Shown: one piece after another, positions 1-64,000 of the stretch
Numbering within the stretch: the first letter of the stretch is position 1
Layout: every line of letters begins with the position of its first letter
NCBI GenBank assembly: GCA_021781735.1
Contig: JAJXWF010000002.1
Coordinates: 1-64,000, forward strand
Reading direction: 5' to 3'
DNA from: Actinomycetes bacterium
Lineage (GTDB): Bacteria; Actinomycetota; Actinomycetes; Propionibacteriales; Propionibacteriaceae
Length of the DNA stretch: 64,000 nt
Made by a program: the position numbers and the translations under genes
Notes under the pieces: generated by a model
What the model was told of the DNA's origin: nothing
Databases searched by the model: none
Seen by the model: only the letters and a program-made list of their open reading frames with translations

Positions 1-1772
1 TGCAGGTCGTCCCCCTCGGCCGTGCTCAGCGGGGCGCCGGACGGGGTGGGCATCGTGCCCACGACGAGGTGGGGGACGATCGTGCGGGCCGACGCCACCG
101 ACGCCGACAGACCGGCCATCGCCATCGGCGAGGCGAGCACGTCGCCCTGACCGATGGCGTCGGCCGCCTGAACGACGGGGTCGCTCGTGGTGGGGACCGA
201 ACCGAAGAAGCTCGAGAACCCCGCGTTGTAGTCGATGCCCACGCCGAGGCTTCCCGCGGCCTCGGCGAGATCGGCCGAGGAGATCGTCGTCGACAGCTTG
301 ATGAAGGCGGTGTTGCAGGAGTTCGCGACGGCCTCCGCGAGCGGGATGCGTCCGTATCCGTTCGCCGGATAGTCGGAGTAGTTCTTGAAGACCTTGCCGT
401 TGACGGTGATCTGATGTGGGCAGTCGACCAGGCTCGACGGGGTGAGCCCGCGCCGCAGCACCGCGAGCGACGTCGCGATCTTGAACGTGGAGCCCGGCGC
501 GTATCGCCCGAAGGTCGCGTCGGGGTTGCCTCCGGCGGCGGAGTTGGCCGCAGCCAGGATCTCGCCGCTCGAGCGGTCGAGCACGACCATCGACGCAATG
601 CCGTTGGCCGAGCCGAGCACCGTCTCGGCCTTCTGCTGCAGGTCGAGGTCGAGGGTGATCCTCAGCGCCGTTCCGGGCACGGCCGGGCTCGAGTAGAGCA
701 CCGGCGTACCCGTGGTCGAGGCCGCGCCCGACGCCGAGCCGGCACCGCTGGGTGCACTCGCCCCGGCCACGGGGGACGACGACGTCCCGGTGCGCGGCAC
801 GATCGCGATGGTGTGGCCGGGGGTTCCTCGCAGCTGGGTGTCATCACGTTTCTCGAGCCCGCTGATGCCGACACTGTCGCCGGCCTGGATGTCGCCGTGA
901 CTCGCCGTCACCTGGGCCGCGGTCGGTTGCCCCATCACCCCGAGGATCGCCCGGGCGAAGGTGCTCGAGGGCGCGAGCATCGCCTGATTCGGGAGCGCCC
1001 GGGCGCCCGGGATCTTCTCGATCGCGCTCGGCAGGTCTGCCGGCCGGACGGTGATGGCGATGACGAACGCGTCGGTTCCGGCGGCCTTGACCTGCTTGAC
1101 GAGCTGCGTGACGTCGAGCTTCATGAGCTTGGCCAAGGCCGACGCTGACGTGAGCGCCTGCGCGGACTTGACGATGTTCTTGTCGATGCCGATATCGAAG
1201 ACGAGCCCCTGCTGCACCAGCGCCACGTTGTCGTGTCCGATGATCGGCGCCCGCCTGGGCAGGTCCCGGGTGTGGCGCAGCCGGGTCTGCTCGGTGAGCT
1301 GGGGGTGGACGATCGTCGGTGCCCACTCGACCTGCCACCCGGAGGCGGCGTGCTGGAGTGAGGCGGTGCTCTGGAAGTCGAAGGTCTTCGATCCGAGCGC
1401 ATAGCTCTGGTTCAGGACCACGGTGGCGGTGTTGTTGACGCCGTCGTAGGTGACACTCGCGGGCGTGATGCTCGGACGCAGGCCGTCCATCCCCGCCATG
1501 ATCGTGTCGAGGTCGGACTGCGCATCGGCCCCGGGGGTGCTCAATGGCACGTGGTCGAGCCGGCCGCTCTCGAGCGCCGACACCAGTGCCTGCACCGTGC
1601 TCGCGGCCGAGGGAAGGTTGTGGGGCGGCAACGACGAGTGCGTGATGGGCGACGAGCACGCGGCAAGCGCCATGGTGAGGCTGAGGAGCACGACCAGCCC
1701 GCCGCGCCGCGTCGCACATCGCCCCGCGCGGGAGATCATCGACAGGCCGACAGCAACCCACGCAGTGCCCAT
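1..1772 (-). CDS. Class B penicillin-binding protein (transpeptidase), C-terminus cut off by the window edge
   Basis: This gene is missing from the ORF track because it has no stop inside the window. Reading from the ATG at 1772 gives about 590 residues. The start is bounded by an in-frame TAG four codons upstream; a second ATG lies 11 codons in. The N-terminus is a lipoprotein signal with a hydrophobic stretch and lipobox LAAC. An NTF2-like (MecA_N type) domain follows at about residues 45-160, then a linker/dimerisation region and the transpeptidase domain. The SxxK motif STFK is at about residues 428-431 and the SxN motif SCN at about 485-487. The KTG motif would lie beyond base 1. Such enzymes cross-link peptidoglycan outside the membrane. 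It lies 45 bp downstream of dnaN on the same strand, where recF is usually found. Which PBP subgroup it belongs to cannot be settled without the C-terminus. Confidence 0.9.
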   Translation of the reverse strand, partial: MGTAWVAVGLSMISRAGRCATRRGGLVVLLSLTMALAACSSPITHSSLPPHNLPSAASTVQALVSALESGRLDHVPLSTPGADAQSDLDTIMAGMDGLRPSITPASVTYDGVNNTATVVLNQSYALGSKTFDFQSTASLQHAASGWQVEWAPTIVHPQLTEQTRLRHTRDLPRRAPIIGHDNVALVQQGLVFDIGIDKNIVKSAQALTSASALAKLMKLDVTQLVKQVKAAGTDAFVIAITVRPADLPSAIEKIPGARALPNQAMLAPSSTFARAILGVMGQPTAAQVTASHGDIQAGDSVGISGLEKRDDTQLRGTPGHTIAIVPRTGTSSSPVAGASAPSGAGSASGAASTTGTPVLYSSPAVPGTALRITLDLDLQQKAETVLGSANGIASMVVLDRSSGEILAAANSAAGGNPDATFGRYAPGSTFKIATSLAVLRRGLTPSSLVDCPHQITVNGKVFKNYSDYPANGYGRIPLAEAVANSCNTAFIKLSTTISSADLAEAAGSLGVGIDYNAGFSSFFGSVPTTSDPVVQAADAIGQGDVLASPMAMAGLSASVASARTIVPHLVVGTMPTPSGAPLSTAEGDDL

Positions 1773-1817
1773 GGTCGAAGACTAACGGCCGCGTGCGACA
1801 AGCCCGCTACGCCCTGC

Positions 1818-2981
1818 TCAGTTCGGCAGACGCATCAGCATGATCACGTGGCGATAGTCGCCGAGCGGCTCGCCGTCGATCTCGTCGAGCCCCGTGATGA
1901 GACACGGCTTGCCGGGCGCGGTGAAGGCGAAGTGCACGTGGGCGGTGTCCAGGGCTCCCAGTGCGTCCTGGAGGTAGTGCGGGTTGAAGCCCGCCGCGGT
2001 GATCGCCAGGTCGCCGCCGCCCTGGTGGTTCTCGACGGTCGCCTCGATCGCCTCCGACGCCTGCGCCTGGTCGCCGGTGGCTGCCTCGAGATTGATCTGG
2101 CCGTCGCCGATGATCATCCGAAGCGGCGTGTTGCGCTCGGCCACGAGCGCCACGCGCTTGACCGAGGCGATGAGCTCGGTGGTGCTGCACCGCACGGTGA
2201 CGCTCGGCTGCACCTGCATGAGGTGCCGCACCTTCGGGAAATCGCCGTCGAGCAGGCGGGTGGTGATCTGGCGGGTGCCGCCCTGGCCGTCACCCTCGAA
2301 GCCGACGAGGCCGTCGCCGAGGCCCGGGGTCGACAGGCTCATCGTGACCCTGTCGCCCGATGTCATCGACTTGGCGGTCTCGTTCAGCACCCGCGCCGGC
2401 ACGAGCGCGGCGCCGGACGCCTGCGGTGACGCCGGCGACCACGCGAGCTCCTTGAGCGCCATCCGGTAGCGGTCGGTGGCCAGCAGGCTCAGGGTCTCTC
2501 CCTCGATCTCGACCCGGACGCCGGTGAACACCGGCAGCAACTCGTCGCGCCCGGCGGCGACGACCACCTGCCCGACGGCCTTCGCGAAGGCCTCGGACTC
2601 GACGCTGCCCGTGGCCGCGGGCATCTCGGGCAGCGACGGGTAGTCGGCCACCGGCAGGGTCTGCAGGGTGAAGCGGGCGCTCCCGCACACGATCTCGAGT
2701 CGGGTGGCCTCGCTGATGAGGCTGACCGGCTTCGAGGGCAGCGACCGGGCGATGTCGGCCAGCAGGCGCCCGGACACCAGCACCTCGCCGGGCTCGTCGA
2801 CCTGGCCGGAGATGGTCACTTTGGCCGATGTCTCGTAGTCGAAGCTCGACAGGGTCACCCCGTCGCCGTCGGCACTGATGCGCAGCCCTGCGAGGATCGG
2901 GACGCTCGGCCGGTTGGGCAGGCTGCGGGCGGCCCAGGCCACCGCGTCGGCCAGCACATCGCGTTCGACTCGAATCTTCAC
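1818..2981 (-). CDS. dnaN: DNA polymerase III sliding clamp (beta subunit)
   Basis: The 387-residue protein is the ring-shaped processivity clamp that tethers DNA polymerase III to DNA. The sequence starts KIRVERDVLADAVAW and ends with the typical clamp tail ML(M)RLPN; its length matches the family. The track ORF begins at 3110, but I place the start at the GTG at 2981, where GAGGAAG lies just upstream and the conserved N-terminus begins. It points away from dnaA on the same strand but is separated from it by about 5.3 kb, whereas actinobacteria normally carry dnaA-dnaN side by side. Confidence 0.97.
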   Translation of the reverse strand: MKIRVERDVLADAVAWAARSLPNRPSVPILAGLRISADGDGVTLSSFDYETSAKVTISGQVDEPGEVLVSGRLLADIARSLPSKPVSLISEATRLEIVCGSARFTLQTLPVADYPSLPEMPAATGSVESEAFAKAVGQVVVAAGRDELLPVFTGVRVEIEGETLSLLATDRYRMALKELAWSPASPQASGAALVPARVLNETAKSMTSGDRVTMSLSTPGLGDGLVGFEGDGQGGTRQITTRLLDGDFPKVRHLMQVQPSVTVRCSTTELIASVKRVALVAERNTPLRMIIGDGQINLEAATGDQAQASEAIEATVENHQGGGDLAITAAGFNPHYLQDALGALDTAHVHFAFTAPGKPCLITGLDEIDGEPLGDYRHVIMLMRLPN

Positions 2982-3865
2982 GGCTTCCTCGTTTCGGCGG
3001 GATCGGACGCGGTGCGGCACCGCTCCGGTGGACGACTGGTGGGCGGGGCGGGCGTGAGGGGATCGTCGCGGCGACGCGACCATCCAATGGAACCCGGCCA
3101 TGTCCGACAAGTCATAGCCAGCGCAGCATATCGAACCAACGGACGCAGCCGGGTGAGGCGATCCGGGCGTCCTGGGAAATCGGGGCGACCCGGGTTCGGA
3201 TTGGTCTTGACCTCGCGTGGTGGAGGGTCTACAACGGTATTACCCCTGATGCAGGGACACCCACCGACAGGCCATCACAGGCCCCGGGGAAGATCCGCAG
3301 AAGGAGGCCCGAACCCAGCGAGGAATGGCTCCAGCAGGAGCTCAACCGAACCGGGCGACGGCACCGCTTCACCGTCCGAAGCGCGGTCTGGGAGCAGACC
3401 CTCCGCCGATGCAGCGAAGCTGCTGGATTCGGCAAGAACCCAGCGAAACCGTTCCACCGTTCGCGGTGGAACACCGTCTCTCCCCCCGGAGAGGCACGCC
3501 ATCCCAACCGATGGCACCCGATCACAGATCACCCCTGATCTCCTGCCAGATCACGTTGGGGGCGCCGTCCACCACGATTGCGTCGCCGACGACCGGATCC
3601 TTCAAGGAGCCGACCCGAACGATGGGGCCGAGTGGGGCGTCGACAATGGTCGGAGCCCGACGAACGTCGTACGCCGAGCGAAACGGAGGGCCCGGACCAT
3701 CCCATACATGGTCCGGGCCCTTCCGTGTTCGCGGGTGCCGCGGTGCTCCGGCGGTCCCCGGGTGGCCGGATCCCTCCGGCGTCCCCGCCCCATTCAACCG
3801 GTCGCAGCCCGGGACCGGATGCCGACACGCGGCGCGGATTTCCGGACGCGCACGGGGCGGGTGGA
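2982..3865. other. 884-bp gap upstream of dnaN without a recognised gene; several hairpins
   Basis: No convincing gene is seen here. There is a perfect 9-bp stem around a TTCG loop (GTTCCACCG/CGGTGGAAC, 3451-3472), followed directly by a second small hairpin (CTCTCC/GGAGAG, 3477-3492). A long terminator-like stem lies at 3687-3721. On the minus strand about 3522-3690 reads as a protein-like tail (GPIVRVGSLKDPVVGDAIVV) with no start of its own, so it may be a gene remnant. The dnaN promoter should lie in the lower part of this gap, but I could not assign it. Confidence 0.4.
3687..3721 (-). terminator. 14-bp perfect hairpin, likely terminator of the 105-codon gene
   Basis: AGGGCCCGGACCAT pairs perfectly with ATGGTCCGGGCCCT around a 7-base loop. 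It sits about 145 bp past the stop of the minus-strand gene at 3866-4183. There is only a very short T tract, as is common for actinobacterial terminators. Confidence 0.55.
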
Positions 3866-4183
3866 TCACCGGTACCCGTCGAGCCTGCCGAATCGGTCGG
3901 CCCGCAGGTAGTAGCCGGCCAGTCGGGGATTCGGCCTGCCGTCTCCCGTCTGCTCGCCGACCTCGCGGACCGCGTCGTCGAGGTCCTCGTCGGGCTGGCT
4001 GAGGGCGAGCTTCGTCAGGAGGGAGTCCTCCCGCACGGTGTCGAGTTCGGCCCGGTCACTGAACCACACCAGCCAGCCGACACGGGCGCCCAGTGCCGGT
4101 CGGCAGGTCGCCGCCATGTTCTCGACGAGGACCTCGTCGGCGTCCGGCCCGTGGGCTCCAACCTGTTCCAGCGCATCGCTCAT
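3866..4183 (-). CDS. Hypothetical protein, 105 aa, unknown family
   Basis: I do not recognise the family. The predicted protein is acidic (many D and E, for example QPDEDLDDAVREVGEQ) with no signal peptide or membrane segment, so it is probably cytoplasmic. A strong ribosome binding site, GGGAGG, lies six bases before the ATG, and a perfect hairpin follows downstream, which supports a real gene. It lies between dnaN and the decayed ABC exporter, on their strand. The tail is short and basic-aromatic (YYLRADRFGRLDGYR). Confidence 0.65.
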   Translation of the reverse strand: MSDALEQVGAHGPDADEVLVENMAATCRPALGARVGWLVWFSDRAELDTVREDSLLTKLALSQPDEDLDDAVREVGEQTGDGRPNPRLAGYYLRADRFGRLDGYR

Positions 4184-4219
4184 CGTGCCTCCCTGCGGAG
4201 GGGGACTCCCGGGCTCGGG

Positions 4220-6335
4220 CTACACGCGACCGGTCTGCCGGCAGCGGGTTGGCGCACGTCCACTCACCGGCGCGCAGGCGGACGTCGCACCGGTCGCCTC
4301 ACTCGACTTGGGTTCAACTCGATAGTGGGCTCCCTCCGTCGCGATGGCCCGGAGCGTGTTGAGCCTGGCGGCGCGCCTGGCCGGCCACACCGCCGCGATC
4401 ACCCCGACTACACCGGCGGCGACCAGGTAGAGCAGCAACTCTCTCCACGCGATGACGAACTCATTGGGGCCGGAGTCGGCCGGGGCCGCTGCAACGCCGT
4501 GCCGAAGGCCACGCCGAGAGTGACGCCGAGAACCGATCACAGCAGCGTGATGATCACCGACTCCGGCGTCACCACCGGCCTCAGTTGCGGACGCGTGATG
4601 CCGATGGCGCGCAGCAGTCCGACCTCACGGGTGCGTTCGATCACCGACAACGCCAGCGTGTTGACGATGCCCAGCACGGCGATGACGATCGCGAGTCCGA
4701 GCAGGGCGTAGATGATGTTGAGCAACTGGTCGACCTGGGACGTGAGCTGGGTTGAGTACTCGGCCTTGTTCATCACCACCACCGTCGGCAGGTCGGCAGT
4801 GACCGCGTCGAGTGTCGCGCGCACCGCGGCGGTGTCGGCTTCCGACGCATCCTTGATCGCGATCGCCACCTGAGCGTCGGATGCCCCCAGGGTCCGTCGG
4901 TGGCGAGGATGACGGTGCCGTCACGGGAGTTGAGGGTGCCACTCACCAGGGTCTGGTCGATGAGGGTGTTGAACCCCGACGGGTCGGCGACGGTGATGAA
5001 GGTCTGATTCCCGTTGTCGAGAACGACCGACGGATAGAACGGCGGCGCCGTGGCCTCGCCGGGCACGGCGGCCACCGGCGGCACGTGTGCGGCCTTGCGG
5101 GCGGGATCCACGCGGAAACCATCGTGATGATCATGCCGACGGCGTAGGACCAGGCGATTGCCTCGAGGGTGACCCGGAAGCGCCGAACCCAGGCCGATGC
5201 CGAGGCGCTTGAAGAGCACCCGGATCAGCGCCGCCAGCAGCCATCGGAGCCCGAGCCGGAGGGTCGAGCCGATGAATCCGGTGACGGCCGCCTCGAACAG
5301 GACGGTCCGGGTCATCTGCCGTCTGCTGGCTCCGATCGCCCGGAACAGTGCGAGTTCACGTCCCCGCTGGGCGAGGATGATCCAGAAGGTGTTGACGATG
5401 AGGAAGCTCGCGACGAGCAGCGCGATGGCCGCGAAGACCAGTAGGAACGTGTTGATGCAGCTCAGTGCCTTGTTGATCGAGGTGGCCGTGGCATCCGCGG
5501 CCGTCTTGCGCTCACCGCCTCGAAATCCTTCGGTGTGACCGCCCGAACCCTGGCGACGACGTCAGGGATCTGGGTTCCCGGATCGGTCGCGATCCAGGCA
5601 CCGGTGAACCCGTCCTTCCCGCCGAGCAGCAGCTTCTGGGCCTCCCTCGTGGTGAAGAACACGGAGGTCGCTCCGGCCGTGCCGCCACTGCCCACTCGGC
5701 CCTGCCGACGACGGTGCGACTCACCACGTCTCCGCTCGGCAGCGACAGCTTCATCGTGTCGCCCAGCCGGTAGTCGCTCTTGGTGAGTGTTGTCGGGTCG
5801 ACCACCATCTCGGTGTCGTTCCGGGGCTCATGACCCGAGCGCAGCTGGACACCCGGGATGCCCCCGTAGGCCGGGTCGGTGTACCAGTTGTGACCGATGC
5901 CGGGAGGTCCGATCGAGGCGATGACTTTGCCGTTCCTGCCGATCGGATGGGTGTTGATCGAGAACACGGTGCCAGTGGCCGACCTCACTCCCTGGACACC
6001 GCGGAACCTCTGCAGCTCGGCGGGGTCAGCAGCACCCGTCCGATCGTGCTGGCGTCGGTGCCGAAGGCGGACCCGCCAGAGGTGTAGGTGCCGACCGGGT
6101 CGACGTTCACGTCGGCGACGGTGCCCCGCAGGATGACGTTCAACGACACCGAGAGCATGTTCGTGAAGATGAACGAGCCCAAGATGAACGGCCACCCGAG
6201 GACGATCGCCAGAACGCTGAGCAGAAGTCGCGCACGCCGATGCAGCAGCGACGTCCAGGCGGCCTGTACATCGTCAGGGCTCCAGGGCCTGCCGGGGCCG
6301 GGATTCGGGCTCATCCGCGGAGCGGAGCGGCCCAC
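4220..6335 (-). pseudogene. ABC exporter permease (MacB/FtsX family), frameshifted remnant
   Basis: Pieces of a large FtsX/MacB-type permease appear in different minus-strand frames. The N-terminal transmembrane segment is at about 6335-6100 (RRARLLLSVLAIVLGWPFILG). Periplasmic-loop pieces follow around 6000-5500. Another piece at about 5315-4800 carries PSVVLDNGNQTFITVADPSG. The C-terminal FtsX domain runs through 4869-4537 (LGLAIVIAVLGIVNTLALSV) and 4540-4220 (ending RRAARLNTLRAIATE). At least four frame changes are needed to join them, so no full-length product can be made. An intact relative would extrude lipids, peptides or drugs, driven by the neighbouring ATPase. Confidence 0.88.
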
Positions 6336-7230
6336 CCGCTGCCGGACGGGGTCTCGGTATCGGTGAACGCCCGGGCCCGCACCGCCCGCTCGGCGGCCTG
6401 CGCGCCGTCGGCGAGGAACAGTGCGCGGTCGGCGTAGCTCGCGGCCACCGGATCGTGGGTCACATGACGATGGTCTGCCCGAACTCCTCGACGCTGTGCC
6501 GCAGGAGCCCGCGAAGCTCGGCCCACGAGCGGGAATCGAGATCTCCGGTGTGCTGGTCGGCGAAGACGATGTCGGGTCGACTCATCTGTGCGCGGGCGCA
6601 GGCCACCCGCTGTTGCCGGCCCCCGGACAGTTCGGTGGGCTTGTGCCCCAACCTGTCGGCGAGGTCGACGGTGTCGATCACCGTGCGCTACCAGTCGGGG
6701 TCGTGCTTGCGGCCGGCGATCGCCGGGGGGAGCAGGATGTTCTCCTCGGCCGTGAGCGTGGGAACCGCGTTGAAAGCCTGGAACACGAAGCCGATCCGGT
6801 CGCGACCCAGCTGAGTGAGCTGCTTGTCCTTGAGTGGTCCGATCTCGGTGTCGCCGATGACGATGCGACCCGAGGTCGGTGAGTCGAGGCCCGCGACACA
6901 GTGCATGAGGGTCGACTTGCCCGATCCTGACGGGCCCATCTCCACGGTGAAACTGCCCTGCTGGAATTGCACGTCGACCGAGTCCAGCGCTACGACCCGG
7001 GTGCCGCCACTGCCATTGACCTTGGTCAGCTGAACGGTGTGGGCGGCGATGTCGTCACCTGCGAGGGCGGGTCGCCGGGTGGCATCGGCTTCGACAGGGA
7101 GGCAGTCCTCGCAGCGGCCATCTCGGTGGCCATGTGATCCTGTCATGAGATCAAGGCGTCCAGCATCTGAGGGCTCCGCGATGGGTGTGTGCGGGATCTG
7201 CTCGACGGTGGGCCCGGTGTGCGCATCCAC
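6311..7230 (-). pseudogene. ABC exporter ATPase (MacB type), inactivated
   Basis: Walker A is intact (GPSGSGKST, about residue 101). The reading frame stops at a TAG after HDPDW (near 6688), then continues in frame as RTVIDTVDLADRL. After QTIVM a frameshift moves the end (VTHDPVAASYADRA) to another frame. The signature is LSGGR rather than LSGGQ. The Walker B end reads ADQHTGDLDS where the family has ADEPTGNLDS, so the catalytic glutamate is also lost. Nonsense codon, frameshift and active-site loss together indicate long-standing decay rather than one sequencing error. A better start than 7230 may be the ATG at 7146. Confidence 0.9.
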
Positions 7231-7294
7231 AACCCAGACCTTTACTTCCTGATGATGTCTGCATGGTCATCATGGTCATCACTGGTGTTGACAC

Positions 7295-7473
7295 TGTGGA
7301 AAACCGACGCGACCGCTTGTCAGTGCCGATCTGCTGGTCCACAGGCCTCGGGATGACTTCGGGACGACCCAGGGCGGGCTGTTGATGCGGACGGATCAGT
7401 GCCGGCGTCTGTGGGAGCCGCTGCACCGTATGTCCACAGTGCGCCGGGCTTTTCCACAGGGCCCTGTGGAATG
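7295..7473. promoter_or_regulatory. Cluster of DnaA-box-like sites between dnaA and dnaN (candidate oriC part)
   Basis: Within 180 bp there are five 9-mers close to the actinobacterial DnaA box TT(A/G/T)TCCACA. They are TGTGGAAAA (7295-7303), TGGTCCACA (7335-7343), ATGTCCACA (7430-7438), TTTTCCACA (7450-7458) and TGTGGAATG (7465-7473). Both orientations occur. The sites lie downstream of dnaA, on the side where actinobacterial oriC normally sits, but here between a dead ABC exporter and a TetR gene. No function is proven. Confidence 0.55.
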
Positions 7474-7595
7474 GCGTCGATGGCCCAAGAGGGTACTGGG
7501 GTGTCAGAGTGCTAGCGTGAGCCCACAACCGGGTGCCGCGCGTCAACCGGAGCCGCGCATCGCACCGGCTCTTCGTCCCACGGCCAAGGAGTTAC

Positions 7596-8246
7596 ATGTC
7601 CGCCATTCAGCCCGGGTCGAGCGCGCGAGGTGACCGCCGCCGAAGCCAGATCCTGGATGTCGCGTTGTCCCACTTCGCCGAGACGGGTTATCGCGGCGCA
7701 TCCTTGAGGGACATCGCGCAGCAGGTCGGCATCACTCACCCAGGTCTTCTCTACCACTTCGGCAGCAAAGAAGACCTGCTCATGGCGGTGCTGGCTCATC
7801 GCGACGACAAGAGCTACGACATCGTCGGCGGTGAGAAGAGCGACCTCGACGCGGTGACTGCCCTCGTGTACCTGGTCGAGCGCAACGCCACCCAGCCGGG
7901 ACTCGTCGAGTTGTTCGTCACCCTGTCGGCGGAGGCGGTCGACCCCAATCACCCGGCCCACGAATACTTCGCCGATCGCTACCGTCGTGTGGTCGAGAGT
8001 TACGAGGTGTCGTTCACCCACTTGGCCGAGCAGGGCCTGCTCCGCGCGGGCGTCGACCCGGCCCGGGCGGCCCGCAGTCTCGTCGCGATCATGGATGGAC
8101 TGCAGGTGCAGTGGATGTACGACCGAGACGCCGTCGACATGGCGGCAACGGTGCTCGAATACCTCCGTGACGTGATCACCGATCCGCAGGCGGTGACCAG
8201 TTCGTTCGAATCGTCGCGCACCACGGTCGTCGCCTCGGCCGGATAG
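7596..8246 (+). CDS. TetR/AcrR family transcriptional regulator
   Basis: The 216-residue protein has an N-terminal TetR helix-turn-helix ([46 protein letters not shown], about residues 13-60) and a helical ligand domain. The track start at 7533 is too early; the ATG at 7596 has AAGGAG six bases before it. It is divergent from the inactivated ABC exporter and convergent with dnaA, with only 24 bp between the two stops. TetR proteins of this context usually repress a neighbouring exporter. Its presumed target is now a pseudogene, so it is either a leftover or controls something else. Confidence 0.9.
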
Positions 8247-8270
8247 TGCGTTGCGCCGAGGCGCCGGCGG

Positions 8271-9689
8271 TCATTGCCTGATCTTGTTGGTCAACTCGCT
8301 CACCTGGTTGTAGACGCTGCGCCGCTCCCGCAGCAGTTCACGGATCTTGCGGTCGGCGTGCATGACCGTCGTGTGATCGCGTCCGCCGAACAACTGCCCG
8401 ATCTTGGGCAGGCTCAGGTCGGTGAACTCGCGGCACAGATACATCGCGATCTGTCGGGCGGTCACGAGTCCGTGTGTGCGCGACGAGCCGGTGAGTTCAT
8501 CGAGGCCGATACCGAAGTAGGCGGCCGTCTCGGCCATGATCTTCGACGCGCTGACCTGGGCGTCGACACCGGCCGGCATGATGTCGCGGAGCACGACCTC
8601 GGCCAGCGAGACATCGACCGGCTGCTTGTTGAGACTGGCGAACGCCGACACCCTGTTGAGCGCCCCTTCGAGCTCCCGGATGTTCGTCTGGATCCGTGCT
8701 GCGATGAACTCGAGCACGTCGAGTCCGACCGTCAGATGCTCGTTCACGGCGAACCTCTTGAGGATCGCGATCCTGGTTTCGAGGTCGGGGGGCTGAATGT
8801 CGGTGATCAAACCCCACTCGAAACGGCTGCGAAGCCGCGGCTCGAGTGCCTCCAGCAGCTTCGGCGCCCGATCCGAGGTCATGACGATCTGCTTCTGGGC
8901 GTTGTGCAGGGTGTTGAACGTGTGGAAGAACTCCTCCTGCGTCTGGATCTTCGACTCGAGGAACTGGATGTCGTCGATGAGTAGGACGTCGACCTCGCGG
9001 TACTGGCGGCGGAACTGCGCCGTCCGGTTCTCGGAGATCGCGTTGATGAAGTCGTTGGTGAGTTCCTCGGTGCTGACATAGCGCACGCGGGCGCGGTCGG
9101 AGTATCGGCGGACGTAGTGGCCGATCGCGTGCAGCAGGTGGGTCTTGCCGAGTCCGGAGTCGCCGTAGATCATCAGCGGGTTGTAGGACTTGCCGGGTGA
9201 CTCGGCGACCGCCGCCGCCGCCGCGTGGGCGAACCTGTTCGACGAGCCGATGACGAACGAGTCGAACGAATACTTGGGGTTGAGTCGGTCGCCCGGTGAC
9301 AACGGCTCGACGACGTGGTTGATGGGAGCCGGGGCGGACGCCGACATGGTGACGGGCGCGACCGATGTGGCGAAATCGTCGTCGTCGTCGAACGGGCCGT
9401 CGGCGCTCTCGAGATTGAGTTCGAGGTCAGGCTCGACGGTGATAGCCAAACGCATCTGCCGCGAGTAGTAGTCGCTGAGCGACTCCTCGACCTGCGTGCG
9501 CAGCCGGCTCTCGATCCGCTCACGGGTGAAGTCGTTCGCTACCGCGACCATCACCGTGGCCTCGTGCACGGTGAGCGGCTTCGCGTTCTTCAGCCAGGCG
9601 CGTGTATGCGGGGCTGCCGACTTCAGGACGTGCTGCCAGGCCCGTTCGATCGACCGCTCGGGTTGACCGGCCATGTGCGCGACGCTCAT
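8271..9689 (-). CDS. dnaA: Chromosomal replication initiator protein
   Basis: The 472-residue DnaA binds DnaA boxes and opens the origin. Domain I is at the N-terminus (ERSIERAWQHVLKSAAPHTRAW), followed by a variable acidic domain II. The AAA+ domain III has Walker A GDSGLGKTH and Walker B VLLIDDIQF. Domain IV carries the DNA-binding signature CREFTDLSLPKIGQLFGGRDHTTV. I take the ATG at 9689 rather than 9791 because GAGGAG lies just before it and domain I starts there. The upstream region holds perfect DnaA boxes, which suggests autoregulation. dnaN is not adjacent. Confidence 0.98.
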   Translation of the reverse strand: MSVAHMAGQPERSIERAWQHVLKSAAPHTRAWLKNAKPLTVHEATVMVAVANDFTRERIESRLRTQVEESLSDYYSRQMRLAITVEPDLELNLESADGPFDDDDDFATSVAPVTMSASAPAPINHVVEPLSPGDRLNPKYSFDSFVIGSSNRFAHAAAAAVAESPGKSYNPLMIYGDSGLGKTHLLHAIGHYVRRYSDRARVRYVSTEELTNDFINAISENRTAQFRRQYREVDVLLIDDIQFLESKIQTQEEFFHTFNTLHNAQKQIVMTSDRAPKLLEALEPRLRSRFEWGLITDIQPPDLETRIAILKRFAVNEHLTVGLDVLEFIAARIQTNIRELEGALNRVSAFASLNKQPVDVSLAEVVLRDIMPAGVDAQVSASKIMAETAAYFGIGLDELTGSSRTHGLVTARQIAMYLCREFTDLSLPKIGQLFGGRDHTTVMHADRKIRELLRERRSVYNQVSELTNKIRQ

Positions 9690-9760
9690 GTGCTCCTCGT
9701 CATCTCGCGGTCGTGTGGGTTCGACCGGCAGGGTGTGGGCCGGTGGGTCGGACCTCGGGG

Positions 9761-9983
9761 TTATCCACAGTATCCGGGGCACGAGCGACACAACAGGCCC
9801 CCTCCACTGTCGTTATCCACAGCCGGTATCCACACGTGTGGATGCAGCATCGGCGGGGATGCACCCTTCCCCGGTGGGAGTGCGCGGGCATCACCGCTCG
9901 TGAGGACGTCACCGCTCCGGGGATGAGACAGGGGTCGTGGGGTTCCTGTCACCGCGGACCGATTCGGCGCGCACTGTGGACAG
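9761..9983. promoter_or_regulatory. Origin region: DnaA boxes between dnaA and rpmH
   Basis: The 622-bp gap between the divergent dnaA and rpmH genes holds two perfect DnaA boxes TTATCCACA (9761-9769, 9813-9821). It also holds near matches GTATCCACA (9826-9834), TGTGGATGC (9837-9845, reverse) and TGTGGACAG (9975-9983, reverse). Divergent transcription on both sides is typical of oriC and of dnaA autoregulation. I do not see a strong AT-rich unwinding element here. Confidence 0.7.
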
Positions 9984-10311
9984 TCACGCCTCTGGGAAAC
10001 TAACAACCACCGCGTCCGAGCGCAACCCCGTGGGCAAATTCCCAGTGACATCCGGCGTGTCGGCTGGACGGATGGATGCCGGACGGTTTGTTGTGGGGCG
10101 GGTCCCGTGTGGCCATGACGCGGCGGTTTGCCCGAGCCTCGCCTCAGCCCGTATCGTGGATCAGTCGCAGTCGTGTCATCCGCGGGGATTTCCGTCCAGG
10201 AAAACCTGTGGTCGCCGCGCCGAACCGACCACCATACGATCACCTATACGACTCCTGTTGTGGGGCACGGCGCACCGAGCCGCATGACAGATCACGTCCG
10301 GAGATACATCC

Positions 10312-10449
10312 ATGTCGAAGCGTACGTTCCAGCCGAGCAACCGGCGTCGCAGCCGCACCCACGGTTTCCGGGCCCGCATGCGCACCCGCGCCGGACGGGC
10401 CATTCTGGCCGCCCGCCGGCGCAAGGGTCGCACGGAGCTGTCGGCCTGA
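10312..10449 (+). CDS. rpmH: Large ribosomal subunit protein bL34
   Basis: This 45-residue gene is too short for the ORF track. The product, [20 protein letters not shown] and onward to KGRTELSA, is a typical very basic bL34 of the 50S subunit. A purine-rich GGAGAT lies about nine bases before the ATG. It heads the plus-strand operon rpmH-rnpA-yidD-yidC that conserves its place next to dnaA across bacteria; the rnpA start lies five bases past its stop. Confidence 0.98.
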
Positions 10450-10454
10450 CGGAC

Positions 10455-10805
10455 GTGCTGCCCGCGAACCATCGCATGCGCGCGTCGTGGGAGTTCCGCG
10501 ACACGATGCGCCGTGGCGTGCGGGCGGCCCGGCCCACACTCGTGCTGCACGCCCAGCAGCTGCCCAGCCCCCCGTCACGGGTGGGCTTCGTGGTCTCTCG
10601 GACGGTCGGGGGTGCTGTCGTGCGCAACCGCGTGAAGCGCCAACTGCGTCATCTCGTGGCGCCCCACCTCAACGACTCAACGCCCATGGCCGTGGTCGTG
10701 CGCGCTCTGCCTGCGGCCTCGCAGCAATCCGAGCGTCTGCGTGACGATCTGGCGAGTGCCTGGTCGACCATCCAGCGTCGGTTGGGCTCCGGGGGGGCAT
10801 CGTGA
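10455..10805 (+). CDS. rnpA: Ribonuclease P protein component
   Basis: The 116-residue basic protein helps the RNase P RNA cut 5' leaders from tRNA precursors. The core motif is RVGFVVSRTVGGAVVRNRVKRQLRHL, whose RNRVKRQLR stretch is the RNA-binding signature. The track ORF starts far upstream inside rpmH; the true start is the GTG at 10455, giving the family N-terminus LPANHRMRAS. The stop overlaps the yidD start (GTGA). Confidence 0.96.
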   Translation: MLPANHRMRASWEFRDTMRRGVRAARPTLVLHAQQLPSPPSRVGFVVSRTVGGAVVRNRVKRQLRHLVAPHLNDSTPMAVVVRALPAASQQSERLRDDLASAWSTIQRRLGSGGAS

Positions 10806-11188
10806 CCACGGCGACGTTCGCCCATTGGAGCGGACGCATCATCGGCCGCTTCCTGCGCGCCGCGGTGAGCAGGTCACCGTTGGCGTGGGCGCTCATCGGC
10901 GTCGTCCGAGGGTGGCGGGCTGTGCTCTCGCCGCTCTACGGAGACGTATGCAAGTTCTACCCGACGTGCTCCAGCTACGGCCTCACGGCGCTGGAGACCC
11001 ACGGGGCCATCAAGGGAAGCTGGCTGACTGTGCGCCGGCTCGTGAGATGCCACCCCTGGTCGCTGGGCGGATACGACCCGGTTCCCGGAGCCGAGCCACA
11101 CCTGGGCCATGGGCACCCGCCCGTCGTCCCCGACGATTCAGACCCGGACGCCGACCCGGCGTCACCCAGCCGAGGTAGCCAACGATGA
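10802..11188 (+). CDS. yidD: Membrane protein insertion efficiency factor YidD
   Basis: The 128-residue protein has the YidD core GDVCKFYPTCSSYGLTAL followed by ...RLVRCHPWSLGGYDPVP, with the conserved cysteines and an amphipathic membrane-associated helix before them. YidD is thought to assist YidC-mediated insertion. The start GTG overlaps the rnpA stop and its own stop overlaps the yidC start, so translation is coupled. The C-terminal tail is rich in D and P and not conserved. Confidence 0.95.
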   Translation: MTTATFAHWSGRIIGRFLRAAVSRSPLAWALIGVVRGWRAVLSPLYGDVCKFYPTCSSYGLTALETHGAIKGSWLTVRRLVRCHPWSLGGYDPVPGAEPHLGHGHPPVVPDDSDPDADPASPSRGSQR

Positions 11189-12306
11189 CGCTCTTCACGC
11201 CCCTTCTTGTCCCGCTGTTCGCGTTCTTCTCGTTGTGGACCTCCATCCGTGACGTGCTGTCGGCCATGATGCAGCCCCTTTACTGGGCGGTGTCGGGCCT
11301 GGTGGTGCTGTTCCACAGCGTCTGGTCGCCGGTGTTCGGGGCTGATTCGGGCTGGACCTGGACGCTCGCGATCGTCAGTCTGACGGTCGTCATCCGGATC
11401 CTGCTCATTCCGCTGTTCGTGCGCCAGATCAACTCCGCGCGGAGCATGCAGTTGATCCAGCCGAAGCTCAAGGCGCTGCAGGAGCGACACGGCTCGGACC
11501 GTGAACGGCTGGCGCAGGAGCAGATGAAGCTCTACCGCGAAGAGGGCGTGAACCCGGCGGCGTCGTGCCTGCCGCTGCTGCTGCAGGCGCCGATCTTCCT
11601 GGCCCTGTTCCGCGTGCTGGAAGGGGCCGCCGCGCAACCCCACCCGATCCCACGCGGCACGTTCTTCAAGGCCCACCCGGAACTCATGGCGTCGCTGAGT
11701 CATTCGTCGATTTTCAATGCGCAGCTCGCCGGGCGGTTCTTCCCGATCAACAACGGGTTCGGCGCCACCCAGGTGCTGTCGATGGTCCTGATCCTCGCGA
11801 TGTCCCTGGTGCTGTTCGTCACCCAGCTGCAGTTGCTCAAGAAGAACATGCCGCCGGAGTCGCTCACCGGACCGATGGCCCAGCAGCAGAAGATGATGCT
11901 GTACCTCTTCCCGTTCATCTACCTGTTCACGGGCATCAGCATCCCCATCGGCGTGCTGATCTATTGGCTGACGACCAACGTCTGGACGATGGGACAGCAG
12001 TGGATCATCATCCGCAACAACCCGTCGCCGAACACTCCCGCCTACATCGAGTGGGAGGAGCGCATGCGGGCACGGGGCAAGGATCCGCATGCGATCGAGG
12101 CGGAGCGCTCGCAGAAGCGCAAGCGCCGGGTGGTCAGTGACACGCCCGCGGCCGAGGTCGTCGAGGAGGACGGCACGACCCGTCACGTCGTCGCGCGACA
12201 GAACGTCAAGCGTCAGACGGTGCGCAAGGATGACGCCGAAGCCAAGCAGGTGATCTCGCGTCAACAGCCGCAGCGGCAGAATCGCGCGGCTCGAAAGAAG
12301 AATTGA
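11185..12306 (+). CDS. yidC: Membrane protein insertase YidC/OxaI
   Basis: The 373-residue insertase places membrane proteins into the cytoplasmic membrane alone or with SecYEG. It shows the YidC/Oxa1 core with about five membrane helices (WTLAIVSLTVVIRILLIPLF near residues 55-75; VLSMVLILAMSLVLFVTQL; YLFPFIYLFTGISIPIGVLIYW), including the hydrophilic-groove arginine in VIRILL. The C-terminal 80 residues are a basic ribosome-contacting tail. The ATG overlaps the yidD stop. Confidence 0.96.
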   Translation: MTLFTPLLVPLFAFFSLWTSIRDVLSAMMQPLYWAVSGLVVLFHSVWSPVFGADSGWTWTLAIVSLTVVIRILLIPLFVRQINSARSMQLIQPKLKALQERHGSDRERLAQEQMKLYREEGVNPAASCLPLLLQAPIFLALFRVLEGAAAQPHPIPRGTFFKAHPELMASLSHSSIFNAQLAGRFFPINNGFGATQVLSMVLILAMSLVLFVTQLQLLKKNMPPESLTGPMAQQQKMMLYLFPFIYLFTGISIPIGVLIYWLTTNVWTMGQQWIIIRNNPSPNTPAYIEWEERMRARGKDPHAIEAERSQKRKRRVVSDTPAAEVVEEDGTTRHVVARQNVKRQTVRKDDAEAKQVISRQQPQRQNRAARKKN

Positions 12307-12365
12307 CGCCGGTCGGAGATCGGCGAGCATTCGGCCCCGTGGGGCCATCGGCAATCAGGAGACCC

Positions 12366-12962
12366 ATGAGCGACGTGGAGAGAACGATGAGCGAGAGCGC
12401 ACGCAGCGACCAGGTCGCGGACCAGCCCGCCGAGGATGTCGTGGTGCATGACGATGTCGATGACGAGTCCGAGGACGAGGCGGGGGCTGGACCGGCCGCC
12501 GGCAGTCGGCGTCAGCAACTGGAGGCCGAGGGCGATGTTGCCGCCGACTACCTCGAGGAGTTGCTGGACATCGCCGACCTCGATGGTGACATCGACACCT
12601 ACACCGAAGGTGGCCGGGCGCATGTGAGTATCGTCACCGACAGCGAGGAGCTGGTCGGTCACGACGGCGAGGTGCTGGAGGCCCTCCAGGAGCTCGTGCG
12701 GCTCGCGGTGATGACCGAGACGGGCAACAGGAGCCGGCTCATGCTCGACATCGCCGGTTACCGGGACAAGCAGCGCAAGCGGCTGCGGTTGTTGGCCGAG
12801 GATGCGATCGCCGAGGTGAAGGCGTCCGGTGAGGCGGTCGCGTTGGCCCCGATGAACCCGTTCGAGCGGAAGATCGTGCACGACACGGTGGCCGAGGCCG
12901 GGCTTGTGAGCGAGTCCGAGGGTGTCGAGCCGCGTCGTCATGTCGTGATCCGGCCGGCCTGA
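12366..12962 (+). CDS. khpB: RNA-binding protein KhpB (Jag), KH and R3H domains
   Basis: The 198-residue protein starts at the ATG at 12366, with AGGAGA six bases upstream, rather than the earlier track start. An acidic N-terminal stretch (residues 1-50) precedes a KH domain with the loop VGHDGEVL and a C-terminal R3H domain (FERKIVHDTVAEAG). KhpB-type proteins bind RNA and in Gram-positive bacteria affect cell division and envelope growth. It sits between yidC and rsmG, the usual place. Confidence 0.94.
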   Translation: MSDVERTMSESARSDQVADQPAEDVVVHDDVDDESEDEAGAGPAAGSRRQQLEAEGDVAADYLEELLDIADLDGDIDTYTEGGRAHVSIVTDSEELVGHDGEVLEALQELVRLAVMTETGNRSRLMLDIAGYRDKQRKRLRLLAEDAIAEVKASGEAVALAPMNPFERKIVHDTVAEAGLVSESEGVEPRRHVVIRPA

Positions 12963-12966
12963 ACCC

Positions 12967-13611
12967 ATGTCGGACCCGGGCGCCGAGGGTCAGCCGCCCT
13001 CCGATCTGGCGACTCCCCAGGGGCTGTTCGGCCCCGAGGTCGGTTTATTATTAGAGCAATATATCGATATATTGGCAAGTCGTGGAATTGACTGGGGGGT
13101 GATCGGTCCACGGGAGGCCCCTCGGTTGTTCGATCGTCATATTCTCAACAGCCTGGCCGTTCGCGACCTGCTTCCCCAGGGTGTGGAAGTGGTTGACATC
13201 GGTAGCGGCGCAGGACTCCCGGGCATTCCGCTGGCGATCGTTCGGCCCGACCTGCGCGTCGTCCTGCTTGAGCCACTTCTGCGTCGGGCCACTTTCCTCG
13301 AGGAGGCGGTCCAGGAGCTGGGGCTCCGCCGACGGGTGATCGTTCAGCGGGGACGGGCCGAGGACTTGAGCGCGCCGGCGGACATCTTCGTCGCCCGCGC
13401 GGTCGCTCCCCTCGCGCGTTTGGTGGCGTGGGTCGCGCCGGTCATCGGCCCGGTCAGTGAATTGATCGCCCTCAAGGGCTCGAGCGCGGCGGCGGAGGTC
13501 GCCGCTGCCGAGCCGGTGCTGAGGCGGTCGAGGCTGCGCGCGGAGGTGTTGGTGGTGCGAGCATTCCCCGGTTCAGAACCGACGCACGCGGTGAGGGTCC
13601 GACGGGCCTGA
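12967..13611 (+). CDS. rsmG: 16S rRNA (guanine527-N7)-methyltransferase
   Basis: The 214-residue enzyme methylates G527 of 16S rRNA using S-adenosylmethionine. The SAM-binding loop is VDIGSGAGLPGIPLA, preceded by the substrate motif FDRHILNSLAV. It starts four bases after khpB. Codons 27-44 are strikingly AT-rich (GGT TTA TTA TTA GAG CAA TAT ATC GAT ATA TTG), unlike the rest of the gene, and include an 18-bp perfect palindrome. Confidence 0.95.
   Translation: MSDPGAEGQPPSDLATPQGLFGPEVGLLLEQYIDILASRGIDWGVIGPREAPRLFDRHILNSLAVRDLLPQGVEVVDIGSGAGLPGIPLAIVRPDLRVVLLEPLLRRATFLEEAVQELGLRRRVIVQRGRAEDLSAPADIFVARAVAPLARLVAWVAPVIGPVSELIALKGSSAAAEVAAAEPVLRRSRLRAEVLVVRAFPGSEPTHAVRVRRA
13057..13074. repeat. 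18-bp perfect AT-rich palindrome inside rsmG
   Basis: CAATATATCGATATATTG reads the same on both strands and contains 14 A/T bases within a gene otherwise near 70 percent GC. It is preceded by three TTA codons. It could be a protein-binding or easily melted site kept under selection within the coding sequence; this is inference. Confidence 0.75.
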
Positions 13612-13728
13612 GGCAACGTATGTGGTGGGGCTCGAGCCGGCCTGAGCCCACGTGTGTGGTCGGGGTCGAGCCGGCCTGAGCCACCGCGTGTGGTGCGGGT
13701 CCCGCCTGAGGCAATGCATGTGGGGGTC
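13607..13728. repeat. Degenerate 34-bp tandem repeat after rsmG
   Basis: Units begin CCTGAG at 13607, 13641, 13675 and 13705. The first two are 34 bp long and end GAGCCGG, the third is shortened to 30 bp, and the fourth is partial (to about 13726). The first unit starts in the last codons of rsmG. Shared core: CCTGAGnCnnCGnnTGTGGT. Confidence 0.7.
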
Positions 13729-14072
13729 CTTCTGGCCCGGGCGGCCCACTGTCCATGAGTTGCCTGGGGTGCGGTGGCCGAGCGGTGGGTCGTCCTGGGG
13801 TTGGGACTCCCCCGGGCCGATCCGAGATCCGTGCTGATGGTGCGAGGGGTCGCCCGACTGGTTCGCCGTCGAGGAACCACGATCGGAGACACCCTGCGAT
13901 GGGCGCTGCTGGATCCGATGAGGACGGGCGCGATGCGAGGCGGGCTCCGTGCGGATCGCCCGTGGGTGACCCGAGTCGGGCGAGGCCGATGTTCGGCGGG
14001 TCTCGTGAGGTGTCCGCTCGCCTCGTCTGGATCCGTCGGAACACTCGCTAGACTGTGCCGCCGGAGGTGCAT
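13729..14072. other. Gap before parA without a recognised gene
   Basis: About 340 bp follow the repeats. A plus-strand ORF (13774-14076) exists, but it has no recognisable domain, no good ribosome binding site and the arginine-rich look of a shadow frame. The parA promoter probably lies here but was not assigned. Confidence 0.4.
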
Positions 14073-15044
14073 GTGATCAAGTTCCACAGGGGCCGCAAAC
14101 CGGAGGCCGATGTTTCACGTGAAACAGAGCCGGTGATTCCCTCGTATGCGGGCGCGCCACGTCGGGCGGCCTTCGATGGCCCCGATGACCAGGCGCTCCA
14201 CGAGCCCGATGTTTCACGTGAAACACCCCCCGATCGCGTCCTCCCTCGCCCAGAGCGCGCTCGCGTCTTCGTGATTGCGAACCAGAAGGGCGGCGTCGGG
14301 AAGACCACCACGGCGGTCAACCTCGCGACCGCGCTCGCCATGGGCGGGTTGCGCGTCCTCGTCGTCGACCTGGACCCTCAGGGCAACGCGTCCACGGCGC
14401 TGGGTGTGGAGCATCGCGAGGGGACGAAGGGCACCTATGAGGTACTCCTGGGTGGAGAGGACATCGTCACCCACGCCGTCGTCTCCGCCGAGGCTCCCCT
14501 GCTCACGGTGCTCCCGGCAACCATCGACCTGGCGGCCGCCGAGGTCGAACTCGTGAACACCTCCGCCCGTGAGCAGCGACTCAAGCGAGCCCTGGCCCGC
14601 TATCTCGCCGAGCACCGCACCGACTACGTCTTCATCGACTGTCCCCCCTCGCTCGGCCTGTTGACCGTCAACGCCCTTGTCGCGGCCGGCGAGCTGCTGA
14701 TCCCGATCCAATGTGAGTACTACGCGCTCGAGGGCCTGTCGCAACTGCTGCGCACGATCGACATCGTCAAGGGTGAACTCAACGATCACCTGCTCCTGTC
14801 CACCATTTTGTTGACGATGTACGACGGGCGGACGAACCTCGCCCAGCAGGTGGCCGCCGAGGTGCGTGGCCACTTCGGCCGGGAGACGCTCGACACGAAG
14901 ATCCCTCGTTCGGTGCGGGTGTCGGAGGCTCCCAGCTACGGCCGCACCGTCCTCACCTACGATCCTTCCTCGGCGGGAGCGGTCGCCTACCGCTTTGCCG
15001 CCCAGGAGATCGCGGAACGAGCTGTTGAACGCATGGAGGCGTGA
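14073..15044 (+). CDS. parA: Chromosome partitioning ATPase ParA
   Basis: The protein (about 323 residues from the GTG at 14073, which has GGAGG about seven bases upstream) is a deviant-Walker ATPase that moves ParB-parS complexes. The P-loop is ANQKGGVGKTTTAVNLA at about residue 70, followed by VVDLDPQGN and FIDCPPSLG. The 60-70 residues before the P-loop are a disordered arm. Two parS sites lie inside the DNA for this arm, so the peptide reads DVSRET twice. Its stop overlaps the parB start. Confidence 0.95.
   Translation: MIKFHRGRKPEADVSRETEPVIPSYAGAPRRAAFDGPDDQALHEPDVSRETPPDRVLPRPERARVFVIANQKGGVGKTTTAVNLATALAMGGLRVLVVDLDPQGNASTALGVEHREGTKGTYEVLLGGEDIVTHAVVSAEAPLLTVLPATIDLAAAEVELVNTSAREQRLKRALARYLAEHRTDYVFIDCPPSLGLLTVNALVAAGELLIPIQCEYYALEGLSQLLRTIDIVKGELNDHLLLSTILLTMYDGRTNLAQQVAAEVRGHFGRETLDTKIPRSVRVSEAPSYGRTVLTYDPSSAGAVAYRFAAQEIAERAVERMEA
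14111..14126. promoter_or_regulatory. parS site 1
   Basis: TGTTTCACGTGAAACA matches the universal bacterial parS palindrome perfectly. It lies within the 5' coding part of parA, where ParB can nucleate and load as a CTP-dependent clamp. Confidence 0.95.
14210..14225. promoter_or_regulatory. parS site 2
   Basis: A second perfect TGTTTCACGTGAAACA, 99 bp from the first and in the same reading phase, again encoding VSRET in the ParA arm. Confidence 0.95.
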
Positions 15045-15964
15045 TGGCGACAAAGCACCAGACCGGTCTCGGCCGGGGACTCGGCGAACTCTTCGTTCGC
15101 ACCGATGATGAACCGCGGACCGAGCGCGGCGGAACCGCGGAACGATCGGCGCCCATCGGAGACGGCTCCTACCTCACCACGCTTCGCGTCGACACGGTGA
15201 CGCCGAATCCCCGTCAGCCACGTCAGGTGTTCGACGAGGACGAGCTCCGTGAGCTCGCCGCGTCCCTCAGCGAGGTCGGCGTCCTGCAGCCCATCGTCGT
15301 CCGGGATAGACACGACGGCACCTTCGAGTTGATCATGGGAGAGCGACGCCTCCGGGCAGCCCGGATCGCCGGCCTCGACACGGTGCCGGCGATCATCCGG
15401 GCCACCGATGACAGCGACCTGCTGCGCGACGCGCTGCTGGAAAACATCCACCGCGCGCAACTCAATCCCTTGGAGGAGGCCGCCGCCTACCAGCAACTGC
15501 TCGACGACTTCGGATGTACCCAGGAGGAACTCTCGGGGCGGATCAAGCGCTCCCGTCCCCAGATCTCGAACACCATCAGGCTGTTGCGCCTCCCCGCACC
15601 CGTGCAGCGCAGGGTGGCTGCCGGCGTCCTCTCCGCGGGACATGCGCGGGCCCTGCTCAGCCTCAGCGACCCCGTCGCCCAGGAGCAGCTGGCCCAGAGG
15701 ATCGTCGCGGAGGGTCTGTCTGTGCGCAGCACCGAGGAAGTCGTCGCGACACGGGGCACGGATGATCGTTCGCCTCGGACACCCCGAACGACGCCGGTGA
15801 GCCCTCGGGCCGAGGATCTCTCCTCAGAGCTGTCGGACCACTTCGACACCCGGGTGCGGGTCAGCATCGGACGCACCAAGGGCAGGATCGTCATCGAGTT
15901 CGCCGGGGAGGACGACCTCGAGCGAATCCTCGCCGTCGTCAAAAACAAAGAGACAACAGGCTAA
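15044..15964 (+). CDS. parB: Chromosome partitioning protein ParB
   Basis: The roughly 306-residue ParB is a CTP-dependent DNA clamp that binds parS. It begins with the conserved HQTGLGRGLGELF. The CTP-binding signature is GERRLRAARIAG. The parS-reading helix-turn-helix is QEELSGRIKRSRPQISNTIRLLRLP, and the C-terminal dimer domain ends RILAVVKNKETTG. The ATG overlaps the parA stop (ATGA), with GGAGG about six bases before it. It closes the operon and is followed by an AT-rich spacer. Confidence 0.96.
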   Translation: MATKHQTGLGRGLGELFVRTDDEPRTERGGTAERSAPIGDGSYLTTLRVDTVTPNPRQPRQVFDEDELRELAASLSEVGVLQPIVVRDRHDGTFELIMGERRLRAARIAGLDTVPAIIRATDDSDLLRDALLENIHRAQLNPLEEAAAYQQLLDDFGCTQEELSGRIKRSRPQISNTIRLLRLPAPVQRRVAAGVLSAGHARALLSLSDPVAQEQLAQRIVAEGLSVRSTEEVVATRGTDDRSPRTPRTTPVSPRAEDLSSELSDHFDTRVRVSIGRTKGRIVIEFAGEDDLERILAVVKNKETTG

Positions 15965-16019
15965 ATCTTTAAAAACCTAAATCAATTAATGCATGAAGCG
16001 TTTTGTCGATAAATACACA
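15962..16019. other. AT-rich spacer between the convergent parB and DUF3817 genes
   Basis: The sequence TAAATCTTTAAAAACCTAAATCAATT and on to GATAAATACACATC is very AT-rich against a background near 70 percent GC. It separates the 3' ends of two convergent genes. No clear hairpin terminator is seen. Confidence 0.6.
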
Positions 16020-16421
16020 TCAATCCAACTGCTTGAGCCCGGACTGGACGTCCCGCAGCAGACCTTCGATCTCGAGCCGGGCACGGTGCTCAGCCACGAA
16101 CGTCAGAAACGGGATGAGGCCCGACAGGGCGATGATGCCCATCCGGCCGATTCCCCAGTGCACGCGGCGGCCCAGGTCGAAGGTGGTGATCAGCAGCACC
16201 ATGTACAGCCAACCGTGCGGGATTCCGGTGTATGTGACCCACCGCCCGTCGTGTGGACCGAAGTACTTGAGCGGCACGGCAACACACACGAGCAGAATCA
16301 GCAGCGTCCCCACGAGGTATGCGGTGATGCGGTAGCGCAACAGTGCGCCGCGCACCTGGCGCAGGGTCTCGTCGGTGTCGTCGTCGAGGGGCTCGACCGG
16401 GGGATTGCTGGATGAGGTCAC
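16020..16421 (-). CDS. DUF3817 family membrane protein
   Basis: The 133-residue protein has three predicted membrane helices (ITAYLVGTLLILLVCVAVPL, GWLYMVLLITTFDLG, GIIALSGLIPFLTFVAEH) and the family motif GIPHGWLYMV. DUF3817 proteins are common in actinobacteria and of unknown function. It lies 40 bp downstream of the SURF1 gene on the same strand and may share its transcript. Confidence 0.85.
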   Translation of the reverse strand: MTSSSNPPVEPLDDDTDETLRQVRGALLRYRITAYLVGTLLILLVCVAVPLKYFGPHDGRWVTYTGIPHGWLYMVLLITTFDLGRRVHWGIGRMGIIALSGLIPFLTFVAEHRARLEIEGLLRDVQSGLKQLD

Positions 16422-16461
16422 CCGCCCAGGTTACCCAGTGGACGCCCCAACCCCACCCGCC

Positions 16462-17247
16462 TCACCCCGCCGCGGCGTCCTCACCCGAAACGGCCTCCGG
16501 TCGGGTTCCGGCGTCGCTCAGATCGGCGTCGTCGGAGCGTCGCCCGAAGGACCGGGCGAGCGCGATGCCCATGACCATGGCGAAGATCGCGAACACCCAC
16601 CACTGAATGGCGTAGCCGAGGTTCTGCGCGTTTCCCGACGCGTCGTTCGGGAAGGTGACGATCGCAGGCTCGAGGCCCTCGACGCGAGCCGAGGCCGCGT
16701 CGAGCGTCACGAACCCGGCGGTGACCCCGGTGGGCCACCCCTGGGCCAGCCGCTCGATGCGGACGCCGTTGAGCCATCCGCTGGGTGCCCCCGGGGGCGC
16801 GCTCCCGGTCGACGTGCTCTCGGACGGCATCATGATGCCGACCAGCGATACCGATCCCCCCGGCGCAGGGGGGACGGCGGTGTCGAGGGAGGGGACGCTG
16901 CCGCGCACCACCGGGACGATCCGCGAGTGATCCACGAACGCGCTGACGACCCGATAGGGGGGTGAGCTGCCGACCAGAACCGGTGGCTGGGCGAGGTAGT
17001 GGCCGTCGAGGCGGACCGGCAGGCCGTACAGGTCGCCGATCGGGAGGCCGGAGTCGAGTTGCTGATTGAGCGCCACCGGCGCCCGGTTCGAGCGCTCGAT
17101 CAGGCTGTTGCGCCCCTGGGTCACGTACACCGACATCTGCCACACACCCAGCCCGAGCATCACGACGGCGAGCATGCCGGCGACGGTGAGAGCCGCGATC
17201 TGCCGCCCGCGGATCCCGGCTCGCGACCGCAGCGTCGGCTCGCTCAT
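16462..17247 (-). CDS. SURF1-family cytochrome oxidase biogenesis protein
   Basis: The 261-residue protein has one N-terminal membrane helix (IAALTVAGMLAVVMLGLGVWQ), a large extracytoplasmic domain and a C-terminal helix ending near RSFGRR. The motifs LGVWQ and NLGYAIQWWVFA are SURF1 hallmarks. SURF1 assists haem a insertion or assembly of cytochrome c oxidase. The track ORF starts far upstream; I use the ATG at 17247, which overlaps the ddl stop (ATGA) and gives the family N-terminus. Confidence 0.88.
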   Translation of the reverse strand: MSEPTLRSRAGIRGRQIAALTVAGMLAVVMLGLGVWQMSVYVTQGRNSLIERSNRAPVALNQQLDSGLPIGDLYGLPVRLDGHYLAQPPVLVGSSPPYRVVSAFVDHSRIVPVVRGSVPSLDTAVPPAPGGSVSLVGIMMPSESTSTGSAPPGAPSGWLNGVRIERLAQGWPTGVTAGFVTLDAASARVEGLEPAIVTFPNDASGNAQNLGYAIQWWVFAIFAMVMGIALARSFGRRSDDADLSDAGTRPEAVSGEDAAAG

Positions 17248-18203
17248 CGAGCCGCGGCGAGCTGCACGAGCGTGCTGCAGACCTTGCCGAGGTCGCGGCC
17301 GGACGCCTCGATGGCGAGGGGTGTCGAGGATGTCTCGGTCATGCCGGGTGCCACGTTGGCCTCGAGGAACGTGGGCGTGCCGTGCTCGTCGACGATGAGG
17401 TCGATCCGGTAGATGTCGCGGAGTCCCAGGGTGCGGCCGGCGGTGAGTGCGGCCCGGCGACAGGCGTCGCTGATCTGGTCGTCGAGCCGTGCGGGGGTGA
17501 TGAAGCGGGTGTCCCCTGCGGTGTAGCGGCTCGCGTAGTCGTACACGCCCGAGATCGGGACGATCTCCACCGGCGGCAGGGCGCTCGGCCCGTCGGGGGT
17601 GTCGATGACGGTGACCGCGACCTCCGACCCGACGACGAAGCGTTCGACGACCGCGGTCGTGCCGTAGGCGAAGGCGCCGACCATGGCCGCGGGCAGGGCC
17701 TCGAGATCGTCGACCTTGCCGGCTCCCAATGACGACCCGCTGCGGGCCGGCTTGACCATCATCGGGAAGCCGATCCGTTCGCCGAGGGCGCGCACCAGCG
17801 AGGCGGCCCCCAGCTCGCGGAACATGTCGTGTGGCAACGCCACCTGCTCGGGCGTCGTGACGCCGGCCAGGCGCACGAGCGGGGTTGCCACGGACTTGTC
17901 GAACGCGAGCCGGCACGCTTCGGCCCGAGACCCCACGAACCGGACGCCGAGCAGGGCCAGAACCTCCCGCAGCGCGCCGTCCTCGCCGACCCCGCCGTGC
18001 AGCAGCGGGAACACGACGACCCCGGGCCGGGCGGTGAGCATGGCGACCAGGTCGGCCGTGACGTCCTGTTCGATGACCTCGTGACCGGCTTGCCGCAGGG
18101 CGATCGCCACTCGGCGTCCGGAGCGCAGTGACACGTCACGCTCGTGCGACAGGCCGCCCGCCAGGACGACGACCGGTGCCAGTGCGGTGGGGGAGGTGCT
18201 CAT
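17244..18203 (-). CDS. ddl: D-alanine--D-alanine ligase family protein
   Basis: The 319-residue ATP-grasp enzyme joins two D-alanines for peptidoglycan precursors. The N-terminus shows the Ddl motif LAGGLSHERDVSLRSG, then LHGGVGEDGALREVL, the ATP-binding lysine and loop MMVKPARSGSSLGAGKV, and the C-terminal metal site LEANVAPGMTETS. It is upstream of and coupled to the SURF1 gene. Substrate specificity other than D-Ala is possible but there is no sign of it. Confidence 0.9.
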   Translation of the reverse strand: MSTSPTALAPVVVLAGGLSHERDVSLRSGRRVAIALRQAGHEVIEQDVTADLVAMLTARPGVVVFPLLHGGVGEDGALREVLALLGVRFVGSRAEACRLAFDKSVATPLVRLAGVTTPEQVALPHDMFRELGAASLVRALGERIGFPMMVKPARSGSSLGAGKVDDLEALPAAMVGAFAYGTTAVVERFVVGSEVAVTVIDTPDGPSALPPVEIVPISGVYDYASRYTAGDTRFITPARLDDQISDACRRAALTAGRTLGLRDIYRIDLIVDEHGTPTFLEANVAPGMTETSSTPLAIEASGRDLGKVCSTLVQLAAAR

Positions 18204-18240
18204 CGGCAGTCCAATCGGTTCAGAAGAACGGGAGTACGGG

Positions 18241-19563
18241 TCATGACTGGTCGGGTCCCGGTGCGCCCGACACGTCGGTGCCGTGATGCGGGGACTGCTG
18301 CGAACCGATCCCGAACGTGCGGTTCACCTCGTACTCGCGATTCACGACCTCCGCCAGTCGCCGGACGCCCTCGCGGATCCGTTCCGGCGTCGGATAGCAG
18401 AACGAGAGCCGCATGTTCCGGCTGCCGAAGCCGTCGGCGTAGAAAGCGGTGCCGGGGGTGAACGCGACGCGGGCGCTCACCGCCCGGGGGAGCATCGCCT
18501 GGGCATCGAGGCCATCGGGCAACGTGACCCACACGAAGAATCCGCCGCCGGGCGTGGTCCAGGTGGTTCCGGGCGGCATGTACTCACGCAACGCCTCGAG
18601 CATGGCGTCGCGCCGGGCCCGGTACATGTCCTTGAACGCCTCGATCTGGGCTCGCCAGTCGTGCCGCTCGAGATAGGTCGAGACCGCCATCTGGCTGAAC
18701 ACCGGAGGGCAGAGGGTGGCGGACTCCTGGGCGAGCACCAGCTTCTCGCGCACGGCGTGAGGTGCGAGCACCCAGCCGACGCGGAACCCGGGGGCGAACG
18801 TCTTGGAGAATGAGCCGAGGTAGATCACCTGCTCGGCGTCCATGGCGCGCAGGGCGGGCAACGGATCACCCTCGAGACGCAGCAGACCGTAGGGGTTGTC
18901 CTCGACGATCAGCAGGTCGAGCTCGCGGCACACGTCGATGATCCGGCGACGACGCTCGAGGCTCTGGGAGATGCCCGAGGGATTGTTGAAGTTGGGGATC
19001 GTGTACAGGAACTTCGGACGCCCGCCGCCCCGTCGGCTCGACTCGACCGCGGCGCGCAGGGCGTCGGGATCGATGCCGTCGTCGTCCATGGTCACGTGGA
19101 CCACCCGGGTCTGGTACGAGGCGAAGGTGCCAAGTGCTCCGACGTAGCTGGGCGCTTCGGCCACGATGACGTCGCCCGGGTCGCAGAAGATGCGGGTGAC
19201 CAGGTCGAGTCCCTGCTGCGAGCCGACGGTGATCGTCACGTCGTCGGGATGGGCGTCGATGCCCTCGAGGGCCATCACCTCGCAGATGTGTTCCCGGATC
19301 CGCGGCTCGCCCTGGCCGGATCCGTACTGCATCGCCTGGACTCCGTGCTCGAGCACGAGGTCACGGATCGCCTCGCCGACAACGTCCAGCGGCAGGTCCG
19401 CGATGTTCGGCATGCCTCCGGCGAGTGAGACCACCTCGGGCCTGTTGGCCACCGAGAAGAGTGCCCGCACGGCGCTGGCCCGCATACCGTGTGTGCGGGC
19501 CGCGTAGTGATCGACGTAGCGGTCGAGGCGGGTGTCGTGGCGGACGACCTCTGGTTCACTCAC
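18241..19563 (-). CDS. PLP-dependent aminotransferase, class I/II (2-aminoadipate/MocR-like fold, no DNA-binding domain)
   Basis: The 440-residue enzyme has the fold type I aminotransferase core: VSLAGGMPN near the N-terminus, YGSGQGEPRIREHI, the aspartate region LLIVEDNPYG, the PLP-binding lysine SFSKTFAPGFRVGW and the C-terminal arginine NMRLSFCYPTPE. It resembles LysN/2-aminoadipate transaminases, but the natural amino acid substrate cannot be read from sequence. I place the start at the GTG at 19563, because the track ORF adds a non-conserved arginine-rich leader; no strong ribosome binding site is seen. Confidence 0.88.
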   Translation of the reverse strand: MSEPEVVRHDTRLDRYVDHYAARTHGMRASAVRALFSVANRPEVVSLAGGMPNIADLPLDVVGEAIRDLVLEHGVQAMQYGSGQGEPRIREHICEVMALEGIDAHPDDVTITVGSQQGLDLVTRIFCDPGDVIVAEAPSYVGALGTFASYQTRVVHVTMDDDGIDPDALRAAVESSRRGGGRPKFLYTIPNFNNPSGISQSLERRRRIIDVCRELDLLIVEDNPYGLLRLEGDPLPALRAMDAEQVIYLGSFSKTFAPGFRVGWVLAPHAVREKLVLAQESATLCPPVFSQMAVSTYLERHDWRAQIEAFKDMYRARRDAMLEALREYMPPGTTWTTPGGGFFVWVTLPDGLDAQAMLPRAVSARVAFTPGTAFYADGFGSRNMRLSFCYPTPERIREGVRRLAEVVNREYEVNRTFGIGSQQSPHHGTDVSGAPGPDQS

Positions 19564-19654
19564 GTGGTCCACTGTGCCGCACCGACCGGGAAAGTACCAT
19601 TGACACCACCGTCGGCCGCGCTTCGGCGCGGCCGGTGTCACGGTAGGAGGCTCC

Positions 19655-20278
19655 ATGCGTACTCGTCGGCTGCGTCCGCTCCTGGCGTCGGGGATCTCGA
19701 ACCTGCCGCTGTGGCACTGCCGCACGAGCCTGGTGGGGCCCGACGCCGATCCGTCACCGGCCTGGGCGGTGGCGGCCGAGGACCGGTTCGGGTCGTGCGG
19801 GATGAGCGCCTACGACAGCGACGACCTGGTCGGGTGGGTGGTCTTCTGTCCGGCCCTGCATGTGCCAGCCGAGCACCTGCTCGCGCAAGGCACACGGGTG
19901 GCAGATTCGGCGATGCTGCTCGGTGTCGCGGTGCGCGACACGCACCGTGGCCAGGGCATCGGACGGCAACTGGTGCAGGCGGCAGCCGCCCGCATGGTGG
20001 GAGGCGCCGTCTGCGTCGACGCACTTGGCGCCGCGGTTCCGCTCACCTGTGAGGTGGCTCCCCTGTATTGGCTCACCGCGGTGGGATTCGCGCCCGTCGA
20101 CGCCATGCGCACCGGAGCGGGCCCGATGCGCATGCGCCTCGACCTCGGTGCGACGATCCGTTGGCGTCCCGACCTGCGCTCGGCGGTCGACCTGCTCACC
20201 GGGTGGGTGACCCGTCCGGGCGTGGCCCATGAACCGGCCCGGCGCGTGCTGCACGACCACTCGGTGGGCCACGCCTGA
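19655..20278 (+). CDS. GNAT family N-acetyltransferase
   Basis: The 207-residue protein carries the acetyl-CoA-binding motif GVAVRDTHRGQGIGRQLVQAA at about residues 90-110. A strong AGGAGG lies before the ATG. It is divergent from the aminotransferase and convergent with the rpf gene, sharing a hairpin terminator with it. The acetyl acceptor is unknown. Confidence 0.82.
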   Translation: MRTRRLRPLLASGISNLPLWHCRTSLVGPDADPSPAWAVAAEDRFGSCGMSAYDSDDLVGWVVFCPALHVPAEHLLAQGTRVADSAMLLGVAVRDTHRGQGIGRQLVQAAAARMVGGAVCVDALGAAVPLTCEVAPLYWLTAVGFAPVDAMRTGAGPMRMRLDLGATIRWRPDLRSAVDLLTGWVTRPGVAHEPARRVLHDHSVGHA

Positions 20279-20290
20279 GTGAACGAATGG

Positions 20291-20325
20291 GCACGGCCCG
20301 TGTCGGGGGAGAACACGGGCCGTGC
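20291..20325. terminator. Bidirectional hairpin between the GNAT and rpf genes
   Basis: GCACGGCCCGTGT pairs perfectly with ACACGGGCCGTGC around a nine-base loop, between two convergent stops (20278 and 20361). A smaller stem GGCCATC/GATGGCC follows at 20331-20347. Confidence 0.8.
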
Positions 20326-20360
20326 GGGGCGGCCATCGATGATGGCCGGGATCGGGTCGC

Positions 20361-21005
20361 TCAGAGGTGGATCACCTGGTCCACGAGGATGAGATTCGGG
20401 TTCGACACCGTCGCCCGGTTCTTCTGCCACAGGGCCTTCCAACCGCCCTGGATGTTGTGGCGCTGAGCGATGGCGCTGAGCGTGTCGCCGGCCTTCACCG
20501 TGTAGGCGGTGCCGGACACGTCCGAGGACGCCAGGCGGGTCCGGGCGACCGGGCCATCGACCTCATCGCGAACTGTGCTGAGGGTGGTCTCGCTGGTGCG
20601 GGTGGTGGTCACGGTGCGGGTGGTGGTCACCACGGCGCCGCTGGTGCCGCCGGTAGCGGAGCTGAGTCCCGCCCGCACGCCGCACGTCGGCCAGGCGCCG
20701 GGGCCCTGGGCAGCGAGGACGCGCTGGGCGATCGCGATCTGTTGGGCCTTGGTGGCCCCGTTGGCGGTGCCCGCGTAGGAGCCGCCGCCGTAGGCGAGCC
20801 ACGTGCTGTGGCTGAACTGCAGGCCGCCGTAGTAGCCGTTGCCGGTGTTGATGGCCCAGTTGCCACTCGACTCACAGGTGGCCACCCGGTCCCACACGGA
20901 CAGGTCGGCGGCGTGTGCGGGGGTGGCGGTGACCATGGCCATGGCGGCGCCGGCACCGAGGGCCGCGGTTGCGGCGAGGGAGGCGATGCGAATGCTGTTC
21001 TTCAT
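20361..21005 (-). CDS. Resuscitation-promoting factor-like transglycosylase with LysM domain
   Basis: The 214-residue protein starts at the ATG at 21005, with GGAAGGA upstream, followed by a Sec signal peptide ending ATPAHA. The Rpf catalytic domain follows (WDRVATCESSGNW, with the catalytic glutamate after the cysteine, and GYYGGLQFSHSTW). A threonine-rich linker (VVTTTRTVTTTRT) leads to a C-terminal LysM domain (YTVKAGDTLSAIAQRHNI). It cleaves peptidoglycan outside the cell and is linked with growth resumption in actinobacteria. Genes of this class are often under c-di-AMP riboswitch control; I could not identify one in the leader. Confidence 0.93.
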   Translation of the reverse strand: MKNSIRIASLAATAALGAGAAMAMVTATPAHAADLSVWDRVATCESSGNWAINTGNGYYGGLQFSHSTWLAYGGGSYAGTANGATKAQQIAIAQRVLAAQGPGAWPTCGVRAGLSSATGGTSGAVVTTTRTVTTTRTSETTLSTVRDEVDGPVARTRLASSDVSGTAYTVKAGDTLSAIAQRHNIQGGWKALWQKNRATVSNPNLILVDQVIHL

Positions 21006-21414
21006 GCTGGAGGGTCCTTCCGGATCGACTGGTGGCCGCGGCTGCGGTCTCCGACGCATCGGTGGTCCGGGAACGTGCGAACCATGTGATGCGCCTGCCA
21101 GAACAGCCGGGGTGGGGGTGACCCGGGGGCCCGTACTGCGACTGGCTATTCAGTTGATAGGAGGACCGTACGTGATACCTGAGAGATTCTCAAACTGCAA
21201 TCACATATTTCTCAGAATTTCAGGGGCCGGGGCGGGCCGATGTTGCCGGTCCGAGGTCACCAGCAGGGAGTCCCCGGGCCGGTTGAGCGTCGGAACCGGC
21301 CGGCCCAACCGGCCGGGGATTTGGGCGTCCACAAAGCACAACACCGCCCGGCAGCGATCCGAGGAACGTTGCCGGGCGGTGGAGGAGCGGGACGCGCCAG
21401 CGTCCGGCTGATGA
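21006..21414. other. Upstream region of rpf, no gene recognised
   Basis: The gap between rpf and trxA holds the rpf leader and a short AT-rich patch at about 21170-21225 (AGAGATTCTCAAACTGCAAT). No gene or known riboswitch fold was recognised. A stem GCCGGCCGGTTCC/GGAACCGGCCGGC-like run near 21280-21315 may serve as the trxA terminator. Confidence 0.4.
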
Positions 21415-21738
21415 TCAGAAGAACTCGGTGAGCACCTTGAGCAGGGCCCCCTTGCTGCGGGCGCCCTGAATCGACTTGACCACGCGGCCCCCGACGAACA
21501 CCTGCAACGTCGGCAGGGCGAGGATGCCCTGCTCGGTGGGGGTGCGCGGGTTGGTGTTGGTGTCGAGCTTGACGAAGTCCATCTTGTCGCCGTGCTCGCG
21601 GGCCAGCTCGTCGATGATCGGCGAGATCTGCTTGCAGGGCGCACACCAGTCGGCCCAGTAGTCGACCAGCGTCGGCTTCGGGTTCATCACGACCCGATCG
21701 ACGAAATCGGAGTCGGTGACCTCAGTGACTTCGGACAT
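21415..21738 (-). CDS. trxA: Thioredoxin
   Basis: The 107-residue thioredoxin reduces protein disulfides in the cytoplasm. The active site is ADWCAPCKQ, where most thioredoxins have WCGPC, and the cis-proline loop is LALPTLQVF. The start is the ATG at 21738, with AAGGAG upstream; the track ORF continues backwards through trxB in a shadow frame. It lies 80 bp downstream of trxB, its reductase, on the same strand. Confidence 0.95.
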   Translation of the reverse strand: MSEVTEVTDSDFVDRVVMNPKPTLVDYWADWCAPCKQISPIIDELAREHGDKMDFVKLDTNTNPRTPTEQGILALPTLQVFVGGRVVKSIQGARSKGALLKVLTEFF

Positions 21739-21818
21739 GGCGCATATCTCCTTGCTGGGTGCGGGCGACCCGTTCATTATCGCTGGCGGCGTCGCACGGC
21801 CCAAGCCCGGCCGGATGG

Positions 21819-22883
21819 TCAACGGATCGGCGGCTGAGCCTCGTCGTGGAGCTCGGCCAGGAAGCGCTCGGCGTCCAGCGCCGCGCGGCAGCCGGAGCCG
21901 GCCGCGGTGATGGCCTGCCGGTACGTGTGGTCGACGAGGTCGCCACAGGCGAAAACCCCGCGCAGGTTGGTGCGGGTGGAGTCGCCGTCGACGATGACAT
22001 ACCCGCTCTCGTCGAGGTGCACCTGACCGACGAGCAGCTCGCTGCGCGGAATGTGCCCGATCGCCTCGAACAGTCCCTGCACCGCCAGCTCGCGCGTCTC
22101 GCCGGTGCGCGCATCGCGGAGCGTCAACGACTCGAGGGTCTTCGCGCCGCCCATGCCGACGATCTCGCTGTTCCAGGCCGGGGTGATCTTCGGATCGCGC
22201 TCGACCCGCGCGGCCATGATCTTGGACGCGCGCAGCGTGTCCCGACGGTGGACCAGGGTCACCGACTTGGCGAAGCGGGTGAGGAACGTGGCCTCCTCGG
22301 CGGCGGAGTCGCCGCCGCCGACGACTGCGATGTCCTTGTCGCGGAAGAAGAACCCGTCGCATGTCGCGCACCAGGAGACGCCGCGCCCGGAGTAGGTGTC
22401 CTCCTCCGGGATCCCCAGCCGGCGGTACCCGGAGCCGGTGGCGAGGATCACCGCGTGCGCCCGATAGGTGTTCCCCTCGGTGTCGGTGACGGTCTTCACG
22501 TCGCCGGTGAGGTCGACCTCGACGGCGTCGTCGGTGATCATCTCGGCGCCGAAGCGCTCGGCCTGGGTGCGCATGTGCCCCATGAGGTCGGGTCCCATCA
22601 CTCCCTCGGGGAAGCCCGGGTAGTTCTCGACCTCGGTGGTGTTCATCAGCGCACCGCCGGCAGTGACGGCCCCCTCGAGCACGAGCGGCTTCAGGCCGGC
22701 CCGGGCGGCGTAGATGGCCGCGGTGTAGCCGGCCGGGCCGCTGCCGACCACGATGACATCACGGATCTGCTCGTCGGCCAGGAATCCCGCCCACGATTCG
22801 GCGGTGCCGCGCGCGGGCGGATCGGCGGGGAGGTTGTTGAGGTTCACCGCGCCGAGCGTACGGGTGAGGTTCAGGTCGCTCAT
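21819..22883 (-). CDS. trxB: Thioredoxin-disulfide reductase
   Basis: The 354-residue flavoenzyme transfers electrons from NADPH to thioredoxin. The FAD loop is [19 protein letters not shown], the redox-active pair is CATC within [13 protein letters not shown], the NADPH loop is [12 protein letters not shown], and the C-terminal FAD motif is [14 protein letters not shown]. About 40 residues precede the first loop, somewhat longer than typical, so a later start is possible. It forms a pair with trxA. Confidence 0.95.
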
Positions 22884-23135
22884 TGTTGCCTTCCTTGGGG
22901 GCTCAGGCCACTGTATTCGAACGGGACGACGCCAGGACGCTCGCCCCTACCAGGTGCCGCAACAGCCGCCGACGCCCCGGTATTCCCCCGGGGGTATGCG
23001 GCCGTGGAGGTCCTGATCGGACGGTCGGGTGGACGACGCCCCGGCGAGAGGGATCGCCGGCGACGGGGACGCCCGGCGTCGGGACGCTCGGTGGTGCCGC
23101 AACCCCCGGTCGTGCTTCGGCCGAGAAACGACACA

Positions 23136-23178
23136 GGGCCCGTCCCTCTCCGACCCCACGACGGAGAGGGACGGGCCC
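23136..23178. terminator. 17-bp perfect hairpin with loop ACCCCACGA
   Basis: GGGCCCGTCCCTCTCCG pairs with CGGAGAGGGACGGGCCC around the nine-base loop ACCCCACGA. It lies downstream of htrA, between it and trxB. Confidence 0.75.
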
Positions 23179-23216
23179 AGTCTTCCTCAACCCCGGGAAA
23201 GGGGACCCGGGGGAGG

Positions 23217-23253
23217 GGATCACGGCGCCGACCCCACGACGGCGCCGTGATCC
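23217..23253 (-). terminator. 14-bp perfect hairpin with the same loop, just past htrA
   Basis: GGATCACGGCGCCG pairs with CGGCGCCGTGATCC around ACCCCACGA, three bases beyond the htrA stop. The stem differs from that of the neighbouring hairpin but the loop is identical. Confidence 0.75.
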
Positions 23254-23256
23254 GGA

Positions 23257-24621
23257 TCAGCGGCCCGGGGTCTGGCTCCCCGGGCTCTGGCCCTGGGCGG
23301 CCGGCGCCTTGCCCAGGGTGGCCTGCACCGTGGTCAGCGACCCGTTGCGGGCGACCTGGAAGGTGACCTTCTCCCCGACCTGGGCGGCGCGCACCTGCGC
23401 GACGAGGGAGTTCGACGAGTCGACGGTCACGCCGTTCATCTGGACGATGACATCCCCCGCCTTGAGCCCGGCGGCCGCGGCGGCCGTGCCGGGAACAACG
23501 CTGGCAACCTTGGCGCCGTTGATGGTGCCGCCGCTCAGCTGCACGGAGGCGTCCGTAGTGCTGATGCCGAGGTAGGCGTGCTCAGCCACACCGGTGGCGA
23601 TGAGCTGGGTGGTGATGTTCTTGACCTGGTTCGACGGGATCGCGAACCCGATGCCGATGCTGCCGCTCTGACCGCTCGAACCCGTCGACAGCGAGGCGAT
23701 CGAGGAGTTGATTCCGACGAGTTCGCCGTTGGCGTTGACGAGCGCGCCTCCGGAGTTGCCCGGGTTGATCGGCGCGCTGGTCTGGATCGCGCTCGTGTAG
23801 ACGTTGCCAGCGCCGGTGACGTCACTGATCGCCGACGACACCTGCTGGGTGACGACCGGGCGGTTCAGCGCGCTGACGATGCCGGTGGTGACGGTGTCGG
23901 CCAGCCCGAGCGGGTTGCCCACCGCCATCACGGGGTCACCCACCTTGACGCTCGAACTGTCGGCGAACGTGATCGGCTGCATGCCGGACGGCAGCTTGGC
24001 GACCTTGATCACCGCCAGGTCGGTCGAGGGATCCGTGCCGACGACGGTGGCCGGGTAGGTCTCGTTGCCGATCTGTACCGAGATCGTGGCGCCGGCTCCA
24101 GCCCCTGCGACGACGTGGTTGTTGGTGACGATGTGTCCCTGGCTGTCGAGCACGACGCCCGTGCCCTCGTCACCGGACTGACCGTTCTGCACGATGATCG
24201 AAACGACCGACTTCGACACCGCCGCGGCGGTGACACTCCAGTCGGGGTTGGACGCGTTGCCCTGGACGACCTTGGTGACCGTGCCGCCCGATCCGGTGAC
24301 GGTGGCCGCGGAGGCGGTCGGCTGATTGTTGTTGAAGGAGCGTTCGAGGGCGAAGCCGGTGCCGCCGCCGACGCCGCCGGCCAGAACCGCCACCGCGGCG
24401 AGCGTGGCGATGCCGCGGGCGCGGTGCTTGCGCGGGGGCGCCACCTGCGTGTGCAGCGGCGAGCCCGGCTGCGTGTGCATCTGGGGCCCCATCTGCTGCA
24501 TCGGCCAGGGGCCGGCTTGATACGGGTTCTGGTTCTGGGGAGTCTGTGTGCTGTGGCTCGTCGGGTCCGTGTTCGGGTTGGAGCCGTCGTGCTGGCCGCT
24601 CCAGAAGAAGTCGTTGCTCAT
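23257..24621 (-). CDS. Membrane-anchored HtrA/DegP-like serine protease with PDZ domain
   Basis: The protein is 454 residues long from the ATG at 24621, which follows GGAGG. A proline/glutamine-rich cytoplasmic arm leads to one membrane helix (IATLAAVAVLAGGVGGGTGFAL). The S1C trypsin-like domain has the triad in VTNNHVV (His), STDLAVIKV (Asp) and GNSGGAL (Ser). A C-terminal PDZ domain (YLGIS...GLKAGDVIVQMNG) completes it. It should degrade or refold damaged proteins outside the membrane. It is probably transcribed alone. Confidence 0.93.
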   Translation of the reverse strand: MSNDFFWSGQHDGSNPNTDPTSHSTQTPQNQNPYQAGPWPMQQMGPQMHTQPGSPLHTQVAPPRKHRARGIATLAAVAVLAGGVGGGTGFALERSFNNNQPTASAATVTGSGGTVTKVVQGNASNPDWSVTAAAVSKSVVSIIVQNGQSGDEGTGVVLDSQGHIVTNNHVVAGAGAGATISVQIGNETYPATVVGTDPSTDLAVIKVAKLPSGMQPITFADSSSVKVGDPVMAVGNPLGLADTVTTGIVSALNRPVVTQQVSSAISDVTGAGNVYTSAIQTSAPINPGNSGGALVNANGELVGINSSIASLSTGSSGQSGSIGIGFAIPSNQVKNITTQLIATGVAEHAYLGISTTDASVQLSGGTINGAKVASVVPGTAAAAAGLKAGDVIVQMNGVTVDSSNSLVAQVRAAQVGEKVTFQVARNGSLTTVQATLGKAPAAQGQSPGSQTPGR

Positions 24622-24921
24622 CTGGGCCTCCGTTCGACCGCTGGCGTGCGGTCCTGGTTGTTGGCGCCTGTGCGTGACGCCGTGCATGACTCAGCTAACG
24701 GGCCCAAGCTGTGAGTTGACTGTGAGCCCAGCAGTACGAGCCTGTGACCCGGTGAACGCGACCCGGAGCTGTCCCTGAGGCGATCCCTGAGATGGTAGCC
24801 GCCAGCGGGTGCGGACCCACTCTTCCGGTTCCCCGCGTCCGCCCGGCTCGGGGCCGGCGGAGCGAGACAGGTCCGAGTGCGTGCCGAGATGTCCCCCATG
24901 CCGGGGTCGAGGGTTGTTCTC

Positions 24922-25787
24922 TCAGGTGATGGCCTGCAGCACGATCGGCTTGGTCGTCGGCTGGGCTGTTCCCCCGGCGGGCTCGATGGTGACCCCGAGA
25001 TTCGCGGCCCTACCCACTTCTCCCGGAAGCTCGTTCCACGTGGTCCGGTTGCCCGCCGGCACGAGACCCGCGGGTTTCGCGCTGCCCGACGCGTCGATCA
25101 GCCACAGTTCGTAGGTCTTGCCGGCTCCCACCTGTGGCATCCCGATCGTTATGACGCCGCAGAGGGATGCCTGTGGTGACTGGAGGAGGATGTCCCCGCC
25201 GCCGGGCACGCCGGCCTTCTGCACAGTCGCGTCGGGCGCGGAGAGGATGCGGTCCATGACGGCGGCCGGTCAACCCTGCATCGCCGCGAGCTGCCGGCGG
25301 GCCCCGTCGCGTTGCTGCTGCGCCTGGATCGCGACGAGCCCGGCTCCGCCGATCGCCACGAGTGCGCCCGCGGCGACCAGGGCGGGCCACCTGGTGCCGC
25401 TGGGGGGTCGGCGACGACGCCGGGAATCGAGCTGGGTGACCGGCGCCTCCGGCCGGTCGTCGGCCCGCCCGCGTGGTGGCGTCGCCGCGGGGGCGGATGC
25501 CGGGGCCGGGGTGGTGGAGTTCTCGCGCCTGCCATCGGCGTGCGGTTCGAGCAGGGACTCGACCTGGGGACCTTGGCGATCTGCGCCAGCAGCCGGTCCC
25601 TGAGTGCTGGTGGGGGAGCGACCGGTGCGGTCTCGGCGTCGAGAAGCGCCGCGACCTCGCGGAGCTCGCGCGCCTCCTGGGCCGTCGGATGCCCGAAGAG
25701 CAGTTCGTGCTCGAAGCGGTGCCGCTCGTCGCCGTCGATCGCGTTGAGCGCGTACGCGCCGGTCAGCAGGTGCAGCTGATCATCCAT
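24922..25787 (-). pseudogene. Anti-sigma-K factor RskA, broken
   Basis: The N-terminal anti-sigma domain (MDDQLHLLTGAYALNAIDGDERHRFE, to about residue 73) is followed by a frameshift near 25565. The membrane helix and middle region lie in another frame and run into a TGA (MQG-stop-PAAVMDR, near 25269). The extracellular RskA domain (YELWLIDASGSAKPAGLVPAG) then continues to 24922. An intact protein would hold SigK at the membrane until released by proteolysis. Its start overlaps the end of the sigK remnant by eight bases, as in an intact sigK-rskA operon. Confidence 0.85.
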
Positions 25788-26166
25788 GGCTCACTCCCAA
25801 CGCGTCCCTCAGACGAATCATGCCGTCCCGGATTCTGCTCTTGACGGTTTCCCAGGGGAACCCCGCGGCCTGGGCGACCTCCGGGTAGGCGTAGCCGCCC
25901 CGGAACTCCTTGATCCCCTCGCGCAGATCCCGGTCGGTGGTCGACTGGGCCGCCCTGACCCGGTCGACCACCCGCCGGTGCGCCGTGACCGTGATCCAGG
26001 CACCGGCATGGCCACGATCCGCGTCGAAGCGTTTGGCCTGCCGTCACACCTGGAGGAACACCTCCTGGGTGACCTCCTCGCTCTGGGCCGGGTCTCGCAC
26101 CACACGCAGGACCAGGCCCCGTGCACCAGGGGGGCGAGTGCGTCGTTGAGGCGGGCGAAGGCCTCC
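25780..26166 (-). pseudogene. ECF sigma factor SigK, truncated and deleted remnant
   Basis: Sigma region 2 survives in pieces ([16 protein letters not shown], then after a frameshift [19 protein letters not shown]). It ends at a TGA where the family has tryptophan (FLQVWRQ). Downstream are RFDADRGHAGAWITVTAHRR and REGIKEF. These join directly to region 4 (YAYPEVAQAAGFPWETVKSR), so roughly 45 residues between regions 2 and 4 are missing. The gene's own 5' end is gone and it is fused to the truncated end of the fasciclin gene. The locus cannot make a working sigma factor. Confidence 0.85.
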
Positions 26167-26820
26167 TGTCAGGTACACCGTCGCGTTGGCGGTGTGGACG
26201 CCGCCGCAGATGACGTGGGCGCCATTGACGGTCAGGTTGTTGCCCGATCCCTTGACCGCGAGCTTCTGGCCCTCGACGGTGGTGTGCTGGCCGTCGAGGG
26301 AGGCGGGTTCGATCTGTCCCGGCAGCACGTGGTACGTGAGGATCTTGGGGAGGGTCGCGCTGTCGGTCTTGAGGCCGTTGATGGTCGAGGCGGGGATATT
26401 CGCGAACGCGCTGTCGACGGGCGCCAGGACCGTGAACTGGCTGGAGTCGAGGGTGTTGACGAGGTTGACGTGGGGGTTGAGCTTGCCTCACACGGCCTTC
26501 ACCGGGGTGGTCGGCAGCGGGTTGTTGGACGCCGCGACCGCCCCGGGATCCGCCGACCTCCCCTGCACCGACCCGGGACCGCTCGGGTTTGCCCTGGCGT
26601 AGTCGGCACGGCCCGGACCCACCAGGCCGGCCGCCGGGTTGACCGTCGGCGACGCCGACATGGCGCTGCTGGCCGGGGAGGACGACATGGCGCTGGTGGC
26701 GGTGGCCGACGACGTGGCGGGTGCCGATGATCCGGACGCGGTGCCGCTGCATCCGGTCATCGCCACGGCGGTGACCGCGGCGAGTCCGAGCGTGGCGTGG
26801 GTGCGGTGAATGTACGACAT
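26160..26820 (-). pseudogene. Fasciclin-domain lipoprotein (MPT70/MPT83-like), nonsense-interrupted and 3'-truncated
   Basis: From the ATG at 26820 the product has a lipoprotein signal ([10 protein letters not shown]) and a Ser/Ala/Thr-rich linker, then the start of a FAS1 domain, which stops at a TGA (KAV[17 protein letters not shown], 26488). The rest of the domain is open downstream ([16 protein letters not shown] ... [15 protein letters not shown]) but ends at VYLT, where sigK sequence begins. Related lipoproteins MPT70 and MPT83 of mycobacteria are SigK targets, so the location next to sigK fits. Confidence 0.85.
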
Positions 26821-26989
26821 GGCTTCACTCCTGCTCGTGAGGAACCGCCGGATCGTTGATGGAGCCGACGGGCAGGTTGCGTGAAGGATTCGGAGTGCTG
26901 CGCTCGGTGGATTGGATGCCGATTCCCCGGGACGACGCACGCCGTGGTGACGGCCCGGAATCCGAGGATCCAATCCGCGATGGCCGCAG

Positions 26990-28686
26990 GTGCGAATCAT
27001 GGGCATGGTCGTGAACATCATCATCGGTTTCCTCGGCGGTCCCATCACCGGCATCTCCGCGTGCATCCTGCCGGTGCCGACGGTGATCTTCTTCTCCGGC
27101 CGCCTCGACAGCGCGCGACGAGCGTCCCGGTGGCGGCCCTACCAGGTCATCGCCGGGCTGGTGTTGAGCTTCGGGGTCTTCGCGCTGGTCGGCTCGCTGA
27201 TCCTCGGCGTCCTCGGACTTCCGCAGGACTTCTTCCGGTGGGCCGGCATCGCCATCCTCGCCCTGGTCGGGCTGATGGTGCCGCGGATCGAACAGCTCGT
27301 CGAGAAGCCCTTCTCCCGGATCCCGACCCGTCGTGTCGACGCGCAGCGGGGCGGGTTCGCGATGGGCCTGGCGCTCGGGGCGGTGTTCGTGCCCTGCGCG
27401 GGCCCCGTGCTCGCCGCCATCACGGTGTCCGGGGCAACGGGACGCATCGGCCCGGAGACCAACGCCCTCACCCTCTCGTTCGCGCTCGGCGTGTCGGTGC
27501 CACTGCTCGCGTTCGCCCTGGCGCGCCGGCGGCCCGCCGAACGCCTCGCCGCCTTTCCGCCGGGGTCAGCGCGGTATCCGCATCACCGCCGGAGCGCTCA
27601 TGGTCACCCTCGCGGTGGGGCTCGCCTTCGATCTTCCGGCGACCGTCCAGCGGTTGATCCCCGACTGCACCGCGGCGATCCAGGACCGGTTGAGCCCCAC
27701 CGTCGGAAGCCCACTCAGCCTCGGTGGACTGGTGACGGCGCAGAACAGGGAGCTGTCCCACTGCACCGAGGGGCGACCCGCCTGCAGGAGTGCGGTCCCG
27801 CGCCCGCGCTGCGGGACGTCACCGCATGGTTGAACTCGCCGCCGCTGACGCTCGCGCAACCCCGCGGAAGGGTCGTGCTCATCGACTTCTGGGCCTACTC
27901 CTGCATCAACTGTCGGCGCGCACTTCCGCACATCATCCAGCTCAACGACACCTACCGGTCCGACGGCCTTGTGGTCATCGGCGTCCACACCCCGGAGTAC
28001 GCCTTCGAACGGGTCAGGGCCAACGTCCGGGCCGGCATCACCGAGGATGGAATCGACCATCCGGTCGCCATGGACAACGCGTACGCCACCTGGACCGCCC
28101 ACCGCAACCGGTTCTGGCCCGCCCAGTACCTCATCGACGCGAACGGTGAGGTCCGCCACCTCCAGCAGGGCGAGGGCGGCTACGCCACCACCGAATCGCT
28201 CGCGCGACAGCTGCTCGACCGGGCCCACCCGGGCGTGGCGCTGCCGCCTCCGGGCGAGGGCGCGAGCACGGCTCCCACACCGGGCAGCACGACACCCGAG
28301 ACCTTCCTCGGGGTGTCCAAGCAGCTGAACTGCGCGGGCAGCCAGACCGACAGGTCCGGCGCCGGAACCTTCAGCTATCCCGCGTCCCAACGACCGGACT
28401 CGTTCGCCCTGACGAGCGGGTGGACGCTCGATTCGCAGAGGATCGTGCCCGACGCGCGGCCGGGACGCACACCCGGAGTGAGGCTCGAGGTCCACGCGCA
28501 CCAGGTGCAGGTCGTCGTGGGGGCGCCGGGACCCTCACCGTGCACGGTCCGGCCGGAGACACGACCGTGCACATCTTCGGAAACCCGCGCTCCTACGAGG
28601 TCTTCACCGCATCGGCGGAGACGACAGATTCGCTCGAGGTCAATCCCTCGCCGGGCCTCCAGCTCTACTCGCTCACGTTCGGGTGA
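26990..28686 (+). pseudogene. DipZ-like CcdA-thioredoxin fusion, frameshifted
   Basis: The N-terminal CcdA part ([23 protein letters not shown] and GAVFVPCAGPVLAAITVSGATG) gives membrane helices for electron transfer across the membrane. After AERLAAF a frameshift moves the coding to RITAGALMVTLAVGLAFDLPAT. Near 27772 it returns to the first frame for the thioredoxin domain (IDFWAYSCINCRRALPHI, with CxxC intact). Near 28520 it shifts again for the carbohydrate-binding-like tail ending LQLYSLTFG. At least three frameshifts are needed. DipZ belongs to the mycobacterial SigK regulon, which fits the neighbours. Confidence 0.85.
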
Positions 28687-28827
28687 CAGGCGACGCCGCA
28701 CCCCTACCCGGTGAGCTCCGTGGATTCCGCGGCCATGCGCGGCGTCCCGGATTGGGCTGCCGGCCGGTGGAGGAGTGTGCGACGCGGGTAGGCCATCGGG
28801 GGCTCACCCGCGTCGCACACCGGAGGG

Positions 28828-30939
28828 TCAGGAGACGCTGAGGAACGGGTCGAGGGCCTCGACGGGACCATGGTCACCGGCCACGCCGGCGATGTCGTCG
28901 GGCGCCTTGTCCATCACCACCACGACGACGATCGGGTTGCGGCCCTGTCGCTCCACCGCGTCGACGTCGTAGGTGATGACCGGTTGGCCGGGGGACACCA
29001 CGTCGCCCTTCCTGGCGTGGGTCGTGAATCCCTCGCCACGCAGTTTCACAGTGTCGATGCCCAGGTGGACCAGCACTCCCAGTTTGTCGGCGGTCTGGAC
29101 GACGAACGCGTGGGGCCACACCTGGAGGATCCGACCCCCGACCGGGGCGATGACGTCGACGACGTCGCGTACGGGGTCGATCGCGGCGCCGTACCCGACC
29201 AGGCCAGTGGCGAAGGTCACGTCGGGAACCTCGGCGAGAGGAACCGTGACGCCGCTGATCGGCGCGAGGACGGTCGTCGTCCCGTGGCCGCCGGGGCCGG
29301 AACCATCGGGGGGATCCAGCACCGCGACCACGGCAGCGACGGGCAGCTCACCGGTGGGTATCGGCGTCCCGGACCCTGACGTTCTCGCAGACCCCGCGGC
29401 AGGCGAGGGCCCGGCGAGGGCGGCGTTGATGTCGCTCTTGAGGCTGTCGGCCTGGGTGCCGAAGATCGCCTGCACGTTGTTGCCGACCTCGATCACGCCG
29501 GCCGCCCCCAGCTGCTTGAGTCGCCGCCGGTCGACGAGGTCACGGTCGCCGACCTCGATCCGCAGGCGGGTGATGCAGGCGTCGACCGCGATGAGGTTGG
29601 CGCGCCCACCGAACGCCGAGATCAGCAGTTCGATGCGATCGGGCGCCGCCGCGGGGACGCCGACCACCTGCGCCGCGCTGTCGGTGAGGTTCGCCGACTC
29701 CTCGGCGGCGAATTCGTCATCGGGTTCGCGTCCGGGCGTGCGCATGTTCCATTTCACGATCGCGAACCGGAACATGGCGTAATAGAGGAAGAAGAACACG
29801 ACGCCCATGACGATCAGCAGCGGAATGTTCTTCGCCGCGGGCGCGGTGCCGTACAGAATGAGGTCGATCAGTCCCGACGAGAATGAGAATCCGAGATGGA
29901 TGTTGAGAGCATAGGCGATCGCCAACGAGACGCCGGTGAGAAATGCGTGGATCACGTAGAGCGGGAAGGCGACGAACATGAATGAGAATTCCAGCGGTTC
30001 GGTGACGCCGGTCAGGAATGCCGTGAGCGCGGCGGCCGAGAGGATGCCGACGGCGGCCTTCTTCTGCGCCGGCTTCGCGACGTGGATCATCGCCAGAGCC
30101 GCGCCCGGGAGGCCGAACATGATGATCGGGTAGAAGCCCGACGTCAGCAGTCCCGCGCTGGGATCGCCGGCCGCGAAGCGGGTCAGTTCTCCGGTGACGA
30201 CCCCGTGCGGGCCGTGGTACGACCCGTAGATGAACCAGATGTAGGTGTTGAGGATGTGGTGCAGCCCGAGCGGGATGAGCATCCGGTTTGCGAACCCGTA
30301 GAGGAACGCCCCGAGGATCCCCGACCCGGCGATGAAGGTTCCGACACTTGTCAAACCCATGTTGAAGATCGGGTAGAAGTAGCTGAGGGCGAACCCCAGC
30401 ACGAGGCAGGCGAGGGACACGGCGATCGGGACGAAGCGGCGTCCGCCGAAGAAGCCGAGGTAGGGCGGCAGGGTGATCGTGTGGTACCGGTCGAACAGCC
30501 AGGCGGTGACCAGGCCCACGAGGATCCCCGCGAACACGCTGTAGTTGATCGTGGCCTGAGCCCCCGACTGGTCGAGTCTTCCCGCGAGCACCACCGGCGA
30601 CATCGTTGCGAACACCGACGTCATCACCAGGTACCCGGCCGCGGCCGACAGCGCCGTCGACCCGTCGGCCTTGCGGGCGAATCCGATCGCGACACCGATC
30701 GCGAACAGCAGCGGGAGATTGGCGAAAATCGCGCCCCCTGCGGCGCTCATCGCCTGGAAGAACGGACCGATGACTGGCGCCGTGATCTTTCCGAGCAGAT
30801 CGGGCTGGCCGAGACGCAGCAGAATTCCGGCCGCGGGCAACAGGGCGATGGGGAGCATGAGGCTCTTTCCGAGCCGCTGCAGTTGGGCAAAACCGGGGAT
30901 TCTGATTCCGGATCGTGGCGTGTCAGCGCTGGCGCGCAT
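28828..30939 (-). CDS. PTS permease EIICBA, N-acetylglucosamine/glucose family
   Basis: The 703-residue fusion imports and phosphorylates a sugar using phosphate from HPr. EIIC (residues about 15-400) has around ten helices (SLMLPIALLPAAGILLRLGQP near the start; GVTEPLEFSFMFVAFPLY). EIIB follows with its phospho-cysteine in AVDACITRLRIEV. EIIA is at the C-terminus with VLVHLGIDTVKL, where the histidine is phosphorylated, and GDVVSPGQPVITYD. I start at the ATG at 30939, preceded by AGGAGG. The order C-B-A and overall similarity fit NagE-type proteins; glucose cannot be excluded. It stands alone, without nagA/nagB. Confidence 0.9.
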   Translation of the reverse strand: MRASADTPRSGIRIPGFAQLQRLGKSLMLPIALLPAAGILLRLGQPDLLGKITAPVIGPFFQAMSAAGGAIFANLPLLFAIGVAIGFARKADGSTALSAAAGYLVMTSVFATMSPVVLAGRLDQSGAQATINYSVFAGILVGLVTAWLFDRYHTITLPPYLGFFGGRRFVPIAVSLACLVLGFALSYFYPIFNMGLTSVGTFIAGSGILGAFLYGFANRMLIPLGLHHILNTYIWFIYGSYHGPHGVVTGELTRFAAGDPSAGLLTSGFYPIIMFGLPGAALAMIHVAKPAQKKAAVGILSAAALTAFLTGVTEPLEFSFMFVAFPLYVIHAFLTGVSLAIAYALNIHLGFSFSSGLIDLILYGTAPAAKNIPLLIVMGVVFFFLYYAMFRFAIVKWNMRTPGREPDDEFAAEESANLTDSAAQVVGVPAAAPDRIELLISAFGGRANLIAVDACITRLRIEVGDRDLVDRRRLKQLGAAGVIEVGNNVQAIFGTQADSLKSDINAALAGPSPAAGSARTSGSGTPIPTGELPVAAVVAVLDPPDGSGPGGHGTTTVLAPISGVTVPLAEVPDVTFATGLVGYGAAIDPVRDVVDVIAPVGGRILQVWPHAFVVQTADKLGVLVHLGIDTVKLRGEGFTTHARKGDVVSPGQPVITYDVDAVERQGRNPIVVVVVMDKAPDDIAGVAGDHGPVEALDPFLSVS

Positions 30940-31040
30940 GCGACCTCCTGCGAATTGTGTCGATTGGGACCAGTTCATTGTGGGGTCACGCCAATTCGAG
31001 GGGGTGCGAAGGTGCAGGCACAGTGCGCACATGCGCAATC

Positions 31041-31072
31041 GCGCCGCGCGAACGGGCGGGTTCGCGCGGCGC
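31041..31072 (-). terminator. 13-bp perfect hairpin after the SDR gene
   Basis: GCGCCGCGCGAAC pairs with GTTCGCGCGGCGC around GGGCGG, 29 bp past the stop of the glycosidase-SDR operon and upstream of the PTS gene. Confidence 0.75.
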
Positions 31073-31100
31073 GGGGCGGCTCAGCTGACCGTCGCTGGGG

Positions 31101-31961
31101 TCACAGCCCGGCGGCGGACATCATGATCCCGCCGTCGACGACGACGGTCGTGCAGGTGATGTAGCTCGCGGCGTCCGAGGCGAGGAACACCGCGGTGGCG
31201 CCGATCTCGTCGGGTTCGGCGACCCGGCCCAGGGGGATCGAATGGTTCAGCGCGGCCGCCTTCTCGGGGTCGGCCATCGTCTGCGCGTTGATCGGGGTGT
31301 TGACCGCCCCGGGGGCGATGTTCACCATCCGGATCCCGTGCTGGGCCAGTTCCACGCCGGCGGTACGGGTGAGCATCCGGGCACCGCCCTTGCTGACGCA
31401 GTAGGCGGTGTTGCCGGGCATCGGCCAATCCTCGTGGACGGACGAGACGTTGAGGATCACCCCGCCGCCGCCCTGCTTGATGAACTGCTGGGCCGCGAGC
31501 TTCGCCCCGAAGAACGTGCCCTTGAGGTTGATGTTCATGACGAAGTCGAAGTCCTTCTCCTCGGTCTCGAGGAGGGAGTGGCGGGTCTCAACGCCCGCGT
31601 TGTTGATCATGACGTCGAGGCGGCCGAACCGGGCCACCGCCTGGTCGATGAGGTTCTGCAGGTCAGCCACGTTGCCCACGTCGGCCTGCACCGCCATGGC
31701 GCTCCCGCTGCCGGCGGCCTCGGCGATCCGGGTCGCCGGGTCGACGGTCTCCGGGTGGGTGACCCAGTCGATGACGACGTTCGCGCCGGCGGCCGCGCAC
31801 GCGTCGACGATCGCCGCGCCGATGCCGGAGTTGGCGCCGGTGACGATCACAGTCCGGCCCGCCAGGGCCTTCGCGGTGAACGCATCGGGCAGCAGGGGTT
31901 GCTCCGCGCCGGCCCCGCCTGCGGTGTCGGCCTGGGTGTCGTGGCTGGTGGCCTCGCTCAT
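31101..31961 (-). CDS. Short-chain dehydrogenase/reductase (glucose 1-dehydrogenase-like)
   Basis: The 286-residue SDR has the NAD(P)-binding motif VTGANSGIGAAI at about residue 41, NNAG, the catalytic serine in LNVSSVHED and YCVSK (Y-x-x-x-K). The C-terminus VVDGG matches classical SDRs of the glucose dehydrogenase type. The ATG at 31961 overlaps the stop of the glycosidase gene and has AAGGAG upstream; the track start inside that gene is wrong. About 35 non-conserved residues precede the Rossmann fold. It may oxidise the sugar released by the coupled glycosidase; that is inference. Confidence 0.88.
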   Translation of the reverse strand: MSEATSHDTQADTAGGAGAEQPLLPDAFTAKALAGRTVIVTGANSGIGAAIVDACAAAGANVVIDWVTHPETVDPATRIAEAAGSGSAMAVQADVGNVADLQNLIDQAVARFGRLDVMINNAGVETRHSLLETEEKDFDFVMNINLKGTFFGAKLAAQQFIKQGGGGVILNVSSVHEDWPMPGNTAYCVSKGGARMLTRTAGVELAQHGIRMVNIAPGAVNTPINAQTMADPEKAAALNHSIPLGRVAEPDEIGATAVFLASDAASYITCTTVVVDGGIMMSAAGL

Positions 31962-34684
31962 GGACGTGTCTCCTTGTCGGTTGCTGGTCCCTGGGGACTG
32001 TCGAACTGTTCCCCGCCGTGGTCGCAGATGAGATGGGCGATCATCGCGGTCCAGCCGGTCTGGTGGCTCGCTCCGAGCCCGGTTCCCGTCTCGGCGTGGA
32101 AGTATTCGCTGAACGTCGGGTGACCATCCCACAGCGGGCCGGAGCCCGCGTCGCGCTGCTGTCCCGGACGCCGGCCCTCCCCGTCGGGACGGAACAGCGA
32201 GATGAGCCGTCGGCGCATCTGGTCGGCGATCTCGGGCAGGGTGAGCCGCTCGCCCGATCCGGTGGGGAACTCGAAGGTCTGGCCGCCGGCCGCGCCGGCG
32301 CCTCGGGTGCGCAGCGCGTCGATGAGCAGCACGTTGACCGGGAACCAGATGGGCCCACGCCAGTTCGAGTTGCCGCCGAACATGCGGTTCTCGCTCCACC
32401 CCGGCGTGTAGCGGATGCCGAGCCGCTGGCCCGCCACGTCCACCTCCTCCCCGTCGCGGTACACAGCCGAGAGCGAGCGGATACCGTAGTCGGAAAGGAA
32501 TTCGCGGGGATCGAACAGGCGTGACAGCACCGCGGGGAGCCGGTCGCGGTCGACCAGGCTCATGGTCGATGTCGGCCGCTCACCGGCCGATGAGGTGAGC
32601 GCGTGGCCGAATTCGTCGGGCCGGTTGCGCTGCAGCCAGCGCCGGCGCTCGACGAAGTCCGGCAGCTCCCGGGTCACCCAGTCGGGGGAGTTGGCGACCG
32701 CCAGCAGCGGCACCAGCCCCACCAGCGAACGCACCCGCACCGGCTCCACAGCCCCGGCCTGGTTGACGAGGATGTCGTAGAAGAACCCGTCTTGGTCGTC
32801 CCAGAGGGACGCCGACGCCTCGCCGAAGTTCTCGACCGCCGCGCAGATCGCGCCGAAGCGTTCCAGGAACGTGGTGGCCGCCTCTTCCCAGGCGGGCTGC
32901 TCGCGGGCCAGTTCCTGGGCGATCCGCAGCATGCACAGAGTGAAGAAGGCCATCCAACTGGTGGCGTCGGACTGCTCGAGGCGCCATCCGTCCGGCACCG
33001 CCCGTGACCGGTCGAACACCGAGATGTTGTCCATGCCGAGAAAGCCACCCTCGAACAGTTCGTTACCGGAGGCGTCCTTGCGGTTGACCCACCAGCCGAA
33101 GTTGAGCAGCAGCTTGGTCATGATCCGCACGAGGAAGTCGCGGTCGGTGCCGCCGTCGGTGTAGTAGACCTGCAGCGCGGCCCACGCGTGCACCGGCGGG
33201 TTCACGTCACTGAAGTTCCATTCGTAGGCGGGCAGCTGGCCGTCGGGGTGCTGAGCCCACTCCCGGCACATGAGCAGCAACTGGTTCTTCGCGAAGTCGG
33301 GATCGACCGCGGCCAGCGCCACCGTGTGGAACGCGAGGTCCCAGCTGGCGAACCACGGATACTCCCAGTCGTCGGGCATCGAGATGACGTCGGCCAGGTC
33401 GAGGTGACTCCAGCCGGTGTTGCGCCCGCCCTGGGCCTCGGGACGCCGCCGGTCGGCCGGAGGCTCCGGCTGCGCCGGGTCGCCCTGCAACCATTCGCGC
33501 ACGGAGTACCGGTAGAGCTTGCGCCCCCACAGCAGTCCGGCGTAAGCGCGCCGGGCGACCAGACGGTCGTTGTCGTCGACGTCGGCGGGGATCACCGCGG
33601 TGTAGAACTCGTCGGCCTCCGCCCGTCGGCGGGTGAGCGCAGCGTCGAACGCCGGGCCGAACGGGTCGCCGAGGCGGTCGCCGGCCGCGAGCCGGAGTCG
33701 CACCCGAACGGTCTGGCCGGGGGCGACGGCGTCGAAGTGGTAGCGCAGCCCGAGTTTCGTGCCCTCCGGGGTGGGTGACAGCAGGGAACGGTCGCCGGTG
33801 ACGATCGCCGCGTTCACGGCGTCCTTGGGGTGCGGATCGGGGTTCTCGGGGACGCCGAAACAGGCCACCTCGTCGGTCTCGTTGTTGCAGAACAGCACCT
33901 CGGGACCCTCGGCGGCGTGCTCGGCGGCCAGCATGTAGGTGTTGAGCCAGGCGTGATGGATGCGGAACCGGGGATGTGCGTCGGGGCTGTCGACCTGCTG
34001 CATCGTCGGACGCCGCTGGTCGCGGCCCCACGCCCACGTATTGCGGAACCACACCTGGGGGACGAGGTCGAGCGGGGCCGGGTCGGGCCCATGGTTGGTG
34101 GCCTCGTACACGAGGCAGATGTCGCCCGAGTCGAGCTTCGCGTGGGTGCTGATGACGTCGAAGAACCTGTTGTCGGCGAGCACTCCGGTGTCTGCCAGTT
34201 CGAACTCGTCGACGTCCTGGCCGCGCGACCGGTTGGCGTCGAGCAGTGTCCGGTAGGGGAATGCGGCCTGCGGGTAGCGGTAGAGCCAGCGCGCCCACGA
34301 GTGGGTGGGGGTGGCGTCCAGGGCCCAGTAGTACTCCTTGACGTCCTCCCCATGGTTGCCCTCGGTGTTGGTGAGCCCGAACAGTCGCTCCTTGAGCCGA
34401 TCGTCGTGACCGTTCCACATCGCGATCGCGAGGTTGAGGAAGCCGAACCGGTCGCACAGCCCGGCGATCCCGTCCTCGCCCCAGCGATAGGCCCGCCGGT
34501 GGCTGTCGTCGAAGTCGAAGTAGTCCCACGCATCGCCGTCGGCGGAGTAGTCCTCGCGCACGGTGCCCCACTGGCGGGCCGCCAGGTAGGGCCCCCACCG
34601 GCGCCACGCGGAATTGTCGCTGTTCGACTGGGACAACCGGTGTCCCTCGGCGGTCGCCGCCAGGTGGTCACGCACGGCGTCCAC
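31958..34684 (-). CDS. GH63-like glycoside hydrolase (MGH1/glucosidase type)
   Basis: The 908-residue cytoplasmic protein has no signal peptide. Motifs of the GH63/MGH1 (alpha/alpha)6 barrel are clear: [18 protein letters not shown] near the N-terminus, [18 protein letters not shown] (with the candidate acid residue), [29 protein letters not shown] and [15 protein letters not shown] towards the end. Family members hydrolyse alpha-glucosides or mannosylglycerate-type compatible solutes. The substrate here is unknown. It is translationally coupled to the SDR gene, so the two act together. Confidence 0.85.
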
Positions 34685-34843
34685 GCTAGGGGGACTTGCC
34701 GTGGTCGGCAGCGGACCGGCCCCGATTCACAGGTTTCCCACAGATGCCGCTCAGGGTCGCCGGGCTCCGGGCACGGCGCGTGATGACGCCGAGCCGCCGA
34801 GGGTGGGCCTTGACCCGTGAGGGTCCCCGGTTAGGCTCGGCAT

Positions 34844-35659
34844 GTGCCGAAGCCGTTCACTCCCCCTCTGGTTGAGTCCGGCCCGGCACTCACCGCCGAC
34901 CAGCGACAGCGCTACGCCCGGCACCTGCTGACCCCGGCCGTCGGCGAGGACGGGCAGCGCCGCCTGCTCGGAGCGCGGATCGCCGTGCTCGGCACCGGAG
35001 GTCTCGGCTCGCCCGTGCTCACCTACCTCGCGGCCGCGGGCGTGGGGCACCTGACCCTCATCGACGACGACGTCATCGAGCTGAGCAACCTCAACCGTCA
35101 GGTGCTGCACGACACGGCATCGCTCGGCATGTCGAAGGTCGACTCGGCGGCCCGCCGGTTGTCGGCGCTGAACCCCGACGTCGACCTCACCGTGCACCGG
35201 GAGAGACTCACCGACGACAACGCCGACAATCTCCTCGCCGGACATCACCTGGTCGTCGACTGCGCCGACAACTTTCCTACCCGTTACGTCATCGCCGACG
35301 CGTGTGAGCGGCTCGGCGTCCCGCACGTGTGGGCGGCGTTGCTGCACACCCAGGGTCAGCTGTCGGTGTTCACCCGTCGTCGTCCCACCGCCGACGACCC
35401 CGACACCGGGGTCGGGCTGCGTGACGTGTTCCCGATGCCGCCGGGGCCGGATGATCTGCCGGCGGGTCCGGTCGGCATCTTCGGCCCCCTCTGCGGACAG
35501 GTCGGGTCGATGGCCGCCACCGAGGCGATCAAGATGATCACCGGCATCGGACGCCCGCTGATCGGCCGGGTCGCGTTCGTCGACGTGCTCACCCCGTCGG
35601 TGCGCGAAGTGGTCGTGCGACCGGGCCCTCCCACCACGCCCGGCCCCACGAGCGCCTAG
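34844..35659 (+). CDS. ThiF/MoeB-type E1-like adenylyltransferase
   Basis: The 271-residue enzyme activates a ubiquitin-like sulfur carrier by C-terminal adenylation. The nucleotide loop is VLGTGGLGSPVLTYLAAAGVG, followed by LIDDDVIELSNLNRQVLH and VVDCADNFPTRYVIADAC. The two CxxC pairs that hold structural zinc in MoeB are missing; only single cysteines remain. There is no C-terminal rhodanese domain. It lies 150 bp before a MoaD-like carrier gene on the same strand, which is its likely partner. The start is the GTG at 34844. Confidence 0.88.
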   Translation: MPKPFTPPLVESGPALTADQRQRYARHLLTPAVGEDGQRRLLGARIAVLGTGGLGSPVLTYLAAAGVGHLTLIDDDVIELSNLNRQVLHDTASLGMSKVDSAARRLSALNPDVDLTVHRERLTDDNADNLLAGHHLVVDCADNFPTRYVIADACERLGVPHVWAALLHTQGQLSVFTRRRPTADDPDTGVGLRDVFPMPPGPDDLPAGPVGIFGPLCGQVGSMAATEAIKMITGIGRPLIGRVAFVDVLTPSVREVVVRPGPPTTPGPTSA

Positions 35660-35811
35660 AGACGGTGCGGCGGTGGTCCGCACGGGGACGCCATCCGGTC
35701 CCGACGGGCCCCGCGGCAGGATCGATGCGCCGAGGGTGACCGTCGCGCCCGGGTCACGTACGGTGGTCCGTGCCGGGAACCGGCAGGTGAGACACCGGGG
35801 AGGAGACGGTC

Positions 35812-36048
35812 GTGGCGACGATTCGTTGGTTCGGGGCTGCGGCCGAGGCCGCGGGATGCGACATCGAACCCACCGCGGCCGCCACCCTCGGTGAGGCGCT
35901 CGCGGCGGCGAGGGCGACCCGCCCCGCACTGGTCGCCGTGCTGGTGCGGTGCAGCGTGCTGCTCGACGGGGTCCGGGCCGCCGACCCGGCGACGGCCGTG
36001 GGGCCCGGCGCGACGATCGATGTGCTCCCGCCCTTCGCGGGAGGCTGA
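35812..36048 (+). CDS. MoaD/ThiS-like sulfur-carrier protein
   Basis: The 78-residue protein has a beta-grasp pattern and ends PPFAGG. The terminal Gly-Gly is the site that a ThiF/MoeB enzyme adenylates and thiocarboxylates. It probably starts at the GTG at 35812. With the E1-like gene it forms a two-gene carrier unit. The receiving pathway (molybdopterin, thiamine or another sulfur product) cannot be decided, as no moaE, thiG or similar gene is nearby. Confidence 0.85.
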   Translation: MATIRWFGAAAEAAGCDIEPTAAATLGEALAAARATRPALVAVLVRCSVLLDGVRAADPATAVGPGATIDVLPPFAGG

Positions 36049-36198
36049 CCCGGTCGGGTTCTGCAGCGTTCCCGACCCTCAAGTAGAGCTTCGGACCCCA
36101 CGCGGGTGGGCTGGTCGGGTGCGCCGCGGCGGTGTTTGAATGCCCGCGAGGGGTGTCTTCCCCAGGCCCACCGCCAGCACCCCCGAAGGGGACCGATC

Positions 36199-39100
36199 AT
36201 GACCACCAGCCACGATGCGCCCACGCGCTCCCGGCGCCGCACCTGGACGCTGAGATTGCTCACCGCGCTGGCCCTCGCGGTCGCTGGCCTTGCGCTGCCC
36301 ACGCCGCCGAGCGCCCTCGCCGCCACGGTCGCGGGGCCCTACGTGCCGGTGTCGCCCGCCCGGGTGCTCGACACGCGGTCGGGGACGGGGGCGACGGGCC
36401 CGGTCGGAGGATATTCGACGATCCACGTGCAGATCACCGGACTCGGCGGCGTCCCGGCGACGGGGGTCGCTGCGGTGGTGCTCAACGTGACCGTCACCCA
36501 GCCGCAGCAGGCGGGCTACCTCACCGTGTACCCCGACGGCACGACGCTGCCGAACGCGTCCAACGTCAACTTCACGGCGGGGCAGAGCGTGCCCAACCTC
36601 GTCATGGTGAAACTGTCGTCGGCCGGGAAGGTGGCGATCAGCAATCGGTCGAGCGGCAGCATGCAGATCGTCGCCGATGTCGAGGGCTACTACCTGTCCG
36701 ACACCTCCGATGCCGCCGGGTCCTTCGCCCCGATCTCCCCGACGCGGATCCTCGACTCTCGGACCGGTACCGGGGCAATCGGTCCGGTGGGGGCGGACGC
36801 GACGGTGCACCTGCAGGTGTCGGGCGTCGGGGGGGTTCCGGCCACCGGGGTGGCCGCGGTCGTGCTGAACGTGACGGTCAGTCAGCCGCAGCAGGGGGGG
36901 TACCTCACGGTCTACCCCGACAGCGGGTCGCGGCCCACGGCGTCCAACATCAACTTCACCGCCGGTGACACGGTGGCCAACCTCGTGACCGTCGAGCTGT
37001 CGAGCACAGGAAGGATCGCCTTCACCAACACGTCGAGCGGCTCCGTGCAGATCGTCGGCGACGTCGAGGGGTACTTCCTACCGGGCTGGGTGAGCGCACC
37101 GGGATCGTTCGTGCCGGTGTCTCCGGTGCGGCTGCTCGACACCAGGTCGGGCACCGGGGCGACCGGCCCGGTGGCGGCCAACTCGACGGTGCACCTCCAG
37201 GTGACCGGACGGGGCGGGGTGCCGGCGTCCGGGGTCGGCGCGGTCGTGCTGAACGTGACGGTGACCCAGCCGAAGCTCGGCGGCTACCTGCGGGTCTATC
37301 CCGATGACGCCGCGCTGCCGACGTCGTCGAACCTCAACTTCTCCGCCGGTGAGACGGTGGCGAACCTCGTGGTCGTGAAGGTGTCGCCCGCGGGCAAGGT
37401 GGCGATCACGAACTCGTCTGGCGGCACCGTGCAGGTCATCGCCGACGTGTCCGGCTACTACCTGGCCGCCACACCGGGTTCGTTCGTGCCGGTGTCGCCG
37501 GCTCGGGTGCTCGACACCCGATCGGGCACCGGGGCGAGCGGCCCGGTGGCGGCCAACTCGACGATCCACGTGCAGATCACCGGGGAGGGCGGCGTGCCCG
37601 CGTCCGGTGTCTCGGCGGTCGTCCTCAATGTGACCGTCACCCAGCCGCAGAAGGCGGGCTACCTGACGGTGTACCCCGATGGGACGACCCGCCCGACCGC
37701 GTCGAACGTCAACTTCCTGGCCAACCAGACCGTGCCGAACCTCGTGACGGTGAAGCTGTCGTCGGCGGGCAAGGTCGCGATCGCCAACACGTCGGGCGGC
37801 ACGGTGCAGGTGGTGGGCGACGTGTCGGGCTACTACCTCGCGGGGACGCCGACCGCTGCGGGAACCCTGGTGCCCCTGACCCCCGCGCGTGTGCTCGACA
37901 CCCGCTCCGGAAACGGTTCGACCGGCCCGGTGGCGGGGAACTCCACGGTCCACCTCCAGGTGACCGGGCGTGGCGGGGTGCCGGCGTCCGGAGTCTCCGC
38001 CGTGGTGCTGAACGTCACGGTCGACCAGCCGCAGCAGCAGGGGTACCTCACGGTCTACCCGGACGGGACGACCCTGCCCACCGCGTCGAACGTCAACTTC
38101 TCCGCCGGTGACACGGTGGCCAACCTCGTGGTTGTCAAGGTGTCATCGGCGGGCAGGGTGGCCATCACCAACCGCTCGGAGGGCACGGTGCAGATCATCG
38201 CCGACGTGTCCGGCTACTACCTGTCCGGGGCGGTGAGCACGCCCGGCGGGTTCGTGCCGCTGGACCCGTCCCGGGTGCTCGACACCCGCACGGGCACCGG
38301 GGCGACCGGCCCGGTGGCGGCGAACTCGACGATCCACGTGCAGGTCACCGGAACGGGCGGGGTTCCCGCGTCCGGGGTCACCGCGGTCGTGCTCAACATC
38401 ACGGTGAGCGAGCCTCAGTACGTCGGGTACCTGCGGGCCTATCCGGACGGGACCACCCTGCCCACCGCGTCGAACGTCAACTTCTCCGCGGGAGAGACGG
38501 TGGCCAACCTGGCGGTGGTCGAGGTGTCGTCGGCCGGCAGGATCGCCATCACCAACACCTCCGCCGGCAGCGTGCAGATCATCGCCGACGTGTCGGGCTA
38601 CGTGTTCGCGGCGGACGCCAACTCCGGTGCGACGCAGCCCGCCCCGACTCCCACTCCGACTCCGACTCCCACTCCGACTCCCACTCCGACTCCGACTCCG
38701 AGCAGCCCGTCGGTGCCCCCCTCGACCCCGGTCCAGCTGTCGGCGGGAGCCTCGCACAACTGCGTCGTCACCGCCGGGAGCTCCGTCGAGTGCTGGGGCT
38801 GGAACTACAACGGCCAACTCGGCAACGGGACGACCACCGACTCGGCGGCGCCCGTCACCGTCTCGGGCCTGTCGACCGGTGCCGCCCAGGTGAGCGCCGG
38901 CTGGACCAGCACGTGCGTGCTCACCACGGGCGGCGCGGTGCGCTGCTTCGGCGACAACTCCACCGGCATCGCCGGCCCCTCGGCCGGAGCGCAGGCGACC
39001 ACACCGATGACGATCATCACCTCCGGCATCAAGCAGGTGTCGGTCGGCTGGGTCTCGGCGTGCGCCCTCACCACCACCGGAGGCGTCGAGTGCTGGGGCA

Positions 39101-39762
39101 ACAACTACAGCGGCACGCTGGGCAACGGCACGACGTCGGATTCGTACACCCCGGTGTGGGTCTCCGGCCTCTCCGGCGCCAAGCAGGTGGCCGTCGGCGA
39201 CGCCCATGCCTGCGCGATCACGAGCAGCAACACGGTCGTGTGCTGGGGTGCCAACGACTACGGCCAGCTCGGCGACGGCACCACGACGAGCCGCACCAAG
39301 CCGGTGGCGGTGTCCGGCCTGAGCGGCGTCACGGCGATCACGGCGTCCGCGGGCAGCACCTGCGCGGTGAGCAACGGGGCCGTGAAGTGCTGGGGTGAAA
39401 ACGACACCAACCAGCTCGGCGACGGGACGACGACCTCGCGCAGCACGCCGGTGCAGGTGTCGGGCCTCACATCGGGCTGGAAGAGCGTCGACCAGGGACT
39501 GCTCGGCGGATGCGCCCTGAGCACCGGTGGCGCCGAGAGCTGTTGGGGCGGTCACGTCGGCACCTCCGCCGACTACTCCTCGACGCCGGTGACCACATTC
39601 GGCTCCGGGATCGCGGCGATCGCCGTCGGTGACGACCACTCCTGCAGCCTGCTCACCGGCGGCACCGTCAAGTGCTGGGGCGACAACTCGATGCAGCAAC
39701 TCGGCAACCAGACCACCGTGAGCTTCACCGCCACCCCGGTCGACGGGCCGAAGTTCGTCTGA
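36199..39762 (+). CDS. Secreted repetitive surface protein: six actinobacterial repeat domains, Thr-Pro linker, RCC1 propeller
   Basis: The roughly 1187-residue product begins at the ATG at 36199 and has a signal peptide (LLTALALAVAGLALPTPPSALA). Six domains of about 130 residues follow, each opening with a variant of FVPVSPARVLDTRSGTGATG and closing with VQIIADVSGYY. A Pro-Thr linker built of PTPTPT leads to seven RCC1-like repeats (HNCVVTAGSSVECWGWNYNGQLG and so on), each with a conserved cysteine pair. RCC1 repeats make beta-propellers that bind protein or DNA. No LPxTG sorting signal or C-terminal membrane helix is seen, so it is probably secreted or held non-covalently. Its function is unknown. 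Confidence 0.85.
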   Translation: MTTSHDAPTRSRRRTWTLRLLTALALAVAGLALPTPPSALAATVAGPYVPVSPARVLDTRSGTGATGPVGGYSTIHVQITGLGGVPATGVAAVVLNVTVTQPQQAGYLTVYPDGTTLPNASNVNFTAGQSVPNLVMVKLSSAGKVAISNRSSGSMQIVADVEGYYLSDTSDAAGSFAPISPTRILDSRTGTGAIGPVGADATVHLQVSGVGGVPATGVAAVVLNVTVSQPQQGGYLTVYPDSGSRPTASNINFTAGDTVANLVTVELSSTGRIAFTNTSSGSVQIVGDVEGYFLPGWVSAPGSFVPVSPVRLLDTRSGTGATGPVAANSTVHLQVTGRGGVPASGVGAVVLNVTVTQPKLGGYLRVYPDDAALPTSSNLNFSAGETVANLVVVKVSPAGKVAITNSSGGTVQVIADVSGYYLAATPGSFVPVSPARVLDTRSGTGASGPVAANSTIHVQITGEGGVPASGVSAVVLNVTVTQPQKAGYLTVYPDGTTRPTASNVNFLANQTVPNLVTVKLSSAGKVAIANTSGGTVQVVGDVSGYYLAGTPTAAGTLVPLTPARVLDTRSGNGSTGPVAGNSTVHLQVTGRGGVPASGVSAVVLNVTVDQPQQQGYLTVYPDGTTLPTASNVNFSAGDTVANLVVVKVSSAGRVAITNRSEGTVQIIADVSGYYLSGAVSTPGGFVPLDPSRVLDTRTGTGATGPVAANSTIHVQVTGTGGVPASGVTAVVLNITVSEPQYVGYLRAYPDGTTLPTASNVNFSAGETVANLAVVEVSSAGRIAITNTSAGSVQIIADVSGYVFAADANSGATQPAPTPTPTPTPTPTPTPTPTPSSPSVPPSTPVQLSAGASHNCVVTAGSSVECWGWNYNGQLGNGTTTDSAAPVTVSGLSTGAAQVSAGWTSTCVLTTGGAVRCFGDNSTGIAGPSAGAQATTPMTIITSGIKQVSVGWVSACALTTTGGVECWGNNYSGTLGNGTTSDSYTPVWVSGLSGAKQVAVGDAHACAITSSNTVVCWGANDYGQLGDGTTTSRTKPVAVSGLSGVTAITASAGSTCAVSNGAVKCWGENDTNQLGDGTTTSRSTPVQVSGLTSGWKSVDQGLLGGCALSTGGAESCWGGHVGTSADYSSTPVTTFGSGIAAIAVGDDHSCSLLTGGTVKCWGDNSMQQLGNQTTVSFTATPVDGPKFV
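38643..38702 (+). repeat. Hexanucleotide-type repeat encoding the Thr-Pro linker
   Basis: Alternating CCGACT/CCCACT units encode ten or so Pro-Thr pairs. Such runs are prone to slippage, which would change linker length in steps of two residues without breaking the frame. Confidence 0.8.
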
Positions 39763-39821
39763 CCCGCACCACTGCGGGGTCCGGAAGTGCCCCGTCGCAC
39801 CCGGTGGTGGTACGTGCGGCT

Positions 39822-39890
39822 GCGTCGGGTACGTCGGGTGCCTCGGGTGCGTCGAGTGACTCGGGTGCCTCGGGTGACTCGGGTACGTGC
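39822..39890. repeat. 9-bp tandem repeats
   Basis: About seven copies of a unit like CTCGGGTGC / GTCGGGTAC follow the surface-protein gene, before the LtrA remnant. Repeats of GCTGGCGATCGC-like sequence continue to about 39945. Confidence 0.65.
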
Positions 39891-39974
39891 GGCTGGCGAT
39901 CGCGACGGTTCTGCTGGCGATCGCTGCCGAGTTGCTGGCGATGTCTGCCGAATCGGCGTGGTTTTCGCCAGCCG

Positions 39975-41097
39975 GAGCAGTGATCGCCAGCAACTCGCAT
40001 CCGGCGGCCCGAGAACCGGACCGGTCGCCAGCATCAGCAGTCCGACGATCAACCCGACCGCCGCCGACGCCGATCGGCCGGGGCAGGAATGAGCGGATCG
40101 TCGAAACCGACACGATGAACACAGCGACCGGCAACGCCACCGGGGCGACGACCGCCGGAGCGGCGGCCTGCGCCCGGCCGAGGATCGACCGGCCGCTCAC
40201 GCTGAGGCCAGCGTCCACCGCGGCGATCGGGGCGAACACCCATGGGTGCAGGTCGCCGAACCCGCAACTGCACCGCGGGTGGGCGTGCAGCGGGGCGAAC
40301 GGGATCCCGAAGTACGCCCACCACAGGGCGAACGTGATGCCGACCCCGGACGGCACGACGAGCACCGTCTCCAGCGTCGTGCCCCGGTCGATCGCCGCGT
40401 CGGGTGAGCTGACGGTTCCGTGACCGCTTCGCCGAGAGCGATGATCGCGAGCAGTCCGTAACGCTCGGCGATGTGTTGGGCGTGCCAGGGAGTCGGTCAC
40501 AGAGTTGGCCGAGCAGCGGCCCGCGGAGTCCGATCATGATCGGCTCCGCCCCGGCGAGCAGCGTCGGGCCCAGGCCGAGTCCGGCGAACCCAACGCGACC
40601 CAGCCGGCCTGCTCCGACACCAGGGTCCCCAGGTAGCGGGCGACGCCCGGACAACGATCCGGGCAGTCGAGGAAGGCACGGATCCACTGGAACACCATCG
40701 CCACGCGCATGGGGTGACGCAGCCCACCGCCATCACGCGGATGTCGAGCCCGGCCCACTTTCCGGGCCGACGCGAACATCGTGGGAAGGCCGAGGGCCAG
40801 CACGATGACGCCGGTCATTTGCACCATGGTGGTCAGCCGGAACGGCCCGTCGTCGGTGTCGCATGCGCTCGCGAACCAGGTGAAGCTGATCCACGCCGAG
40901 ACGATGGCGAACGCGGCGAACGCGAAACCGAGCAGGCGCGGCCCGACGTGCCCCGAGGCGTTCAGCCCGGCGAGGTCGTCCCCCGCGACACCGAAGGCGA
41001 CCGCGAAGCTGAGATCGAACAACAGTTCCAGGGGTGAGCAGCCGCGCCCGGGCTCGTGCGGATCACGCTCGCGCAGGCGTCGCGGGCGATGGTGCAA
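39975..41097 (-). pseudogene. Low temperature requirement A (LtrA) family membrane protein, frameshifted
   Basis: The N-terminal part is at 41097-40700 (LELLFDLSFAVAFGVAGDDLAG, then FAIVSAWISFTWFASACDTDDG) and continues as VAMVFQWIRAF...ARYLGTLVSEQAGWVAL. Later pieces lie in other frames: GLGLGPTLLAG, then VGITFALWWAYFGIPFAPLH at about 40360, and finally VGLLMLATGPVLG near 40040. Several frameshifts separate them, so no full product is possible. LtrA proteins are multi-pass membrane proteins of unclear function. Confidence 0.8.
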
Positions 41098-41574
41098 CCT
41101 CGCCTGGGCATCGGGTGGGGCTCACGGCAGCGCCGCATGCCGGCGGCTCTGGCAGGCGCAAGGGCACCTCCCAGACCTGAACGCTACCTTGGGTCCGGGC
41201 CGCCCGTGACAGCGTGGGCAGGGGGTGACGTCGGCGCCAGTTCACAAGTGAGCCACTGGCGACGGTCGAAATCCGAGGTGGAGCGGTTCTCGTGGGAACA
41301 GATGCTCGCGCTCCGTCTCGAGCGCCAGTCCCTGAACCGGCGGATGCCCGCGAGCGGCGTGCTCGCGGTCGCGGCGTACGGCCCGACAGCGCGGTGGCCC
41401 GAGGGCCCGCGCGAGAGCCCCAACGACCCGACCCCTGTCGAGGTCGGGCGCCTGGCGGCCCGTCCCGGTGGATTGCCCGAGCTCGCGCTCGGCACGTGAG
41501 TCGCCCGTCCCGGTGGATCGCCCGAGCTCGCGCTCGGCACGTGAGCCGCCCGCCCCGCGTGCCAGACTCACCCC
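41098..41574. other. Region upstream of nadE; contains a 45-bp duplication
   Basis: No gene is seen in these 475 bp apart from the repeat listed next. The nadE promoter should be here but was not assigned. Confidence 0.4.
41457..41546. repeat. 45-bp tandem direct repeat, two copies
   Basis: Units 41457-41501 and 41502-41546 share CCCGTCCCGGTGGATnGCCC followed by GAGCTCGCGCTCGGCACGTGAG, with three differences. A partial third copy (CGCCCG) follows, 28 bp from the nadE start. Confidence 0.8.
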
Positions 41575-43617
41575 ATGGACTTCCACTCGGTCTATGACCA
41601 GGGGTTCGCGCGCGTGGCGGCGTGCACGAGCCGCACCCACATCGGTGATCCGCGGGCCAATGCGGCCGAGGTGATCGGGCACGCTCGACGGGTGATCGCC
41701 GCAACACCGGGCATCGCGCTGATCGTGTTCCCCGAGTTGAGCCTGTCCGGCTACGCCATCGACGACCTGGTGCTCCAGGACGTCATCCTGGACGCCGTCC
41801 TCGACGGGATCGCCTCGGTCGTCGCGGCGTCCGCCGACATGGTCCCCGTGATCGTCGTCGGGGCCCCCTTGCGGGCCGGCCATCGCCTGTTCAACTGCGC
41901 CGTCGTGATCCACCGGGGCACCGTGCTCGGTGTGGTGCCGAAGAGCTACCTGCCCACCTACCGGGAGTTCTACGAGAAGCGGCACTTCGCCAGCGGTGAG
42001 GACGAGACCGGGACCATCAGGCTGCTCGGCTCGGAGGCGCCGTTCGGGCCCGACCTGCTGTTCGACGCCACCGACATCGACGGGCTGATGATCCACGTCG
42101 AGATCTGCGAGGACCTCTGGGTGCCGGTGCCCCCGTCGGCCGAGGCTGCGCTGGCCGGGGCGAGCGTGCTCGTCAACCTGTCCGGGTCGCCGATCACGAT
42201 CGCCAAGGCCGAGGAGCGTCACCTGCTGGCCCGCTCGGCGTCCGCCCGCTGCATCGCGGCCTACGTGTACGCGGCCGCCGGACCGGGCGAGTCGTCGACC
42301 GACCTGGCGTGGGACGGCCAGACGATGATCTACGACAACGGGACACTGCTGGTCGAGACCGAGCGATTCCCCCGCGAACCGGTCGAATGCGTGGCCGACA
42401 TCGATCTCGACGCGATCCGCCAGGACCGGATGCGTCAGGGCACCTTCGACGACAACGCGCGCCACCTGGCCGACCGGGTGGGGGAGTTCCGGCGGATCGA
42501 GTTCGCCGTCGCCCCACCGAGCGGAGACATCGGCCTGCTGCGCGTCGTGCCCCGGTTCCCGTTCGTGCCGTCGGACGCCGACCGCCTCGCCCAGGACTGC
42601 TACGAGGGCTACAACATCCAGGTCTACGGGCTCGAGCAGCGGATGCGGGCGATCGGGACGCCGAAGGCGGTCATCGGCGTCTCGGGTGGTCTCGATTCCA
42701 CCCATGCCCTGCTGGTCGCGGCGAACGCGATGGATCGGCTCGGGCGTCCCCGCAGCGACATCATCGCGATCACCATGCCGGGGTTCGCCACCAGCGAGCA
42801 CACCAGGAACAACGCCACGCTGCTCGCGCAGGCCCTCGGCTGCACGTTCGAGGAGATCGACATCCGTCCGGCCTGCCTGCAGATGCTGCGCGACATGGGC
42901 CACCCCGCCGGCGAGGGGGCCGACGTCTACGACGTCACCTTCGAGAACGTCCAGGCGGGGATCCGCTACGACTATCTCTTCCGGATCGCCAATCAGCGCG
43001 GCGGCATCGTGGTCGGCACGGGCGACCTGTCCGAACTGGCACTCGGGTGGTGCACCTACGGGGTCGGCGACCAGATGAGTCACTACGCGGTCAACGCCGG
43101 CGTCCCGAAGACGCTGATCCAGCACCTCATCCGCTGGGTCATCTCGTCGGACCGGTTCGACGACCCCGTCACCGGCGTCCTCGAGTCGATCCTCGGCACC
43201 GAGATCACCCCCGAGCTCGTACCGACCCGCCCGGGCGAGGCGCCGCAGAGCACCGAGGCGGCGATCGGCCCCTACGAGCTGCACGACAACACCCTGTTCC
43301 ACGTGCTCCGGCGCGGACTGCGGCCGAGCCGGATCGCGTTCCTTCAGTGGCACGCCTGGCGGGACGCCGCCACGGGCGAGTGGCCGCCGGGGTTCCCCGA
43401 CGAGGGTCGTCACGAGTACGACCTCGCCACGATCCGCGGCTGGCTCGAGGCCTTCCTCACCCGCTTCGTCGCCAACCAGTTCAAGCGGTCGGCGATCCCG
43501 AACGGCCCCAAGGTGCTGCGGGGCGGGTCGCTGTCGCCGCGCGGCGACTGGCGGATGCCCGCGGACGCGCACCCGACCGCCTGGCTCGACGACCTCGCGA
43601 ACGTCCCGGACGCCTGA
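41575..43617 (+). CDS. nadE: Glutamine-dependent NAD(+) synthetase
   Basis: The 680-residue enzyme makes NAD from deamido-NAD, ATP and glutamine. The N-terminal nitrilase-type glutaminase domain carries the triad region VFPELSLSGYAIDD (Glu), LGVVPKSYLPTYREFYEKR (Lys) and HVEICEDLWVP (Cys). The C-terminal synthetase domain has the ATP PP-loop GVSGGLDSTHALL at about residue 365, and GTGDLSELALGWCTYGVGDQMSHY. Length and order match the two-domain actinobacterial form. No good ribosome binding site is evident; it ends four bases from the convergent kinase gene. Confidence 0.95.
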   Translation: MDFHSVYDQGFARVAACTSRTHIGDPRANAAEVIGHARRVIAATPGIALIVFPELSLSGYAIDDLVLQDVILDAVLDGIASVVAASADMVPVIVVGAPLRAGHRLFNCAVVIHRGTVLGVVPKSYLPTYREFYEKRHFASGEDETGTIRLLGSEAPFGPDLLFDATDIDGLMIHVEICEDLWVPVPPSAEAALAGASVLVNLSGSPITIAKAEERHLLARSASARCIAAYVYAAAGPGESSTDLAWDGQTMIYDNGTLLVETERFPREPVECVADIDLDAIRQDRMRQGTFDDNARHLADRVGEFRRIEFAVAPPSGDIGLLRVVPRFPFVPSDADRLAQDCYEGYNIQVYGLEQRMRAIGTPKAVIGVSGGLDSTHALLVAANAMDRLGRPRSDIIAITMPGFATSEHTRNNATLLAQALGCTFEEIDIRPACLQMLRDMGHPAGEGADVYDVTFENVQAGIRYDYLFRIANQRGGIVVGTGDLSELALGWCTYGVGDQMSHYAVNAGVPKTLIQHLIRWVISSDRFDDPVTGVLESILGTEITPELVPTRPGEAPQSTEAAIGPYELHDNTLFHVLRRGLRPSRIAFLQWHAWRDAATGEWPPGFPDEGRHEYDLATIRGWLEAFLTRFVANQFKRSAIPNGPKVLRGGSLSPRGDWRMPADAHPTAWLDDLANVPDA

Positions 43618-43621
43618 CGGC

Positions 43622-44548
43622 CTACCAGCCCCGCCGGCGTCCCAGCCAGGCGAGGGTCGACTCGCCCTGGGCCAGTTGGAACGCGCGCAGCGTCGGCAGC
43701 CCGGGCGGCGACGGCCGCCGCGCGGCGTCCAGGAAGAATCCGGTGAATCCGGCCAGCACGGCGTCGACCGTCTCGGTGGGGACGCCGCCGAGCCGCGGCG
43801 TCGTCGCGACCAGGGCGTCGACGTCGGCGTCCGCGCAGCCGATGAACTCGGCATTGAGCAGCAGGGTGAGCGTGTCGAGCCAGTCGGCGCCGGTGCAGGC
43901 CCACGGCCAGTCGATGATCACCACCCGGCCCGTGGGCTCGATGAGCAGGTTGTCGGACCTGATGTCGAGGTGCACGAGGGTATCGCCGTCCACGACGTCC
44001 GCGGCCGGGGTGGCGAGGTCGCGCAACTCGCCCAGGTGGTCGAGCGCGGACGCCGTGACGCCCGTCGGGTCGGCCGCGATCCGATCGAACCCGGCGAAGT
44101 CGCCGCGCAGTTCGTCCGCGGCGTCGCCGGCAGCGGAGAGGGGGCTGGGCGTGCCGCTGTCGGCCAACCGGTCCAGGGCGTCGAGGCACGCCGCGAGGTC
44201 AGCCATCGTCCAGGGCTCCGTCGGGTGCCGGGCGTGCACGTCGTCCAGGACGAGCGCCACCCACTCGCCGTCGTCGTAGGAGCCGAGCAGGCGCGGCGCC
44301 GGAGCGCTCGGGGGAAGGGCCGAGGCGCGGGCGATCTCGCGCCGGTGGATGGCGGGCGACTGGGGATCCTGGGCCGAGCTCACCGCCTTGGCGAACACCC
44401 GGCGCCCGTCGGCCAGGAGCAGCCGGTCGGCCGACCTGGGGGAGAACCCTCCCGGCTGGCTCACCGCCGACGCCACCGGCGCGCCGGCGATGTCGGTGAT
44501 GGCGTCCCGCACCCGGGCCGGGAGGTCGTGCCAGTGGAGTCGGGCCAT
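43622..44548 (-). CDS. Aminoglycoside phosphotransferase (APH) fold kinase
   Basis: The 308-residue protein has the APH catalytic loop VHLDIRSDNLLIEP (H-x-D-x-x-x-x-N) and the metal site VVIIDWPWACTG. The N-lobe lysine region is RRVFAKAVSS. Family members phosphorylate small hydroxyl compounds such as aminoglycosides, homoserine or choline. The substrate here is not evident and a resistance role should not be assumed. Confidence 0.85.
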   Translation of the reverse strand: MARLHWHDLPARVRDAITDIAGAPVASAVSQPGGFSPRSADRLLLADGRRVFAKAVSSAQDPQSPAIHRREIARASALPPSAPAPRLLGSYDDGEWVALVLDDVHARHPTEPWTMADLAACLDALDRLADSGTPSPLSAAGDAADELRGDFAGFDRIAADPTGVTASALDHLGELRDLATPAADVVDGDTLVHLDIRSDNLLIEPTGRVVIIDWPWACTGADWLDTLTLLLNAEFIGCADADVDALVATTPRLGGVPTETVDAVLAGFTGFFLDAARRPSPPGLPTLRAFQLAQGESTLAWLGRRRGW

Positions 44549-44635
44549 GCCGACGTGTCTAGTGCCTGCGCCGCAGTGACCGCAACGTCCACCCGTCCGG
44601 TCGGGGAGGCCGGTCGCGCCGGAATCCTCTGGATC

Positions 44636-44692
44636 CGCAGGCGACTCGCCGGTCTGGTGCCACCACGCCCCGACTCCGCCGAGTCGCCTGCG
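44636..44692. terminator. 13-bp perfect inverted repeat after the membrane-protein gene
   Basis: CGCAGGCGACTCG at 44636-44648 pairs with CGAGTCGCCTGCG at 44680-44692, with 31 bp between. It lies just past the stop at 44718 on the minus strand, so it may act as terminator, though the long spacer makes this uncertain. Confidence 0.45.
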
Positions 44693-44717
44693 ATCCGTGA
44701 GACTCTGACCCTGAGCC

Positions 44718-46637
44718 TCACGCCATCGGCCAGATCACCTGACAGGCGAGGAAGGTGGCGACCGCGAGCAGCAGGGACGGGACGAGCGGGCCGAGGCGCC
44801 ATCGGGCGCCCGGCCCCACCCGGGCAGGGTCGGTTGCGGAGCGGAGCCAGAGGTTCACGAGGCGTTCCGCATCACCGTCACCGGTTCCCGTGACCGCAAG
44901 GCGGTGGATGGGCACCGCGTCCTGCGGATCACGCAGGCGAAGCACCAGGCTGTGTCGGCCGGGGATGACCTCGCTCACCCGGCCCGACCCCCATACCTCG
45001 TCGATGACCCCCCCGAGCAGCACGAGGCCTCGAGCGTGTGGCATCACGCGACCCGCCCCAAGGCCCGCGAGGATCCACAGCGGGATGACGATGCCGAAGG
45101 TCGCGTACACCAGTTGGGCCAGGCCGGGAGAGGGGACGAACGCGGCGATCAAGAAGGCCGTCGTGGCGCCCGCGAGGGCCCCCACCAACGGAGTGACCAC
45201 CCAGCGCAGCGACGGTCCGAACCGCCAGCTCAACAGGTGCCATGGGCTCGGCCGGACGATCCCCAGGTCCTCGAGGGGCTCAACCCGGGCGATGCCGGGG
45301 GGCCTGCCGGTGGGTCGCGCACTCCACAATCGGGGCCTGCGTCGCGGATCCACGAGATTCCGGAAGGTCCACGGGTCGCGGAGGCGCGCGATCATCCGAC
45401 GCTCGCCCTTCGTGACGACCACCTCGGAATCCTGCAGCCACGGACCGAGCACGTCCACCTCCTCGGGACCCTCCGACCCGGGACGCCACGCGCACCCGAC
45501 AACGAACGGTCGAATCAGCTTCTTCTCGCCCCACTCGGACAGTTCCTCGGGGCTCAGTTCCGGGACGGATCGACCCTGATCGGCGGCTGCAGCGTCCGGC
45601 ACCTCGTCCTCCAACGGCTTGAGGACCGCCCACGGCCAAGGCCCCTCGACCACCAGGAGGCCCTCGCGGACCGCCACGACCCTGGCGGGCACGACGGCAC
45701 CCGGCTTCACGAGCGAGCGAGCGGAGAGGCGGCGGTCGCGACCAGGGATGGCCCACCACCAGAAGGCGGCCCCGGCCAGGATGCCCGCGATGCCGAGCCT
45801 CCAGGTGGGGTCGTTGGGTTCGGCGACCAGTTCCACCCTCCCGGGATCGCGGGAGTTGGTCCTGACCGCGACCACCTGCCCCACGGTGTAGGTGTCGACC
45901 TGTCCGCCGTCTTCGCTCACCCCGCTGACCTGGCCATTGACCTCGAGGAAGGGGGCTCCGCCTTCGTCCACTCTCACGATGCGGGCGGTGCTGACGACGG
46001 AGCCTTGCTCGAAGGACCGCTGGCTGTCGACCGACGAGGCCAGCCCGGCAAGCAGACCGAGGCAGCCCGCCAGGGCGAGCGCCGGTGGGACGACGCTGAT
46101 GAGCAGACCAGGGCGGCGATCATGGCGCCACTGAGCCAGAGCCACGGCTCGGGGGTCCGGTTGCAGTGTTCGCGATCCGAGGCCCTGGCGTCGGCGGCCC
46201 CACTGGTCCAGAGTTGCCATCGCGCCGCACAGCGTCGCCAGCGCGAACCACCAGCCGGGGTGCGCCCCCGTGGTGGCCACGAGGGCCGCCGTGACCGCGC
46301 CGAACCACATGGCGCCGACGGGAGCGAGGAGCAGCAACACCGGAACGGCCAGCGCGGTGATCTGGAAGCCCTGGAGGTAGAAGGCGAGGGTGTCGACCGG
46401 CGCCCTGCAGGGCTGGGCGGCCGTACACCCCGTGCCCGCCACCGTCTCTGCCGTGATGAGGACAACCCACACCAGGGCGGACGCCCGGACGGCGAGGCGC
46501 GGGAGGTAGATCCGGCGTGATCGGGGAGCGCCGGTGTCTGGCGCTGAGGTGGGCACGGCACATTGTTGCGGGGCCATGGTCCGCGTGGTGCGGCGACCCG
46601 CCATCTTCGTGACAGTGCTGCGTTCCGCGTGAGACAC
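44718..46637 (-). CDS. Multi-pass membrane protein of unknown function
   Basis: The 639-residue protein is not recognised. Hydrophobic segments occur at about residues 50-75 (ALVWVVLITAETVAG), 90-145, 185-205 (LLISVVPPALALAGCLGLLAG), 270-290 (GIAGILAGAAFWWWAIPG), 490-545 (VTPLVGALAGATTAFLIAAFV; GIVIPLWILAGLGAG) and at the C-terminus (LLLAVATFLACQVIWPMA). Between them are soluble parts, including a region resembling a small DUF3592-like beta domain (VVSTARIVRVDEGGAPFLEVNGQVSG) and a large cytoplasmic or external domain at 300-480. The GTG at 46637 or the ATG at 46604 could be the start; neither has a clear ribosome binding site. Confidence 0.7.
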   Translation of the reverse strand: MSHAERSTVTKMAGRRTTRTMAPQQCAVPTSAPDTGAPRSRRIYLPRLAVRASALVWVVLITAETVAGTGCTAAQPCRAPVDTLAFYLQGFQITALAVPVLLLLAPVGAMWFGAVTAALVATTGAHPGWWFALATLCGAMATLDQWGRRRQGLGSRTLQPDPRAVALAQWRHDRRPGLLISVVPPALALAGCLGLLAGLASSVDSQRSFEQGSVVSTARIVRVDEGGAPFLEVNGQVSGVSEDGGQVDTYTVGQVVAVRTNSRDPGRVELVAEPNDPTWRLGIAGILAGAAFWWWAIPGRDRRLSARSLVKPGAVVPARVVAVREGLLVVEGPWPWAVLKPLEDEVPDAAAADQGRSVPELSPEELSEWGEKKLIRPFVVGCAWRPGSEGPEEVDVLGPWLQDSEVVVTKGERRMIARLRDPWTFRNLVDPRRRPRLWSARPTGRPPGIARVEPLEDLGIVRPSPWHLLSWRFGPSLRWVVTPLVGALAGATTAFLIAAFVPSPGLAQLVYATFGIVIPLWILAGLGAGRVMPHARGLVLLGGVIDEVWGSGRVSEVIPGRHSLVLRLRDPQDAVPIHRLAVTGTGDGDAERLVNLWLRSATDPARVGPGARWRLGPLVPSLLLAVATFLACQVIWPMA

Positions 46638-46700
46638 ATGGGCGGGTCAACGCCGACTTCGTCGCGAATCTGCGGGAACTCGTCGTTCACCCGCCCATGT
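46636..46700. repeat. 12-bp perfect inverted repeat over the start of the membrane-protein gene
   Basis: ACATGGGCGGGT (46636-46647) and ACCCGCCCATGT (46689-46700) flank 41 bp, immediately upstream of the minus-strand start at 46637. It may be an operator or a leader hairpin. Confidence 0.6.
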
Positions 46701-46720
46701 CGCCCGGATCGGCGCGCTGT

Positions 46721-46897
46721 CCAGCGCCGGTGCGCCGGGCGACGGGGGGTTGCTAGGGGGAACGTCGGTGGTGCGAGGCAGGCGCTGGTTTCCAGCGCCG
46801 GTGCGCCGGGCGACGGGGGGTTGCTAGGGGGAACGTCGGTGGCGCGAGGCAGGCGCTGGCTTCCAGCGCCGGTGCGCCGAGCGACGGGGGGTTGCAA
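46721..46897. repeat. 71-bp tandem repeat, two full copies and a partial third
   Basis: Units start CCAGCGCCGGTGCGCC at 46721, 46792 and 46863. The first two are 71 bp and nearly identical; the third diverges after about 30 bp and merges into a terminator hairpin. Each unit carries GGGGGGTTGCTAGGGGGAAC, which in the third copy has become the stem GTTGCAAGGGGG. Confidence 0.85.
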
Positions 46898-46918
46898 GGG
46901 GGAACTCCCCCTTGCAAC
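46891..46918 (-). terminator. 12-bp perfect hairpin after the PadR gene
   Basis: GTTGCAAGGGGG pairs with CCCCCTTGCAAC around AACT, nine bases past the minus-strand stop at 46927. Confidence 0.8.
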
Positions 46919-46926
46919 CACGAGCG

Positions 46927-47649
46927 TCATTCGTTCGGCTGGTCGCCGGCGAGGAGGCGGTAGACGTCGCGCTTGGCGGCGTCGAGGATGCCGCGGACGG
47001 CATCGATCTGGTCGGCGTCGCCGGCCATGACGACCTGCTGCACCGCCATCGCCAGTTGCTTGACCTCGGGGCGGATGTCGAGGAATCCGCGGTGCGGTCC
47101 GGCCACACGATCCCAGGGCGCCTTGATCTCGTCGGCGTGCTCCTCGACGTAGGCGCGACCCGCGTCGGTGAGCTCGTGGGCCTTGCGGCCATCGGCCTCC
47201 GTCTCGTGGATGAGCCCTTCGTCGGTGAGCAACCCGAGGGCCGGGTAGATGGAGCCGGCGCTCGGGCTCCAGAGACCCTGCGAGCGTTCACTGATCGCGC
47301 CGATCAGTTGGTAGCCGTTCATCGGCTCCTCGGTGAGCAGCGCGAGGATCGCGTTGCGGACGTCGCCCTTGCGGCCGCGTCCGGGGCCACGGCCACCTGG
47401 ACGCCCGCGGAAGCCCGGGCCCATGCCGAAACCCGGCCCGAAGCCGGGTCCCATGGGTCCGAAGCCCGGACCCATACCGGGTCCCATCGGGCCGAAGCCC
47501 GGACCCATGCCGGGTCCCATCGGGCCGAAGCCCGGACCCTCGAAGCCTTCAGGGCGGGGGCCACGACCGCCGCGACCGAAGCCGCGGCCGCGTCCACGGC
47601 CCTCGAACTCGTCGTGGCCGTGCATCTTGTCGAATCCGAAGTTGTGCAT
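46927..47649 (-). CDS. PadR family transcriptional regulator with Gly/Phe/Pro/Met-rich N-terminus
   Basis: The 240-residue protein starts at the ATG at 47649, with AAGGAG upstream. Residues 1-95 are a low-complexity stretch made of GFGPMGPGM-like repeats and Arg-Gly motifs. The PadR winged helix follows (RNAILALLTEEPMNGYQLIGAISERS; PSAGSIYPALGLLTDEGLI), then a C-terminal dimerisation helix (KQLAMAVQQVVMAGDADQIDAVRGIL). PadR proteins are repressors that respond to small molecules. A palindrome of the kind PadR proteins bind lies about 140 bp upstream, which suggests autoregulation. Confidence 0.88.
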   Translation of the reverse strand: MHNFGFDKMHGHDEFEGRGRGRGFGRGGRGPRPEGFEGPGFGPMGPGMGPGFGPMGPGMGPGFGPMGPGFGPGFGMGPGFRGRPGGRGPGRGRKGDVRNAILALLTEEPMNGYQLIGAISERSQGLWSPSAGSIYPALGLLTDEGLIHETEADGRKAHELTDAGRAYVEEHADEIKAPWDRVAGPHRGFLDIRPEVKQLAMAVQQVVMAGDADQIDAVRGILDAAKRDVYRLLAGDQPNE

Positions 47650-47790
47650 GCGTGCTCTCCTTGAGAGTGGGTGTTTGGTTGGTGTGGATGGAGTTGTGGT
47701 GATCGGTGATGTCTTCCGGCGGGCCATCACGGATGGCCGGGGCCCTCGGTCGGCGTGCCGTTGAACAGTTCGTGCTACGCCGGTATGTCA

Positions 47791-47802
47791 TCGATATATC
47801 GA
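47791..47802. promoter_or_regulatory. Palindrome TCGATATATCGA, candidate PadR operator
   Basis: A perfect 12-bp palindrome sits between the divergent padR and ilvE genes in an AT-rich patch. Sites with ATATCGAT cores are known PadR-type operators. It could control padR, ilvE or both. Confidence 0.6.
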
Positions 47803-47888
47803 AATAGTAGCGACGGGTTCGCCCACAGACAAGTCCACACGGCGGGTCGGCCTCGGTGAGGCGACGAACACGGGCATAGCCTTGCCGC

Positions 47889-48983
47889 ATGTCGCAGTTC
47901 GAGATCGATCCGGAGTCCATCGCCACGCCCCCCGAGCGGATTGCGAAAGTCCTGGAAGATCCCGGGTTCGGCAGGTACTTCACCGACCACATGGCCAGCG
48001 CCACCTACACGCCGGACGCCGGTTGGCAGCACCTGGTCATCGAGCAGACGAAGCCGTTTGCGATGCACCCGAGCGCCGGTGTGCTGCACTACGGCCAGGA
48101 GATCTTCGAGGGGCTCAAGGCCTACCGCCACGACGACGGCTCCGTGTGGCTCTTCCGCCCAGGCCGCAACGCCGAGCGATTCGCCAACTCGGCCACCCGG
48201 ATGGCGATGGCCCCACTGCCGCCCGACCTGTTCGTGGACGCCGTCACCCGCCTCGTCGACCTCGACCGAGACTGGGTGCCGGCGGGGAGCAACGAGCAGA
48301 GCCTGTACATCCGCCCGTTCGAGATCGCGTCCGAGATCTTCCTCGGGGTGCGCGAGTCGCACGAGTACCGCTTCATGGTGATCGCGTCGCCGGTGGGTCC
48401 CTACTATCCCGACCCGGTGTGGCTGTGGGCGACGCCCACCTACACGCGGGCGGCGTCAGGGGGCACGGGTGCGGCGAAGTGCGGCGGCAACTATGCGGCC
48501 AGCCTCATCGCGGCCGACGAGGCACACGAGCACGGCTGCCAGCAGGTGCTGTGGCTCGATGGCGCCGAGCACCGCTGGATCGAGGAGTGCGGCACGATGA
48601 ACATCCTGTTCGTCACCCGCGACGGTGAGCTCATCACGCCCGACCTGCGGGGCACGATCCTCGACGGCATCACCCGCGACTCGCTGCTGAGGCTGGCACC
48701 GCGGCACGGGCTCACGCCGGTCGAGCGGCAGATCGACATCCATGAGGTGTCGACGCGGATCGCCTCGGGTGAGATCACCGAGGCCTTGGCGTGCGGCACG
48801 GCGGCGGTGGTGGTGCCGGTCGTGGGATTCCGGCGGCCGGGGCCGACTGCGGACGCCGACGACGTGACGCTACCGGTGGCCCATGCGACCCCAGGCCCGA
48901 AGACGCTCGCGCTGCGCGAGCACCTGCTCGACATCCAATACGGGCGGGCCGAGGATCCGTTCGGCTGGACGGTGAGGGTCTAG
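47889..48983 (+). CDS. ilvE: Branched-chain amino acid aminotransferase
   Basis: The 364-residue fold-type IV PLP enzyme interconverts branched-chain amino acids and 2-oxo acids. Motifs: LHYGQEIFEGLKAYR, the phosphate and lysine region GGTGAAKCGGNYAASL (PLP lysine), EECGTMNILFV and the C-terminal EALACGTAAVVVPV. Length matches actinobacterial BCATs. There is no Shine-Dalgarno before the ATG, and CATAGC lies ten bases upstream, so the mRNA may be leaderless. Its 3' end overlaps the convergent rrf2 gene by four bases. Confidence 0.94.
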   Translation: MSQFEIDPESIATPPERIAKVLEDPGFGRYFTDHMASATYTPDAGWQHLVIEQTKPFAMHPSAGVLHYGQEIFEGLKAYRHDDGSVWLFRPGRNAERFANSATRMAMAPLPPDLFVDAVTRLVDLDRDWVPAGSNEQSLYIRPFEIASEIFLGVRESHEYRFMVIASPVGPYYPDPVWLWATPTYTRAASGGTGAAKCGGNYAASLIAADEAHEHGCQQVLWLDGAEHRWIEECGTMNILFVTRDGELITPDLRGTILDGITRDSLLRLAPRHGLTPVERQIDIHEVSTRIASGEITEALACGTAAVVVPVVGFRRPGPTADADDVTLPVAHATPGPKTLALREHLLDIQYGRAEDPFGWTVRV

Positions 48984-49513
48984 ACGCTGGACCCCGCCGG
49001 TACCCGGCGCCGCGGGCGGTGTGTGACGGGTCTCGGCTCGGGAGGATCGGTGGCGACGCCCGCCCCCGCGGCGCCGGGGGACGCCGGCTCGTCGAGGGTC
49101 GGTCCAGGGGCATCGGCCCCACGGCCGGCAAGGTCGCGGATCGTGCGTCCGGCGAGTTCGGCGCGGAACGCCGCCTGGGCGGTGCCGAGAGTCTTCCGGA
49201 GTTCGCACTCCTGCTCGAGGAACGGGCACGGCGGGTCGTAGCAGTTGAGCAGGGGCGCGTCCCCTTCGATCGCGGTGAGAATCGTGTCGGCGGACGCCGC
49301 GAGCCCGGCCGGGGCGATGACGACGCCCCCGGTGCGGCCCCGCACGGTGGCCACCCAGCCGTACTTGGAGAGCACCTGGACGATCTTGCCGACGTGGCGT
49401 TCGGCGAGGTTGAGTTCGGCTGCCAGCTGGCTGATCGACACCTTGGGCGCGTCGGATCGGGCGAGCAGCATCAGAACCCGTAGTCCGACATCGGTGCCGC
49501 GGGTGATTCTCAT
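48980..49513 (-). CDS. Rrf2 family regulator, NsrR-like
   Basis: The 177-residue protein has the Rrf2 winged helix (TDVGLRVLMLLARS; ISQLAAELNLAERHVGKIVQVL; GRTGGVVIA) and three cysteines, NCYDPPCPFLEQEC, in the position that holds an iron-sulfur cluster in NsrR. Such regulators sense nitric oxide or iron-sulfur status. The C-terminal 50 residues are a proline/arginine-rich tail not typical of the family. It is divergent from the antiporter gene, with an operator-like palindrome between them. Confidence 0.88.
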   Translation of the reverse strand: MRITRGTDVGLRVLMLLARSDAPKVSISQLAAELNLAERHVGKIVQVLSKYGWVATVRGRTGGVVIAPAGLAASADTILTAIEGDAPLLNCYDPPCPFLEQECELRKTLGTAQAAFRAELAGRTIRDLAGRGADAPGPTLDEPASPGAAGAGVATDPPEPRPVTHRPRRRVPAGSSV

Positions 49514-49560
49514 GGCGGTTCCCCGATCGTTCCGTGACCCGTGGGCGGCCCCGGATCAAC

Positions 49561-49575
49561 ACTACGTAGCGTAGT
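49561..49575. promoter_or_regulatory. Inverted repeat ACTACGTAGCGTAGT, candidate Rrf2/NsrR operator
   Basis: Two six-base arms, ACTACG and CGTAGT, separated by TAG lie 48 bp upstream of the rrf2 start and 74 bp before the antiporter start. The position suits control of both genes. Confidence 0.6.
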
Positions 49576-49616
49576 AACCCCTTTTGTCTAGTGCCCTTTG
49601 GGGTCACACGGACGGT

Positions 49617-49644
49617 GTTGCTCGCCATCCGGCCCAAATAGGGT
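49617..49644 (+). promoter_or_regulatory. Candidate promoter of the antiporter gene
   Basis: TTGCTC (49617-49622), a 16-bp spacer and TAGGGT (49639-49644) resemble a sigma-70 type promoter. The -10 box ends only four bases before the ATG at 49649, which suggests a leaderless transcript and explains the lack of a Shine-Dalgarno. Confidence 0.4.
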
Positions 49645-49648
49645 CACG

Positions 49649-51550
49649 ATGTGGACGCTGCGTCCAGTGCCGACCCGGCAGAATGTTCGGGTGGGGATCG
49701 TCATCGAGTTCTCGGCCTTCGCGCTCACCGTGCTGGCGGCCACCTCGCTGTGCCGGCGGCTCGGCCTGAGCGCCCCGCTCGTGCTGGTGCTCGTCGGAGT
49801 CATCGCCAGCTACGTCCCCGGGATCCCCTCGGTTCACCTGACCCCTGAGTTGATTCTCATCGGGCTGCTGCCCCCGCTCCTCTACTCGGCGGCGGTCAAC
49901 CAGTCGCTCATCGACTTCCGGCGCAATATCGCCGCCATCGGCTGGCTGAGTGTCGGGCTCGTGCTGTTCACGACGTTCGGTGTCGGGTTCCTCGTACATG
50001 CGGTGGTGCCCATCGGGTGGGCCGCCGCGTTCGCGCTTGGCGCGATCGTCGCTCCCCCGGACGCCGTCGCGGCCACCGCGGTCGGCACCGCGATCGGCCT
50101 GCCCAGACGGGTCGTCGTGCTCCTCGAGGGCGAGTCGCTCGTCAACGACGCGACCGCACTGGTGAGCCTCCGCACGGCCGTCGCCGCGATCGGCGCGGGG
50201 ATCGCCTTCGGTGTCGCGGTGCTCGACTTCGTCAAGGCGGTGGCCATCGCCGTCGTGGTCGGGCTGATCGTGGCCCGGCTGATGGGATTCGTCTTCTCCC
50301 GCACCCGTGACGTGCTCACCGGAACCGCCCTCACCTTCCTTGTCCCGTTCATCGCGTTCGTGCCCGCCGAGGCGCTGCACGCCTCCGGCGTCCTCGCAGT
50401 CGTCGTCGCCGGGCTCGCGCTCGGCCACGAGGCGCCACGGGTGCAGCACAGCGGGATGACCAGGCTGAGCACCCGGATCAACTGGTCGGTCATCCAGTTC
50501 CTGCTCGAGAACTCCGTGTTCCTGCTGCTCGGACTGCAGATGAGCACGATCGTGTCCGATGCCGGCACGAGCGACTTCGGGGCGGGACGGATCGCCGCGC
50601 TGTGCGCGGTGACCCTGGCTGGGGTCATCGTGTTGCGGCTGGTGTGGGTGCTCGGCACCCGGTGGGCCGTGCACGGCACGGGGCAGAAGGTCTCGCCGGT
50701 GCGCGAGTCCGTGGTCATCGCCTGGGCCGGGATGCGCGGTGTGGTCACCCTCGCCGGTGCGCTCACGCTGCCGGCGATTCCCAACCGGGCGGTGCTGATC
50801 CTGGCGGCGATGTCGGTCACGGTCGGCACGCTGATCGTCCAGGGGCTCACCCTGCCGGCGATGGCCCGGGCACTCGGCATCTCCGGTCCCGACCCTCGCG
50901 AGGACGCCCTGCAGGAGGCACTGGTCTATCAGCGTGCCGCCCGCGCGGGTCTGGCCCGCGCCCGCGAGGTGGCCGGCGACGACGACGAGCGCGCGCTCAG
51001 CGTCGTCGAGCGCCAGGTGGAATTGCGCGGCAACCAGGCGTGGGAACGCCTCGGGCGCGACCCCGAGGCGGAAACCCCATCCGATGCGTACCGCCGGTTG
51101 CGGATCGCGGCCCTCGAGGCCGAGCGCGAGGAGGTGCTTCGGCTCCGCGACAGCGGCTCCGCCGATGATCAGGTGATCAGCCGCGTCCTGGCCGAACTCG
51201 ACGGGGAGGAGATCGCGCTGACCCGGGTGCAGGCACGCTCGGAGCTGGTCCGACGCTCGCCGCTGGCGCCCCGGTTGGACGCCGCGCCGTGCGAGCACCT
51301 GGCCGAGGCGTCCACGAGGGTCGTTCCGTCGTCGGGGGTGGAGTGCGAGGACTGCCTCGTCGAGGGCACCCGCTGGGTGCACCTGCGGATGTGCCTCACC
51401 TGTGGTCACGTCGGCTGCTGCGACTCCTCCGAGGCCCGGCACGCCGAGCGGCACCACCACCGGACCGGGCATCCGACGATCCGCTCGATCGAGCCGGGCG
51501 AGTCGTGGCGATGGTGCTACGTCGACGAGCTCATCGCCGCAGGCGACTGA
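49649..51550 (+). CDS. CPA1 Na+/H+ antiporter with C-terminal UBP-type zinc finger
   Basis: The 633-residue protein has 10-12 membrane helices in residues 10-400, with the CPA1 motifs GAIVAPPDAVAATAV and LLEGESLVNDATALV (ion-binding Asp) and WAGMRGVVTLAGAL. A charged coiled region (residues 430-545, EREEVLRLRDSG) follows. The C-terminal 85 residues form a ZnF-UBP domain: CEHL...CEDCLVEG...RMCLTCGHVGCCDSS..AERHHHRTGHP. In eukaryotes this finger binds the free C-terminus of ubiquitin; here the ligand is unknown. A later GTG start (near 49691) is also possible. It lies opposite an Rrf2 regulator. Confidence 0.88.
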   Translation: MWTLRPVPTRQNVRVGIVIEFSAFALTVLAATSLCRRLGLSAPLVLVLVGVIASYVPGIPSVHLTPELILIGLLPPLLYSAAVNQSLIDFRRNIAAIGWLSVGLVLFTTFGVGFLVHAVVPIGWAAAFALGAIVAPPDAVAATAVGTAIGLPRRVVVLLEGESLVNDATALVSLRTAVAAIGAGIAFGVAVLDFVKAVAIAVVVGLIVARLMGFVFSRTRDVLTGTALTFLVPFIAFVPAEALHASGVLAVVVAGLALGHEAPRVQHSGMTRLSTRINWSVIQFLLENSVFLLLGLQMSTIVSDAGTSDFGAGRIAALCAVTLAGVIVLRLVWVLGTRWAVHGTGQKVSPVRESVVIAWAGMRGVVTLAGALTLPAIPNRAVLILAAMSVTVGTLIVQGLTLPAMARALGISGPDPREDALQEALVYQRAARAGLARAREVAGDDDERALSVVERQVELRGNQAWERLGRDPEAETPSDAYRRLRIAALEAEREEVLRLRDSGSADDQVISRVLAELDGEEIALTRVQARSELVRRSPLAPRLDAAPCEHLAEASTRVVPSSGVECEDCLVEGTRWVHLRMCLTCGHVGCCDSSEARHAERHHHRTGHPTIRSIEPGESWRWCYVDELIAAGD

Positions 51551-51644
51551 GCGGGGTGGCGGTGACGGCCAGGGGGCGGGTGGGCCCCGGGTGGGCCGGG
51601 GGTGATTAGGGTGATCGGGAGGCACGACGAGCGAGCGAGGGACG

Positions 51645-52445
51645 ATGGCTGACGACGCGATCCGCACCGGCGGTCCCGGCGCGACCGGTCAACGCTCGCG
51701 CCAGCACACGATCGCCGAGGTCGTGCTGCGTCGCGGCACCGTGGGCATCGATGACCTCGTGGCGATCACCGGGGTCAGCACGATGACGATCTACCGCGAC
51801 ATCGCCGCCCTGGAGGACGCCGGCCTGGTGCAGCGTCACCGGGGTCGGATCACCGCCGTGGCCACCGGCCTGCACGAAGCCAGCGCCGCCTTCCGGGTCG
51901 AGCAGCAGGGCACGGCCAAGCAGGCGATGGGAGCCCTGGTCGCCGGCTGGATCCACCCCGGCAGTTCGCTGCTGCTCGACGACTCCACCAGCGGCGTGTT
52001 CCTGCTGCGTGCGCTCACCGACAAGAGCCCGCTGACGATCGTGACCAACTCGCTGCTCGTCGCCCGCGAGGCCACCGAACATCCCGACTGGCGACTGTTC
52101 GTCACCGGCGGCGAATACCAGGCGTGGGCCGACGCGCTCATGGGCCCGACCACGCTCACCACGCTGGCCGGCATCGACGCCGACTACTGCGTGCTGTCGG
52201 CGTCCGGCATCTCCGACGGACGATGCCACCACCCCTACCAGGACGTCGCGGCGGTCAAGAGCCAGATGCTCGCCTGCGCCCGCACCAGGATCCTGCTGCT
52301 CGACCACACCAAGTTCGCCCGGCACGCCCTGCATGCGTTCGCCCGCCTCGACGAGTTCGATCATGTCGTCGTCGACGCGGAGGCGACTCCCGACCAGCGC
52401 GAGCAGCTGGCGGACTGGGGGGCCACCGTCGACGTCGCCGGATGA
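51645..52445 (+). CDS. DeoR family transcriptional regulator
   Basis: The 266-residue protein has an N-terminal DeoR helix-turn-helix ([45 protein letters not shown]) and a C-terminal DeoRC sugar-phosphate sensor ([46 protein letters not shown]). Regulators of this type respond to phosphorylated sugars or polyols. It lies directly upstream of the isomerase-phosphatase-kinase-dehydrogenase genes on the same strand and is their likely repressor. Confidence 0.9.
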
Positions 52446-52564
52446 GCCCGATCGCCGCGTCCGGCACCAGCGTCGGCCGATCGCGTCCCGGTGCGGTCTC
52501 GCGCGCACCCGATCCGCTCCGGACGCGGTGGCGGGCCCGATCGGCGAACTTCTCATTCGGGCTG

Positions 52565-52592
52565 TTGTGAATCACACGGGGTGCGCTATTTT
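52565..52592 (+). promoter_or_regulatory. Candidate promoter and operator of the polyol operon
   Basis: TTGTGA (52565-52570), a 16-bp spacer and TATTTT (52587-52592) form a plausible promoter 47 bp before the isomerase start. The -35 box overlaps the palindrome TGTGAATCACA (52566-52576), a possible DeoR or Crp/Fnr-type site. Confidence 0.5.
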
Positions 52593-52638
52593 TCGCATAT
52601 CCCGGGTTGATGGCAGCGGTGCCAGGAAGGAGCGGACC

Positions 52639-53133
52639 ATGGGATTCCGAGTGATCGTCGCCGGCGACAGTGCAGGGGTTTCGTACAAGGAAGCGATCCG
52701 CAAGATGCTCGAGGACGACCCTCGTGTCGACCTCGTGCTCGACGGAGGCGTCACCCCCGATGAGGACGTCGACTACCCGCACGTCGCGGTGGCCGCCGCC
52801 CGTCGGATCGCCTCCGGTGAGGCCGACCGGGGCATCTTCGTCTGCGGCACCGGCATGGGCGTGGCCATCTCGGCCAACAAGGTGCCCGGCGTCCGCGCCA
52901 GCGTCGCGCACGACTCCTACTCGGTCGAGCGGCTCGTGCTGTCGAACGATGCCCAGGTGCTGTGCCTCGGCGAACGGGTCATCGGCCGCGAACTCGCGCT
53001 GCGTCTGGCCCGGGAGTTCCTCAACTACACCTTCGACCCCTCGTCGCGCTCGGCCGCCAAGGTCGAGGTCATCCGGTCGTACGAGTCGGCCACTCCCACC
53101 GGCCCGGACGCCGAGCAGCCGACCGGCTGCTGA
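52639..53133 (+). CDS. RpiB/LacAB-type sugar-phosphate isomerase
   Basis: The 164-residue enzyme begins [26 protein letters not shown] precedes the ATG. RpiB-type features include [43 protein letters not shown], where the active-site cysteine is in the CGTG motif. Family members isomerise ribose 5-phosphate, allose 6-phosphate or erythrulose 4-phosphate (EryI/DerI/LerI). The neighbouring FGGY kinase and dehydrogenase favour a tetrulose- or pentulose-phosphate substrate; this is inference. It is the first gene of the operon after DeoR. Confidence 0.88.
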
Positions 53134-53353
53134 GCGTCCACCCGACCCCATCGGTCCCGTTCCTGTTCGACGTGATCGGCACCTGGCCGGCCGGGATCCA
53201 GAACAGCCCGTGCCACCACCGTCGCGATCCCCACATCGACCCTCCGGCCCTGGCCAACCGGGCCGCATACAGCCTCGCGGGGCCCTCCGCGCCGCCGTTC
53301 CGCTGAGCCGACCGACCTCCACCCACCGATTCCCACCCCGAGAGGAACCCGCC

Positions 53354-54235
53354 ATGTCATCGCAGACCGCCGCCCCGGCGTCCGATGTTCTCGCCTCCCC
53401 CACGCGGCTCTACGGCGCCTACGTGTTCGACATGGACGGCACGATCTACCTGGGCGACCACCTGCTGCCCGGGGCGAAACGAATGATCGAGGAACTGCGC
53501 GCCCGCGGGATCCCGGTGCGGTTCCTGTCGAACAACCCGACCAAGGACCCCGAGCAGTACGCCGACAAGCTCGCCCGCCTGGGCCTGCCCACCGACGTCG
53601 CCGACATCGCCAACACGGTGGTCACCACCACCCGGTGGCTGCAGGAGCACCACCCGGACGCCGTGCTGTTCCCGATCAGCGAGGAGCCTCTCAAGAAGGC
53701 CCTGGTGAGGGCCGGGTTCCGGCTGTCGGAGAAGCCCGAGGAGATCGACATCGTCATCGCCTCGTACGACCGGGGATTCGACTACCGCAAGCTCCAGATC
53801 GCCTTCGACGCCATCTGGTTCCACAAGCGGGCGTTCCTCATCCAGACCAACCCCGACCGGTTCTGCCCGTTCCCCGGGGGACGCGGCGAACCCGACTGTG
53901 CCGCGATGACGGCGGCGATCGAGGCGTGCACCGGCACCACCTGCCGGGTGAGCCTCGGCAAGCCGTCGCCGATCATGCTGCGCGAGGCCATGGCCGGCCT
54001 CGACGTCGACCTGGCCGACGCGGTGATGGTGGGCGACCGGCTGCAGACCGACATCCAGATGGCGCTCGACACCGGTATGACCTCGGCGTTGGTTCTCACC
54101 GGCGAGGCGACCGCTGACGACACCCGGGCCCGCACGCCCGGGCAGCGTCCCAGCTATGTGCTCGACCGGGTCGACCGGCTCATCCCCGCACACATCTGGG
54201 ACGAGCTCGGCTGGACCGATCACGACCGCACCTGA
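53354..54235 (+). CDS. HAD-IIA family phosphatase (NagD-like)
   Basis: The 293-residue protein has HAD motif I DMDGTIYLG (nucleophile Asp), motif II FLSNNPTKD, the lysine region GKPSPIM and motif IV MVGDRLQTDIQMA. The C2A cap places it with NagD, 4-nitrophenylphosphatase and glycerol-phosphate phosphatases. It may recycle dead-end phosphates in the polyol pathway or act as a real pathway step. The ATG at 53354 follows GAGAGGA; the long track ORF upstream is a shadow of the isomerase. Confidence 0.88.
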   Translation: MSSQTAAPASDVLASPTRLYGAYVFDMDGTIYLGDHLLPGAKRMIEELRARGIPVRFLSNNPTKDPEQYADKLARLGLPTDVADIANTVVTTTRWLQEHHPDAVLFPISEEPLKKALVRAGFRLSEKPEEIDIVIASYDRGFDYRKLQIAFDAIWFHKRAFLIQTNPDRFCPFPGGRGEPDCAAMTAAIEACTGTTCRVSLGKPSPIMLREAMAGLDVDLADAVMVGDRLQTDIQMALDTGMTSALVLTGEATADDTRARTPGQRPSYVLDRVDRLIPAHIWDELGWTDHDRT

Positions 54236-54257
54236 CACCACCCGCCCGGGGTGATCC

Positions 54258-54301
54258 GCGGCGTACGACCTGGTCAAAGTTCCCGACAACTCGTACGCCG
54301 C
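54258..54301. repeat. 11-bp perfect inverted repeat between phosphatase and kinase genes
   Basis: GCGGCGTACGA (54258-54268) and TCGTACGCCGC (54291-54301) flank 22 bp in the 153-bp gap. It may be an mRNA stem that sets relative expression within the operon, or a regulator site. Confidence 0.6.
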
Positions 54302-54388
54302 CGGCACTCTCGGACGCCGCGACCTCCCCGGCCCGGCCGTGGGAGCCCGTCGTCACGCACCGCAGCGTCACCACCCGAAAGGATCACC

Positions 54389-55951
54389 ATGGCACCCACC
54401 GGCCCCTACCTCATGGGCATCGATTTCGGCACCGAGAGCTGCCGGGTGGCGTTGTTCGACGTCGCCGGCCGTCCGATCCACCTCGCCGCCACCCCCTACC
54501 CGACGAGCCACCCGCGTTCGGGCTGGGCCGAGCAGAACCCGCAGCAATGGTGGGAGGCCCTGCAGGCCTCGAGCCACAAGGCGCTCGCCGGATCCGGCGT
54601 CTCGCCGGCCGAGATCGCCGGCATCAGCTACGACGCCACGACGATGACCGTCGTCGCGATGGACGCCAAGGGTGACGAGTTGCGTCCGGCCATCATGTGG
54701 ATGGACGTGCGCGCCACCGAGCAGGCGGCCCGCGCCGAGACATCCTCCTCGATCGCCCGCCGCTACAACGGCGACGGCACCGCCCCGGCCACCGCCGAGT
54801 GGTATCCGTTCAAGGCGGCCTGGCTGCGCGAACACGAGCCGGAGACCTACGCCCGCGCGTTCCGGCTGGTCGACGCCCCCGACTGGGTCACTTACAAGCT
54901 CACCGGCACCTGGACGCTGAACATCAACTCGGCCGCCCTGCGCATGTACTACAACCGGGACGCCGGCGGCTGGCCGGTCGACTTCTACGAGACCATCGGT
55001 TGCCCCGACGTGTTCGACAAACTTCCGAGCGATGTCGTCGATCTCGGCCGGCCGGTGGGCGAACTGAGCACGGTCGCCGCCCAACTGCTCGGACTCACGC
55101 CAGGCATCCCCGTCGCCCAGGGCTCCGCGGACGCCTGGGCCGGCCAGATCGGCCTCGGGGTCGTCAAGCCGGGCAAGATGGCCCTGATCACCGGTTCGTC
55201 GCACGTGTTCAGCGGGCAGACCGACAAGCCGATCCACGGCAAGGGCTTCTTCGGCGCCTACACCGATGGCGTTGTCCCCGGGCAGTACACGGTCGAGGGC
55301 GGGCAGGTCTCGACCGGCTCGGTGATGAAGTGGTTCAAGGACAACTTCGCCCGCGACGTCACCGAAGCCGCCGAGCGTCTCGGTCTCAGCGTCTACGACG
55401 TGCTCAACGAGAAGAGCAGGCACATTCCGCCGGGCTGCAACGGACTCATCGTCAACGAGTACTTTCAGGGCAACCGCACCCCCTACACCGACTCGAAGGC
55501 GCGCGGCATGATCTGGGGCCTGTCGCTGATGCACGGGCCCGAGCATGTCTACAAGGCGATCCAGGAGGGCATCTGCTACGGCACCGCGCACAACCTGCGC
55601 GCCATGGAGGACGCCGGCATGCAGGTGAGCGAGGTGGTCGCCTGCGGGGGGATGACCAAGAGCCGCCAACTCATGCAGATGCACGCCGACGTCATGAACA
55701 AGCCGATCACCCTCACCGAGGTCGGGGACGCCGTCGCGCTCGGCTCGGCGATGCTCGCGGCGACCGGCGCCGGCATCTACGCATCCCTCGAGGAGGCCGC
55801 CGACAACATGGTGCACGACCTCGTCACGATCGAGCCGAACCAGCGGATGCACGAGCAGTACGCCTTTTACCTCGAGGAGTACATCCAGGGCTATCCGAGG
55901 CTTCAGGGACTGATCCACGAACTCGTCGATCACGAGGCGGCGCAGGGCTGA
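54389..55951 (+). CDS. FGGY-family carbohydrate kinase (EryA-like)
   Basis: The 520-residue kinase has the FGGY_N phosphate-binding start MGIDFGTESCRVALFD and the C-terminal ATP signature VVACGGMTKSRQLMQMHADVMNKPI. It also has SADAWAGQIGLG and GGQVSTGSVMKWF. FGGY kinases phosphorylate polyols and ketoses; this one looks most like erythritol kinase (EryA) and related pentulose kinases (from memory, not a search). GAAAGGAT precedes the ATG. It is followed 26 bp later by the dehydrogenase. Confidence 0.88.
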   Translation: MAPTGPYLMGIDFGTESCRVALFDVAGRPIHLAATPYPTSHPRSGWAEQNPQQWWEALQASSHKALAGSGVSPAEIAGISYDATTMTVVAMDAKGDELRPAIMWMDVRATEQAARAETSSSIARRYNGDGTAPATAEWYPFKAAWLREHEPETYARAFRLVDAPDWVTYKLTGTWTLNINSAALRMYYNRDAGGWPVDFYETIGCPDVFDKLPSDVVDLGRPVGELSTVAAQLLGLTPGIPVAQGSADAWAGQIGLGVVKPGKMALITGSSHVFSGQTDKPIHGKGFFGAYTDGVVPGQYTVEGGQVSTGSVMKWFKDNFARDVTEAAERLGLSVYDVLNEKSRHIPPGCNGLIVNEYFQGNRTPYTDSKARGMIWGLSLMHGPEHVYKAIQEGICYGTAHNLRAMEDAGMQVSEVVACGGMTKSRQLMQMHADVMNKPITLTEVGDAVALGSAMLAATGAGIYASLEEAADNMVHDLVTIEPNQRMHEQYAFYLEEYIQGYPRLQGLIHELVDHEAAQG

Positions 55952-55977
55952 GCCCGGCCGGGGAAGGGAACGAACCG

Positions 55978-57339
55978 ATGTCCGAACTCATCGACAAGGC
56001 GCTGCGGACGGCGTCCGACACCCGGGCGGCCGTGATCGCCGAGGACGCGATCGACCGGGTGGGCGCGGTGTTCGCCGACCTGTTCGACGCGGCGACCGCG
56101 ATCGTCGTCGCCGACCGGCGCACGATGGACGCCGCCGGCGACAGGGTCGTGCAGGTGTTGCGGGCCGCCGGCGTCCGCCAACTCGACCCGTACGTGTTCG
56201 CCGGCGAGCCGGAGCTGTACGCACGGTACGAGAACTGCGAGCTGTTGCGGGACGTGCTGGCACCCCTGGACGCGGTCGCGGTCGCGGTCGGAGCCGGGAC
56301 CCTCAACGACATCGTCAAGCGGGCGTCCGGCGAACTCGGGCGGGGCTATCTCGTGGTCGGCACCGCCGCGTCGATGGACGGCTACACCGCGTTCGGCGCC
56401 TCGATCGCCCGCGACGGGTTCAAGCAGACGCTCGCGTGCCCGCCGCCACGGGGGGCGATCAGCGATCTCACCGTGATGGCCGCCGCACCGGCGGTGATGA
56501 CCGCGTCGGGGTTCGGCGACCTGCTCGGCAAGGTGCCGGCGGGCGCCGACTGGATGCTCGCCGACGCGCTCGGGGTCGAGCCGCTCGACCCCGACGTGTG
56601 GGATCTCGTCCAGGGGCCGCTGCGGCACGCGCTGGCCCGGCCCGACGACCTCGCCCGCGGCGACGTGTCGGCGATCGGCGACCTCGCCGAGGGACTGATC
56701 ATGAGCGGTCTGGCGATGCAGGCGCACCGCTCGTCGCGGCCGGCGTCCGGGGCGGAGCACCAGTTCAGCCACGTGTGGGAGATGGAGGGCCACGGCGTCG
56801 ACATCACTCCCCGGCGACTCTCGCACGGGTTCAAGGTGGGCATCGGCACGATCGCGGTCGCCGCGCTGTACGAGCGACTGCTGGCCCGGGACCTGTCCGC
56901 GCTCGACGTGGACGCCGCGGTCGCTTCGTGGCCCACCCGGGATGGGATGGAGGCGCGGGTGCGCGCCATGCAGAGCAACCCCCGGCTCGTCGACGAGAGC
57001 GTCGGGCTGACCCTGGCCAAGTGGATCACCCCCGAGCAGTTGCGCGACCGTCTCGGCCTGCTCGCCCGGCTGTCGCCCACCCTCGTGCCGCGACTGCGGA
57101 AGCAGCTGATCCCCGCCGCCGCGCTCCAGGCGATGCTTCGGGACGCCGGGGCTCCCGCCCATCCGAGCGACATCGGCCTCGACTGGCAGCGCTTCCGCCG
57201 CACCTACGAGGAGGCGCGCACGATCCGCAACCGGTACACGGTGCTCGACCTCGCGGCCGAGACCGGCCTGCTGGCCGAGCTGGTCGCGGAGCTGTTCGCG
57301 GCCGACGGATTCTGGGGACGCCAGGCGCCCGCGTCCTGA
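55978..57339 (+). CDS. Metal-dependent polyol-phosphate dehydrogenase, G1PDH/AraM family
   Basis: The 453-residue enzyme belongs to the iron-containing alcohol dehydrogenase superfamily, sn-glycerol-1-phosphate dehydrogenase branch. The NAD loop is GAGTLNDIVKRAS, then GTAASMDGYTAFGAS. The metal-binding histidines are in GAEHQFSHVWEMEG and RRLSHGFKVGIG. Family members oxidise or form glycerol-1-phosphate-type compounds. In this cluster the likely substrate is the product of the FGGY kinase, a polyol phosphate; this is inference. The C-terminal 110 residues extend past the usual AraM length. Confidence 0.88.
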   Translation: MSELIDKALRTASDTRAAVIAEDAIDRVGAVFADLFDAATAIVVADRRTMDAAGDRVVQVLRAAGVRQLDPYVFAGEPELYARYENCELLRDVLAPLDAVAVAVGAGTLNDIVKRASGELGRGYLVVGTAASMDGYTAFGASIARDGFKQTLACPPPRGAISDLTVMAAAPAVMTASGFGDLLGKVPAGADWMLADALGVEPLDPDVWDLVQGPLRHALARPDDLARGDVSAIGDLAEGLIMSGLAMQAHRSSRPASGAEHQFSHVWEMEGHGVDITPRRLSHGFKVGIGTIAVAALYERLLARDLSALDVDAAVASWPTRDGMEARVRAMQSNPRLVDESVGLTLAKWITPEQLRDRLGLLARLSPTLVPRLRKQLIPAAALQAMLRDAGAPAHPSDIGLDWQRFRRTYEEARTIRNRYTVLDLAAETGLLAELVAELFAADGFWGRQAPAS

Positions 57340-57365
57340 CCGGATTCGGCGAGGTGGGGGCCGGG

Positions 57366-57399
57366 GCTATCCTGCCAAACCCGGGTTGGGCAGGATAGC
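57366..57399. promoter_or_regulatory. 11-bp inverted repeat just upstream of the phosphofructokinase start
   Basis: GCTATCCTGCC and GGCAGGATAGC pair perfectly around 12 bases, ending three bases before the ATG at 57403. The right arm contains AGGA, the only ribosome-binding-site-like sequence, so folding would hide it. It may be an operator, an attenuator, or the terminator of the preceding gene. Confidence 0.6.
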
Positions 57400-57402
57400 T
57401 GC

Positions 57403-59664
57403 ATGACCGATTCAATGAGCGCCGCCGGAATCGGCGCAGAGCCTCAGCCCCGCGCACGGATCGGGATCCTCACGTCGGGCGGCGACGCGCAGGGCATGAA
57501 CGCCGCGGTGCGGGCCGTCGTCCGCTCGGCGATCAGCGCCGGCGCCGAGGTGTTCGCGATCTTCGAGGGCTACCAGGGCATGATCGAGGCCGACGACATG
57601 CCCGGCGGCGGCATCCGGCCGTTCGGCTGGGACGACGTCGGCAGCGTGCTGCACAAGGGCGGCACGCTGATCGGCACCTTCCGCAGCAGGGAGTTCCGCG
57701 AGCGGGCGGGTCGGTTGCGCGCCGCCCGCAACCTCATCGTCCGCGGCATCGACCGGCTCGTGGTCATCGGTGGCGACGGGTCGCTGTCCGGCCTCGACCA
57801 GTTCCGCCGCGAATGGCCCGAGCTGATGGCCGACCTGGCGGCGTCCGGGGAGATCGGCGACGACCAGGCGGCGCGGCACCCGACCCTCATGATCGCCGGG
57901 CTGGTCGGCAGCATCGACAACGACCTCGTCGGCAGCGACATGACGATCGGAGCCGACTCCGCCCTGCACCGCATCATCGACGCGATCGACGCGCTGGTGA
58001 GCACCGCGGCGTCGCACCAGCGGAGCTTCGTCGTCGAGGTGATGGGACGCCACTGCGGCTACCTCGCGCTGATGGCGGCCGTGGCCGGTGGTGCCGACTA
58101 TGTGCTCATCCCCGAGAACCCGCCCACCGAGGGCTGGGAGGACCGGATGTGCGCCGAGTTGAGGCGCGGTCGCGGGGCCGGGCGGCGGGAGTCGATCGTG
58201 GTGGTCGCCGAGGGCGCGCAGGACGCCGCCGGCACGCCGATCACCAGCGGTTACGTCCGCCAAGTGCTCGAGGACCGGCTGCACGAGGACGCGCGCGTCA
58301 CGATCCTCGGGCACGTGCAGCGTGGTGGCGCCCCGAGCGCCTACGACCGGTGGGCCTCGACCTGGCTCGGTTATCAGGCGGTGCACGAGGTGCTCAACGC
58401 CACACCTGACACCCCCGGCCATGTCATGGCGATCCGGGGCAACCGGGTGGTGCCGGTCGACCTGGTCGAAGCGGTGCGCAAGACCCGTGAGGTTCCCGAG
58501 CGGATCGCCGCCGGCGACTACGAGGGTGCGATGGCGCTGCGCGGCGGGTCGTTCACCGAGATGCGCGGCATCTTCCATGAACTCGCCGAGCCGAGCCGGG
58601 TCGACGCGGGCGAGGGCACGCGGCGGATCGCGATCCTGCACGCCGGTGGCCTCGCGCCCGGCATGAACACGGCCGCCCGCGTGGCGGTGCGCCTGGGCAT
58701 CAGCCGCGGGCACACGATGCTCGGCGTCCACGACGGGTTCGTCGGCCTGCGCGACGGCAGGATCGAGCAGCTCGATTGGGACGCCGTCGAGCATTGGACG
58801 GCCGACGGGGGCTCGGTGCTCGGCACCCGGCGGACCCTGCCGTCGCTCGATCAGCTCTATGCGATGAGCAAGGTGATGGAGGACCACCGGATCGAGGGGC
58901 TGCTGATCATCGGCGGGTTCAACGCCTACCTCGGTGCCGACCTGCTGCGTCAGGAGCAGGAGCGGTATCCGACGTTCCGGGTGCCGATCGTGTGCGTACC
59001 GGCGTCCATCGACAACAACCTGCCGGGTTCGGAGCTCGCGATCGGCGCCGACACCGCGCTGAACGTCGTGGTCGAGGCGATCGACCGGCTGAAGCTGTCG
59101 GGATCGGCGAGCACGCGCTCCTTCGTCGTCGAAACCATGGGCCGCTACTGCGGCTACCTGGCGATGATGGGCGGCATCGCCGGTGGCGCCGAACGGGTCT
59201 ACCTCAACGAGACGGGCATCACCCTCGAGGAGCTGTACCACGACGTCGAATGGCTCCGCGACTCGTTCACGGCGGGCCGCAAGCTGTTCCTCGCCGTGCG
59301 CAACGAGGAGGCGAGCGAGCACTACACCACTGACTTCCTCGGACGCCTCCTCGAGGAGGAGAGCCGCGGCCTCTACGACGTGCGCACCACGATCCTCGGC
59401 CACACCCAGCAGGGCGGTGCGCCCACCCCGTTCGATCGGCTGCTCGCCACCCGGCTGGTGTCGCGGGCCCTGCGCCTGTTGGACGAGGAGTTCGCGGCCG
59501 GCACCTGGGACTCCTGGCACATCGGCCAGGTCGAGTCACGGATCGAGCAGATGCCGCTCGCGCACATGGCCGAGATGATCGACATGGCCCACCGGCGTCC
59601 GAAGAAGCAGTGGTGGCTCGGCCTGCAGGATGTGCTCAGGGCGGTCGCCGACCAGGCCCGGTGA
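57403..59664 (+). CDS. Double-domain 6-phosphofructokinase
   Basis: The 753-residue protein is two PFK domains in tandem, as in eukaryotic PFK. The N-terminal half keeps GILTSGGDAQGMNAAVRA, VVIGGDGSLSG, the catalytic GSIDNDLVGSD and MGRHCGYLAL. The C-terminal half (from about residue 405) has HAGGLAPGMNTAAR and MGRYCGYLAM. It has IIGGFNAYLG instead of GGDGS and ASIDNNLPGSE with Asn for the catalytic Asp, so it is probably regulatory. It phosphorylates fructose 6-phosphate; ATP versus PPi use cannot be fixed from sequence alone. It may be the last gene of the polyol operon. Confidence 0.9.
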   Translation: MTDSMSAAGIGAEPQPRARIGILTSGGDAQGMNAAVRAVVRSAISAGAEVFAIFEGYQGMIEADDMPGGGIRPFGWDDVGSVLHKGGTLIGTFRSREFRERAGRLRAARNLIVRGIDRLVVIGGDGSLSGLDQFRREWPELMADLAASGEIGDDQAARHPTLMIAGLVGSIDNDLVGSDMTIGADSALHRIIDAIDALVSTAASHQRSFVVEVMGRHCGYLALMAAVAGGADYVLIPENPPTEGWEDRMCAELRRGRGAGRRESIVVVAEGAQDAAGTPITSGYVRQVLEDRLHEDARVTILGHVQRGGAPSAYDRWASTWLGYQAVHEVLNATPDTPGHVMAIRGNRVVPVDLVEAVRKTREVPERIAAGDYEGAMALRGGSFTEMRGIFHELAEPSRVDAGEGTRRIAILHAGGLAPGMNTAARVAVRLGISRGHTMLGVHDGFVGLRDGRIEQLDWDAVEHWTADGGSVLGTRRTLPSLDQLYAMSKVMEDHRIEGLLIIGGFNAYLGADLLRQEQERYPTFRVPIVCVPASIDNNLPGSELAIGADTALNVVVEAIDRLKLSGSASTRSFVVETMGRYCGYLAMMGGIAGGAERVYLNETGITLEELYHDVEWLRDSFTAGRKLFLAVRNEEASEHYTTDFLGRLLEEESRGLYDVRTTILGHTQQGGAPTPFDRLLATRLVSRALRLLDEEFAAGTWDSWHIGQVESRIEQMPLAHMAEMIDMAHRRPKKQWWLGLQDVLRAVADQAR

Positions 59665-59714
59665 GCGGCGCGGGTCTGCGCGGTCCGACCCCGTGACGAC
59701 CCTGGCGCCCGGCA

Positions 59715-60398
59715 GCCCGGACGCCGGGCCGGCTGGTCGAGGAGGGGCTGCAGATCGATCGGTGAGGCCGCCGTGAGATCGGGGAGCGTGAAGTGCGACG
59801 GGTAAGCGCCCCCCGTGCCGGACATCCACGCCGTCCGGAGCTCGGCCCGTGCGGCGCCGTGGATGTCCCAGGGGTGCACGGCAACCAGCAGCATCCGCTC
59901 CTCGGGAGTGGCCCACCGCTCGGCGGCGTCGCGGTACGAGGCCCGGTGGGGCTTCCAGATGCCCGCGTCCTCGACGGAGATTCACGCCTCGAACAGGTCG
60001 CGGACGCCGGCGGCCTCGAGGGGTCGCTGTGCCACTCCGGTCGACCCGTTGCGCAGGGTCACCAGGCGGTGGCCGGCGCCGTGCGGGGCCCGGATTCCTT
60101 CGGCCACGTCGGGGTGCAGGGGGAGCCGAGCGATGGCCGAGACCACCCGGCGGGCCGCCCGCTCGGGTCGTTGACGTCGACCGATCGGAGGAGGACGGTG
60201 GGCGCGTCGGTCCCGATGTCGGTGGAGTTCGCGCAGTCCCCGAGGCGGCGCCGGGAATCGGTCGCGCAGCACCATGGCGAACCGCAGCTTCGCCTGCTCG
60301 GCCGGTGCGCCGGCCTCGGCGACGCGTTGGCCCATCGACGACATGTCGGGCAGGGTCTCGTTGACCTCGATGACGATCACGTCGGGTGTCACGGCCAT
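59715..60398 (-). pseudogene. Type II haloacid dehalogenase (HAD), broken
   Basis: From the ATG at 60398 motif I reads VIVIEVNETL where the family has FDVNETL, so the nucleophile Asp is Glu. The middle is out of frame. AGHRLVTLRNGSTGVAQ (motif II region) is back in frame but ends at a TGA after RDLFEA. The continuation ISVEDAGIWKP and the C-terminal MLLVAVHPWDIHGAARAELRTAWM lie beyond the stop and in another frame. The gene cannot produce an active enzyme. Confidence 0.85.
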
Positions 60399-60455
60399 GG
60401 GACGGTGCTTCCGCAGCCGTGGGTGGTGGCTCCCGTCCTGCCTCCGGGCAGGGGA

Positions 60456-60533
60456 GGTTCTCCAGGTCGGGGGAGGTTCCCCAGGTCGGGGGAGCTTTCT
60501 CGAGGTCGGGGGAGGGTTCCCCAGGTCGGGGAA
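60456..60533. repeat. About 19-bp degenerate tandem repeat, four copies
   Basis: Copies of GGTTCCCCAGGTCGGGGGA-like sequence follow each other between the end of the LysM-BTAD gene and the dehalogenase pseudogene. Three copies keep the core CAGGTCGGGG; the third reads CGAGGTCGGGG. Confidence 0.7.
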
Positions 60534-60616
60534 CAACCGGCGCGGCGGGGGCGTGGCCGCCGGTCCGCGGGAACCGTGGGGCCGGACGCCACGCCCGATC
60601 ACCGGGGCTGTGACGC

Positions 60617-63600
60617 TCACGCCTGCCGGGCTCGCGCGCGTCCCTCCATCGCCTCCTGCAGTGCCGTGACCGTGTCGTCGGACAGGTCGACGCCGAGCAG
60701 CCGGGCCTGACGGGTGATGTGCAGCACGAGCCGCTCGACCTCGGGACGGTTTCCGGCCAGGTGTTCGGTGCGGACGCGGGTCGCCATCAGTAGTTCGTCC
60801 TCGGGCGCGGCGGTGAGCGCGCGGGCCGCTGCCCAACGGGCAAGGTCGAGGTCGTTGGCCGCGAGCGCCCGCGCCGCGAGCACGCCGCCGATGTCGCGGA
60901 TCGTCGACGACATGTCGATGCGCAGTTCCTCCGCCCAGTGCCACTGTCCGGGTGCGGCGTCGGCGAGCGGGGCGCCACGGACCAGGTCGAGGGCCTCGAC
61001 GAGGGCATCGTCGGAGGCCTGATCGACCCCGGCCGAAACCAGAAGCGTCAACTGCTCCCAGTCGGTGGTGATGCCCGGATGCAACCGGATATGTCCCGAA
61101 TAGGCGTCGGGAAGGTAGTCGTCTCCGTCGGCGGAGACGCCGAGCCACGTGCGCAGTCGGGACATGTTGGAGCGTCGGGTTCCCTCGGCGACGAGCAACG
61201 ACCGGGTCATGGCCACGGCGGTCCGTCCCGGATGCTGGAGGATCCAGGCGCAGTACTCCTCGCACTGCTTGACGGCCCGGGAGGGCCGGGATCCCCGGGC
61301 GCCGACGAGCTCCACCTCGCCCAGCAGCAGCAGCACCGGATGGCCGGTGGTGGCGAGGAGATCGGGAACTCGTGCCATGGTGGCCTCCGGATCGCTGGTG
61401 GCCGGTCTGCGGGTCAGGGGCAATCGACCGGCGCCGGCCGGCGCCGACCCCTCCGCGGGGCCGGGTCGGGTCGGCAGCAGGGTCAGCATCCCGGAGGATG
61501 CCGCTGCGGGTGGGGCGGCGTTCGTGCCCTCGGGGTCGGTGACGGCGGGTCGCCGTGCACCGGCGTCGTCGTCGTGCGACCACCACGGAGCCGGCTCGGT
61601 GTCGGTGCACGTCACGACCGAGAACAGCTCGACGAGAGCCCGGCGCGCGGGCTCGCTCACCAGGTTCGGCAGGAAGTCGCCGTCGACACCGGTGAGGGTG
61701 GCGCGCCGCTCGTCGAGCACCTGCAGCACCGCGCCGGAGGGCCGGTCGGCCATCGCAGGGTGGTGCTCGCCACAGATCCATACCATCACGGTCCGCGTGG
61801 CGTGAGCGAGCAGCCCTTCGTACAGGTCGATCAGTGGCGTGCGATCCACCGGCCGTGGTCCGGTGAGGTCGATGATCGCCACCCGCTGTTCGGCCTCTCG
61901 ACGGTCGATGGGGGCGGAGTCCGGGGTGAGGTCGCGACGCAGGCGCTCGAGCCCCTCGCCGAGATCGGTGACGATGTCGAGGCTGGGGTTGTCGAGCCCG
62001 TCGAGCCATCGGAGTTCGGGGGACACGATCAGCACGCCGGTGCCCTCCGACCAGGGGGCGCAGCTGAGGCTCGTCGCGATCCCGCCCGCAGCGGCCAGGG
62101 CGAACTCGTTCGGCCCGACGATGCGCAGGCTGCGCAGCAGATCGAGGCGGGCCGTCACCGCGGCGCCAGAGGCGCCCAGCGGATCGTCGAACTCGCCCAC
62201 AACCACGGTCGTGGGCGACGGCGGTTCGGGATCGGCCGGCGCGCTCGCCCCGAGCCGCTGGACCGCCTGGTGGAAAACCCGGGCGGAAGGGTCGGGCCGG
62301 GGAACGCGGCGTCCGAGGGGGCGTGCCCACAGTTGCCCGCGCCGACGGCGGGCGAGTCCGAGCCCGACGCCGAGAACAACGCTCGCCGCCAGGCCGCCGA
62401 CGATCCCGCGTGCAATGCCGAGGTCGTCGGTGCCGGTCGGCTCGTCGCGTACCTGCTGGGACATCCCGGCGACGGAGGCACCAATCGTGACGTGCGCGCC
62501 GCCGGTACCCGTCGGGGTCACCGATGGTCGAGCGACCCCATCGGTCGTCGGGGCGGGGAAGGCCGCTGTCGCGGGGGTCGCCGGGTCGCCCTCGGCGTCG
62601 GGCGGTCCGGCGGGAGCCGAGGCCGGAAGCCCCCCCGGAGCCGGCGGGACGGTCGGTGGCGCGTCCTCGGCCCGGGGGGGTGCCGGTTGGGGCTCCCGTG
62701 CCGTGGCCACGACGCGGGGCGGCAGATGCAGCACCCAGCCGGGTTCGAGGTGATCGGGGTCGAGGACGAGCGACGCGTTGGCCTGCTGCAGGGCGGGCCA
62801 GGACGATCCGGACCCCAGATGCCGGCTCGCCAGCTGCGTGAGGGTGTCGCCGGGCCGCACCACGATGGCGCGATCGGAGGTGTCGATCGCTCCCTGGCCG
62901 GTGCGCCTCGACACCTCGCCCTGGCTCAGCCGGGGCACCGACAGCACCGTCCCCGGGTAGAGGGGATCGTCGGCCCCGAGGCGGTTCGCGCTGGCGAGAG
63001 TGTGCCAGTCGAGGCCCTCGCCGTAGAGCGTGACCGCCAGAGTCCACAGGTCGTCGCCCGGTTGGACGACGTACAGGGCGCACAGGTCGGTGCGCGTTTC
63101 CCGCTGGTCGGCGGGAGCCGGGGCACTTTGGGCCGGCTGGCGGGGGTCGGGGGCGGGGACCGCTGCCGACCCCGGGGCGATGGGCGGTGCCGACGCCGTG
63201 ACCGGGGGGCTGCTCGGCTGCTGCGGCTGCTGGGGGTGGGGCGTGATGTGAACCGGGTGGGCCGCGACGCCCGGCTGACCCGGTGACCCCGAATCGCCGT
63301 CCCGATGGGTCGAGGAGTGGACGGCCTGCGCGATGACCAGCCCGACGAGCGCGGTGACCAGCGCCGCGGCGATGGGACGCAGCCAGTGTGACCCGGGCAC
63401 GCGGACGCGCACCCGGTGCCGGGTGAGGACGTCCACGAGCTCGGCGACGAGGGTCAGCGAGACGTGCCCCCAGGCCAGCCAGCCGATGATGGTGAGCATC
63501 AGCAGCAGAAGGTCACCGTTGTCGGGAGCGGTGAACAGGTGGCGCCAGTCGATCCTGGTGGCGGCGTCCAGCTGGCCGAGCCTTGCGAGCAGCCATGGCG

Positions 63601-63661
63601 CGCCGATGAGGATGAGGGCCAGGACGGCCAGCGCGGCGAGACCACGGATGACCCGGCTCAT
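60617..63661 (-). CDS. Membrane protein with LysM domains and a BTAD (SARP-like) domain
   Basis: The 1014-residue protein starts at the ATG at 63661. Helices at about residues 5-25 (GLAALAVLALILIGAPWLL), 50-75 (LLLLMLTIIGWLAWGHVSLT) and 95-112 precede a Pro-rich region. Two LysM-like domains follow at about 195-240 (YVVQPGDDLWTLAVTLYG) and 265-310 (IVVRPGDTLTQLASRHLG). Another membrane helix is at about 418-440 (GIVGGLAASVVLGVGLGLARRR), and a large domain continues to a C-terminal bacterial transcriptional activator domain (about 815-1010; LRTWLGVSADGDDYL, LALDLVRGAPLA-like). It overlaps the TadE-like gene, so it probably belongs to a Flp/Tad pilus locus. Confidence 0.85.
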   Translation of the reverse strand: MSRVIRGLAALAVLALILIGAPWLLARLGQLDAATRIDWRHLFTAPDNGDLLLLMLTIIGWLAWGHVSLTLVAELVDVLTRHRVRVRVPGSHWLRPIAAALVTALVGLVIAQAVHSSTHRDGDSGSPGQPGVAAHPVHITPHPQQPQQPSSPPVTASAPPIAPGSAAVPAPDPRQPAQSAPAPADQRETRTDLCALYVVQPGDDLWTLAVTLYGEGLDWHTLASANRLGADDPLYPGTVLSVPRLSQGEVSRRTGQGAIDTSDRAIVVRPGDTLTQLASRHLGSGSSWPALQQANASLVLDPDHLEPGWVLHLPPRVVATAREPQPAPPRAEDAPPTVPPAPGGLPASAPAGPPDAEGDPATPATAAFPAPTTDGVARPSVTPTGTGGAHVTIGASVAGMSQQVRDEPTGTDDLGIARGIVGGLAASVVLGVGLGLARRRRGQLWARPLGRRVPRPDPSARVFHQAVQRLGASAPADPEPPSPTTVVVGEFDDPLGASGAAVTARLDLLRSLRIVGPNEFALAAAGGIATSLSCAPWSEGTGVLIVSPELRWLDGLDNPSLDIVTDLGEGLERLRRDLTPDSAPIDRREAEQRVAIIDLTGPRPVDRTPLIDLYEGLLAHATRTVMVWICGEHHPAMADRPSGAVLQVLDERRATLTGVDGDFLPNLVSEPARRALVELFSVVTCTDTEPAPWWSHDDDAGARRPAVTDPEGTNAAPPAAASSGMLTLLPTRPGPAEGSAPAGAGRLPLTRRPATSDPEATMARVPDLLATTGHPVLLLLGEVELVGARGSRPSRAVKQCEEYCAWILQHPGRTAVAMTRSLLVAEGTRRSNMSRLRTWLGVSADGDDYLPDAYSGHIRLHPGITTDWEQLTLLVSAGVDQASDDALVEALDLVRGAPLADAAPGQWHWAEELRIDMSSTIRDIGGVLAARALAANDLDLARWAAARALTAAPEDELLMATRVRTEHLAGNRPEVERLVLHITRQARLLGVDLSDDTVTALQEAMEGRARARQA

Positions 63662-64000
63662 GATTGCCTTGCCCGGAAGGTGTCGATGGGCTCGCTCGCC
63701 GATCGGGTGACGGTGATCGTGCCGGGCGCGCCCGGCAGCACCAGATCCCGCATCGACACGACACAGCTGACGGTGACGCGCACGATCCCCGCCTGGCCGG
63801 CCGGTTGGGACAGCACGCCGGTGTCGGGGCTCACCTGGGCCGACCGGCAGTCGACCCCGAGCGTCGCCAGATTGGCGCGGGCGACGTCGCGGGCGACGAT
63901 CTCACCGGACCAGGGTGACGAGGCCAGGGACGCCGCGCGCGCGGCGGCACCCGCGGCGGACTCGACGGCGGCGCGGGCCGCCCAGAGTCGGTAGCCGAAG
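63658..64000 (-). CDS. TadE-like pilus protein, 5' end outside the window
   Basis: The last 114 codons of this gene lie in the window, in a frame missing from the ORF track because it is open at the edge. The visible part (FGYRLWAARAAVESAAGAAARAASL, then VTVSCVVSMRDLVLPGAPGTITVT and the tail DTFRARQS) fits the extracytoplasmic part of TadE/TadF-like pseudopilins: an alanine-rich helix followed by a short beta domain with paired cysteines. Its stop overlaps the start of the LysM-BTAD gene (ATGA). The N-terminal membrane helix must lie beyond base 64000. Confidence 0.75.
   Translation of the reverse strand, partial: FGYRLWAARAAVESAAGAAARAASLASSPWSGEIVARDVARANLATLGVDCRSAQVSPDTGVLSQPAGQAGIVRVTVSCVVSMRDLVLPGAPGTITVTRSASEPIDTFRARQS

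Follow-up and report, generated by a model that had tools for sequence, protein, structure and literature searches.

The cluster lies between positions 51645 and 57339 of the window (the whole stretch of 64,000 nucleotides that was analysed) and consists of five intact, co-directional genes on the + strand, none with an internal stop: they encode a DeoR-type regulator, an RpiB-type isomerase, a HAD-IIA phosphatase, an FGGY kinase and an AraM/G1PDH-like dehydrogenase (Table 1). The five-gene set in one orientation reported in the initial annotation is present in full, and its coordinates were confirmed. The plausible promoter found no such backing: a consensus scan directed at sigma-70 type promoters alone gave 0 matches. 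Beyond the last gene, an inverted repeat precedes a phosphofructokinase gene and may represent an operator, a promoter element or a terminator. DeoR shares 92% identity with the copy in a congener (dN/dS 0.09), and the retained genes as a whole gave dN/dS values of 0.09-0.22 in the comparison with that congener; purifying selection still acts on the genes of the cluster, the membrane gene discussed below excepted. The phosphatase scores above the cut-off of its HAD-IIA subfamily model (TIGR01460, 112.6 bits; cut-off 100.15) and is 65-81% identical to its orthologues in the operons of other genera, and the kinase has both the FGGY_N and the FGGY_C domain (PF00370, 141 bits; PF02782, 148 bits).

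Table 1. Features of the cluster, in window coordinates.
Feature	Position	Strand	Basis
DeoR/GlpR-family regulator, 266 aa	51645..52445	+	PF00455 131 bits, PF08220 45 bits
RpiB-family isomerase, EryI/DerI side, 164 aa	52639..53133	+	TIGR02133, tree
Membrane-protein gene remnant (pseudogene), C-terminal, HIDPPA region	53163..53255	+	profile match
HAD-IIA (NagD/AraL-type) phosphatase, 293 aa	53354..54235	+	TIGR01460
FGGY1 carbohydrate kinase, distinct subfamily, 520 aa	54389..55951	+	PF00370, PF02782
AraM/G1PDH-type metal-dependent dehydrogenase, 453 aa	55978..57339	+	PF13685; B. subtilis AraM 9h4x best solved match
Inverted repeat, perfect 11-bp arms (GCTATCCTGCC...GGCAGGATAGC), interval between AraM and phosphofructokinase genes	57366..57399	.	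sequence

These genes, carried by a relative of the propionibacteria, are the core of a conserved and apparently hitherto undescribed operon of the Actinomycetota, minus its membrane-protein gene. The conserved order is DeoR-RpiB-membrane protein-HAD-FGGY1-AraM; genes for L-ribulokinase and AraD or transketolase often come next (transketolase at nine loci of this operon family). The genera that have it include Cutibacterium, Actinomyces, Winkia, and Propionicicella, and P. superfundia is a cultured species in which the operon is complete. The arrangement is more than chance, for it recurs in the same order across relatives from many genera. Variants also occur: locus L129 is without AraM, L127 is without FGGY1, and L134 consists of DeoR-RpiB-membrane protein-HAD only.

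That no transporter lies in the cluster, as was initially stated, is true of the window; relatives, however, carry a membrane protein of ~355 aa encoded between RpiB and HAD, and a C-terminal remnant of this gene is left in the window. The remnant matches positions 282-312 of the membrane-protein profile with 9.6 bits, a score reached by none of 1000 dinucleotide shuffles (shuffle maximum 3.5). Decayed remnants of the membrane gene occupy the same gap in the congener as well, and we therefore reject the absence of the gene as an artefact of a single assembly; it has been secondarily lost in the genus of the window. The membrane protein belongs to an orphan family, which is perhaps the uptake part of the operon and a candidate polyol transporter; an attempt to place it by its fold gave no significant PDB match.

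The operon invites comparison with the alphaproteobacterial ery cluster (EryA-EryB-EryC-EryD and EryR-EryH-EryI; here that of the Labrenzia plasmid pTHAF35_a), with which it shares DeoR, an FGGY kinase, an RpiB-type isomerase and a nearby transketolase. It differs in having a kinase of another subfamily, a G1PDH-type enzyme replacing the GlpD-like EryB, an additional HAD phosphatase, and a membrane protein where the ery cluster has an ABC transporter. Neither the window cluster nor the conserved operon was found to encode a GlpD-like EryB, an EryC or an EryH, which for EryB agrees with the initial annotation. Its description of the kinase as EryA-like, by contrast, did not hold: identity to the Labrenzia ery-cluster kinase is 25.6% (76 bits), a weaker match than to any other FGGY protein in the comparison, and the kinase remains below every specificity cut-off (GlpK, 164 vs 590; ribulokinase, 306 vs 428; XylB, 281 vs 380), the ribulokinase models giving the best of these scores. 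The best characterised relatives of FGGY1 phosphorylate ketoses, not polyols (row FGGY1_L034 of the FGGY tree, being out of frame, was disregarded). FGGY1 was also considered as the glycerol kinase of the genome and rejected, since a separate GlpK encoded elsewhere passes its own cut-off.

The isomerase passes the cut-off of TIGR02133 (RPI_actino; 179.8 vs 168.2 bits) and scores 146 bits with NF051858, the model for the D-erythrulose-4-P isomerase of Rhizobiales, for which the cut-off is 240 and Labrenzia EryI reaches 252.8. In the RpiB tree it groups on the EryI/DerI side of the family, in a supported clade with RpiBs from erythritol/threitol clusters of the DhaK type and apart from the housekeeping RpiB of the same genome; to this extent the initial annotation is supported. 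The actinobacterial DhaK/RpiB/TPI clusters of this clade (on Arthrobacter plasmids; M. smegmatis DerK/DerI/LerI is another example) also have DeoR, and their RpiBs are 55-64% identical to ours. In these clusters, however, an alcohol dehydrogenase acts first and a ketose kinase of the DhaK type follows, with no FGGY1, AraM or HAD-IIA, and the window cluster has neither a DhaK-type kinase nor a TPI-like isomerase beside RpiB. The position of the isomerase on the EryI side, together with the DeoR and transketolase found also in Labrenzia, would suit a canonical ery-type erythritol pathway via L-erythritol-4-P, with AraM merely in the place of EryB; with so divergent a kinase, and with no EryC- or EryH-like gene in the window cluster or the conserved operon although the route from L-erythritol-4-P requires both isomerases (PMC5992420), we consider this very unlikely.

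The closest solved structure to the dehydrogenase, by sequence and by fold, is B. subtilis AraM, a Ni-dependent G1PDH (PDB 9h4x) from the araABDLMNPQ operon. The G1PDH fold, the metal ligands and the SRPASG motif are all kept, and D134, H261/H265, H283 and R254-G258 are invariant in 21 homologues; the window protein differs from that of B. subtilis in being ~60 residues longer, with an identity of ~25%. The Bacillus enzyme is also encoded beside AraB and AraL, a HAD-IIA phosphatase. (Papers on Bacteroides arabinose utilisation use “AraM” for what they describe as a mutarotase, which has no relation to the G1PDH-type AraM.) In Bacillus the lipid partner of AraM is PcrB; none was found in the window genome, and a role in G1P-lipid synthesis, being unlikely on that account, was rejected. 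AraM, of a type best known for archaeal-style glycerol phosphate synthesis, probably oxidises a phosphorylated sugar alcohol. It might yet be a true glycerol-1-phosphate dehydrogenase, turning into DHAP the G1P that an sn-1-specific glycerol kinase or the turnover of phosphatidylglycerol or lipoteichoic acid supplies, while the remaining genes serve another sugar, as the nearest solved structure and the glycerophosphodiesterase neighbours of AraM in Kiritimatiellota and Lentisphaerota would allow. We think this improbable: the neighbours RpiB, transketolase, AraB and AraD indicate C4-C5 sugars, the NCBIfam equivalog PRK00843 has its cut-off at 413 bits and AraM scores 154.8, PcrB is missing, FGGY1 is not the GlpK of the genome, and homologues associated with AraB have a changed residue next to one of the metal ligands. 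Residue 260, a candidate specificity switch, is Glu in the clade of the window protein and Gly in many of the AraB-associated homologues; R254 is a putative phosphate contact.

The pairing of a kinase with a G1PDH-type dehydrogenase is recurrent: at 30 of the 36 Actinomycetota loci an FGGY kinase gene shares the strand of AraM and is no more than 400 bp away from it, and such a gene adjoins AraM at 3/3 full-length AraM loci of the window genome. The second kinases of AraM loci were confirmed as being of the L-ribulokinase type (L018 does not count as an AraB locus in the AraM tree, the FGGY gene near its AraM not being AraB). In the Cutibacterium-type genome G015, AraB adjoins AraM and AraA is absent, and L-arabinose is therefore not the source for that kinase there; the window genome has AraA, and its AraB may therefore serve L-arabinose. 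A literature search for substrate phenotypes of Cutibacterium or other Propionibacteriaceae gave data for Acidipropionibacterium only. Outside the Actinomycetota, AraM has no kinase beside it; it lies in polyol-phosphate settings, next to genes for glycerophosphodiesterase, ribulose-P 3-epimerase or AraD and to genes of the MFS type.

In ribitol/arabitol operons of the Klebsiella type, too, an FGGY kinase serves to turn a pentitol into pentulose-5-P; there, the kinase step comes after that of a free-polyol dehydrogenase, and a polyol permease is included. Were the present operon to work in that order, with a dehydrogenase of the G1PDH family, AraM would make ketoses from free polyols, to be phosphorylated by FGGY1 (D-type) and AraB (L-type). 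The affinity of FGGY1 to L-/D-ribulokinases and xylulokinases, the genuine L-ribulokinase type of the partner kinase, and a fold that AraM has in common with glycerol dehydrogenases acting on free polyols are all consistent with this; yet AraM is closer to the phosphate-using G1PDHs and R254 of its SRPASG motif is invariant, its homologues beyond the Actinomycetota lie in the kinase-free settings just described, and no polyol permease is conserved, so that we regard a dehydrogenase-first order as unlikely. Ribitol and arabitol operons of this type are cited in PMC12307932.

Beside the observed gene content, conservation, family placement and operon linkage we set a polyol-catabolic reading, and the polyol-type operon initially proposed is supported. 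We give an even chance to the following route, the likeliest of those considered. FGGY1 would place a phosphate on a terminal hydroxyl group of a polyol of the C4-C5 range. AraM, depending on metal and NAD(P), would oxidise the carbinol beside the free CH2OH, leaving a 2-ketose phosphorylated at its far end, and the EryI/DerI-type RpiB would convert this ketose-phosphate into an aldose-phosphate (D-erythrose-4-P in the case of erythritol), for transketolase to pass to the pentose-phosphate pathway; the HAD enzyme would clear wrongly phosphorylated products. The route is favoured by the conservation of the operon, the kinase-AraM pairing, the clade of the RpiB, the transketolase neighbours, the G1PDH features of AraM and its settings outside the Actinomycetota, the absence of PcrB, the separate GlpK, the purifying selection and the lack of AraA in G015; the ketose substrates of the best characterised FGGY1 relatives, the operons without AraM or FGGY1, the isomerase score below the NF051858 cut-off and the AraA of the window genome count against it. 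We infer the order of steps (the dehydrogenase after the kinase), the regiochemistry, the role of HAD, the substrate (erythritol, ribitol or arabitol, with erythritol the polyol first proposed) and the fermentative nature of the route.

Drawn with CH2OH on top, sn-glycerol-1-P, D-erythritol-4-P, D-ribitol-5-P and L-arabitol-5-P are alike in configuration at the carbon beside CH2OH, whereas the GlpD-like EryB belongs to the sn-glycerol-3-P series. Direct formation of D-erythrulose-4-P by a G1PDH-type enzyme, bypassing EryB, EryC and EryH, would thus be possible. More tentatively, and as a possibility we would not call probable, a G1PDH-family enzyme may in two or more lineages have taken on the role of a dedicated D-series polyol-phosphate 2-dehydrogenase: with FGGY1 it would take erythritol or ribitol to D-erythrulose-4-P or D-ribulose-5-P in two steps, and with L-ribulokinase it would take L-arabitol to L-ribulose-5-P, uptake proceeding via the undescribed membrane-protein family.

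If true, a 2-dehydrogenase of this kind would spare the ery detour and would suggest why the Bacillus arabinose operon holds araM. The polyol-catabolic reading of the operon, if right, would give anaerobic, skin and oral actinomycetes such as Cutibacterium and Actinomyces a polyol-phosphate route that yields NAD(P)H, the orphan membrane-protein family would become a candidate for polyol transport, the presence of araM beside sugar kinases would have a testable reason, and enzymes of the G1PDH family would gain a catabolic role beyond ether lipids.

All five genes of the initial annotation were found intact and in one direction, in an assembly of 3.19 Mb (98.9% complete) whose closest named relatives are Propionibacteriaceae. 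A sigma-70 consensus scan returned no promoter. The phosphofructokinase downstream, a tandem 6-phosphofructokinase of 753 aa in an actinobacterial host, scores above the threshold of the eukaryote-type model TIGR02478 (991 vs 708 bits), and is also found in the congener, a second species of the same genus (96% identical).

Features of the cluster and its 3' flank (window positions)
Feature	Position	Remarks
DeoR	51645-52445	intact, co-directional with the other four
RpiB	52639-53133	intact, co-directional with the other four
HAD-IIA phosphatase	53354-54235	intact, co-directional with the other four
FGGY kinase (FGGY1)	54389-55951	intact, co-directional with the other four
AraM/G1PDH-like dehydrogenase	55978-57339	intact, co-directional with the other four
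Inverted repeat, perfect 11-bp arms	57366-57399	AraM-phosphofructokinase gap; 3 bp separate it from the start codon of the phosphofructokinase gene
Tandem phosphofructokinase	57403-59664	3' of AraM, past the inverted repeat

Searching species genomes with AraM as query yielded 80 loci. In Actinomycetota the genes usually run DeoR-RpiB-membrane protein-HAD-FGGY1-AraM, and a second kinase of the FGGY family, of L-ribulokinase type, often comes next. The one tested clears both curated cut-offs (714 against 428 bits and 687 against 583) and the remaining ones are 49-98% identical to it; often also present downstream are genes for an AraD-family protein, transketolase, a sugar-binding-domain regulator or a GpsA-like dehydrogenase. 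The second kinase is present in Cutibacterium avidum, C. namnetense, C. modestum, Gleimia europaea and Actinomyces urinae, and absent from the operons of Winkia neuii and Propionicicella superfundia. At 30 of 36 Actinomycetota AraM loci an FGGY kinase is encoded no more than 400 bp away in the same orientation, the sample being picked by similarity to the window protein and leaning towards the window AraM; across 58 related genomes, 11 of 16 FGGY1-class genes adjoin AraM directly. The window's genome has two more full pairs, AraM with AraB (contig 251) and AraM with an FGGY1 paralogue (contig 108), and on a Rubrobacter plasmid FGGY1 and AraM are each present twice, together with HAD-IIA, RpiB, DhaK, a GlpA-like flavoprotein and transketolase. 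The contig 108 pair (L006, 10279-13261) has a kinase 53% identical and, about 5.5 kb off, an aquaglyceroporin-family gene. Reduced operons also occur: L129 (G023) is missing AraM, L134 (G020) retains only DeoR-RpiB-membrane protein-HAD, and L127 (G012, MAG LH_M68) has HAD-AraM-transketolase and no kinase; FGGY1 of C. modestum (L059:6413-7974) seems to be broken into two overlapping frames, perhaps by a frameshift.

This AraM-kinase linkage strengthens the earlier idea of a polyol route lacking EryB, which is plausible. The label “EryA-like” for the kinase was wrong: FGGY1 is 25.6% identical to the kinase of the Labrenzia ery cluster, with the lowest bit score of the FGGY proteins compared. Among solved structures L- and D-ribulokinases are its best relatives, and its scores stay below every specificity cut-off. 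The genome encodes a true GlpK (737 bits vs 590) elsewhere, adjoining a GlpF-type channel.

The closest solved match to the window AraM, both by sequence (138 bits) and by fold (E 3e-20, TM 0.73/0.83; model pLDDT 92), is B. subtilis AraM (9h4x), a Ni2+-dependent G1PDH. The positions of the metal ligands in the G1PDH family and the G1PDH motif SRPASG are invariant among 21 homologues; the C. acetobutylicum “glycerol dehydrogenase” 3ce9 has SSPASG at the motif site, the Arg being missing. The residue just before a metal ligand is Glu in the window clade and G1PDHs (SGAEH) but Gly in many homologues of the AraB-associated clade (SGAGH), suggesting a change in specificity. Operon AraMs fall in at least two lineages of the AraM tree, so that either the pairing with a kinase arose repeatedly or AraM was exchanged on more than one occasion. 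The settings of AraM homologues in other phyla are polyol-phosphate ones without a kinase: beside ribulose-P 3-epimerase or AraD plus MFS genes in Bacteroidota, and beside glycerophosphodiesterase, flavoprotein and MFS genes in Kiritimatiellota and Lentisphaerota. Neighbours at the non-actinomycete loci (L068, L080, L084, L087, L098 and L069, L070, L079, L086) include a DAO/Pyr_redox fused flavoprotein and a metallophosphoesterase; these homologues are candidates for acting on glycerol-1-P or on another polyol phosphate. A search for PcrB in the window's genome found none.

The window RpiB passes TIGR02133 and does not reach NF051858. In a tree with several long branches it groups, at a support of 95/96, with RpiBs of DhaK-associated erythritol/threitol-type clusters from Arthrobacter plasmids and family members; the housekeeping RpiB of the same genome (31% identical) is separate, and EryI of Labrenzia branches outside the clade, its cluster also holding a GlpD-like EryB, a TIM-barrel protein, TPI, DeoR and transketolase. 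This placement supports a position on the EryI/DerI side, specificity not being proven by it.

The remark that no transporter lies in the cluster stands in that the membrane-protein gene is gone here, but the absence is a secondary loss. In relatives the product encoded between RpiB and HAD has about 355 aa, mainly helical, with no family match in Pfam or NCBIfam; its AlphaFold model (pLDDT 79, pTM 0.81) matched nothing significantly in the PDB (top E 4.7e-3, TM 0.13). This orphan family occupies some 20 loci (including L034:4237-5319, L040:4390-5466 and L037:4313-5281), with the motifs GAAIGGN, FGPxxGPHIAFAGG, THHxT and THIDPPA. No copy was found on searching the window's genome. The 220-bp RpiB-HAD gap in the window nevertheless scores 9.6 bits to the C-terminal part of the family profile (maximum of 1000 dinucleotide shuffles, 3.5 bits), and that of the congener (~293 bp) scores 5.6 bits, reached by 0 of 1000 shuffles, with a stretch resembling the N-terminus by eye (FALGVLLFG); the gene has thus decayed in the genus. 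Between both species dN/dS is 0.22 for AraM, 0.18 for RpiB, 0.09 for DeoR and 0.10 for the C-terminal half of FGGY1; purifying selection acts on the remaining cluster genes. Uptake could proceed through one of the two aquaglyceroporin-family genes in the window's genome.

In the best supported reading of the pathway, FGGY1 would phosphorylate a polyol, AraM would turn the polyol-phosphate into a 2-ketose-phosphate, yielding NAD(P)H, and RpiB would convert this to an aldose-phosphate entering via transketolase, the HAD phosphatase serving for clean-up. The compounds sn-G1P, D-erythritol-4-P, D-ribitol-5-P and L-arabitol-5-P share the configuration at the carbon beside the free CH2OH, and EryB resembles GlpD, the sn-G3P enzyme. 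Given that shared configuration, a G1PDH-type enzyme could lead straight to D-erythrulose-4-P; that would account for EryC and EryH not being needed. The Brucella route runs via L-erythritol-4-P and three isomerases (PMC5992420) and the EryA product is listed elsewhere as D-erythritol-4-P (PMC3245297), so published accounts disagree on which enantiomer the known kinase produces. L-arabitol would suit the AraM-AraB pair; promiscuity has been reported for E. coli ribulokinase (PMC12307932). In the Cutibacterium-type genome G015, which shares an identical AraM with locus L049, AraB is present and AraA absent; AraA is found in other genomes, the window's own among them.

All Acidipropionibacterium strains of one study fermented erythritol, adonitol, D-arabitol and L-arabitol (PMC6920887), and the operon is present in two complete genomes of the family (G005 and G029); a tie between the two is only suggestive. 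No earlier description of the operon turned up in the open-access literature searched; the cluster is real and conserved, and represents a form of polyol catabolism that is apparently undescribed.
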